This document shows positions 1 through 38,983 of a stretch of 38,983 bases of DNA, one piece after another; positions within the stretch are counted from its first letter, which is position 1, and each line of letters opens with the position of its first letter. The translations under genes and the position numbers were made by a program. Source of the DNA: an uncultured Agathobaculum sp. GTDB taxonomy: Bacteria > Bacillota > Clostridia > Oscillospirales > Butyricicoccaceae. The stretch spans positions 1-38,983 of the forward strand of contig CALWUJ010000017.1 in the NCBI GenBank assembly GCA_944384725.1. The letters run 5' to 3'. Below the pieces are notes generated by a model. That model did no database searches. It worked only from the letters and a program-made list of their open reading frames with translations, and was not told the DNA's origin.

Positions 1-680
1 AGTATCCTAGTCAGCGCATACGATTCCCAGGACGGGCCTAAAAATCCGTAGAAGGGCATATCGATGAAGTCTCTGGTGTTTGCTTCTTACGCCCAGTTTG
101 GGGTGGATGCTGGAGGTTAAGGCTTGCGGGCGCGCTTCAATGGCATGAAGTACCGACCCGCCTGCCGTGGAGACCCGCGACTGTCGGACACCTATAGCAT
201 CCCTTTTGGGGTTGATGGATGTCCAACGGCACGGGATGAAACCTGTATTGCGGTGCGGAGGAAGCTATGCGGTATACGCCAGCCTTTTGGCAGGTGGCCC
301 GCGTGGTGACCAAAACGCTGTGTGCAGTGTAGCCTGCCTTGCGTGGCCATGGTGGATATCGTATCCGCCTGCGGTTTCCCGGCCAGGAAAACGCGGGAAT
401 TGACGGTTGAAACCATGTCTGCAAAAGAGGCTAAGAATCGTGTTGCCTGCAGTGGAAATCACCTAGGCTATTCAGAAATGAGGCAGGCAGAGGATTGCAG
501 TGCGGACTCAGTGGCAATTCGGTCCCGGTGATGGTAACATCCCGGCACGGACTTTAATGGGAAACCCCCACGACGGCGACGCGTGGCAGTCCGCGGGGAA
601 AGCCAACCGAACCTCAAGCCGCAAGATTAACTCGGCCTGCCGTCACTTCTATTTGGATGGAACAACCGAAGGGTTTTAAC
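1..680 (+). ncRNA. ole: OLE RNA (large structured noncoding RNA), probably truncated at its 5' end by the window edge
   Basis: No open frame here has a ribosome binding site or a recognisable product, yet the stretch is full of nested stems. Examples: 186-190 with 220-224 enclosing 199-203 with 208-212; 525-528 with 542-545 followed, after a bulged T529, by 530-533 with 538-541 closed by a GTAA (GNRA) tetraloop; 549-553 with 588-592 enclosing 568-572 with 582-586. OLE RNA is known as a roughly 600-nt RNA of anaerobic and extremophilic Firmicutes, made from an operon with isoprenoid, argR and recN genes and lying directly before the gene for its membrane partner OapA; it has been linked to tolerance of alcohols, cold and Mg2+ stress. 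Length, position before an OapA-like gene and the dxs-tlyA-nadK-argR-recN order all match. I identify it by context and structure, not by a covariance model; the exact ends are unknown, the 3' end being placed before the oapA ribosome binding site. Confidence 0.8.
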
Positions 681-696
681 AATAAGGAGTATTTTT

Positions 697-1287
697 TTGG
701 AAGCATCCGATAAACCGAAAAAAAAGAACCAGCCGCCGCAAAAGCCGCGGCTGATTAACACCAAATGGGTGGCAACGATCATGCCGATCAGCTTTGTGCT
801 GTCGGTTGTGATGAGCTATATGTCGAATGAGGCGCTCAATAACGCGGGCACAATTTTGTCCTTTGTGGTGCTGTTTTTCTTTATCGCACTGGGCATCCTA
901 TTCGATATGATCGGCATTGCCGCGGCCTCCGCGACTGAGAAGGAATTCCACTCCATGGCGGCGCACCGCGTGCGCGGCGCAAAGGAAGCGGTGTGGATGA
1001 CCCGCAATGCGGAAAAGGTGTCGAGCATCTGCAACGACGTGGTCGGTGATATCTGCGGCATCATTTCCGGTGCAACGGGTGCGCTCATCGTCACCAACAT
1101 TACGGCTGGGATGAACGGTGTGCAGGTGGTACTGGTTTCGCTTCTGGTCACCGGATTGATCTCTGCCATGACGATCGGCGGCAAGGCTGCCGGTAAAGGT
1201 GTGGCGATGGCGTTTAGCAGCCGTGTGCTGGCCATCTGCGGACGGGTGTTGTCGGTGCTGCCGTTTTCGCTGGATAGCAAAAGATAG
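697..1287 (+). CDS. oapA: OapA-like integral membrane protein, OLE RNA partner
   Basis: A 196-residue protein with a lysine/proline-rich basic N-terminus (residues 6-18) and about four hydrophobic segments (roughly 25-42, 52-77, 114-136, 142-165). The middle has a charged stretch after segment two (FHSMAAHRVRGAKEA, 84-98) like that in CorB/CNNM-type membrane proteins, which is why such proteins are often labelled CorB-like. OapA is known to bind OLE RNA and bring it to the membrane. The start is TTG at 697, with AAGGAG at 684-689; no better start lies near. It directly follows the large RNA and precedes dxs, so RNA and protein probably share one transcript. The identification rests on size, membrane topology, basic tail and place; function in this organism is inferred. 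Confidence 0.75.
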   Translation: MEASDKPKKKNQPPQKPRLINTKWVATIMPISFVLSVVMSYMSNEALNNAGTILSFVVLFFFIALGILFDMIGIAAASATEKEFHSMAAHRVRGAKEAVWMTRNAEKVSSICNDVVGDICGIISGATGALIVTNITAGMNGVQVVLVSLLVTGLISAMTIGGKAAGKGVAMAFSSRVLAICGRVLSVLPFSLDSKR

Positions 1288-1315
1288 AAAATGCTTCCGT
1301 GGTGGGAATGAAGTT

Positions 1316-3187
1316 ATGAAAAGATACGGAATTCTGGACAATATTACAAGCCCCGCGGACTTGCGCGGATTGTCTTACGACACGCTCGGTGTGCTGTGTG
1401 CTTCGCTGCGCGAATTTATCGTCGATTCGGTTTCGCGCACGGGCGGCCATCTGGCTTCCAATCTGGGTGTTGTAGAGCTGGCTGTCGCGTTGGAGCGGGA
1501 GTTCGATTCCTCGCGTGACCGCATCATTTACGACGTAGGACACCAGAGTTATGTCCATAAGATTCTGACCGGCCGCCGTGACCGCTTTGATACATTGCGG
1601 CAATACGGCGGTCTTTCCGGTTTCATGAAGCCGGAGGAGAGCATTGCCGATCCTTGCGTGACCGGACATGCTTCGGATTCGGTGTCGGTGGCGCTGGGTA
1701 TGGCGCATGCCCGTACGCTGAAAAATCAGAAATATCATGTGGTTGCCGTCATTGGAGACGGTGCGCTGACTGGCGGCATGGCTTATGAGGCGCTCAGCAA
1801 CGCCGGCACATCGGGCGAACCGCTTCTGGTGGTGCTGAACGACAATAACATGTCCATTGCGCAGAATGTCGGCGGGCTGAGCCGGCATTTGTCGCGTCTG
1901 CGCGTCAGTCCGCGCTATCTGCATGCCAAAGTGCGTGTCAAGGAACGGCTGGCCCGTATCCCGGGCGGCCGTGCGGTTTCGCGTGTGATTTCGCGGATGA
2001 AGGCGCGCATGAAAGGACTGCTGTTGCCGACCTCTCTGTTTGAGCAGATGGGATTTATTTACCTTGGCCCGGTCGATGGACATGACCTGAAAAGCGTGTG
2101 TGAGCTGCTTTCGCAGGCAAAAAAGATCAAAAAGCCGGTGCTGTTGCATGTGATGACGCAAAAGGGCCGCGGCTATGCGCCGAGTGAGCGCGAGCCGGAG
2201 AAATACCACGGCGTTTCGCCGTTCGACCCGCTCACGGGTGCGTTTCAGGCGGGCAAGAAAGAGGATTTTTCCGCTTGTTTCGGTCGGGAATTATGTGCGT
2301 TCGCGGAAAAGGACGCGCGTATCTGTGCGATCACGGCGGCAATGCCCTCGGGCACGGGGCTGACGCGGTTTGCGTCCCGTTTTCCCGACCGCTTTTTTGA
2401 CGTCGGCATTGCCGAGGAGCACGCGGTCGCCATGGCGGCCGGTATGGCGGCACAGGGCTTGGTGCCTGTGGTTGCCATGTATTCGACCTTTTTGCAGCGC
2501 GCTTATGACCAAATGGTGCATGATGTGGCGATTGAAAGACTGCATGTTGTGTTCTGTGTGGACCGTGCAGGCATCGTTGGTGCGGATGGCGCAACGCATA
2601 ACGGCGTGCTGGATGTAGCGTTTTTGCGCTCGATTCCGGGCGTGAAAATTTTCTGCCCGTCGAATTTTGCCGAACTGCGCAGCATGATGTCGCGTGCGCT
2701 GTATCATGAAAGTGGACCGGTTGCGATCCGCTATCCGCGCGGCGGCGAGGGTGCGTTCCGAAAGGATACGGCAGGCGAGACGATTGCCTGCGTGCGTGAG
2801 ACAACAGGCCGCGAGGTGACGCTGCTGACGCACGGTGCACTCGTCAATGAAGTGATTGCCGCAGCCGATATTCTGGAGAAAAAAGGTGTACACGCACAGG
2901 TCTGCAAGGTAAACGAGATCAGCGACGCGCTGGCAAAAGCCTTTCTCGCGCGGGAGGATGTGCGTTCCGGCTGGTGTGTGGTCGTCGAGGATGTGGTGGA
3001 AAGCGGCGGCTTGGGTGAATGGGTAGCTGCTCACCGGGATGGCCGCGTGGACTGCCTGAATACCGGAGACCGGTTCCTGCCGCATGGTGGTGTGAGTGAC
3101 GTATACCGTCATTGCGGCATTGATGCGGAAGGCATCGCTTCGTTTGTTATCAAAAACCGAAAGGGAAAGGAAAACGACCTTGGCTAA
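1316..3187 (+). CDS. dxs: 1-deoxy-D-xylulose-5-phosphate synthase
   Basis: A 623-residue thiamine-diphosphate enzyme that condenses pyruvate and glyceraldehyde-3-phosphate to DXP, the first step of the MEP isoprenoid pathway, in the cytoplasm. The TPP/Mg2+ motif GDGALTGGMAYEALSNAG is at 147-164 with NDNNMS at 175-180, and the catalytic glutamate region EEHA at 367-370. The frame stays open upstream to 1199, inside oapA, but ATG at 1316 gives the usual family length and the normal N-terminus; a GGTGGG stretch lies just before it. It lies 28 bases after oapA and its last bases overlap tlyA, so it is inside the OLE operon, as in other OLE-bearing Firmicutes. Confidence 0.97.
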   Translation: MKRYGILDNITSPADLRGLSYDTLGVLCASLREFIVDSVSRTGGHLASNLGVVELAVALEREFDSSRDRIIYDVGHQSYVHKILTGRRDRFDTLRQYGGLSGFMKPEESIADPCVTGHASDSVSVALGMAHARTLKNQKYHVVAVIGDGALTGGMAYEALSNAGTSGEPLLVVLNDNNMSIAQNVGGLSRHLSRLRVSPRYLHAKVRVKERLARIPGGRAVSRVISRMKARMKGLLLPTSLFEQMGFIYLGPVDGHDLKSVCELLSQAKKIKKPVLLHVMTQKGRGYAPSEREPEKYHGVSPFDPLTGAFQAGKKEDFSACFGRELCAFAEKDARICAITAAMPSGTGLTRFASRFPDRFFDVGIAEEHAVAMAAGMAAQGLVPVVAMYSTFLQRAYDQMVHDVAIERLHVVFCVDRAGIVGADGATHNGVLDVAFLRSIPGVKIFCPSNFAELRSMMSRALYHESGPVAIRYPRGGEGAFRKDTAGETIACVRETTGREVTLLTHGALVNEVIAAADILEKKGVHAQVCKVNEISDALAKAFLAREDVRSGWCVVVEDVVESGGLGEWVAAHRDGRVDCLNTGDRFLPHGGVSDVYRHCGIDAEGIASFVIKNRKGKENDLG

Positions 3188-3977
3188 AAAACGTTTGGAT
3201 GTATTGCTGTTTGAAAAAGGGCTTTGTCCTTCACGGGAGCGCGCAAAGACAGCAATTATGGAAGGCATTGTCTATATTGCCGGGCAAAAAGCAGGAAAAG
3301 CGGGCGATATGGTGGATGAAAACGCCGAACTGGAAGTGCGCGGCAACGAAAATGCTTTTGTTTCCCGCGGCGGCAAAAAAATCGAGAAGGCGCTCGACTA
3401 TTTTTCGATCGACCCGGCGGGGCTGGTCGTGATGGACGTGGGTGCATCCACCGGCGGTTTTACCGATTGTCTGCTGCGCCGCGGTGCGGTCAAGGTTTAT
3501 TCGATCGACGTCGGCTATGGACAGCTGGCATGGAGCTTGCGCCAAGATCCGCGCGTCAAGTGCATGGAACGCACCAATATCCGCTATGTGACCCCGGAAA
3601 TGCTCGAGGAAACGCCGAGCCTGTGCGTGATTGACGTATCGTTTATTTCTTTGCGTCTGGTGCTGCCGGTCGTTTCCGGTTTGCTGACCGAAAACGGTCG
3701 TGTGGCGTGCCTGATTAAGCCGCAGTTTGAAGCGGGAAAAGGCAAGGTCGGCAAAAAAGGCGTGGTGCGCGAGCCGGAGATCCATTTGGGAGTGCTCGAG
3801 CAGTTTGTGGAAAATGCGCATACGGCAGGCTTCGCCGTGCAGGATATCACATTCTCGCCCATCAAGGGACCGGAAGGAAATATCGAGTTTTTGGGCTACT
3901 TATGGAAGCAGGGAGAGGACAGCGTGCCGGACCTGCGCGAGATTGTGCGGCAGGCACACGAGGAATTGGATGGCTGA
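3180..3977 (+). CDS. tlyA: TlyA family S4-domain RNA 2'-O-methyltransferase
   Basis: A 265-residue protein with an N-terminal S4 RNA-binding domain (about 3-62) and an FtsJ-like Rossmann methyltransferase domain; the SAM-binding glycine-rich motif DVGASTGGFTDCL and the later KPQFEAGKGKVGKKG segment are clear. TlyA proteins methylate ribose positions in 16S and 23S rRNA; some relatives are called haemolysins for historical reasons. The start is TTG at 3180, overlapping the end of dxs by eight bases, with AAAGGAAA just upstream; it gives the standard N-terminus AKKRLDVLLFEKGL. The stop overlaps the nadK start, so translation is probably coupled. Confidence 0.93.
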   Translation: MAKKRLDVLLFEKGLCPSRERAKTAIMEGIVYIAGQKAGKAGDMVDENAELEVRGNENAFVSRGGKKIEKALDYFSIDPAGLVVMDVGASTGGFTDCLLRRGAVKVYSIDVGYGQLAWSLRQDPRVKCMERTNIRYVTPEMLEETPSLCVIDVSFISLRLVLPVVSGLLTENGRVACLIKPQFEAGKGKVGKKGVVREPEIHLGVLEQFVENAHTAGFAVQDITFSPIKGPEGNIEFLGYLWKQGEDSVPDLREIVRQAHEELDG

Positions 3978-4833
3978 GACAGCAATGAAGCGTTTTTTTA
4001 TCTATCCCAACATGCGAAAAGAGGGGGCATATGCCGTACTGCCGCAGGTCTGTGATCGCTTGCAGCGAGAAGGCGTTCGGCTGATGCTGCCTATGCAGAT
4101 GCGGTCGGCGGCGCTGGGGCTGGACGGCGTGGATTATATGGAAACCGGAGATGCAGTGCAGTTTGCCGATCTGGCGGTCGTGCTGGGCGGCGACGGAACC
4201 ATGCTGCGTCTGGCACGCGCGGCGGCGCAGCAGGAGTTGCCCATGCTGGGCATCAATGTCGGGCATGTCGGGTTCATGACCGAACTGGAGCCGGGCGAGC
4301 TGGACAGGATGGAAAAACTCTTCAGCGGTGATTATACGATCGACAGCCGTATGATGCTGCATGTGGCGGTCTATCGGCAGGGACGGCTGGTTTATGAAAA
4401 CGATGCGCTCAACGACATTGTGCTGGCCAAAGGTACGGCTTTCCGTGTGGTGCGCGTGTGCATTTCAGCAGATGACGAGGAAGTGACACAGTTTAACGGT
4501 GACGGTCTGATTGTCGCCACGCCAACCGGGTCGACAGCTTACGGCTTGTCCGCCGGCGGGCCGGTGATCGAGCCGAGCGCAGAAAATCTGGCGGTCATCC
4601 CGATTTGTGCGCATGCATTGGCGGCAAAGGCGTTTGTGTTTGCACCGGAGCGGCGCATTGCGCTTTCTGCGGCCTGCGAAGGCGGCAGCGAGGTGTTCCT
4701 TTCCGCGGACGGCGGGCAGGGCTTTGCCATCCGTCCGGATGACCGGGTGGAGATCACGCGCTCACCGCTTCGCACCCGTTTGGTGCGGCTGAAGGGAATC
4801 AGCTTTTATAAAATATTGCAGAAAAAGCTCTGA
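3970..4833 (+). CDS. nadK: NAD kinase
   Basis: A 287-residue cytoplasmic enzyme that phosphorylates NAD to NADP. The signature GGDGTMLRLAR (NAD kinase GGDGT motif), NVGHVGFMTELE and the PTGSTAYGLSAGGP motif are all present. The start ATG at 3970 overlaps the tlyA stop and has GAGG just upstream; an alternative ATG at 3985 would remove five residues. NADPH supply suits a neighbour of dxs, since later MEP-pathway steps consume it. NAD kinase next to tlyA, argR and recN is the common Firmicutes arrangement. Confidence 0.96.
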   Translation: MAETAMKRFFIYPNMRKEGAYAVLPQVCDRLQREGVRLMLPMQMRSAALGLDGVDYMETGDAVQFADLAVVLGGDGTMLRLARAAAQQELPMLGINVGHVGFMTELEPGELDRMEKLFSGDYTIDSRMMLHVAVYRQGRLVYENDALNDIVLAKGTAFRVVRVCISADDEEVTQFNGDGLIVATPTGSTAYGLSAGGPVIEPSAENLAVIPICAHALAAKAFVFAPERRIALSAACEGGSEVFLSADGGQGFAIRPDDRVEITRSPLRTRLVRLKGISFYKILQKKL

Positions 4834-4847
4834 TAGGGGGCGCGAAT

Positions 4848-5303
4848 ATGAAATTTCAAAGACAGGCAAAAATCCTCGAATTGATCGACCGGTTTGAGAT
4901 TGAGACACAGGAGGATCTGACCGCTCATCTGCGGGCGTATGGCTATAATACCACGCAGGCGACGGTCTCGCGCGATATCAAGGAGTTGCGGCTGATTAAG
5001 TCGCTTTCTGCGGAAACCGGTAAATATAAGTACACCGCGGCGTCTGGTGGTACGGCGGACAGCTTCACCACGCGCTTGCGCAATATCTTCCGCGAATGCG
5101 TCACGGAGATCGCTGCTGCGCAGAACATGGTGGTTATCAAGACATTGCCCGGCTTGGGGCAGGCGGCTGCCATGGCGATTGATGCGATGCGTGGCACGGA
5201 TGTGGTCGGCACGCTTGGCGGAGACGATACCGTGTTTGCGGTGATGCGCGATAATGAGAGCGCGGCGCGCTTTTGCCAACAGGCGCAGGACATTCTAAAG
5301 TAA
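4848..5303 (+). CDS. argR: Arginine repressor ArgR
   Basis: A 151-residue transcription factor with an N-terminal winged helix (about 1-70, with the recognition segment TQATVSRDIKEL) and a C-terminal hexamerisation and arginine-binding domain carrying the GDDTVFAV motif. ArgR binds L-arginine and represses arginine biosynthesis or activates catabolism. A GGGGG-rich ribosome site precedes ATG 4848. ArgR is a standard member of the OLE-linked operon and of the recN region in Firmicutes. No arginine genes lie in the window, so its targets are elsewhere. Confidence 0.96.
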   Translation: MKFQRQAKILELIDRFEIETQEDLTAHLRAYGYNTTQATVSRDIKELRLIKSLSAETGKYKYTAASGGTADSFTTRLRNIFRECVTEIAAAQNMVVIKTLPGLGQAAAMAIDAMRGTDVVGTLGGDDTVFAVMRDNESAARFCQQAQDILK

Positions 5304-5322
5304 AGCAGGGGAGGAAGCGGCG

Positions 5323-7002
5323 ATGCTGCAATTACTCCATATTGAAAATATCGCAGTCATCGAACGGGCGGACATCGAACTGGAAAACGGTTTGACCGTA
5401 TTGTCCGGTGAGACCGGCGCAGGTAAGTCGATTGTGATCGACTCAATTGGCGCGATTTTGGGCAAACGGGTCAGTCGTGATCTGGTGCGTGCAGGCGCAC
5501 AAAAGGGCTTTGTCAGCGCGGTGTTCACCGATCTTTCGGCGGGGCTTACCAGCTTGCTCGACGAGTTGGCGCTCACGGGTGACGAGCCGGATACGCTGCA
5601 TTTGCAGCGGCAGATCACAGCGGACGGCAAAAGCACCTGCCGGGTCAATATGAAGCCGGTGTCTGCTGCGGTGCTGCGGCAGCTGGCGCCGTATTTGATT
5701 GATATTCATGGCCAAAACGATGGTCAGAAGCTGCTGGATGAACAGCATCACATTGACTATCTGGATGGATATGCCGGGTTGGATGCGCTGCTGGCGAAGT
5801 ACTGTCCCAAATATCAGTCGCTGCTCGCGCTGCGGCGCGAAATCACTGCGCTCGAAACCGGTGAGCAGGAGCGTTTGCAGCGCATTGACATGCTTTCTTT
5901 CCACAAAGAGGAAATTGAGCAGGCGGCACTCCAGCCGGACGAGGACGAGACACTGGCGCAGCGCAAAGCATATTTCGACCACGCGGGCAAGATTGCAGGG
6001 GCGCTCGAGCAGGTGCGGCTTGCGCTGAACGGAGATGACGAGGTCGGCGGCGCATGCGCGCTGCTCGATCAGGCGGCAGCGGCACTGGCTGGACTGCATG
6101 AAGTGTCGGATGCATTTGACGCCATGGCGGAACAGGCTGAGGAGGTGCGCTTGCTCGCGGCAGATTTGCGGGATAATGTGGTCAGCCGCAGCGAGAATCT
6201 GGATTTTTCATCAGCCGAGCGCGAATGGGTCGAGCAGCGGCTCGACCTGATCTACCGACTCAAGCAGAAATACGGCGGCACGCTCGAGGAAATTGCTGCC
6301 TACCATGCACGCATCACGGCGGAGCTGGACACACTTGCTGATTCAGACAACAGACGCGAAGAACTGCGCGAGCGATACCGTGCGGAACTTGCTGAGGCAA
6401 AGCAGTTGGCTGCCCAGATTTCAGAGAAACGGCGTCAGGCAGCTGCACGTCTGGAAAAGGCGATCGTGCGGGAGTTGTCGGAGCTGGATATGGACAAGGT
6501 CAAGATGCGCGTAGCGGTGCACACAGGTACCAAACTTGCGGCGCATGGTTTCGACACGGTCACATTTGAGATTTCGGTCAATCCCGGTGAGCCGGAAAAA
6601 CCGCTCTCCAAGGTTGCGTCCGGCGGTGAGCTGAGCCGCATCATGCTGGCACTCAAAAACGTCTTGACGGCGGGCGAGGATGTTGGTATGCTGATTTTCG
6701 ACGAGATCGACACCGGCGTTTCCGGCCATGCTGCGCAGCAGATCGCGCGCAAGCTGTCTGCGATCGCAAAGAAAAAGCAGACGTTGTGCGTTACGCATCT
6801 GCCGCAGATCGCAGCGATGGGCGACCACCATCTGCGCATTGCCAAATCCGTGCGGGAGGGACGCAGCTATACCGATGTCAGTCCGATGAACCGGGTGCAG
6901 CGCGTGGATGAGATCGCGCGGCTGCTGTCCGGCGAGCAGATCTCGGATGCGGCGCGCCGCAATGCTGAGGAACTGCTGGGAGCGGCCGGACAGGAGGACT
7001 AA
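5323..7002 (+). CDS. recN: DNA repair protein RecN
   Basis: A 559-residue SMC-like ATPase that acts at double-strand breaks in recombinational repair. Walker A GETGAGKS is at 29-36; the central part is a long coiled coil (about 150-380) rich in Glu, Gln and Arg; the ABC signature SGGELSRIML and Walker B LIFDEIDTG are in the last third. Length is normal. GGGGAGGAAG precedes ATG 5323. It is the last large gene of the OLE-oapA-dxs-tlyA-nadK-argR-recN run. Confidence 0.97.
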   Translation: MLQLLHIENIAVIERADIELENGLTVLSGETGAGKSIVIDSIGAILGKRVSRDLVRAGAQKGFVSAVFTDLSAGLTSLLDELALTGDEPDTLHLQRQITADGKSTCRVNMKPVSAAVLRQLAPYLIDIHGQNDGQKLLDEQHHIDYLDGYAGLDALLAKYCPKYQSLLALRREITALETGEQERLQRIDMLSFHKEEIEQAALQPDEDETLAQRKAYFDHAGKIAGALEQVRLALNGDDEVGGACALLDQAAAALAGLHEVSDAFDAMAEQAEEVRLLAADLRDNVVSRSENLDFSSAEREWVEQRLDLIYRLKQKYGGTLEEIAAYHARITAELDTLADSDNRREELRERYRAELAEAKQLAAQISEKRRQAAARLEKAIVRELSELDMDKVKMRVAVHTGTKLAAHGFDTVTFEISVNPGEPEKPLSKVASGGELSRIMLALKNVLTAGEDVGMLIFDEIDTGVSGHAAQQIARKLSAIAKKKQTLCVTHLPQIAAMGDHHLRIAKSVREGRSYTDVSPMNRVQRVDEIARLLSGEQISDAARRNAEELLGAAGQED

Positions 7003-7005
7003 CGC

Positions 7006-7047
7006 ATGGTAATCATCGACGAGCGGTATAAGGAACGCGCTCCGTGA
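7006..7047 (+). CDS. Possible 13-residue micro-peptide between recN and tyrS
   Basis: ATG at 7006 opens a 13-codon frame (MVIIDERYKERAP) ending at 7047. It has an excellent ribosome binding site, AGGAGG at 6992-6997, placed eight bases before the ATG inside the recN end. The stop codon lies in the loop of a hairpin (7037-7043 against 7048-7053, or 7037-7041 against 7054-7058). It could be a decayed gene start or a short leader peptide for tyrS. I know no family; coding is uncertain. Confidence 0.35.
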   Translation: MVIIDERYKERAP

Positions 7048-7106
7048 GGGAGCAGCGCATAAAACGGAAAACTAATTTTATATTTTATAAATGCGGGAGA
7101 ACACAA

Positions 7107-8330
7107 ATGACACTTTACGAAGAACTCAAAGCGCGCGGGCTGATCGCGCAGGTGACCAACGAGGAAGAAATCAGCGAAATGATCAACAACGGCAAAGCCA
7201 CTTTCTACATTGGCTTTGACCCGACGGCGGACAGCCTGCATGTCGGCCACTTTATGGCGCTGTGCCTGATGAAGCGTTTGCAGATGGCGGGCAACAAGCC
7301 GATCGCGCTGATCGGCGGCGGCACCGGCATGGTTGGTGACCCTTCCGGCCGAACGGACATGCGTTCGATGATGACGGTCGAGACCATCCAGCACAACTGC
7401 GACTGCTTTAAGAAGCAGATGGAGCGCTTCATCGAATTCGGTGAGGATAAGGCGCAGATGGTCAACAATGCGGACTGGCTGATGGGCCTCAATTATATCG
7501 AGCTGCTGCGCGAGGTTGGCGCCTGCTTCTCGGTCAACAACATGCTGCGTGCGGAATGCTACAAGCAGCGCATGGAAAAGGGCCTGAGCTTCCTGGAATT
7601 CAACTATATGATTATGCAGTCGTATGACTTCTACTATCTGTTCCAGCACTACGGCTGCAACATGCAGTTCGGCGGCAATGACCAGTGGTCGAACATGCTC
7701 GGCGGCACGGAGCTGATTCGCCGCAAGCTGGGCAAGGACGCGCACGCGATGACCATTACGCTGCTTCTCAACTCTGAGGGCAAGAAGATGGGTAAGACCG
7801 CGGCGGGCGCCGTCTGGCTTGACCCGAACAAGACCTCGCCCTACGACTTCTTCCAGTACTGGCGCAATGTAGACGACGCGGACGTGCTCAAGTGCATCCG
7901 CATGCTGACCTTCCTGCCGCTCGAGCAGATCGAGGAGATGGATAAGTGGGAAGGCGCACAGCTGAACAAGGCAAAGGAAATTCTCGCCTACGAGCTGACC
8001 GAGCTGGTACACGGCAAGGAAGAGGCGGACAAGGCGATGGAAGCCGCCAAGAACATCTTCGCAGGCGGCGGTTCGAGCGAGAACATGCCGACCACGACCC
8101 TGACCGATGCGGACTTTGCGGATGGCCAGATCGGTGTGCTGACGCTGCTGGTCAAGTGCGGTCTGGCGGCGTCCAACGGCGAGGCGCGCAAGCTCGTGCA
8201 GGGCGGCGGCGTTTCGATCGACGGCGACAAGATCGCGGACTTCAAGACCATGCTGGACAAGGATTTCTTCCAGCAGGAGCGCATGGTCAAAAAGGGCAAG
8301 AAAACTTTCCACAAGGTTGTGCTGGGCTAA
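7107..8330 (+). CDS. tyrS: Tyrosyl-tRNA synthetase
   Basis: A 407-residue class I aminoacyl-tRNA synthetase charging tRNA-Tyr. The HIGH motif is HVGH at 45-48, the KMSKS motif is KMGKT at 227-231; GDPSGRT, QSYDFYYL and GGNDQWSN are tyrosine-enzyme hallmarks, and an S4 domain closes the C-terminus (about 340-407). The frame runs upstream to 7044, but ATG 7107 has GGGAGA at 7095-7100 and gives the family N-terminus. There is no T-box leader in the roughly 100 bases upstream. A hairpin terminator follows at 8346. Confidence 0.97.
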   Translation: MTLYEELKARGLIAQVTNEEEISEMINNGKATFYIGFDPTADSLHVGHFMALCLMKRLQMAGNKPIALIGGGTGMVGDPSGRTDMRSMMTVETIQHNCDCFKKQMERFIEFGEDKAQMVNNADWLMGLNYIELLREVGACFSVNNMLRAECYKQRMEKGLSFLEFNYMIMQSYDFYYLFQHYGCNMQFGGNDQWSNMLGGTELIRRKLGKDAHAMTITLLLNSEGKKMGKTAAGAVWLDPNKTSPYDFFQYWRNVDDADVLKCIRMLTFLPLEQIEEMDKWEGAQLNKAKEILAYELTELVHGKEEADKAMEAAKNIFAGGGSSENMPTTTLTDADFADGQIGVLTLLVKCGLAASNGEARKLVQGGGVSIDGDKIADFKTMLDKDFFQQERMVKKGKKTFHKVVLG

Positions 8331-8345
8331 GCATGATGGAAATAA

Positions 8346-8380
8346 GGCGCTGTGGCTGCGATGGCCGCAGCGCCTTTCTG
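8346..8380 (+). terminator. Rho-independent terminator after tyrS
   Basis: A ten-base-pair GC-rich stem (8346-8355 with 8365-8374, one G-T pair) is followed by TTTCT. The U run is short, so efficiency may be moderate. Confidence 0.7.
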
Positions 8381-8427
8381 CTTGTGCGGTGGCGAATGAT
8401 GGAAAAGAAAAGCGTAAAAAGCCATCC

Positions 8428-8456
8428 TTGCGCATTTTTTCGCGGTGTATTATAAT
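8428..8456 (+). promoter_or_regulatory. Promoter of the apbE operon
   Basis: TTGCGC at 8428-8433, a 17-base spacer, and a consensus TATAAT at 8451-8456, 32 bases before the apbE start. The same TTGCGC-17-TATAAT layout drives lepB at 25585. Confidence 0.75.
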
Positions 8457-8487
8457 GGTACATGATTTTTGTGATGAGGAGCACGGT

Positions 8488-9522
8488 ATGAAGCGAGTTC
8501 TTGCGGCGTTTTTGCTGCTTTTGGGATTGACAGGCTGCGCGGGACGGCAGGCGAGCTATACGACAGACTTTTTCGCCATGGATACCTTTATGGCGGTTTC
8601 CGTGTACGGAGACAGTGAGGACGCGGCACAGGAAGCGGCTGTTGCCTGCGAGCAGGCGGTCAATGCGCTGGAGCCTGCTTTGTCCCGCACGCGGGAGGAT
8701 AGCGACCTGTATCGTCTCAACCATGCGGATGGTGCAGTGTGTGAGGTCAGTGACGAAACCTATGCGGCGATTGAGGCGGCAGTGCAGTTTGCCAAACTGA
8801 CCGGAGGGGCGTTTGATCCAACCATGGCACCGCTGACCGATTTGTGGGGTATCAACACGGAAAATGCGCATGTGCCTACGCAGGCAGAGATCGACGAAGC
8901 GCTGACCCATGTGGGCTATGAGAATATCAAACTGCTGGGGAACAATCAGGTGCAGTTGCTGAATGGCGCACAGCTTGATCTGGGTGGTATCGGCAAGGGA
9001 TTTGCAACCGATGCTGCGTTCACGCTGCTGGCACAGCAGCCGGAGGGCGCGGCCACCGGCGCATTGGTGCAGCTGGGCGGTAATATCGGTGCGTTCGGAG
9101 AAAATCCGTCGCGCGATGGCGGAAACTGGGTGGTTGGCATTGCCGACCCGGACAACAATGCGGAGTTTTTGGCAACGGTTGAGGTGAGGGATGCTTCGGT
9201 CGTCACGTCGGGCGACTATGAGCGCTATTTTGAGCAGGACGGCAAACGGTATCATCATATTTTCGATCCCAAAACCGGCTATCCGGCGGATACCGGACTG
9301 CGCAGCGTGACCGTGATCGACCAAAACTCCACCCGTGCGGATGCGATGACGACCGCACTGTTTGTCATGGGTCTGGACGACGGGATGAAATTCTGTCAGG
9401 AAAACAACATCGCGGCGGTGTTTATCACCTCGGACAAGCAGATTTATACCACAGATGCAGTCGCTTCGGTTTGCACCTATACTTTCCTCGGTGCGGAGAA
9501 AGGGTATACCGATGCGCAGTAG
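8488..9522 (+). CDS. apbE: FAD:protein FMN transferase (ApbE), lipoprotein
   Basis: A 344-residue exported lipoprotein: a short basic start, hydrophobic core and lipobox LTGC with Cys17. ApbE uses FAD to attach FMN covalently to a Ser/Thr of target proteins. Family motifs are present: DTFMAV near the mature N-terminus, the FAD-binding DLGGIGKGFATD, the SGDYERYF and HHIFDPKTGYPAD segments and the Mg2+-binding DAMTTALFVMG. GAGGAG precedes ATG 8488. It is followed, with overlap, by a NusG-II protein and then a Gx-family transporter, a set also seen in flavin-based extracellular electron transfer loci. No classic flavinylation target (a D-x-x-[ST]-G-A-[ST] site) is visible in the neighbours, so its substrate is likely encoded elsewhere. 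Confidence 0.95.
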   Translation: MKRVLAAFLLLLGLTGCAGRQASYTTDFFAMDTFMAVSVYGDSEDAAQEAAVACEQAVNALEPALSRTREDSDLYRLNHADGAVCEVSDETYAAIEAAVQFAKLTGGAFDPTMAPLTDLWGINTENAHVPTQAEIDEALTHVGYENIKLLGNNQVQLLNGAQLDLGGIGKGFATDAAFTLLAQQPEGAATGALVQLGGNIGAFGENPSRDGGNWVVGIADPDNNAEFLATVEVRDASVVTSGDYERYFEQDGKRYHHIFDPKTGYPADTGLRSVTVIDQNSTRADAMTTALFVMGLDDGMKFCQENNIAAVFITSDKQIYTTDAVASVCTYTFLGAEKGYTDAQ

Positions 9523-9883
9523 GCTCAAATGGGGGGACTTTGTCGTCATCGGTGCAGTGCTGGTTCTCGCGGCAGCGCTCGCTGCGTGGTTTGCCGCAGG
9601 CACACAGGGCGACCTGCTGTATGCGGAGGTATGGCAGGATAACGCATTGGTTGAGCGCGTGGCGCTGACCGACGCGACCGATCGCACTATTGACTTGGAT
9701 GGACATAACGTGATCGTGCTGTCCGGAAAAACTGCGCATATGGCGTCGGCGGATTGCCACGATCAGGTGTGCGTGCGCACGGGTACGCTCACGCGGGCGG
9801 GACAGGTTGCGGTTTGTCTGCCCAACCGCGTGGTGCTGAAAATCGTGGGGGAGACCGGAGAAATCGATGCGATCGTATCATAA
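9512..9883 (+). CDS. NusG domain II-containing membrane protein (EetA-like)
   Basis: A 123-residue protein with one N-terminal membrane helix (about 8-29) and an outward NusG-II domain. The family pattern is clear: GHNVIVLSG, a cysteine pair in DCHDQVCV, then CLPNRVVLKI. It is not the transcription factor NusG. Its ATG overlaps the apbE stop, with GGAGAAAGG at 9495-9503. As I recall, EetA of the Listeria/Lactobacillus flavin-based electron transfer system belongs to this family and sits beside a Gx-family EetB, as here. The two cysteines could be a disulfide or ligand pair; function in this organism is inferred from context. Confidence 0.8.
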   Translation: MRSRLKWGDFVVIGAVLVLAAALAAWFAAGTQGDLLYAEVWQDNALVERVALTDATDRTIDLDGHNVIVLSGKTAHMASADCHDQVCVRTGTLTRAGQVAVCLPNRVVLKIVGETGEIDAIVS

Positions 9884-9898
9884 CGGAAGGGTGAGACC

Positions 9899-10411
9899 GT
9901 GCAAGCAAAAAAGTTGACGCTTTGCGGCATGCTGACCGCGCTGGCGGTCGTTTTGTCGCTCGTGGAGCGGCTGTTTCCACTGGATGCGGTTGTGCCGGTG
10001 CCGGGGGTGAAACTCGGTCTGGCCAATGTGGTGACGTTGTTTGCCTTAACGCGTTTGTCCGCGCGGGATGCGCTGGCGGTGCTGCTGTGCCGTGTGGCAC
10101 TGTCCAGCCTGCTCATGGGCAGCGTGACGGCGTTTTTGTTTTCGTTGTTCGGCGGCTTACTGTCGCTTGTTGCCATGTGGCTGCTGCTGCGTGCAGAGGG
10201 TCGGTTCTGCTCGCTGCTGGGGGTCAGCGTTGCGGGCGCGGCGGCGCACAACATCGGGCAGATCATTGCGGCGGTCATCTGGATGAAAACCGGCGCGGTG
10301 GTGGCGTATCTGCCATTTCTGCTGGTGATGAGCGTTCCGCTCGGCCTTGTGACCGGACTGACCTGCTCGGTCGTATTATCGCATATGCAAAAAATTGATT
10401 TTAACGTATAA
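9899..10411 (+). CDS. Gx transporter family membrane protein (EetB-like; annotated as heptaprenyl diphosphate synthase component I)
   Basis: A 170-residue, strongly hydrophobic protein with about five membrane helices and the family segments VPGVKLGLANVVTL and AGAAAHNIGQIIAA. The family name refers to an old assignment as component I of heptaprenyl diphosphate synthase, but sequence and topology resemble ECF-type substrate-binding membrane proteins. The start is GTG at 9899, with GGAAGGG upstream and 15 bases after the NusG-II gene. Its pairing with NusG-II and ApbE proteins is recurrent in flavin-based electron-transfer loci; a role in quinone or flavin handling at the membrane is an inference. 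Confidence 0.8.
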   Translation: MQAKKLTLCGMLTALAVVLSLVERLFPLDAVVPVPGVKLGLANVVTLFALTRLSARDALAVLLCRVALSSLLMGSVTAFLFSLFGGLLSLVAMWLLLRAEGRFCSLLGVSVAGAAAHNIGQIIAAVIWMKTGAVVAYLPFLLVMSVPLGLVTGLTCSVVLSHMQKIDFNV

Positions 10412-10462
10412 AAAAGCGAAGCGCCTCCTATACTAACGGCAAATATATAAGGAGGAAATGCA

Positions 10463-10804
10463 ATGAAAAGGCTGATCGCTTTGCTGGCCGCGCTGACGAT
10501 GGTGTTTGCCTGCGGTTGCTCCAACACGACGGATGAGACCAATCCGAATGACACGAACAATAACGTGACTGAGGACACGAACAATGACGGCGTGGTAGAC
10601 AACGGCGATACCGTCGGTGACGACATTCAGAACGGCATGGACAATGTGGGCGATGCCGTGGAGAACGGCATGGATAATGCCGGAAACGCAATTGATAACG
10701 GCATGGACAAAGTCGGCGATGCGGTAACGGGCAGCGATAAGGGCACGACAACCGGTACGGCGGATACCGGCGCGGACACAAACCCCAAAACGGTCAATCC
10801 GTAA
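10463..10804 (+). CDS. Small acidic repeat lipoprotein of unknown function
   Basis: A 113-residue protein with a lipoprotein signal (hydrophobic 5-16, lipobox ending in Cys19, CGC) and an Asp/Asn/Thr-rich mature part. Residues about 50-87 contain four copies of an 11-residue unit of the type N-G-M-D-N-V-G-D-A-V-E, likely an amphipathic helix; flanks (20-45 and 90-113) look disordered. AAGGAGG precedes ATG 10463 closely. It lies 51 bases after the Gx transporter gene and before a terminator, so it may be co-transcribed with apbE or have its own start. It carries no obvious FMN attachment motif. I do not recognise a family. Confidence 0.8.
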   Translation: MKRLIALLAALTMVFACGCSNTTDETNPNDTNNNVTEDTNNDGVVDNGDTVGDDIQNGMDNVGDAVENGMDNAGNAIDNGMDKVGDAVTGSDKGTTTGTADTGADTNPKTVNP

Positions 10805-10821
10805 AGGAATGGGGCTTGCGA

Positions 10822-10860
10822 AAAGCGGCATGGCAAGTACGCCATGCCGCTTTCCCTTTT
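10822..10860 (+). terminator. Strong terminator after the lipoprotein gene
   Basis: A perfect 13-base-pair stem (10822-10834 with 10841-10853) with a six-base loop, running into TTTCCCTTTT. Confidence 0.85.
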
Positions 10861-10920
10861 CGCGCGCAGCTATGTCAAAAACCGGGGGCGCGGAAGCCGT
10901 CGATTGATGCGCTTTGTGCC

Positions 10921-10949
10921 TTGCACCGCGCGTTGCACTGTGATAAAAT
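10921..10949 (+). promoter_or_regulatory. Promoter of gltX-glnS
   Basis: TTGCAC at 10921-10926, 17-base spacer, TAAAAT at 10944-10949, about 50 bases before the gltX start. A second TTGCAC lies at 10933 but is badly spaced. Confidence 0.6.
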
Positions 10950-10998
10950 ATTCCTATCATGGGCGAAAATGCCCATCAAGGAAGTTGGAGTGAACAAA

Positions 10999-12651
10999 AT
11001 GGATCATAACCGTTTGGCGGAACTGCTGTTCCCGCATATCAACACCACACCGGAGGATATCGAGGCGCGCTATCCCAAACGCACGCTGCCGGAAGGCGCA
11101 AAAGTGACCCGTATGGGGCCGAGCCCGACGGGGTTCATGCATCTGGGCAACCTGTACGGCGCGTTGGTGGACGAGCGTCTGGCGCATCAGTCGGGCGGCG
11201 TGTTCTATCTGCGCATTGAGGATACGGACAAAAAGCGTGAGGTCGAGGGCGGCGTGCGCACCATCATCGAAGTGTTCCGTGCGTTCGGCCTGAATTTCGA
11301 CGAGGGCGCAACGCTCGACGGCGACAACGGTGTATACGGCCCGTACCGCCAGAGCCAGCGTGCAGAGATTTATCAGACCTTTGTTAAGAGTCTTGTGCAG
11401 CGCGGTATGGCTTATCCGTGCTTCTGCACGGAGGAGGAACTCGCTGCGGCGCATGCCCAGCAGGAGGCCAACAAGGAGAATTTCGGCTACTATGGCAAAT
11501 ATGCCGTGTGGCGTGACCGCCCGATGGAGGACATCGAGGCCGAGCTGGCAAAAGGTACGCCCTATGTCGTACGTTTCCGTTCGGAGGGCAGCATCGAAAA
11601 CAAGATCCGCCATGAGGATCTCGTCAAGGGCAAGATGGAGGTCACTGAGAACGATCAGGATATTGTTATCCTCAAGTCGGACGGCATTCCGACCTACCAC
11701 TTTGCGCATGTCGTGGACGACCATCTGATGGGTACGACCGTAGTTGTGCGCGGTGAGGAATGGCTGGCGACCCTGCCGGTACATTTGCAGCTGTTCCGTG
11801 CGATGGGCTGGAAGGCGCCCAAGTATGCGCATACCGCGCAGCTGATGAAGATCGATCCCGAGACCGGCGGCAAGCGCAAGCTGTCCAAGCGCAAAGACCC
11901 TGAACTGGCGCTGACCTTCTACGAGCAGGAGGGCTATCCGGTGCCGGCGGTGCTCGAGTATCTGATGACGCTGCTCAACTCCAATTTCGAGGAATGGCGG
12001 CGTGCCAACCCTGACCTGCCGATGAACGATTTCCCGTTCTCGACCAAGAAGATGAGCGGCTCGGGTGCTCTGTTCGATATTGAAAAGCTGCACGACGTTT
12101 CCAAGAACGTGATTTCGCGTATGTCGGCTGACACCGTATATGATTATCTGGCATCGTGGAGCGCGCAGAACGATAAGCCGTTCCATGACCTGCTCACGCG
12201 CGACCCGGCTTTCTCCAAGGCGTATCTCGCCATCGGCCGCGGCGGCAAGAAGCCGCGCAAGGATCTGGCGCTCTGGTCGGACGCCAAGGGCTACATGGAC
12301 TTTATGTTCGATGAACTGTTCCAGCCGGATTACACCATGCCGGAGCATGTATCTGCGGAGGATGCCAAGGCAATCCTTGCGGATTTTGCGCAGGTGTTTG
12401 ACGAAAACGACACGCCGGACGGTTTCTTTGAAAAGATGAAGCAGATCGCATCGGCACACGGCTATGCGGCGGACACCAAAGCGTACAAGGCGGATCCGTC
12501 CGCGTATAAGGGCGCGGTGGGCGACGTTTCCATGGTCATCCGTGTTGCGGTTGCCGGACGGCAAAATGCGCCTGATTTGCAGACGGTGATGGGCATTCTG
12601 GGCCGCGACAAGGTGCTGGAGCGCCTGGAACGCTGTGCAAATGCGCTTTAA
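10999..12651 (+). CDS. gltX: Glutamyl-tRNA synthetase
   Basis: A 550-residue class I synthetase charging tRNA-Glu. The HIGH-type motif is in PSPTGFMHLGN (41-51), the KMSKS-type motif is KLSKR at 294-298; YLRIEDTDKKRE is typical of the Glu enzyme. It is longer than the usual ~480 residues, with an extended N-terminus of about 35 residues before the catalytic domain, as in some Clostridia. The frame is open back to 10816 through a terminator; ATG 10999 has GGAG upstream and is the sensible start. glnS follows after 27 bases, likely in one operon. Confidence 0.95.
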   Translation: MDHNRLAELLFPHINTTPEDIEARYPKRTLPEGAKVTRMGPSPTGFMHLGNLYGALVDERLAHQSGGVFYLRIEDTDKKREVEGGVRTIIEVFRAFGLNFDEGATLDGDNGVYGPYRQSQRAEIYQTFVKSLVQRGMAYPCFCTEEELAAAHAQQEANKENFGYYGKYAVWRDRPMEDIEAELAKGTPYVVRFRSEGSIENKIRHEDLVKGKMEVTENDQDIVILKSDGIPTYHFAHVVDDHLMGTTVVVRGEEWLATLPVHLQLFRAMGWKAPKYAHTAQLMKIDPETGGKRKLSKRKDPELALTFYEQEGYPVPAVLEYLMTLLNSNFEEWRRANPDLPMNDFPFSTKKMSGSGALFDIEKLHDVSKNVISRMSADTVYDYLASWSAQNDKPFHDLLTRDPAFSKAYLAIGRGGKKPRKDLALWSDAKGYMDFMFDELFQPDYTMPEHVSAEDAKAILADFAQVFDENDTPDGFFEKMKQIASAHGYAADTKAYKADPSAYKGAVGDVSMVIRVAVAGRQNAPDLQTVMGILGRDKVLERLERCANAL

Positions 12652-12678
12652 CTCGGTTTTTGGGGGAAGAATAACGCT

Positions 12679-14340
12679 ATGATGGAAAATGTAAATAACT
12701 TTCTGACCGAAATCATTGATGAGGATATTGCGGCGGGACTGAATGAACGTATTCACACCCGTTTCCCGCCCGAACCGAACGGCTATCTCCACATCGGTTC
12801 GGCCAAGGCAATCTTTATCAACTGGTCGATCGGCAAAAAATATGACGGCCTGTTCAACCTGCGCTACGATGATACCAACCCGGTCAAAGAGGATACCGAG
12901 TATGTTGATTCTATTTGGGAGGACATCAAGTGGCTGACCGGTGAGGAGCCGTCCGGCGGTGTGTACTACGGTTCGGACTATTTTGAGACCTGTTACGAGT
13001 GCGCAGTTGCGCTCATCAAGGACGGCAAGGCCTATGTGGACGATCTGACGCAGGAGGAAATGCGTGCTTACCGCGGCTCGCTGACCGAGCCGGGTAAGGA
13101 AAGCCCGTACCGGGGTCGTTCGGTTGAAGAGAATTTGCAGCTGTTCGCGGACATGCGTGCAGGCAAGTTCGAGGACGGTTCCAAGACGCTGCGCGCCAAG
13201 ATCGACATGGCAAGCCCGAACATGAACCTGCGCGACCCGGCGATTTATCGCATCGTGCGCGCGCATCACCACCGTCAGGGCGACAAGTGGTGCATTTATC
13301 CGCTGTATGACTTCGCGCACCCGATTCAGGATGCGATCGAGGGCATCACGCATTCGCTGTGCTCGATTGAGTTTGAGAACCATCGACCGCTGTACGAGTG
13401 GGTCGTGGATAACTGCCCGCTGCCGCATCATCCCAAGCAGCGTGAGTTTGCGCGCCTGAATGTGACGCACACTGTTATGTCCAAGCGTTATCTGCGTCAG
13501 TTAGTGTTTGAGAAGCACGTCGAGGGTTGGGACGACCCGCGTATGCCTACGCTGTGCGCGCTGCGTCGCCGCGGCTATACGCCGAGCGCGATTCTGGACT
13601 TTGTGCAGCGTGCAGGCGTTGCCAAGGCGGATTCGCTGGTGGACATCAAGCTGCTGGAGCACTGCATCCGTGAGGAGCTGAACGAGACGGCACTGCGCCG
13701 CATGGCGGTGACCGAGCCGGTCAAGCTTGTCATCACCAACTATCCGGAAGACAAGTGCGAGGAGTTTGAAGTGCCGAACAATCCGCGTAACGAGGCCGCT
13801 GGTACCCGCAAGGTGCCGTTCACGCGTGAGCTGTATATCGAAAAGAGCGACTTTGCCGAGGTTCCGCCCCCGAAGTTCCAGCGTCTCAAGCCGGATGGCG
13901 AGGTGCGTCTGATGGGCGCATATATCGTTCGCTGCAACGAGGTTGTCAAGGACGAGAACGGCGAGATCGTTGAGATCCGCTGTACGGCTGACCTCGAGAC
14001 TGGCAACGGCATGCCGGCCGACGGCCGCAAGGTTAAGGGCACGATCCACTGGGTGTCCGCTGCGCATGCGCTTGACGCCGACCTGTACCTGTACGACAAT
14101 CTGTTCACGCTGGAAAACGTCAACGATGTTCCGGAAGGTACGGATTATCTGGATTACCTCAATCCGGATTCGCTGAAAAAGCTGACGGGCTGCAAGCTGG
14201 AGCCGTCGCTCGCGGATGCCAAGGAAGGGGAACGCTTCCAGTTCGTTCGCATGGGTTACTATGTGAAGGACAGGGAAGATGTGCGCTTTAACCGTATTGT
14301 TACCCTCAAGGACAGCTTTGCCAAGACGCTGCAAAAGTAA
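12679..14340 (+). CDS. glnS: Glutaminyl-tRNA synthetase
   Basis: A 553-residue class I enzyme charging tRNA-Gln directly. [15 protein letters not shown] is at 30-44, and MSKRYL is the KMSKS-type motif. The C-terminal half is the two-barrel anticodon-binding domain typical of GlnRS. Many Firmicutes lack GlnRS and make Gln-tRNA by GatCAB transamidation, so its presence beside gltX is a lineage trait, originally acquired by bacteria from eukaryotes. GGGGGAAG precedes ATG 12679. A terminator follows immediately. Confidence 0.97.
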
Positions 14341-14348
14341 AAATAAGA

Positions 14349-14384
14349 AAAGCCGCAGATTGTTCAATCTGCGGCTTTATTTTT
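14349..14384 (+). terminator. Terminator after glnS
   Basis: A perfect 13-base-pair stem (14349-14361 with 14366-14378), loop GTTC, then a TTTATTTTT tract. It also lies just past the niaR stop on the other strand and may serve both. Confidence 0.92.
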
Positions 14385-14392
14385 GCCGTATA

Positions 14393-14920
14393 TTATTTCT
14401 CATCCGTTAGAAGGAAGCCTTTCTCCCTCAGACCCTGCACCACTCGATCGAGTGTTTCCTCATCCTGTGCGCGCAGTGTGTGCAGATGGATGCCGCCTGT
14501 CAGCTCGCACAAAGGGCGTGCCGCAGGGCTTTTCAGTTTTTTGCAGAACATATCGGCATCATATCGGGAAAAAATATGGAGCGGTGCACAGATTTGACCG
14601 TAAACCGAATGCTCGACGGTCACATCGAGCAATGCGCCGCCCAAGTCGACGACCGTATACAGTTCTTCGAGCAGACGGTCATCCCCATGACGGCACACCA
14701 CACGCCGTTCAGGCTGGATCGAGGCGGACGCGGTGCTCTCCAAAATATAACCGCGGGGGGTGGCCAATACGGAGAGCCCTCCGGCGCGCAGCAGTGCGAC
14801 ATCGCCTACGATGATCTGCCGGCTGACGCCGCATTGTGCAGCCAAAGCAGTGGCGGAAAGCGGCTTTTGCGTTTGCGTGAGCAGATGGGTGATTTTGGTG
14901 CGCCGTTCAGCAGCGTTCAT
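14393..14920 (-). CDS. niaR: NiaR-type transcriptional repressor of NAD biosynthesis (HTH plus 3H domain)
   Basis: A 175-residue regulator: an HTH_11 winged helix at about 5-60 and a 3H domain at about 72-172. The metal-ligand histidines expected for this family are visible as H78, H145 and H147, with H104 in VEHSVYG. NiaR binds nicotinic acid and represses NAD synthesis or niacin uptake genes. The start ATG (14918-14920) has AAGGAGTG upstream; an in-frame extension upstream passes through the promoter and is rejected. No NAD synthesis operon is in the window, though nadK lies 10 kb away. It runs towards glnS. Confidence 0.92.
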   Translation of the reverse strand: MNAAERRTKITHLLTQTQKPLSATALAAQCGVSRQIIVGDVALLRAGGLSVLATPRGYILESTASASIQPERRVVCRHGDDRLLEELYTVVDLGGALLDVTVEHSVYGQICAPLHIFSRYDADMFCKKLKSPAARPLCELTGGIHLHTLRAQDEETLDRVVQGLREKGFLLTDEK

Positions 14921-14945
14921 GATACAGTCACTCCTTAGTATCCCT

Positions 14946-14974
14946 ATCATAGCAAAAGAAAAAGGACTATGCAA
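14946..14974 (-). promoter_or_regulatory. niaR promoter, embedded in the upstream gene's terminator
   Basis: On the minus strand TTGCAT (14969-14974), 17-base spacer, TATGAT (14946-14951). The -35 box sits in the centre of the terminator hairpin of the 3D-domain gene. Confidence 0.7.
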
Positions 14975-14985
14975 GCATAGTCCTT
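14954..14985 (-). terminator. Terminator of the 3D-domain gene
   Basis: An 11-base inverted repeat (14962-14972 with 14975-14985) followed on the minus strand by TTTTTCTTTT. Confidence 0.85.
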
Positions 14986-14999
14986 AAAATCAATTTGTA

Positions 15000-15671
15000 T
15001 TAGCCCAGCAGATAGATGTTCGCGTACTGAACGCCAAGCTCATACGCACGGTCGTGCGAAGAAACAAACACGTCGATCTTGCTGTTCTTGATCGCTCCGC
15101 CGGTATCCTCTGCGATGAACACGCCGTAGCCTTCGATATATACGCGGCTGCCCAGCGGGATGACCGAGGAATCTACGGCAATCGTGCGGCCCTCAGTGGG
15201 GGTCGTGCCGGAAGCGGTCTTTGCACCGGCAACGCCGTTGCACTTCTCACAGGGGCAATAGAAAGTCAGCTTGTAGTTGCCCAGTGCGGTCGAATTCTTC
15301 TTGATCGAATCGGTTGCCAGCAGGGAAGAAGAGTAAGCAACCGTCTTTGCAGATACCGGCTCGGTCAGCAAATCGCTGACGGAGGACTGCTGATTAGAAG
15401 AGGGCTTGTTGGAAGCGGCCTGCTGTGCAGACTCTGCCTTGGCAGCCTCTGCTTCCGCCTTTTTCTTGGCTTCGGCTTCCGCCTTGGAAAGCGCCTGCTC
15501 AGCGGTGTTGATCTGATCGGAGTTGAGAACTGTACCGACCGATGCATTGAGGTTGGATGAGAGCATTGCAACCGGCTGATCGAGCGCCGCAGCACTGATG
15601 GAGGCCATCGTGCTGACTGCCAGCGTTGCAGCAATCAGTTTGGATGCATGCTTTCGCAAAGAAAAGAACAT
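15000..15671 (-). CDS. Secreted 3D-domain protein (cell-wall hydrolase-like)
   Basis: A 223-residue protein with a signal peptide (basic start, hydrophobic to about 29, AAA-type cleavage), an Ala/Glu/Lys-rich helical linker (about 56-85), a Ser/Gln-rich spacer and a C-terminal 3D domain (about 130-223). The three conserved aspartates are visible in IAVDSS, AEDTGGAIKNSKIDVF. The domain is related to MltA-type lytic transglycosylases and occurs in Rpf/YabE-like and Sps wall proteins of Firmicutes. A CPCEKCNG motif gives four-residue spaced cysteines. AGGAGTG precedes the ATG. A role in peptidoglycan remodelling is inferred. Confidence 0.88.
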   Translation of the reverse strand: MFFSLRKHASKLIAATLAVSTMASISAAALDQPVAMLSSNLNASVGTVLNSDQINTAEQALSKAEAEAKKKAEAEAAKAESAQQAASNKPSSNQQSSVSDLLTEPVSAKTVAYSSSLLATDSIKKNSTALGNYKLTFYCPCEKCNGVAGAKTASGTTPTEGRTIAVDSSVIPLGSRVYIEGYGVFIAEDTGGAIKNSKIDVFVSSHDRAYELGVQYANIYLLG

Positions 15672-15783
15672 GTGTTACACTCCTAAATCGTTGTGAAAAC
15701 CCGCGGAAACGCGGCATCGGTATAACCGATTTGTTTTCTGGTTGTTACTGATTTGTTGTCGATCTGTTTCTGATCTGTAACCT

Positions 15784-15812
15784 ATGATACTGTACAATCG
15801 CGTATTTGTCAA
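15784..15812 (-). promoter_or_regulatory. Promoter of the 3D-domain gene
   Basis: On the minus strand a perfect TTGACA (15807-15812), 17-base spacer and TATCAT (15784-15789). The transcript would have a leader of about 105 bases holding direct repeats and two small hairpins. An inverted repeat TTTGCA/TGCAAA (15820-15825, 15832-15837) lies just upstream of the -35 and could bind a regulator. Confidence 0.8.
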
Positions 15813-15837
15813 ACACTTTTTTGCATTTTTGTGCAAA

Positions 15838-16136
15838 CTACATAATTGCCGCTCCATATAATCGAAATATCTGTATGGACATATGAAAAAAACGGTCGAT
15901 TTTTTTCACTCGAAATGAGTTAGTGCACAAAGAACGGTTACAAAATGACATTTTTCGATTACGGGTGGGGAACGGATAAGAGCAAGGGAGAGCACGAACA
16001 GGAAGAGTGGGGAACTGTTTCCTTTGAGGGATAAGCCAATCCTTGCGTGAGAATACTATAATATAATAGGTATATATAGGCGGTTCTTAAATGAGCGGTT
16101 TCTGTGGCTGCGGCTTTTTGCTGTCTGTAAAAAAAC
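15838..16136 (+). other. Gene-free interval between the 3D gene and rnjA promoters
   Basis: An AT-rich interval with no frame that has both a ribosome site and a plausible product. It contains A and T runs around 15885-15910 and two overlapping TATAAT strings at 16057-16067 without a correctly spaced -35. I see no recognised RNA. Confidence 0.5.
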
Positions 16137-16165
16137 TTTACACTGCAAGAGGAATGTGGTATCAT
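16137..16165 (+). promoter_or_regulatory. Promoter of rnjA
   Basis: TTTACA (16137-16142), 17-base spacer, TATCAT (16160-16165). It predicts a 5' leader of nearly 190 bases before the rnjA start. Confidence 0.75.
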
Positions 16166-16171
16166 AAAAAA

Positions 16172-16340
16172 TAAGTGTTTGCAGTCTGTGCGGGGATGCT
16201 CGCTGGCAAACGGTGAGACCGGACTGCAGCGCAGAGATATAATAGTGCATAAAGGCGGACGAACGGGATGCAGGTCTGTCTTTGTAAAAACGCGGGGAAA
16301 TGCCCCGGGTTGTTGTTTATAGGTATTTCAAATGATGAAT
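16172..16340 (+). promoter_or_regulatory. Long structured leader of rnjA
   Basis: Two perfect six-base helices are possible but exclude one another because they share 16181-16182: 16177-16182 with 16206-16211, and 16181-16186 with 16222-16227. A small hairpin 16211-16214/16218-16221 sits between. Further down a GC stem (16293-16297 with 16303-16307) is followed by TTGTTGTTT, which resembles a weak terminator. No known riboswitch or T-box sequence is recognised. Confidence 0.4.
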
Positions 16341-16362
16341 AAAGGAAAGTGATAAAACTGTT

Positions 16363-18021
16363 ATGAAAGAAAAACTGAAGATTATACCGCTCGGTGGTCT
16401 CAATGAGATCGGCAAGAATATGACGGTCATCGAATATGGCAATGATATTCTGGTAATCGACTGCGGCGTTGCGTTCCCGGATGATGATATGCTGGGTGTG
16501 GATCTGGTAATCCCGGATACCACCTACCTCAAGCGCAATCTCAACAAACTGCGTGGTTATGTCATCACGCACGGCCATGAGGACCACATTGGCGCGATCC
16601 CGTATGTTCTGCGTGAGTGCAATGCGCCGATTTATGCGACCCGCCTGACATGCGGCATCATTGAGACCAAACTCAGTGAGCATAAGATGCCGCAGAAGGT
16701 CAAGCTCAACCGTGTGCGCGCGGGCGACACGATCAAGCTGGGCTGCTTTAAGGTAGAATTCATCCACACGAACCACTCGATTGCGGATTCGGTGGCGCTG
16801 GCGATCACGACACCGCTGGGTACCATCCTGCACACGGGTGACTTTAAGATTGACCTGACGCCGGTTTCGGGCGAGATGATCGATCTGGTGCGTATTGGTG
16901 AGCTGGGCAAGAAGGGTATCCTTGCCCTGATGAGCGATTCGACGAACGTGGAGCGCCCGGGTTACACGCCGAGTGAAAAAATCGTGGGCAAGTCACTCGA
17001 GAAGTTCATCATGGAGAGCGATCAGCGCATCATTATTGCGACCTTCGCATCCAACGTATCACGCTTGCAGCAGATTCTGGACATTGCGGCCAAGACGGGA
17101 CGTAAGGTTGCCGTATGCGGTCGCAGTATGGAGAAGATCTCCAAGGTTGCGGGTGAGCTGGGGTATCTGAGAGATACCGGCAAGGTGATGATCGATATTT
17201 CCGAGATCAAGCGCTATGCACGCAGCCAGCTGATTATTGTATCCACCGGTTCACAGGGTGAGACGATGTCGGCTCTGTACCGCATGGCTTACGGCAGCCA
17301 TAAGCAGGTTGAGGTCAATGCGGGCGACCGCATCTTGATTGCGGCTTCTGCAATCCCCGGCAATGAGAAGTCGATCAACAATATGGTCAATGAACTGTAT
17401 AAGCAGGGGGCGGAGGTCATTTACGACCGCTCTGCTGCAATCCATGTATCCGGCCATGCCTGCCAGGAGGATCTGAAGCTGATGCTGGGTCTGTGCAAGC
17501 CGAAATATTTTATTCCGGTGCATGGTGAATACCGTATGCTGATGCAGCATGCGGGTCTGGCACGTGAGATGGGCGTCAATCCGAAAAATGTATTGATTAC
17601 CGAAATCGGCCGTCCGGTAGAAATCAGCGAAAACTCTGCTCGTTTGGGCAATCCCGTGCCGGCGGGTCGCTTGCTGGTCGATGGTCTGGGCATTGGCGAC
17701 GTAGGCACTGCGGTGCTGCGTGACCGCAAGCATCTGTCTGAGGATGGCTTGCTGGTTGTTGTAGTCACGGTGGACGCGACCACGGGCGTGGTCATTGCCG
17801 GTCCGGATATCGTTTCGCGTGGCTTTGTTTATGTCAAGGAGGCCGAGGCGCTGATGGAAGAGCTGCGCAACATTTCGCAGATGGCGCTCGACCGTTGCGC
17901 GATAGAGAATCTGCGCGATTGGAACAGCCTCAAGTCGGCAATCAAGGGCGACGTGAGCGATTATCTGTTCAAAAAGACCAAGCGCAGCCCGATGGTGCTG
18001 CCGATCATCATGGAAATTTAA
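16363..18021 (+). CDS. rnjA: Ribonuclease J
   Basis: A 552-residue metallo-beta-lactamase/beta-CASP nuclease with 5'-3' exonuclease and endonuclease activity on RNA, central to mRNA decay and rRNA maturation in Firmicutes. The zinc motif HGHEDH is at 70-75; HTGDF, STGSQGE and VHGEYRM follow, with the C-terminal domain at about 450-552. GGAAAGTG lies upstream of ATG 16363. It is a single gene with its own promoter, long leader and terminator. RNase J is known to autoregulate in some species, which would fit the leader, but this is inference. Confidence 0.97.
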   Translation: MKEKLKIIPLGGLNEIGKNMTVIEYGNDILVIDCGVAFPDDDMLGVDLVIPDTTYLKRNLNKLRGYVITHGHEDHIGAIPYVLRECNAPIYATRLTCGIIETKLSEHKMPQKVKLNRVRAGDTIKLGCFKVEFIHTNHSIADSVALAITTPLGTILHTGDFKIDLTPVSGEMIDLVRIGELGKKGILALMSDSTNVERPGYTPSEKIVGKSLEKFIMESDQRIIIATFASNVSRLQQILDIAAKTGRKVAVCGRSMEKISKVAGELGYLRDTGKVMIDISEIKRYARSQLIIVSTGSQGETMSALYRMAYGSHKQVEVNAGDRILIAASAIPGNEKSINNMVNELYKQGAEVIYDRSAAIHVSGHACQEDLKLMLGLCKPKYFIPVHGEYRMLMQHAGLAREMGVNPKNVLITEIGRPVEISENSARLGNPVPAGRLLVDGLGIGDVGTAVLRDRKHLSEDGLLVVVVTVDATTGVVIAGPDIVSRGFVYVKEAEALMEELRNISQMALDRCAIENLRDWNSLKSAIKGDVSDYLFKKTKRSPMVLPIIMEI

Positions 18022-18026
18022 GCAGG

Positions 18027-18057
18027 AAAAACAGCCGCTGTTGCGGCTGTTTTTTTT
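18027..18057 (+). terminator. Terminator after rnjA
   Basis: A stem of 8 GC-rich pairs extended by A-T pairs (18027-18038 with 18043-18054), loop TGTT, then a run of Ts to 18057. Confidence 0.92.
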
Positions 18058-18077
18058 GCGTTTTGCGCAGCGCGGCT

Positions 18078-18106
18078 TTGACGCTGGTCTGTGCATCTGT
18101 TATACT
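18078..18106 (+). promoter_or_regulatory. Promoter of the EFR1 ferredoxin gene
   Basis: TTGACG (18078-18083), 17-base spacer, TATACT (18101-18106), 30 bases before the ATG. Confidence 0.8.
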
Positions 18107-18135
18107 GACTTTATTATAGATAGGAGGCACGGCAT

Positions 18136-18957
18136 ATGCAGATCAATCGAGTGTGGGCGGTTTATTGGAGCGCAACAGGGACAACAAAGAGGGTAGTCAT
18201 GCAAATTGCAGAACAGGCGGCGCAGACGCTGGATGTGCCGCTGGTGGAATATGATTTCACCCTTCCGGCAGCGCGGCAGGATGTGTTATCTTTTTCAGCG
18301 GATGATCTGGTGATTTTCGGCACGCCGACCTATGCGGGGCGCGTGCCGAACGTGCTGCTCAAGTATCTGGCGACCGTGCAGGGAAACGGTGCAGCGGCGG
18401 TGCCGGTGGTGCTGTTTGGCAACCGTGCCTTTGACGATTCTTTGATTGAACTGCGGGATATTCTTGCGGATAACGGCTTTGTGCCGTTTGCAGCTGCTGC
18501 CTTTGTGGGGGAGCACTCGTTTTCTACTACGCTTGCCGCAGGGCGGCCGGATGCGGATGATTTGGCGCTTGCCGTCGAGTTTGCCGCGCAGGTGGCGGCG
18601 CGCGTTCGGACAGTGGATGTGGATACGCCCCCGATTGCGGTGCCCGGACGGGCGCGGGAGGAGCGGACGTATTATCAGCCGCGTGATCGTGCAGGGAATC
18701 CGGTGGATATCCGCAAGGTCAAGCCAAAGACAAGCGAAGCATGTGACGATTGCGGTCTCTGTGCGCAGGTTTGCCCGATGGGGTCGATCAATCCGGAGAA
18801 TGTGCGGGAGTTTACCGGAATCTGCATTAAGTGTGGTGCTTGTGTCAAGAAATGCCCCAAGGGGGCCAAATACTATGACGATCCTGGTTACTTATATCAC
18901 AAAACAGAGCTGGAAGAGGGTTATCGCCGCCGTTCGGCGGTCAGCCTGTTCCTGTGA
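18136..18957 (+). CDS. EFR1-family flavodoxin-ferredoxin fusion protein
   Basis: A 273-residue cytoplasmic electron carrier. The N-terminal flavodoxin fold (about 5-165) has the phosphate-binding WSATGTTK loop and GTPTYAG; the C-terminal part has two [4Fe-4S] motifs, C203-C206-C209-C213-P and C230-C233-C236-C240-P, a classic bacterial ferredoxin arrangement. Such EFR1 fusions are frequent in Clostridia and presumably link FMN and Fe-S electron transfer; partners are unknown. AGGAGG precedes ATG 18136. It stands alone between two terminators. Confidence 0.9.
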   Translation: MQINRVWAVYWSATGTTKRVVMQIAEQAAQTLDVPLVEYDFTLPAARQDVLSFSADDLVIFGTPTYAGRVPNVLLKYLATVQGNGAAAVPVVLFGNRAFDDSLIELRDILADNGFVPFAAAAFVGEHSFSTTLAAGRPDADDLALAVEFAAQVAARVRTVDVDTPPIAVPGRAREERTYYQPRDRAGNPVDIRKVKPKTSEACDDCGLCAQVCPMGSINPENVREFTGICIKCGACVKKCPKGAKYYDDPGYLYHKTELEEGYRRRSAVSLFL

Positions 18958-18963
18958 GCAGAG

Positions 18964-18993
18964 AAAAAGGCTGACGCGATTGCGTCAGCCTTT
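18964..18993. terminator. Bidirectional terminator between the EFR1 gene and the unknown minus-strand gene
   Basis: A perfect 12-base-pair stem (18966-18977 with 18982-18993), loop GATT. The last codons and stop of the minus-strand gene (to 18985) lie inside the stem. On the minus strand it is followed by TTTTT; on the plus strand the T tract is TTTATA. Confidence 0.85.
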
Positions 18994-19521
18994 ATACATG
19001 CCTATTTTTTGCAGGTCGTCAATCATATCCGGTACGGTCATGCCGGCAATCTCCAGCCGCTGTGCCATGCCCGGATGTGCTTCGGAAAACGTGTCCCACG
19101 CGGTGACAATCGCATCGGTACGCGGCACTTCAAAGCGCGCAAGCAGCTTTTCCATGCGGGAGATCTGCGGGCTGTAAATAGACAGCACCTTATACTTCTG
19201 CACAAATAACTCTTCGTTCGTGGCGAGAGAGCCGATAGCGAACGCAGAAAGCCCATCTTGCAGCAGCAGTTCGCCGTAGCCATCGAGAATCATGGTCAGC
19301 TGCTTTTTGGTCATGCCGTCCAAATACCAGACTTCCTCGTTCTCTGCGTCCGGATGGATGGCGAGAAACAGCGGTTCCGTGAGCGAAGCATAAAAAGAAT
19401 GGATGAAATCGGACAGCTTTTCAAAACTGAGATTGCAGAGGATCGTGTCTCCGTCCAGCTGATATTGTTCGGACAGCTTATCCGGAAAAGGGACGGTGAC
19501 GCCTGCGGCGGTTTGAAACAT
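18985..19521 (-). CDS. Conserved-looking protein of unknown function
   Basis: A 178-residue soluble, acidic protein with no signal or membrane segment. It has a mixed alpha/beta pattern: a strand-rich first third, the phrase EEVWYLDGMTKKQLTMILDGYGELLLQDG around 62-90, and a helical C-terminal third ending in DMIDDLQKIGMYKG. I do not recognise a family. A good ribosome site (AAGGAGAT) precedes the ATG (19519-19521), and codon use matches its neighbours. It follows birA by 42 bases on the same strand, so co-transcription is likely; an AT-rich -10-like TATATTATATAAT in the gap might give a separate start. Confidence 0.8.
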   Translation of the reverse strand: MFQTAAGVTVPFPDKLSEQYQLDGDTILCNLSFEKLSDFIHSFYASLTEPLFLAIHPDAENEEVWYLDGMTKKQLTMILDGYGELLLQDGLSAFAIGSLATNEELFVQKYKVLSIYSPQISRMEKLLARFEVPRTDAIVTAWDTFSEAHPGMAQRLEIAGMTVPDMIDDLQKIGMYKG

Positions 19522-19563
19522 AGGGGGATCTCCTTACATTATATAATATAGTGTCGTACATGG

Positions 19564-20538
19564 TCAGAAACGGATGCTGATCTCGCCGCTGGACAGCGTG
19601 CGGGTTTGTCCGTCTGCATCGCGTACCAACAAAAAGCCGTTATCGTCCAAACCGATACAGTCGGCTTGATAGGTTCCTGCGGGGCTGATGACCTTGATCG
19701 GTTTGCCCAGACAGCACAATCGGCTGCGGTATTGGTCAAGCAGTTCGTCTGCGCGGTCCTGCTCGAGCAGGGAATAGGCATGTTCGAAATGGGTCAGCAC
19801 AGCGGCTGCGAGTTCTGCGCGGCGCGGTGTACGTCCAAATTCGCTGAGTGCGCCCGCAACGGCGCGTACGTCCTCCGGCCACGCGGGATTGGGTCGCAGG
19901 TTGACACCGATGCCGACCAGAAGGGAACTGACTGCGCCGCTTTCGCCCTCGATGGTCGCTTCTGTCAGGATGCCGCTCAGCTTGCGCCCTTCATGCAGCA
20001 CATCATTGACCCATTTGATTTCCGGCGAAAAGCCGGCGGTCTGCGTGACCGCTTCCGCCACGGCAACCGCCGCAGCAATGGTGGCAAGCTGGATATGGCT
20101 GATGGGCAGGGTGGGGTGCAGCAGGATCGTCTGGTAAACGCCGGTTTCGGCGGGCGAGACAAAGGTGCGCCCCAGACGGCCGCGGCCACCGGTCTGCTCC
20201 TCTGCCAGCAGAACAAAACCGTGTGGACGGTCGAGATATTGCTCCTTGATGACCGTATTGGTGGAACTCAAGCTGGGCAGTACGACCATTTCCCGTCCCA
20301 CAAAGCGGGTGTCGAGCAGCGCCTGCACACCGGCGGCGGTCAGGCTGTCGTCCTCGGGTGCAAGACGGTAGCCCTCGCCCGGAATACCATCGATTGCCAT
20401 GCCGCTGCTGCGCAGCACGGCGATCGCTTTGTGCACGGCGGCGCGTGATACGCCAAGCTGCTGGGCAAGCTGCCCGCCGGACAACCGTTCTCCTCGCGCC
20501 TGTTCGAGTGCCTGTAATACCGCATCCTTGACCGACAT
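19564..20538 (-). CDS. birA: Bifunctional biotin operon repressor / biotin-protein ligase BirA
   Basis: A 324-residue protein: N-terminal helix-turn-helix (about 5-60, with LGVSRAAVHKAIAVLRSSG), central biotin ligase domain with the biotinyl-AMP loop TGGRGRLGR (116-124) and KWVNDVL, and a small C-terminal SH3-like domain. It attaches biotin to carboxylase carrier domains and, having the HTH, can repress biotin genes (group II BirA). The frame continues 73 codons upstream through its promoter, but ATG 20538 has AAGGAGGCG and the family N-terminus. Divergent from ylmH. Confidence 0.95.
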   Translation of the reverse strand: MSVKDAVLQALEQARGERLSGGQLAQQLGVSRAAVHKAIAVLRSSGMAIDGIPGEGYRLAPEDDSLTAAGVQALLDTRFVGREMVVLPSLSSTNTVIKEQYLDRPHGFVLLAEEQTGGRGRLGRTFVSPAETGVYQTILLHPTLPISHIQLATIAAAVAVAEAVTQTAGFSPEIKWVNDVLHEGRKLSGILTEATIEGESGAVSSLLVGIGVNLRPNPAWPEDVRAVAGALSEFGRTPRRAELAAAVLTHFEHAYSLLEQDRADELLDQYRSRLCCLGKPIKVISPAGTYQADCIGLDDNGFLLVRDADGQTRTLSSGEISIRF

Positions 20539-20569
20539 GTGCTTTGCGCCTCCTTGGTGAACAATAATT

Positions 20570-20603
20570 CTATTGTAAACGAAAGTGAGAAATAGTACAA
20601 TAG
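20570..20603. promoter_or_regulatory. Symmetric bidirectional promoter between birA and ylmH
   Basis: The inverted repeat CTATTGTA (20570-20577) / TACAATAG (20596-20603) gives on the plus strand TTGTAA (20573-20578) -17- TACAAT (20596-20601) for ylmH and on the minus strand TTGTAC (20595-20600) -17- TACAAT (20572-20577) for birA. The left arm TTGTAAAC also resembles half of a BirA operator. Confidence 0.65.
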
Positions 20604-20642
20604 TTTTGAAAAAAACTGCGGCTATAAGCGGAGGAAAAAGCG

Positions 20643-21440
20643 TTGAAGAGCAAGAGTGAGATTTTGAATACGCTGGGCAGCACGGGAGAAGAGCGGCTGC
20701 TGCTGGCTGGACTTTTGGACAAGGAGCAGACCTGTGAGACGCGCGGTTATCTGACACATACCAAATTTCTCAGCATGAGCGAACGGGCGCTGTGTGCAGA
20801 TGCGGTACGCCTTTGTGGTGCAACCGGACATGCGTTGTTCTGGGGTGGATATGAGGATGCGGAACGTGGAATATATGTGTTTTATCCGGACTATTTGGAT
20901 GAAGAGAGCGCAAAACGGGCCGCTCCGCTTGCGTTGCTGCGCGCGCATAAGCGGAAAGAAGATACCTTGACACACCGCGACTATCTGGGTGCGCTCATGG
21001 GGCTGCAAATTGACCGCAGTGTGGTAGGGGATATTCTGGTGCACGAGGAAGGCGCGGATATTCTGGTTTTGGAGGAAATGGCGGAGTTCATTCTGCTGCA
21101 TTTTGCCAAAGCAGGGCGCAAACAGATCTCCCTGACGCGAGAGCCGCTTGAGACGCTGCGCTGCAAACCGGCGCAAGAAATAGAGGGGAGTGGATCGGTG
21201 GCTTCTCCTCGGCTGGACAGTGTAGCGTCGCTGGTGTTCGGCATGTCGCGCAAAAGCGCGCAGGAGCGTATTGAGAAAGGACTGGTTTTTGTCAATCATG
21301 CACCGTGCCTGAAACCGGAAAGACTGATTGGCGAGGGGGACAAGCTGACGGTGCGCGGGATGGGCCGCGCGCGTATCGTTGCGTTTGGGGGAACCAGCAG
21401 AAAAGGGAGGCTATTTGTGGAATTTGTTAAAAACGTATGA
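20643..21440 (+). CDS. ylmH: YlmH family S4-domain RNA-binding protein
   Basis: A 265-residue protein with the YlmH N-terminal region (GYLTHTKFLSMSERAL, HALFWGGYEDAERGI, HRDYLGALMGLQIDR) and a C-terminal S4 domain (about 185-245, ending in KLTVRGMGR). YlmH binds ribosomal RNA; it was first linked to cell division and more recently to ribosome-associated quality control as an RqcP-like factor. In many Firmicutes it lies near divIVA and sepF; here it is alone, opposite birA. The start is TTG at 20643, with GGAGGAAAAA upstream. No terminator is seen before the next promoter. Confidence 0.92.
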   Translation: MKSKSEILNTLGSTGEERLLLAGLLDKEQTCETRGYLTHTKFLSMSERALCADAVRLCGATGHALFWGGYEDAERGIYVFYPDYLDEESAKRAAPLALLRAHKRKEDTLTHRDYLGALMGLQIDRSVVGDILVHEEGADILVLEEMAEFILLHFAKAGRKQISLTREPLETLRCKPAQEIEGSGSVASPRLDSVASLVFGMSRKSAQERIEKGLVFVNHAPCLKPERLIGEGDKLTVRGMGRARIVAFGGTSRKGRLFVEFVKNV

Positions 21441-21452
21441 AAAGAATGGTGG

Positions 21453-21481
21453 TTGTCAAGTTCGATTAGGTATGGTATACT
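21453..21481 (+). promoter_or_regulatory. Promoter of the SLH surface protein
   Basis: TTGTCA (21453-21458), 17-base spacer, TATACT (21476-21481), about 33 bases before the start. Confidence 0.8.
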
Positions 21482-21513
21482 ATTGACAGCATCAATAAGG
21501 GGTTGTATAGAAA

Positions 21514-23598
21514 ATGAAAAAACGGTTGTTATCCGCTTTCGTATGCATGGCTATGCTGACGGCAATGCTTCCGTTTGCTTCCGCTGCATCGGATTTGGAG
21601 GGGCACTGGGCAAAAACTTACATTGAATACCTTGACCGGGAAGGCGTTATCAATCCGAGTGCAACAACGGGAAAATATGAGCCGGACCGCGATATGACTC
21701 GTGCGGAATTCATGCGATATATCAATCGTGCATTCCATTTTACGGAAATGACAGCGATTTCTTATACGGACGTACCGAAGAACGCCTGGTATTATGACAC
21801 CATACGGATTGCGCAAAAGTATGGATATATCAACGGCGTGGGTGACAACAAAATGGATCCGGAAGGGAAGGTCACGCGCGAACAGGCTGCGGTCATTATC
21901 GGCCGTTTGTTCAAGTCTGATCCCGGCAATGTCTCTCCCTCTGACCTGACGTTTACCGACCGCGATGAGATTGCCGAATGGAGCGCGGGCTACATTAAGG
22001 CTGCGGCGGACAAAGGCTTTCTGGCAGGCTATTCGGATGGTTCTTTCCAGCCCAATCGCGTGGTAACGCGCGGCGAAGTTGCAAAAATCCTGTATTACTA
22101 TTTGGGCACTTCGCTGTCCACTGCGGGCAAAGCATACACAGGAGCCGATCTGAAAACCGACACCACGAACGTCACGATTTCGGAAAGCTGCTCGCTGTCC
22201 GATGCAACGATCGAAGGCGATCTGTACATTACGGAAGGGCTTGGCTCTGACTCCGTTACGCTGAATAATGTAACGGTTAAGGGCTCTGTTATCGTGTCCG
22301 GCGGTACGGTTACAATGATGAATACGTCGAGCGATCATATGATCGTTTCGTCACCCATGGCGCGCCTGCTGCAGGTTACTGCAACGGGCGCTGCTCGCAT
22401 CAGGAAGACTGAGGTGCAGTCTGCGGCAGCACTGCACGAAACAGCTTTGGCTACAGCGAAAGACAGTGGCTTTTCTGAGGTCGTGGTAAACGCCGAAGAG
22501 CGGGTTTCCCTGACGCTGGATGCGAATGTGGATCAGCTTACCCTTGTTGGAGAGAGCACGGTCAGCACCACCGCGAACACGCAGATTTATCAAATGACGG
22601 TGGAAAAGGCGGCTTCCGTCACCGGCTACGGCTCGGTCTATCAGGCTGATATCCAGATAGATGGCGTGAGCTTTGCCAGCAGTGTGGCGGTATCCGGATA
22701 TGCAATGGCAAACGGCGTTTCGGCAACCATCGGCGGCAAGTCGGTGAGCGGTGTCAATACGGCCGGGATAGTGCCTGAAAGCATCACGGTGGATTTGGCC
22801 AATCCCTCCGCGCTGGGAAGCGAGGTAACGGTCAATGTGCCGAATGGCTTGACCGTATCTTCGGTTTTTAATAACGGATATACGCTGAAAGAATCTTCGG
22901 ATTATACAAAAACGGCTTCCGGTATTACGATTTCAACCTCTTATTTGACTTCGCTTGCCAAAGGAAACTACACCTTGTCGCTTTCGTTCTCCGGCGGTCG
23001 GCGCGAAAGCATTGCGCTTTCTGTTATTAACTCTCAGGAGGATGCACAGTTGCAGGCGGTCTATTTTGACCGGTATTATCGTGCAAGCAGTTTTCAGGAT
23101 GTGCGTGTGAAGCTGAAAGATGTGCTATCGGAAAGTGATATCATAAATGTGGTTTTGGGATTTTCCGATATTGATTATGAATTTGACAATGTGAATCGTT
23201 CACTGGTGCTGCGCCGCGGTGTGTTGGCACAGTTGCGGACAGGCACCTATACGGTTTCGGCGGATCTTAAGAATGGCGGCAGCAGCACGTTCAACCTGAC
23301 GGTGATGGACTCCACGCCGGCTGGGATGCATGCGTATGTTGCAGAATATAATACATATGCGCCGACGGAGCCAAGCTTTGCGTTGCCGCTCAGCAGTCTG
23401 ACCATAAACAGTGTGACAGCAACACAGAATGGCGAAACAACCGAACTTGAGGCTGGTGCGGATTACACAACGTCAGCGCATTCGTTGACATTGACTAAGA
23501 CGGGATTGGAAGAATTCCGGCAGACGGGCGGGCTGGTAGAGTTTACCGTGACGATGAGTGATGATTCGGTTTACACGCTGGTGATTGACTACATTTGA
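21514..23598 (+). CDS. S-layer homology (SLH) domain surface protein
   Basis: A 694-residue secreted protein. Signal peptide 1-25 (cleavage after ASA). Three SLH domains at about 27-70, 84-131 and 147-193, which normally bind pyruvylated wall polymers. Residues about 205-415 are Ser/Thr/Val-rich with short beta-strand repeats (TIEGDLYITEG, TVKGSVIVSGG), suggesting a beta-helix or solenoid. The region about 420-510 resembles an X2-like immunoglobulin fold, and two more beta-rich modules follow at about 510-600 and 600-694. No catalytic motif is seen, so it is structural or adhesive rather than an enzyme. AAGGGG precedes ATG 21514. Codon use is slightly more AT-rich than in its neighbours. Confidence 0.9.
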   Translation: MKKRLLSAFVCMAMLTAMLPFASAASDLEGHWAKTYIEYLDREGVINPSATTGKYEPDRDMTRAEFMRYINRAFHFTEMTAISYTDVPKNAWYYDTIRIAQKYGYINGVGDNKMDPEGKVTREQAAVIIGRLFKSDPGNVSPSDLTFTDRDEIAEWSAGYIKAAADKGFLAGYSDGSFQPNRVVTRGEVAKILYYYLGTSLSTAGKAYTGADLKTDTTNVTISESCSLSDATIEGDLYITEGLGSDSVTLNNVTVKGSVIVSGGTVTMMNTSSDHMIVSSPMARLLQVTATGAARIRKTEVQSAAALHETALATAKDSGFSEVVVNAEERVSLTLDANVDQLTLVGESTVSTTANTQIYQMTVEKAASVTGYGSVYQADIQIDGVSFASSVAVSGYAMANGVSATIGGKSVSGVNTAGIVPESITVDLANPSALGSEVTVNVPNGLTVSSVFNNGYTLKESSDYTKTASGITISTSYLTSLAKGNYTLSLSFSGGRRESIALSVINSQEDAQLQAVYFDRYYRASSFQDVRVKLKDVLSESDIINVVLGFSDIDYEFDNVNRSLVLRRGVLAQLRTGTYTVSADLKNGGSSTFNLTVMDSTPAGMHAYVAEYNTYAPTEPSFALPLSSLTINSVTATQNGETTELEAGADYTTSAHSLTLTKTGLEEFRQTGGLVEFTVTMSDDSVYTLVIDYI

Positions 23599-23610
23599 CT
23601 CGATAGTACG

Positions 23611-23643
23611 AAAAAAGACGACGCTGACCAGCGTCGTCTTTTT
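23611..23643. terminator. Bidirectional terminator between the SLH gene and the GH13 gene
   Basis: A 13-base inverted repeat (23614-23626 with 23629-23641) flanked by a run of As on one side and Ts on the other, so it can stop transcription from both sides. Confidence 0.9.
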
Positions 23644-23653
23644 CTGTTTCGGT

Positions 23654-24964
23654 TTATCGTTCGCACTTCCAGAAGAAAGCGGAGTAGGGAGGCAGTTCAC
23701 TGCCGCCGCCGAAGTCGTGCGGTTTGCCGGTAATCAGGTCAACCGCCTGTCCGCACTTTGCATCGAAATGCGCTACATACGGCTGGTCATCAATATTGAC
23801 AGCGACTAATACGCGCTCCCCCTCAGCGATTCGCTCCCAAATACACTGTTTGTTCGTCAGCACGACTTGCTTAAAATCGCCGTAGCACAATGCTTTGCTT
23901 TCGCGGTGTGCTTTGGCAAGCGCGGCGATCCAGTCGGTCAAATCGTTCCACAGCGGCGCTTCAAACGACGGGCGCAACGCATCGTCTCCCTGATGCTTTT
24001 CGCCCATTGTGCCCCATTCGCTGCCGTAGTACACGCAGGGGATGCCGGGCATGCCGAATTGCAGTGCATAAACCAGCGGCAGGTGCTTGGGGTTCTGCAA
24101 AATGGAAGCAATGCGGGTAACGTCGTGGTTGTCCACGAAATCCAGCAGATGCTTGCCGCGGTACAGTGTCCAGTTTTCCGGGCCGAACTGACGCAGCAGG
24201 GAATGGGTGATCTCAAACAGGTTCAGACTGTTCATGGAAGAGTACAAGCCTTTGTAGCATTCATAGTTGGTACAGGAGTGCAGCATCTGGTCGCCAACAA
24301 ACTGGTTGTAATCTCCGTGCAGCAGCTCGCCAACGAGGAAGAAATCGCGTCCGAAGCTATCGCAGAATGCACGCAGCTGGCGGATGAAGTCTTTATCCAG
24401 ACAATAAGCAACGTCAAGACGCAGACCGTCGATGTCGAATTCTTCAACCCACAGGCGGATGCAGTCAAAGATGTGCTGTACAACTGCGGGATTTTTCAGA
24501 TTCAGCTTGACCAGCTCGTAATGGCCTTCCCAGCCTTCATACCAGAAGCCGTCATTATAATTGGAGTTGCCGTCAAAGGAGATGTGGAACCAATCCTTAT
24601 AAGGAGAATCCCACTTCTTTTCCTGTACATCACGGAACGCCCAGAAGCCGCGGCCGACGTGGTTGAACACGCCGTCAAGCACAACCTTGATGCCGTTTTC
24701 GTGCAGTGTTTCGCAAACGGCGGAAAAATCCTTATTGGTGCCAAGGCGGCAGTCGATTTTGCGGAAGTCGCGGGTATCATAGCCGTGGCTGTCGGATTCA
24801 AAGATCGGGGAGAAATAGACGGCGTTGCAGCCAAGCTTTGCAATATGTTCGGCCCAGTCTGCCACCTTGCGAATACGCGGGACGGTGACACCGTCGTTCG
24901 CGCGCGGCGCATCGCAGAACCCGATCGGGTAGATTTGATAAAAAACGCTTTCATAAGCCCACAT
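23654..24964 (-). CDS. GH13 alpha-glucan glycosidase, cytoplasmic (maltodextrin/neopullulanase-like)
   Basis: A 436-residue TIM-barrel glycosidase without a signal peptide, so it acts on imported or internal alpha-glucans such as maltodextrins or glycogen. The four GH13 regions are visible: DGVFNH (97-102), GLRLDVAY with nucleophile D184, acid/base E213 in GEL, and FVDNHD (276-281) with D281. The C-terminal beta domain is short. No N-terminal extra domain is present, unlike classic neopullulanases. AAGGAGC precedes the ATG. Exact specificity cannot be read from the sequence. Confidence 0.92.
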   Translation of the reverse strand: MWAYESVFYQIYPIGFCDAPRANDGVTVPRIRKVADWAEHIAKLGCNAVYFSPIFESDSHGYDTRDFRKIDCRLGTNKDFSAVCETLHENGIKVVLDGVFNHVGRGFWAFRDVQEKKWDSPYKDWFHISFDGNSNYNDGFWYEGWEGHYELVKLNLKNPAVVQHIFDCIRLWVEEFDIDGLRLDVAYCLDKDFIRQLRAFCDSFGRDFFLVGELLHGDYNQFVGDQMLHSCTNYECYKGLYSSMNSLNLFEITHSLLRQFGPENWTLYRGKHLLDFVDNHDVTRIASILQNPKHLPLVYALQFGMPGIPCVYYGSEWGTMGEKHQGDDALRPSFEAPLWNDLTDWIAALAKAHRESKALCYGDFKQVVLTNKQCIWERIAEGERVLVAVNIDDQPYVAHFDAKCGQAVDLITGKPHDFGGGSELPPYSAFFWKCER

Positions 24965-24997
24965 GGTAATTGCTCCTTTACAAATAGAGTCACTACC

Positions 24998-25025
24998 AGT
25001 ATACTATGATTTGAAGAAAATACAA
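24998..25025 (-). promoter_or_regulatory. Promoter of the GH13 gene
   Basis: On the minus strand TTGTAT (25020-25025), 16-base spacer, TATACT (24998-25003). No catabolite-response palindrome is evident nearby. Confidence 0.7.
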
Positions 25026-25064
25026 GCGAAAGAGAAAATATTGGTTTTTGTGCAGAAAAAAGAC

Positions 25065-25093
25065 TTGCAAAGCGCAAGAGATTGTGGTATTAT
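25065..25093 (+). promoter_or_regulatory. Promoter of rplS
   Basis: TTGCAA (25065-25070), 17-base spacer, TATTAT (25088-25093). Confidence 0.75.
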
Positions 25094-25107
25094 ATTTCGG
25101 TAACACG

Positions 25108-25151
25108 GGCATTCCTCTGCTTATTTGTAGGGAAAATAGGGCAAGAATGTC
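25108..25151 (+). promoter_or_regulatory. Probable L19 leader RNA upstream of rplS
   Basis: A seven-base closing stem (25108-25114 with 25145-25151, one G-T pair) encloses a second stem made of 25118-25120/25141-25143 and 25122-25126/25134-25138. Leaders bound by L19 before rplS are known in Firmicutes; this one has the right place and general shape, so autogenous control by L19 is inferred. Confidence 0.55.
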
Positions 25152-25174
25152 TAAGACGAAAGGATGACAGAAAG

Positions 25175-25516
25175 ATGGATCTGGTCAAAGTACTGTCCGA
25201 GCAGCAGCTCAAGAGCGATCTGCCGGAACTCAAGATCGGTGATACCGTAAAGGTACACGCGAAGATCAAGGAAGGCAACCGCGAGCGTATTCAGATTTTC
25301 GAAGGCATTATCATTGCCAAGAAGCACGCTGGTGTAAACCAGACGGTTACCGTCCGCCGTATTTCTTATGGCGTTGGCGTTGAGAAGACGTTCCCGGTAC
25401 ACTCTCCGAACGTAGCTAAGTTCGAGGTTGTGCGCAGCGGTAAGGTTCGCCGCGCGAAGCTGTACTATCTGCGCGGTCGCGTAGGTAAGGCTGCCAAGGT
25501 TGCCGAGAAGGTTTGA
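25175..25516 (+). CDS. rplS: 50S ribosomal protein L19
   Basis: A 113-residue ribosomal protein at the interface of the two subunits. Family segments are clear: [45 protein letters not shown] and [17 protein letters not shown]. The frame runs upstream to 25082, across the promoter and leader; ATG 25175 gives the family N-terminus, with AAAGGA some eleven bases upstream. Usual trmD and rimM neighbours are absent; rplS is a single gene ending in a strong terminator. Confidence 0.97.
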
Positions 25517-25534
25517 TTTTTACAACCGAACAAC

Positions 25535-25564
25535 AAAAACGGGGAGCATCGGCTCCCCGTTTTT
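25535..25564 (+). terminator. Terminator after rplS
   Basis: A nine-pair GC stem (25539-25547 with 25552-25560) extended by A-T pairs, then TTTT. Confidence 0.92.
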
Positions 25565-25584
25565 GTCTATCCGGCTTTTTAGTC

Positions 25585-25613
25585 TTGCGCAGATGGGAAT
25601 ATACCGCTATAAT
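25585..25613 (+). promoter_or_regulatory. Promoter of the lepB-rbgA-rnhB-yraN operon
   Basis: TTGCGC (25585-25590), 17-base spacer, TATAAT (25608-25613), 35 bases before the start. Confidence 0.75.
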
Positions 25614-25647
25614 AAAAACGTATGCTTATCTTTTTGGAGGAATGATC

Positions 25648-26223
25648 ATGCAACAGGAGCAGACCGAAGAGAAAAAGAAAGTCGAGGGTCGATTTTCCAG
25701 CGAACTGTTCAGCTGGGGAGAATCCCTGATGGCTGTGCTGATATTTTTCGTAGTGGTATTTACGTTCTTTGTGCGCCTGATCGGCGTGGATGGTACATCC
25801 ATGTATCCCACCTTGCAGGACCGCAGCATTATGCTGGTCAGCAACTTGGGATATACGCCGGAAAAGGGCGATATTGTCGTTTTGCGCAAGGAAGGCTTTT
25901 ACAGTGACCAGCCGATCGTCAAGCGCGTGATTGCAACCGGCGGCGATACGATCGACATTGATCCGGTGACGGGCGATGTAATTGTTAACGGCGAGGTGCT
26001 GGATGAGCCGTACATTTTGGAGAAAATCAATACCCTTGAGCGTATGGGTGACCTGACCTATCCGCAGACTGTGCCGGAGGGCTGCATTTATGTGTTGGGC
26101 GATAACCGCAACGGCTCAACTGACAGCCGGTGGTCCAGCCTCGGCATGGTGGATGAGCGCTATGTGTTGGGACATGTGCTCAGTGTGGTATTTCCGTTCA
26201 GTGATTTTGGATCGGTAGCGTGA
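25648..26223 (+). CDS. lepB: Signal peptidase I
   Basis: A 191-residue membrane protease that removes signal peptides from secreted proteins. One N-terminal membrane helix (about 27-44), nucleophile Ser51 in GTSMYPTL, general base Lys92 in [10 protein letters not shown], and the [11 protein letters not shown] box near the C-terminus. ATG 25642 sits only one base after GGAGG, so ATG 25648, six codon-free bases later, is the better start. It begins a run of five closely packed genes; lepB before rbgA and rnhB is the usual Firmicutes order. Confidence 0.96.
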
Positions 26224-26227
26224 TAAG

Positions 26228-27094
26228 ATGAATATTCAATGGTATCCCGGCCATATGACAAAAACCCGCCGGCAGATGGCGGAATATATCAAACAGGTTG
26301 ACGCAGTGTGCGAGGTGGTGGATGCGCGCATCCCGCAGGTATCGCGCAATCCGGATATGGATGACATCGCTGCGGGCAAGCCGCGTTTGATGATCCTCAA
26401 TCGAATTGACTTGGCTGACCCCGAAACAACGGCCGCATGGGCAAAGCATTTTCGCTCACAGGGCATGGCTGTCATTGAAACCGACAGCCGAAAGGGGCAG
26501 GGGACGCAGGCGTTTGCAAACGCGGTGCGGACGCTGCTCGCGGATAAGATCGCCCAGTGGAATGAAAAGGGGCTGGTCGGCAAAGCGGTGCGTGTGATGG
26601 TTGTAGGCATTCCGAATGTCGGCAAATCGACCTTTATTAACCGCATCCTTGGCCGCAAATCCGCCAAAGCGGCGGACAAGCCGGGCGTGACGCGCGGCAG
26701 CCAGTGGTTCCGCGTGGAAAGCGGTATCGACTTGCTGGACACACCGGGCATCCTGTGGCCCAAATTCGACGACGAACGTGTGGGCATCCTGCTGGCATGC
26801 ACGGGTGCGATTCGCGATGATATTCTGGATGTGGAGACGCTGGGCTGCAAGCTGATGGAGCTGCTTGCCGTGCAGGCGCCGCAGGCGATTTTGGAGCGGT
26901 ACGGCGTGACAGCACCGGAGGAAAGCGATTTCCCTGGTTATGACATGCTGACGCAGGCCGGACAGCGGCGTGGTTTCCTGCTGCGCGGCGGTGAGATCGA
27001 TACCGAGCGTATGGCGCGCATCTTGCTGGATGAGTTCCGCGGCGGTGTGCTGGGGCGCATCACGCTGGAAACACCGGAGGACTGTGCTGAATGA
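26228..27094 (+). CDS. rbgA: Ribosome biogenesis GTPase RbgA (YlqF)
   Basis: A 288-residue circularly permuted GTPase needed for late assembly of the 50S subunit. The G4 motif NRID (58-61) comes before G1 GIPNVGKST, and G3 DTPG follows, which is the permuted order. The N-terminal WYPGHM signature and the C-terminal ANTAR-like helical domain are present. ATG 26228 is four bases after the lepB stop, with only a weak ribosome site, so it probably depends on coupling to lepB. It overlaps rnhB. Confidence 0.96.
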
Positions 27095-27708
27095 CATGGG
27101 AATTTGAAGAAAAGGCGTGGAAAGCCGGGTATTCTGCGGTTTGCGGCGTGGACGAAGCCGGGCGCGGTCCGATTGCGGGGCCGGTGTGCGCGGCGGCGGT
27201 CATTTTGCCTGCCGGTATTGTCATTGAGGGATTAAACGATTCCAAAAAGCTCAGTGAGAAAAAGCGCGAGGCATTGTTCGACGTGATTACCGAAAACGCG
27301 CTTGCGTGGTCGGTATCGCTTGTAGACGAAAAGACCATTGATGAGATCAACATCTTGCAAGCGACCTATCGTGCTATGCGGCAGGCGGTCGAGGGATTGC
27401 CGCATCCGGCGGACTTTGTCTATGTCGACGGAAACCGTTCGGAGGGCTTGTCGCTGCCGCACGAATGTGTGGTATCGGGCGATGCGCGCGTTCCGAGCAT
27501 TGCGGCGGCATCTATTATTGCCAAAGTGACGCGAGACCGGCTGATGCGCGATTTTGCCGAGCGGTATCCGGTGTACGGGTTTGAAAAGCATAAGGGTTAC
27601 GAGACGCGCGCACATGATGCGGCGCTGCTGGAACACGGGCCTTGTCCCATCCACCGACGTAGCTTCCTGAAGAAGTTTTACGAAAAGCATCCCGAGGCGC
27701 CGCGATGA
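27091..27708 (+). CDS. rnhB: Ribonuclease HII
   Basis: A 205-residue nuclease that cleaves RNA in RNA-DNA hybrids and single ribonucleotides in DNA. The metal-binding DEAGRGP motif, [11 protein letters not shown], the YVDGNR segment and [12 protein letters not shown] are all present. Start and stop overlap the neighbours by four bases (ATGA), showing translational coupling. Confidence 0.97.
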
Positions 27709-28055
27709 AGGGCGCATGGGGCGAACGCGCCGCGCGTGCCTATTTGGAGCGCGCAGGGTATCGCATAGAGGAAACCAATTTTCGCACCCGTTTCGGGGAA
27801 ATCGACATCATTGCCGCATGCGGGGAATATATTGTGTTCGTCGAGGTCAAAACGCGCAAAAGCGACCGTTTTGCAGCGGCGCGCGAGTTCGTCACTCCGG
27901 CCAAGCAGCAGCGCATTACGGCGACGGCTGCCCTGTGGCTGCGGCAGCATCCATCCGGTTTGCAGCCGCGCTTCGACGTCATTGAGGTGTACGGTGAAGA
28001 GGGAATGTCCAACGCGCCGCGCATCCAACATTTGGAGAATGCGTTTGGAGGGTGA
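27705..28055 (+). CDS. yraN: YraN family (UPF0102) endonuclease-like protein
   Basis: A 116-residue protein of the YraN family, with the G-x-x-G-E-x-x-A-x-x-[FY]-L-x-x-x-G-Y beginning, the R-x-G-E-I-D motif (RFGEIDII) and FVEVKTRK, a restriction-endonuclease-like active site pattern. Its biological role is not settled; it is regularly next to rnhB, as here (four-base overlap). Confidence 0.92.
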   Translation: MKGAWGERAARAYLERAGYRIEETNFRTRFGEIDIIAACGEYIVFVEVKTRKSDRFAAAREFVTPAKQQRITATAALWLRQHPSGLQPRFDVIEVYGEEGMSNAPRIQHLENAFGG

Positions 28056-28057
28056 GA

Positions 28058-29026
28058 ATGAAGCTGTTTGATCTGCACTGTGACACCCTATATGAATGCT
28101 GTGAGACCGGCAAGCGGCTGCGGGAGAACGATCTGCATGTGAATTTTGCCGCGGCGCAGCGCTACACACATTATGCGCAGTTTTTTGCCTTGTTTTGCGG
28201 TGCGCGTGCGCCGGATGATGCGCAGATGTGCGGGCGGAATTGCCTGTTGGATACACCTGCGGATGAGCGTCTGGAGCGTATGCTGCAAACAGCGACACGC
28301 GAGTTTGCTGATAACGCCGACTGGCTGATGTTCTGCCGTTCGGCGGCGGATTTGCGAAAGGCGAAAGAGGCGGGCAAGGCAGCGGCGTTTCTGTCGATTG
28401 AGGGAGCGGAGCTGCTGCCCGATCGTTCAGATGCGCTGGACATCGCCTATACCGCAGGAGTGCGTTTGCTGACCCTTACATGGAATTACCGCAGCCGCTT
28501 TGGTTGTTCGTCGGCGGTCAATCAGGAAGAGGGATTGACGGACAAGGGCAAGCAGCTTGCGCGGGAGTGCGCGCAGAAAGGCATTATCGTGGATGTGTCC
28601 CACCTGTCCGAACGCGGATTTTGGGATGTGTGTGAGACGATCGACAGACCGTTCGTTGCGACGCACAGCAACAGCCGCGTGCTGTGTCGTCACCACCGCA
28701 ACCTGACGGATGCACAGTTTTCCGAGATCGTGCGGCGGGGTGGCCTTGTGGGCGCCAACCTGTATGTGCCGTTTCTGGTGCGGCAGGGGGATGCGGCACT
28801 GGATGATGCAATCGAGCACATTGCACATTTCCTCGAACTGGGCGGCGAGAAAACCATTGCGCTTGGCTGTGACTTCGACGGCTGTGATCGGCTGCCTGCG
28901 GGCGTCGACGGCTTGGGTGATTTATATAAGCTTGCGGATCGCATGCTTGCACTGGGCTACCGGCAGGATGTGATTGACGGGCTGTTTTACAACAATGCAT
29001 CTGCGTTTATACAAAAAATGCTGTAA
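28058..29026 (+). CDS. Membrane dipeptidase (peptidase family M19)
   Basis: A 322-residue zinc dipeptidase of the renal-dipeptidase family. Metal ligands are visible in FDLHCDTLYE (His7, Asp9), SIEGAEL (bridging Glu), THSNSR and RHHRNLT, and CDFDGCDRLP. No signal peptide, so probably cytoplasmic. The GTG at 28052 overlaps yraN, but ATG 28058 has GGAGGG at the correct distance. It follows yraN almost without a gap, so it may share the lepB operon. Confidence 0.92.
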   Translation: MKLFDLHCDTLYECCETGKRLRENDLHVNFAAAQRYTHYAQFFALFCGARAPDDAQMCGRNCLLDTPADERLERMLQTATREFADNADWLMFCRSAADLRKAKEAGKAAAFLSIEGAELLPDRSDALDIAYTAGVRLLTLTWNYRSRFGCSSAVNQEEGLTDKGKQLARECAQKGIIVDVSHLSERGFWDVCETIDRPFVATHSNSRVLCRHHRNLTDAQFSEIVRRGGLVGANLYVPFLVRQGDAALDDAIEHIAHFLELGGEKTIALGCDFDGCDRLPAGVDGLGDLYKLADRMLALGYRQDVIDGLFYNNASAFIQKML

Positions 29027-29058
29027 TATACCATCAAAAACGGCGGAGGTTTGAATCA

Positions 29059-30552
29059 ATGGAATATGTAAGCACAAGAGACAAGACGCGAAAGGTCACT
29101 GCGGCCTACGCGATTGCGAATGGCATTGCGCCCGACGGCGGTTTGTACTGCCCGACGGAGTTCCCCGCATTGACGGCGGAGGATTGGCATGCGCTGGCCA
29201 ATCTGGACTACAAGGGCCGTTCGGCACGCATTCTCAGCAAGTTCCTGACTGACTTCTCGGGCGAGGAGCTGGCACAGTACGCGGCCAAGGCCTATGCGGA
29301 CGATAAGTTTGGCGGAAATGATACTGCGCCTGTGGTGGCGCTTGCGGATGGCAAGCATATGCTGGAACTGTGGCACGGTCCGACTTGCGCATTCAAGGAC
29401 ATGGCGCTGCAAATGCTGCCGCATCTGCTGACTGCTTCGCTGCGCAAGACCGGTGAGACGCGCACGGCCTGCATCCTGGTTGCAACCTCGGGCGATACCG
29501 GCAAGGCAGCGCTTGACGGCTTCCACGATGTGGAAGGCACGAAGATCATGGTGTATTATCCGGTCGACGGCGTATCGCCCATGCAGAAGCTGCAAATGGT
29601 GACGCAGGAGGGTGCGAACGTGGAGGTTGTCGCCATCCGCGGCAACTTTGACGATGCGCAGAGCGCGGTCAAGCGTATCTTTACCGATGAGGCGACCCGC
29701 GCAAAGCTTGACAGCAACGGCATGATGCTTTCTTCGGCAAACTCGATCAACTGGGGCCGCCTTGCGCCGCAGATTGCGTATTACGTTTCGGCTTACTGCG
29801 ACATGGTGAAGTCCGGCGCGGTTAAGATGGGCGAGAAAATCAACATCTGTGTGCCGACCGGCAACTTCGGCAATATCCTTGCGGCTTACATTGCAAAGCG
29901 CATGGGGCTGCCGGTCAATAAGTTTATTTGCGCGTCCAACCGCAATAATGTGTTGACCGACTTTTTCAAGAAAAACGGTGTATACGATAAAAACCGCGAT
30001 TTCTATACCACGACTTCGCCCTCGATGGATATCCTGATTTCGTCCAATCTGGAGCGTCTGCTGTTCTTCGCGTCCGACTTTGACGATACGCTGGTGCGTG
30101 ATTTGATGCAGTCGCTGAACACTGATGGCAGCTATCAGGCGCCGGAGGTGGTGTTTGCCAAGATCGCCGCGGACTTCGATGCGGGCTGTTGCGATGATGA
30201 GCAGACCGCGGAAACCATCCGTGCGCTGTGGGAGAATGAGCACTATCTGGCTGATACGCATACGGCGGTTGCGGTGCGCGTTTATGAGGATTACCGCGCG
30301 CGCACGGGCGATCAGACGCCGACCGTTATCGCCTCTACCGCTTCGCCGTTCAAGTTCTGCCGTTCGGTGATCGAGGCGCTGGGCGGCACGCTCGAAAAGG
30401 ACGACGTATCCCAGCTTGCTGTATTGACCGACCTGACCGGTGTGGCAGCACCTGCGCCGCTCGCTGCGCTTGCGGACAAGCAGCCACGCTTTGACCGCGT
30501 GGTGGACAAGGCGGAGATCCTGTCCACGGTTGACCTGTTAAAGGATCTGTAA
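29059..30552 (+). CDS. thrC: Threonine synthase
   Basis: A 497-residue PLP enzyme converting O-phosphohomoserine to threonine. The PLP lysine is K113 in CAFKDMAL; VATSGDTGKAALDGF and the N-terminal YVSTRDKTRK region are typical of the long (class II) form. GGCGGAGG precedes ATG 29059. No hom or thrB genes are near. The next gene starts two bases after the stop. Confidence 0.96.
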   Translation: MEYVSTRDKTRKVTAAYAIANGIAPDGGLYCPTEFPALTAEDWHALANLDYKGRSARILSKFLTDFSGEELAQYAAKAYADDKFGGNDTAPVVALADGKHMLELWHGPTCAFKDMALQMLPHLLTASLRKTGETRTACILVATSGDTGKAALDGFHDVEGTKIMVYYPVDGVSPMQKLQMVTQEGANVEVVAIRGNFDDAQSAVKRIFTDEATRAKLDSNGMMLSSANSINWGRLAPQIAYYVSAYCDMVKSGAVKMGEKINICVPTGNFGNILAAYIAKRMGLPVNKFICASNRNNVLTDFFKKNGVYDKNRDFYTTTSPSMDILISSNLERLLFFASDFDDTLVRDLMQSLNTDGSYQAPEVVFAKIAADFDAGCCDDEQTAETIRALWENEHYLADTHTAVAVRVYEDYRARTGDQTPTVIASTASPFKFCRSVIEALGGTLEKDDVSQLAVLTDLTGVAAPAPLAALADKQPRFDRVVDKAEILSTVDLLKDL

Positions 30553-30554
30553 AG

Positions 30555-31256
30555 ATGGCACTATATACGCTGGCCGACCTGCATTTGGCGACGGGCGTGC
30601 AAAAGCCGATGGATATTTTCGGCGGAAGATGGCAGGGATACACGGAGAAAATCATCAAAAACTGGAATGCGCTGGTCACGCCGGAGGATACTGTGGTGCT
30701 GGGCGGCGATATCTCATGGGGTATCAGCTTGGCTGAGGCGAAGGGCGATTTTGCGCTGCTGGAGTCGCTGCCCGGGCGCAAACTGATCCTCAAGGGGAAT
30801 CACGATCTCTGGTGGGAGACAGCGACGAAAATGCACCGTTTTCTGGAGGAAAACGGCTTTGATTCGATAGATTTTCTGCACAATAACTGCTTTTTCTATG
30901 AGAAAACCGCACTGTGCGGCACGCGTGGCTGGCCGTTTGAGGAGGATTTTTCCGACCCGCACAATGAGAAGATTTTTCGGCGCGAACTGCTGCGTTTGGA
31001 AGCGTCTCTCAAGCTGGGGGCGGCACAGCAGCCGGATGAAATCATCTGCTTTCTGCATTATCCGCCGCTGTATGCGAACTTCCGGTGCGGTCCAATGATC
31101 GAACTGATGCAGAAATACGGTGTCTCGCGTTGTATTTACGGCCATTTGCATTCGGAAAGCCTGCGCTGGGCGGTCGAGGGAACACATGACGGGATCGAGT
31201 GGCGACTGGTTTCGGGCGATCATGTGGATTTTACCCCGGTTTTTTTGAAAAAGTAG
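30555..31256 (+). CDS. Calcineurin-like metallophosphoesterase
   Basis: A 233-residue phosphoesterase with the metal motifs DLHL near the N-terminus, GGDISWG, GNHDLWW, LHYPPL and GHLHSE. Length and the WETATKMH segment fit a group found in Clostridia whose substrate is unknown. It starts two bases after thrC with AAGGATC inside the thrC end, so it is coupled to it. No signal peptide. Confidence 0.9.
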   Translation: MALYTLADLHLATGVQKPMDIFGGRWQGYTEKIIKNWNALVTPEDTVVLGGDISWGISLAEAKGDFALLESLPGRKLILKGNHDLWWETATKMHRFLEENGFDSIDFLHNNCFFYEKTALCGTRGWPFEEDFSDPHNEKIFRRELLRLEASLKLGAAQQPDEIICFLHYPPLYANFRCGPMIELMQKYGVSRCIYGHLHSESLRWAVEGTHDGIEWRLVSGDHVDFTPVFLKK

Positions 31257-31265
31257 AAAAAAGTA

Positions 31266-31294
31266 TGGAAATCTACAGAATAATCTGGTAGAAT
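31266..31294 (+). promoter_or_regulatory. Promoter of tig
   Basis: TGGAAA (31266-31271), 17-base spacer, TAGAAT (31289-31294) with an extended -10 TGG just before it. The weak -35 is balanced by the extended -10. Confidence 0.6.
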
Positions 31295-31337
31295 GATTTA
31301 GATACAATAGAAGTATTGAAGTAAGGAGTTTGGCAAC

Positions 31338-32672
31338 ATGGAACTGAAAAACACGGAAAAGCAGGAGCACAGCGTCGTTGCGCTGACTATCGAGATCACC
31401 AAGGCAGAGTTTGAGGCTGCCAAGGACAAGGCGTTCAAGAAGACCGGCAAGAACATCACGGTTCCGGGCTTCCGCAAGGGCAAGGCACCCCGCAAGATGA
31501 TCGAAAAGCTGTATGGCGAAGGCGTGTTCTTTGAAGAGGCTTTCAATATCATATATCCTGAGGCTATGGAAATGGCCGTTGAGAAGTCCGGCATCAAGCC
31601 GGTTGGCCGTGCGGACGTTGATCTGGGCGATCCGGCGGAAGAGGGCGGCCTGACCATTATCGCCAAGGTTCCGGTTGAGCCGGAGGTTGAGCTGGGCGAG
31701 TACAAGGGCATCGAGGTCGAAAAGGAGACCGTTAAGGTTCTGGCAGCAGACGTAAAGGCTGAGCTGAACCGTCTGGCACAGCGCAACGCGCGCACCGAGA
31801 CCGTTGACCGCAAGGCAAAGAAGAACGATACCGTTGATATCGATTTCGAGGGCTTTGTGGATGGCGTTGCCTTTGAGGGCGGCAAGGCAGAGCATCATGC
31901 ACTGACGCTGGGCTCCGGTTCCTTTATCCCGGGCTTTGAGGATCAGCTGATCGGCTGCAAGGCAGGCGACGAGAAGGACGTTGTCGTTACCTTCCCGGAA
32001 GATTACCATGCCAAGGAACTGGCTGGCAAGGAAGCTGTGTTTAAGTGCAAGGTACACAAGGTAGAAGAGACCATCCTGCCGGACATGGACGACGAGTTCG
32101 CAAAGGACGTTTCCGAGACCTGCGAGACGCTGGATGACCTGAAGAAGGAGATCTCTGACCGTCTGAAGAAGGAGCGCCAGGAAGCGGCAGACCACGCTTT
32201 TGAGGAAAAGGTGCTGGATGCTGTGATCGCAAACCTCAAGGCGGATATCCCGCAGGCGATGATCGAGAATCAGATCGACTCCATCGTTCAGGATTTCCGT
32301 TACCGCGTTCAGATGCAGGGCATGACGCTGGAGCAGTACCTGACCATGACCGGCACCGAGATGGGTGCATTCCGCGCAATGTTCAAGGATCAGGCAGAGC
32401 GTCAGGTTAAGATCCGTCTGGCACTGGAAAAGGTTGCAGAACTGGAGTCCATCGCAGTTTCCGACAAGGAAATGGAAGAGGAATATGCTAAGATGGCAGA
32501 GCAGTACAAGATGGATGTGGAAAAGGTCAAGTCCATCGTATCTGCTGAGGCGCTGAGCGGCGATCTGAAGATCTCCAATGCGCTGGAGTTCCTGAAGAAG
32601 AATGCCAAGGTCAAGAAGGCATCTTCTAAGAAGAAGGCGGACGAAGAAGCGGCCGAGGAATCTGTGGAGTAA
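31338..32672 (+). CDS. tig: Trigger factor (ribosome-associated chaperone)
   Basis: A 444-residue chaperone that binds nascent chains at the ribosomal exit tunnel. The ribosome-binding signature GFRKGKAP is at 44-51, the FKBP-like prolyl isomerase domain at about 155-240, and the helical C-terminal domain ends in a Lys/Glu-rich tail (about 415-444). AAGGAG precedes ATG 31338. The order tig-clpP-clpX-lon-engB is a common one for protein quality control. Confidence 0.97.
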   Translation: MELKNTEKQEHSVVALTIEITKAEFEAAKDKAFKKTGKNITVPGFRKGKAPRKMIEKLYGEGVFFEEAFNIIYPEAMEMAVEKSGIKPVGRADVDLGDPAEEGGLTIIAKVPVEPEVELGEYKGIEVEKETVKVLAADVKAELNRLAQRNARTETVDRKAKKNDTVDIDFEGFVDGVAFEGGKAEHHALTLGSGSFIPGFEDQLIGCKAGDEKDVVVTFPEDYHAKELAGKEAVFKCKVHKVEETILPDMDDEFAKDVSETCETLDDLKKEISDRLKKERQEAADHAFEEKVLDAVIANLKADIPQAMIENQIDSIVQDFRYRVQMQGMTLEQYLTMTGTEMGAFRAMFKDQAERQVKIRLALEKVAELESIAVSDKEMEEEYAKMAEQYKMDVEKVKSIVSAEALSGDLKISNALEFLKKNAKVKKASSKKKADEEAAEESVE

Positions 32673-32706
32673 TCCGTTTCCCGTCTGCATGTTCAGTTAA
32701 TAGAAG

Positions 32707-32759
32707 CCAGCCGCAATGCGGCTGGTTTCACTAAAAGCGCGAGCTTTGCCCGCGCTTTT
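32707..32759 (+). terminator. Double terminator after tig
   Basis: Two hairpins in tandem: an eight-pair stem (32707-32714 with 32718-32725) followed by TTT, and a nine-pair stem (32733-32741 with 32751-32759) ending in TTTTAT. Confidence 0.8.
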
Positions 32760-32895
32760 ATCACAGGTCAAAGACGGCGGGAGAAGCGTTTTTCTGCTGC
32801 CTTTGCGCGCGATTGCCCTTTTTGCTGTGAGCCGAAAAGGGTGTTACTCGATGAGAAATATGGTTTTCATCGAATTCTCGAAAGGAGTTTTCCAA

Positions 32896-33477
32896 GTGAG
32901 TTTAGTCCCAATGGTCATCGAACAGACCGGCCGCGGTGAGCGTTCGTTCGATATTTATTCCCGTCTGCTCAATGACCGCATTGTGATGCTGTGCGAGGAG
33001 GTCAATGATACGACTGCTTCGCTGGTTGTGGCGCAGCTTTTGTATCTGGAAGCGCAGGACCCCGATAAGGATATTTCCTTGTATATCAACAGTCCGGGCG
33101 GTTCGGTTACGGCAGGCATGGCGATTTACGACACCATGAATTATATCAAGTGCGACGTTTCGACCATCTGCATTGGCATGGCGGCATCTATGGGCGCGTT
33201 TTTGCTGTCCTCGGGCGCAAAGGGAAAGCGTTATGCGCTGCCCAATGCGGAAATTATGATCCATCAGCCGTCTGCCGGTACGCAGGGACAGATTACCGAT
33301 ATGGCCATTCATCTCAAGCGCCTTGAGATTATCAAGAAGCGGATGAACAAGATTTTGTCGGAAAACACCGGCAAGCCGATCGAAGTGGTCACTGCGGACT
33401 GCGAACGCGATAACTTCATGTCCGCAGAAGAAGCGGTGGAATACGGCCTGATCGACAAGGTATTCGATAAGCATTGA
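32896..33477 (+). CDS. clpP: ATP-dependent Clp protease proteolytic subunit
   Basis: A 193-residue serine protease subunit forming the 14-mer that partners ClpX. The catalytic triad is Ser98 (GMAASMGAF), His123 (MIHQP) and Asp172. The start is GTG at 32896 with AAAGGAGTT at 32881-32889; it gives the family N-terminus [21 protein letters not shown]. An upstream in-frame ATG (32851-32853 region) lacks a well-placed ribosome site. The promoter is not clear; a lone CtsR-like half-site at 32766 is noted separately. Confidence 0.97.
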
Positions 33478-33501
33478 CGAATTGCAGGGTAGAGGTGCCA
33501 A

Positions 33502-34818
<1,317 letters not shown>

Positions 34819-34830
34819 AACAACATAAAA

Positions 34831-34865
34831 ACGTGGGGGAACCATGGGTTTCACCCACGTTTTTT
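34831..34865 (+). terminator. Terminator after clpX
   Basis: A 13-base-pair stem (34831-34843 with 34848-34860), loop ATGG, then TTTTT. Confidence 0.92.
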
Positions 34866-34887
34866 GTCATATGGCGTACGTCGATGC

Positions 34888-34916
34888 TTTACAAACCGCG
34901 AAAAATATACTATACT
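34888..34916 (+). promoter_or_regulatory. Promoter of lon-engB
   Basis: TTTACA (34888-34893), 17-base spacer, TATACT (34911-34916). No CIRCE or CtsR palindrome is seen beside it. Confidence 0.8.
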
Positions 34917-34956
34917 GACTCTATCTAATTATTTTTCCGCGTGTGAGGAGAGAACT

Positions 34957-37374
34957 ATGATACAAACAATCAGGGGAGAGCTCAAGCGGCTGCCGGTGCT
35001 GCCGTTGCGCGGCTTGACTGCCTTTCCCCATATGATTATCCATTTTGACGTTGGCCGCATGATGTCGATTCGTGCGCTGGAAGCGTCAATGAAGAGCGGC
35101 CAGATGATTTTTCTGACCGCGCAGCGCGAACTGAAAACCGATACGCCTGCGCCGGGTGATTTGTACCAGATCGGCGCGGTATGCATGGTACGGCAGATTT
35201 TGCGTTTGCCGGGCGATAATATCCGGGTGCTGGTGGAGGGACGCAGCCGCGCGCTGGCGCATCAGTTCACAGCGCCGGAAAAGGAAGGCGACTGCATTTT
35301 TGCCGAGATCGAGGAGTTGGACGACTATGTGATCGGTGTGACCGAGCGGCGCGCGCAGGCACTTGTGCGCACGGCACAGGAGCGGTTTGCCGAGTATGCC
35401 GAGTATGCCAGCCGCATTTCGCAGGACGTAGAGATGACGGTTGCCGAGGGCGGCGAACCGGGATGGCTGGCGGACTATATCGCGCAAAACTTGCCGGTCG
35501 AGGTCGAGGCGAAGCAGGAGATACTCGAGGAACTCAATGTCACGCGCCGTCTGGCGATGGTCATTCGACTGCTGGGAGAGGAAACCGAAATCCTCAAGAT
35601 CGAAAACGAGATTCAAGATGAGCTGAAAACGCAGATCGACAAAAATCAGCGGGAATACTATCTGCGCGAGCAGATCAAGGTGATTCAGAGCGAGCTGGGC
35701 GAGCAGGATGTCGCCGCAGAGGCGGAAGCCTATCGCAAGCGCGTGCTCGATCTGCATCTGCCGCAGGAGTGTGAGGACAAGCTCATCCACGAGGTTGATC
35801 GCTTTGCCAAGCTGAGTGGTTCCAATGCAGAGCAGGGGGTCGTGCGCACCTATCTGGACACGGTGCTGGATTTGCCGTGGAACAAAAAGAGCGAGGAACG
35901 TCTGGATTTGGCTGAGGCACAGGCGATTCTGGACCGCGATCATTACGGCTTGAAGAAGGTCAAGGAACGCATTATGGAGTTTCTGGCAGTCAAGACGCTT
36001 GCGCCTGAACTGCGCGGGCAGGTTTTATGTCTGGTTGGCCCTCCGGGCGTGGGCAAGACCTCGATCGCAAAATCCATTGCACAGGCGATGGGACGCAATT
36101 ATGCGCGCATGAGTCTGGGCGGCGTGCGGGATGAGGCGGATATCCGCGGACACCGCAAGACGTATATCGGTGCGATGCCCGGACGGATCATGGATGCTCT
36201 GCGCCGTGCGGGAACGTCTAATCCGCTGCTTTTGCTGGACGAGATTGATAAGATGGGCAACGATTTTCGCGGTGATCCGGCAGCAGCCATGCTGGAGGTG
36301 CTGGACACGGAGCAGAATGTTGCTTTCCGCGATCATTATATTGAGCTGCCGTTTGACTTGTCGGACGTTCTGTTCCTGACAACAGCAAATGATTTGTCCA
36401 CTGTGCCGCGTCCGCTGCTGGACCGTATGGAGGTCATTGAGCTGTCCTCTTATACTGAAGAGGAGAAGCGTCAGATTGCGCTGCATCATCTGCTGCCCAA
36501 GCAAATGGAAAAGCATGGGCTGCACAAGGGACAGCTTGTAATCTCTGAGAAGATGCTGGGACTGGTGATTTCTCGCTATACGCGCGAAGCCGGTGTGCGC
36601 CGTCTGGAACAGGTGTTGGCGAAACTCTGCCGAAAGGCGGCGAAGCATATCGCTGATGGTGGACGGCGGCTGACGGTATCGGAGAAAAATCTTGAGGAAT
36701 TGCTGGGCGTTGCGCGCTACAAGGACGATGTTGTGACCAAAAAGGACGAGGTCGGTATTGTCAATGGTCTTGCGTGGACCAGTGTCGGCGGCGAAATGCT
36801 GGAGGTTGAGGTCGCAGTTGTCCCCGGTACGGGCAAGATCGAAGTGACCGGCAATCTGGGCACGGTCATGCAGGAGAGCGCCAAGGCTGCGGTGACGTTT
36901 GTTCGTTCGCGGGCTGATGCGCTTTCCATTGATCCCATGTTTTATAAGGACAACGATCTGCACATCCATTTCCCGGAGGCTGCCGTGCCGAAGGACGGCC
37001 CTTCGGCGGGCGTCACCATCACGACCGCGCTGGTTTCCGCGCTGACTGAAGCACCGGTGCGTCATGATGTGGCGATGACCGGTGAAGTTACGCTGCGCGG
37101 GCGCGTATTGCCGATCGGTGGCCTGCGTGAAAAAACCATGGCAGCCTATCGCGCCGGCATCCGTACCGTAGTCATCCCCAAGGAGAATGAGTCGGATTTG
37201 CAGGATATTGAGCCAGTAGTACGGGAAAAACTACAATTTGTCACAGCAGCGCATATGGATACAGTTATGGAAACGGCGATCGACTTTACACGCCGCCCCA
37301 GAAAAAGAAAGAAAACGACGCATAGTCCGGTTGCTCGGCAGACGGATACAGGGACAACGGCGGTGATGCAATGA
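34957..37374 (+). CDS. lon: ATP-dependent protease Lon
   Basis: An 805-residue AAA+ protease that degrades damaged and regulatory proteins. N-terminal LAN substrate domain (about 10-200), coiled linker, Walker A GPPGVGKT at 361-368, Walker B LLLLDEIDKM, and the C-terminal protease domain with the Ser-Lys dyad S683 (KDGPSAG) and K726 (REKTM). The last ~30 residues are basic and Thr-rich. The frame is open to 34864 upstream, but ATG 34957 follows GTGAGGAGAG and the promoter. It overlaps engB by four bases. Confidence 0.97.
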   Translation: MIQTIRGELKRLPVLPLRGLTAFPHMIIHFDVGRMMSIRALEASMKSGQMIFLTAQRELKTDTPAPGDLYQIGAVCMVRQILRLPGDNIRVLVEGRSRALAHQFTAPEKEGDCIFAEIEELDDYVIGVTERRAQALVRTAQERFAEYAEYASRISQDVEMTVAEGGEPGWLADYIAQNLPVEVEAKQEILEELNVTRRLAMVIRLLGEETEILKIENEIQDELKTQIDKNQREYYLREQIKVIQSELGEQDVAAEAEAYRKRVLDLHLPQECEDKLIHEVDRFAKLSGSNAEQGVVRTYLDTVLDLPWNKKSEERLDLAEAQAILDRDHYGLKKVKERIMEFLAVKTLAPELRGQVLCLVGPPGVGKTSIAKSIAQAMGRNYARMSLGGVRDEADIRGHRKTYIGAMPGRIMDALRRAGTSNPLLLLDEIDKMGNDFRGDPAAAMLEVLDTEQNVAFRDHYIELPFDLSDVLFLTTANDLSTVPRPLLDRMEVIELSSYTEEEKRQIALHHLLPKQMEKHGLHKGQLVISEKMLGLVISRYTREAGVRRLEQVLAKLCRKAAKHIADGGRRLTVSEKNLEELLGVARYKDDVVTKKDEVGIVNGLAWTSVGGEMLEVEVAVVPGTGKIEVTGNLGTVMQESAKAAVTFVRSRADALSIDPMFYKDNDLHIHFPEAAVPKDGPSAGVTITTALVSALTEAPVRHDVAMTGEVTLRGRVLPIGGLREKTMAAYRAGIRTVVIPKENESDLQDIEPVVREKLQFVTAAHMDTVMETAIDFTRRPRKRKKTTHSPVARQTDTGTTAVMQ

Positions 37375-37991
37375 TGGAGAAGCAAAAACCGGTGGTCAAT
37401 CTGCACAATGTGGAGTTTTTGCGCTCTGCGGTCAAAGAAAGCGATTTTCCAAAGGATGCGTTGCCGCAAATCGTATTTGCGGGAAAATCCAATGTCGGAA
37501 AAAGCTCGGTCATCAATAAGCTGCTGAACCGTAAGAATTTTGCGCGCGTCAGTGCGCAGCCCGGAAAAACCATACACATCAATTACTTTTTGATCGACCG
37601 GAAAATGTATTTGGTCGATTTGCCGGGCTATGGCTATGCGCGCGTATCTAAAGCGGAACAGCAGCGTTGGGGTGCGTTGATGGAAACCTATTTTGCAATG
37701 GATTTGCTGACCCTTGGTGTACAGATCGTGGATATCCGGCACAAACCAACGCGGGATGATATGACCATGGCAGAATGGTTCCGCGCATCCGAAAAGCCGT
37801 GGGTCGTGATTGCCAACAAGCTCGATAAAATCAAAAAGAGTCAGTTGGAAGGAAACATTGCGGAGATCCGTCAAACGCTTTTATTGCCGGAGGAAGTGCC
37901 GGTGATCCCGTTCTCTGCTGAAAAGGGAAATGGACGGGATGAGGTATTGGCGCTCATGTTTGACCATGTTGGAAAGGGAGACGTTGAGTAA
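37371..37991 (+). CDS. engB: Ribosome biogenesis GTP-binding protein EngB (YsxC)
   Basis: A 206-residue GTPase needed for 50S assembly. G1 GKSNVGKSS at 38-46, the G2 threonine in QPGKTIHINYF, G3 DLPGYG, G4 NKLDK, and SAEKG as G5. ATG 37371 overlaps the lon stop; lon-engB is a well-known pair. The stop overlaps the next ATG by one base. Confidence 0.97.
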   Translation: MMEKQKPVVNLHNVEFLRSAVKESDFPKDALPQIVFAGKSNVGKSSVINKLLNRKNFARVSAQPGKTIHINYFLIDRKMYLVDLPGYGYARVSKAEQQRWGALMETYFAMDLLTLGVQIVDIRHKPTRDDMTMAEWFRASEKPWVVIANKLDKIKKSQLEGNIAEIRQTLLLPEEVPVIPFSAEKGNGRDEVLALMFDHVGKGDVE

Positions 37992-38383
37992 TGGACTTTT
38001 TACGTCGGTTTATGGCTGGGCGATATGGCAGCGATCAGCTCAATAATGCATTTCTGCTGCTCAGTTTGCTGCTTCTTGTGATTGAGTGGATCACCAGATG
38101 GAACTGGATCGGTATTTTTATTCTGGCGCTGCTGTTTCTTTGCTATTTCCGCATGTTCTCGCGCAATATTCAAGCACGGTATGCAGAGAATCAACGGTTT
38201 CTGCGCAAGTGGTGGCCTATATCCAACCGTCTGAAGAATGCACGCATGCGCTTTCAAGATCGAAAAACACATCGGTATTTTAAGTGCCCACAGTGTAAGC
38301 AGCGGTTGCGTGTGCCGCGCGGCAAAGGAAAAATCAATATCACTTGCCCGCACTGCCGTCATCAGTTTATCCGAAAAAGCTGA
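37991..38383 (+). CDS. Small membrane protein with a C-terminal zinc ribbon, function unknown
   Basis: A 130-residue protein: two hydrophobic segments (about 19-35 and 38-54), a basic aromatic middle (RKWWPISNRLKNARMRFQDR) and a four-cysteine zinc ribbon, CPQC at about 99-102 and CPHC at about 119-122, resembling zinc-ribbon domains of nucleic-acid-binding proteins. It begins inside the engB stop with GGAAAGGGAG upstream. The strong basic charge suggests RNA, DNA or phospholipid contact at the membrane. A similar family of short zinc-ribbon membrane proteins exists in Oscillospirales, but I do not know its role. Confidence 0.85.
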   Translation: MDFLRRFMAGRYGSDQLNNAFLLLSLLLLVIEWITRWNWIGIFILALLFLCYFRMFSRNIQARYAENQRFLRKWWPISNRLKNARMRFQDRKTHRYFKCPQCKQRLRVPRGKGKINITCPHCRHQFIRKS

Positions 38384-38429
38384 GATCTGGAAATTCTTAG
38401 ATTTTAACTGATAAAGTGATAGAAGATAC

Positions 38430-38457
38430 TTGCTTTTTTTCAAAAAAAAAGTATAAT
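38430..38457 (+). promoter_or_regulatory. Promoter of the SCP2-domain gene
   Basis: TTGCTT (38430-38435), 16-base spacer, TATAAT (38452-38457), with A and T runs in the spacer. Confidence 0.75.
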
Positions 38458-38489
38458 AGAATTACAAATACGAGCAGGGGGCGATTCCA

Positions 38490-38816
38490 ATGACCGTAGA
38501 TCAGTTGATTGGTAAGATCTATAACAAGCTTAGCAAAGCGGATATTGCTGGAACAGAAGGAAAAGTTGCGGTTCAATTCAATCTGACCGGTAAGGTTACA
38601 GGTGTATTTTACATCGAGATTCTGAACGGTGTTTTGTCTGTAATGCCTTATGAGTATATCGACCGTGATGCATGTGTTTCCGGCTCGCTGACGAATCTGG
38701 AGAAAATCCTCAATGGCAAGCTGGTTCCTCAGGTTGCTGTTGCAGAGGGAAAAATCACAGTAGAAGGAAACGTGGATAAGGTAATGCTGCTTGCTGAGCT
38801 GATGAAGCAGGCATAA
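38490..38816 (+). CDS. SCP2 sterol-binding-fold domain protein
   Basis: A 108-residue soluble protein covering one SCP2 fold: the KVAVQFNLTGKVTGVFYIEI and GVLSVMPYEY strands, then CVSGSLTNLEKILNGKL and KITVEGNVDKVMLLAELM. SCP2 domains bind lipids or other hydrophobic ligands; single-domain forms are common in Clostridia without a defined role. GCAGGGGGCG precedes ATG 38490. It is a single gene between its own promoter and a terminator. Confidence 0.85.
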   Translation: MTVDQLIGKIYNKLSKADIAGTEGKVAVQFNLTGKVTGVFYIEILNGVLSVMPYEYIDRDACVSGSLTNLEKILNGKLVPQVAVAEGKITVEGNVDKVMLLAELMKQA

Positions 38817-38845
38817 GTGGAATCGACCAAAGAAGATACATATAG

Positions 38846-38874
38846 GGCCGCCCGTTTACCAAAAACGGGCGGCC
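38846..38874 (+). terminator. Terminator after the SCP2-domain gene
   Basis: A 12-base-pair GC-rich stem (38846-38857 with 38863-38874) followed by TTGCTATTT; a strong stem but a poor T tract. Confidence 0.75.
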
Positions 38875-38915
38875 TTGCTATTTGAAAAGAAAACAAACTT
38901 TTTTGTAAAAAAGTG

Positions 38916-38945
38916 TTGACAAATGTCGGATAGGTGTAGTATACT
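38916..38945 (+). promoter_or_regulatory. Strong promoter of a transcript leaving the window
   Basis: A perfect TTGACA (38916-38921), 18-base spacer, TATACT (38940-38945). The first transcribed bases are GC-rich, contain no start codon with a ribosome site, and can form a stem with CCGG at both ends (from about 38958 to 38980). An RNA or a long leader may start here. Confidence 0.75.
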
Positions 38946-38983
38946 GATCGAGCTGCTCCGGTGAGGGGCGGCCAAGCCGGAAA

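Follow-up and report, generated by a model that had tools for sequence, protein, structure and literature searches.

A full-length-type OLE RNA and its probable partner OapA in a gut Agathobaculum

In this work, an OLE RNA followed by the gene for a protein with the features of OapA was found in DNA of a gut Agathobaculum. The window, i.e. the whole stretch of 38,983 nt that was analysed (G000:C17:1-38983), runs from the start of contig C17 of a source genome that is 78% complete. The Rfam model RF01071 (OLE) matches positions 1-662 of the + strand with 436.1 bits (E 5.8e-125; model positions 24-616 of 616) against a gathering score of 50 bits, and this is the sole Rfam match above the gathering score within the window. 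A run of this covariance model had been proposed in the sequence-only reading, and the match is a strong one. Judged by its sequence, the RNA is almost certainly OLE. That the gut Agathobaculum has a genuine OLE RNA of the full-length type with its partner OapA is highly probable in our view.

Extent, fold and conserved parts of the RNA

Model positions 1-23 are missing because the window begins at the contig start, inside the RNA. The 3' boundary (about 647) was placed by the pairing of P1, whose 5' strand is present in relatives (mostly GTGGCG or GTGACG) and has its partner at window 642-647. Since the RNA ends near 647 and lacks 7 bases at the 5' end that are seen in relatives, its length is about 654 nt, and not the 680 bases or more first supposed; the figure of 690 is the entire intergenic stretch. 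The published OLE construct of H. halodurans is 1-637 (PMC9723947), and the OLE RNA of C. acetobutylicum has 577 nt (PMC12286853). P7, P8, P9 and the domain-2 hairpins, one of which would be P13, are all present in the window RNA, which assigns it to the full-length type and not to variant 1 or 2; the call rests on these elements, and the published 390-bit cut-offs belong to another model. It agrees with the full-length class RF01071, reportedly described by Puerta-Fernandez in 2006, in sequence and structure along the full model, and shares with it the oapA neighbour and gut and anaerobic hosts. This comparison also drew on Fernando and Breaker (2024; PMC11332333). The parts of the RNA in the window are as follows.

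1-647, + strand: OLE RNA (RF01071), short of about 7 nt at its 5' end (P1 5' strand), which lie beyond the contig start; 642-647 is the P1 3' strand
6-10, + strand: P2 5' strand, partner 463-467; palindromic CCUAG/CUAGG, pairing by inspection, 97.4% of cells paired
463-467, + strand: P2 3' strand, partner 6-10
12-26, + strand: P3/P3.1 5' strand, partner 435-449, 14 bp
435-449, + strand: P3/P3.1 3' strand, partner 12-26
31-50, + strand: P4 hairpin; A-rich loop 40-44 invariant in 38/38, a dimer contact in published cryo-EM
60-68, + strand: probable OapC k-turn site, 5' strand, with 119-122 (C62-G121, U61-G122); invariant in 38/38
70-116, + strand: P5/P5.1 stem-loop, from the Rfam structure and covariation
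121-166, + strand: P6/P6.1; loop AAUGGCAU (139-146) invariant in 38/38
174-235, + strand: P7; helix 174-191/219-235, 82.2% of cells paired
243-327, + strand: P8; enlarged hairpin 256-315 on a 12-bp base (243-255/316-327)
336-431, + strand: P9; palindromic GGCC loop (381-384) invariant in 38/38, a dimer contact in published cryo-EM
482-641, + strand: domain 2; long-range stems 482-492/631-641, 501-505/619-623 and 518-523/606-611, 95.0-99.6% of cells paired
525-545, + strand: GUAA-capped hairpin, loop 534-537; for each of the 8 pairs, at least one sequence has both sides changed; 87.5% of cells paired
546-595, + strand: two-storey stem, 546-553/588-595 and 567-575/580-587; 87.2% and 86.6% of cells paired

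The Rfam structure was copied onto the window, P2 and P3 were added by inspection, and the pairs were counted in 38 aligned OLE copies out of 47 (eight are without a locus, and L012 was omitted as near-identical to L010). The many nested stems that had been read from the sequence were found again, as 138 of the 156 model pairs within the window are standard and the free fold of 1-660 (-266.1 kcal/mol) is more stable than that of shuffled sequences (-247.0 kcal/mol, sd 7.1, 20 shuffles; z -2.68; 0/20 as stable). Most of P2 to P9 can be recognised by eye in this free fold, which used the window sequence by itself. Over the 38 copies, 89.0% of the cells of 175 pairs form a standard pair, and both sides have changed at 114 of these pairs versus 71.2 (sd 3.8) in shuffles, so the compensatory changes that had been called for are present. 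Slid versions of the structure are 36.7-42.7% paired, with 45-62 pairs changed on both sides; P2 and P3 are somewhat favoured over these controls because they were picked by eye on the same sequences. In P3, 13 of the 14 pairs have changed on both sides and 92.8% of the cells are paired, and several model pairs of P5, P6, P7 and P9 are unpaired in most copies. The GUAA-capped hairpin lies exactly where the sequence-only reading had put it. The two-storey stem, which it had placed at 549-592, is real, but its bounds are those listed above and it has a one-sided internal loop.

The stretch 1-696 has six overlapping ORFs (61-95 aa), spread over both strands, as would be seen if a protein-coding stretch, or a chance fold, had been taken for a structured RNA. 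However, nothing in this analysis supports any of the six, and the covariation falls on RNA pairs; with the E value of the Rfam match, the probability of this explanation is negligible and we count it as already refuted. A decaying or non-functional copy would agree with the 18 of 156 model pairs that are non-standard in the window and with an OLE score (432-436 bits) that is the lowest in the genus, partly because of the 5' cut. On the other hand, the window OLE is 94-97% identical to its four nearest relatives, its dimer-contact loops are intact, and the pairs are kept over the 38 copies, so that decay is extremely unlikely.

The conserved loops of P4, P5.1 (G91, C93 and C94 in 38/38; C92 at 90% or more), P6.1 and P9, together with 60-68, appear to correspond to the published dimer contacts and OapC site (PMC12265935, PMC12286853, PMC9723947); the mapping was made in this work, as was that of the k-turn onto PMC9723947. 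The OapA site has been placed in or near P2 (PMC12265935), and P3/P3.1 is the helix proposed in published work to span the membrane. The strands of P3 are 18-19 and 17-19 nt long across the 38 RNAs, a fixed length with which a membrane-spanning helix is only compatible, because P4, P5 and P6 are equally constant.

OapA, its operon and the candidate partners

The RNA is followed in the window by these genes.

697-1287, + strand: oapA; 196 aa, with a TTG start that AAGGAG precedes; predicted CNNM-like membrane protein with DxxxD (D114, D118)
1316-3187, + strand: dxs; TIGR00204, 682.8 bits versus a cut-off of 465.95
3186-3977, + strand: tlyA; TIGR00478, 276.8 bits versus a cut-off of 185.8
3979-4833, + strand: nadK; PF20143 and PF01513 above cut-off
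4848-5303, + strand: argR; PF02863 and PF01316 above cut-off
5323-7002, + strand: recN; TIGR00634, 521.2 bits versus a cut-off of 407.85

The gene order is ole-oapA-dxs-tlyA-nadK-argR-recN, and the arrangement recognised from the sequence was right by the Rfam match, the motif and fold of OapA and the profiles of the operon genes. In relatives, xseA and ispA lie 5' of ole (with xseB presumed between both) and oapA-dxs lies 3' of it. Farther along the OLE contig, the window has a gene for RNase J (16363-18021), a gene for a protein with S-layer homology and CBM_X2 carbohydrate-binding domains (21514-23598), and consecutive genes for trigger factor, a frame at 32716-33477, ClpX and Lon (31338-37374).

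The protein encoded at 697-1287 has a net charge of +8 and, in the predicted model, four long helices, which agrees with the basic four-helix membrane protein described earlier. D114 and D118 of the DxxxD motif are invariant in 36/36, the fold is predicted to be CNNM/CorB-like, and the Pfam scan gave no CBS or CorC_HlyC match in OapA. Motif and predicted fold thus fit membership in the OapA family. The H. halodurans OapA likewise has DxxxD, four long helices, a net basic charge and a CNNM-like fold, the two proteins being likened by these features. With MpfA and the Mg2+ transporters of the CorB/CorC family, OapA would share the CNNM transmembrane fold, whereas it is without their CBS and CorC_HlyC domains. 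A second OapA paralogue occurs in one genome near a contig end (G041:C94:6644-7159, L088), and the other copy there adjoins OLE on C41.

With OapA as the query, 30 loci were retrieved from named genomes, the top one from an uncultured Agathobaculum (97%). Their labels are Agathobaculum, Butyricicoccus and Intestinibacillus, with one Eubacteriales bacterium and one Clostridiaceae bacterium as exceptions. The three genera are gut mesophiles, and the moderate-temperature host among the Clostridia that had been suggested is in keeping with these labels. Full-length OLE was found in seven of the eight named genome records of relatives that were scanned, including Agathobaculum desmolans ATCC 43058, A. 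butyriciproducens DSM 100391, A. massiliense Marseille-P4005, Butyricicoccus faecihominis DFI.6.109 and Intestinibacillus massiliensis.

A candidate OapB is encoded at G000:C9:7582-7857, flanked by frames that look, by eye, like map and infA; it resembles the solved OapB 7k9b (E 7.5e-5), has no Pfam or NCBIfam match and is not among the listings of the KOW search. A candidate OapC is encoded at G000:C4:53405-53644, after a frame read by eye as rpoC. It matches the solved YbxF with E 5.8e-10 and scores 70.9 bits with the NCBIfam L7ae-like model PRK13602 versus 19 for YlxQ, both under their cut-offs, which makes it a candidate of the YbxF type and not of the YlxQ type. In the 60 genomes (the source genome included), OLE occurs in 39, among them 23 of the 25 of the genus, and the two genus members without it are 78-81% complete. 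OapA also occurs in 39/60, in the same set save G033 and G034, where the mismatch is likely due to a missing piece and a contig end, respectively. OapB was found in 44/60 and OapC in 41/60 genomes; the OLE-bearing genomes have them in 33/39 and 30/39 cases, and the remainder in 11/21 each. As for viruses, two exact OLE patterns match 28 and 24 IMG/VR stretches, none of which has both motifs in the OLE spacing (up to 3 mismatches each), in a search that could miss divergent OLE copies; no viral relative was found with the OapA profile.

Work on H. halodurans and by cryo-EM has described membrane anchoring by OapA, binding of OapB and OapC, dimerisation of OLE, and roles of OLE in Mg2+ and Mn2+ balance and in cold, ethanol and carbon stress (PMC9723947, PMC12265935, PMC12286853, PMC12054373, PMC10898510, PMC11332333). 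By analogy, we hypothesize that the OLE RNA would dimerise through the P4, P5.1/P6.1 and P9 loops, that OapA would hold it at the membrane, and that OapC would bind the k-turn and OapB domain 2. The complex would tune the balance of divalent metals (Mg2+/Mn2+) and stress adaptation, and OapA may be its CNNM-like membrane part, with the RNA as a scaffold that takes over from the cytoplasmic domains seen in MpfA-type transporters. Judging from the conserved parts, the chances that such an H. halodurans-type mechanism operates in this Agathobaculum may be about even.

Separation of ole and oapA

The window RNA stops about 49 nt short of the adjoining oapA and leads into the ribosome-binding site of that gene. 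This is what a riboswitch- or attenuator-like structured leader, acting in cis on the oapA-dxs operon, would do, as opposed to a trans-acting RNP component. The sister genus (g10), in which OapA is found in 10/12 and OLE above the cut-off in 8/12 genomes, argues against a leader. There, ole adjoins oapA in three of the eight (G060, G061, G063), with both a promoter and a terminator-like hairpin in the G060 interval (by eye), but lies apart from it in the other five (G062, G064, G066, G067, G070; loci L136-L139 and L141). The distance is 20 kb on the same contig in G066. In the remaining four, ole and oapA are on different contigs. The sequence available 5' of the OapA match measures 565-1555 nt in these four, and the sole OLE above the cut-off lies elsewhere. 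Promoter-like sequence stands 5' of oapA there (by eye), and the RNA still scores 458-476 bits. OLE is still 3' of ispA in G062, G066 and G070, and near neither ispA nor oapA in G067. In G064 (G064:C250:673-2271, L147), OLE points towards ispA from the opposite strand, an arrangement that sets it apart from the other loci with both and that would stem from inversion or misassembly. Moreover, 26 of 36 relatives have a -35/-10 pair just before their OLE, where shuffles expect 1.59, by a pattern that was defined after looking at the sequences. The separation of ole from oapA and OLE's own -35/-10 pair therefore favour a trans-acting RNA, and the conserved dimer-contact and k-turn bases also speak against a leader, which we consider very unlikely.

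OapA without OLE was considered for G033 (99% complete), which has oapA-dxs and further operon frames and in which no OLE was found, and was set aside in favour of an assembly gap. No ispA was found in G033 either, and because ispA is the gene before OLE in many relatives, the bin probably lacks this part of the genome. In the sister genome G069, a contig breaks off after ispA and the initial 102 nt of OLE. Here the evidence supports separation of ole from oapA and not loss of OLE. In G068 (sister genus, 100% complete), no OLE, OapA, ispA or MpfA was found, perhaps through a gap in the bin, or through real loss of all. In the Clostridiaceae bacterium strain 9 (L113), no OLE was found in the 1,108 nt before the OapA match (L113:1-1108); two frames precede oapA-dxs there, the first of which reads by eye as a pyridoxamine-oxidase-like protein. 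In G020 and G037, ole and oapA on differing contigs were rejected as cases of separation, being contig-end effects that prove nothing.

MpfA, the variable P8 arm and the place of this OLE RNA

With CorC_HlyC as the mark of MpfA, and 35 genomes outside the genus (one per genus), MpfA occurs in 0/16 OLE-bearing versus 17/19 OLE-less genomes (Fisher p 4e-8, only a guide because the genomes are related). One OLE-bearing genome, G038, has a sub-threshold CorC_HlyC match, and the two exceptions among the 19, with neither OLE nor MpfA, are G033 (a probable gap) and G040 (55% complete). Outside the genus, this exclusion repeats within one order the anticorrelation of OLE and MpfA that is already published (PMC11332333). 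Inside the genus, both are present in 14 of the 23 OLE-bearing genomes, and the source genome has a complete MpfA with CNNM, CBS and CorC_HlyC beside the OLE complex (G000:C7:31363-32625; L080:2364-3626, - strand). The sister genus has MpfA in 1/12 genomes, and the sole carrier, G064, has OLE.

P8 is 85 nt long in the window and 28-103 nt among the 38 RNAs; P7 measures 48-63 nt among the aligned OLE copies. In most copies the extension of P8 folds as a hairpin on the 12-bp base, and the free fold breaks the base in L019 and L021. Over nine sequences (the window and eight relatives), 252/261 cells are paired, with a compensatory change in only 2/29 pairs, so the covariation in the extension is thin. 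Given this range of lengths, P8 behaves like an expansion segment. In the published variants 1 and 2 this part of the RNA is reduced, with P7-P9 shortened or P7 and P8 lost (PMC11332333), whereas the P8 of the window is enlarged, in the opposite direction. It is conceivable, though rather unlikely, that in this gut lineage, where most OLE-bearing Agathobaculum genomes of the set have MpfA too, OLE does work that this Mg2+ exporter does not replace, with P8 as a fast-changing, perhaps lineage-specific docking or spacing arm on an RNA of otherwise fixed length, and P3 as a helix that spans the bilayer and so keeps its length while its pairs change.

OLE has been published from 2,846 assemblies of GTDB R214, anaerobes and uncultured gut clades included (PMC11332333), so the weight that the sequence-only reading had put on an occurrence outside extremophiles was too great. 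In the open-licence literature, no paper that names Agathobaculum beside OLE RNA was found. The window OLE is a further member of a well-known RNA class, and the find is mostly ordinary. To our knowledge, few structured RNAs of bacteria that still lack an assigned biochemical function are as large as OLE. In the cited literature, its genetics rests on one alkaliphile, H. halodurans. The genomes of the genus are mixed, some with and some without MpfA, and ole and oapA are separated in the sister genus; redundancy of OLE and MpfA and action in trans are therefore testable there. The named relatives are thus new places to study the OLE complex outside extreme habitats, in moderate-temperature anaerobes.
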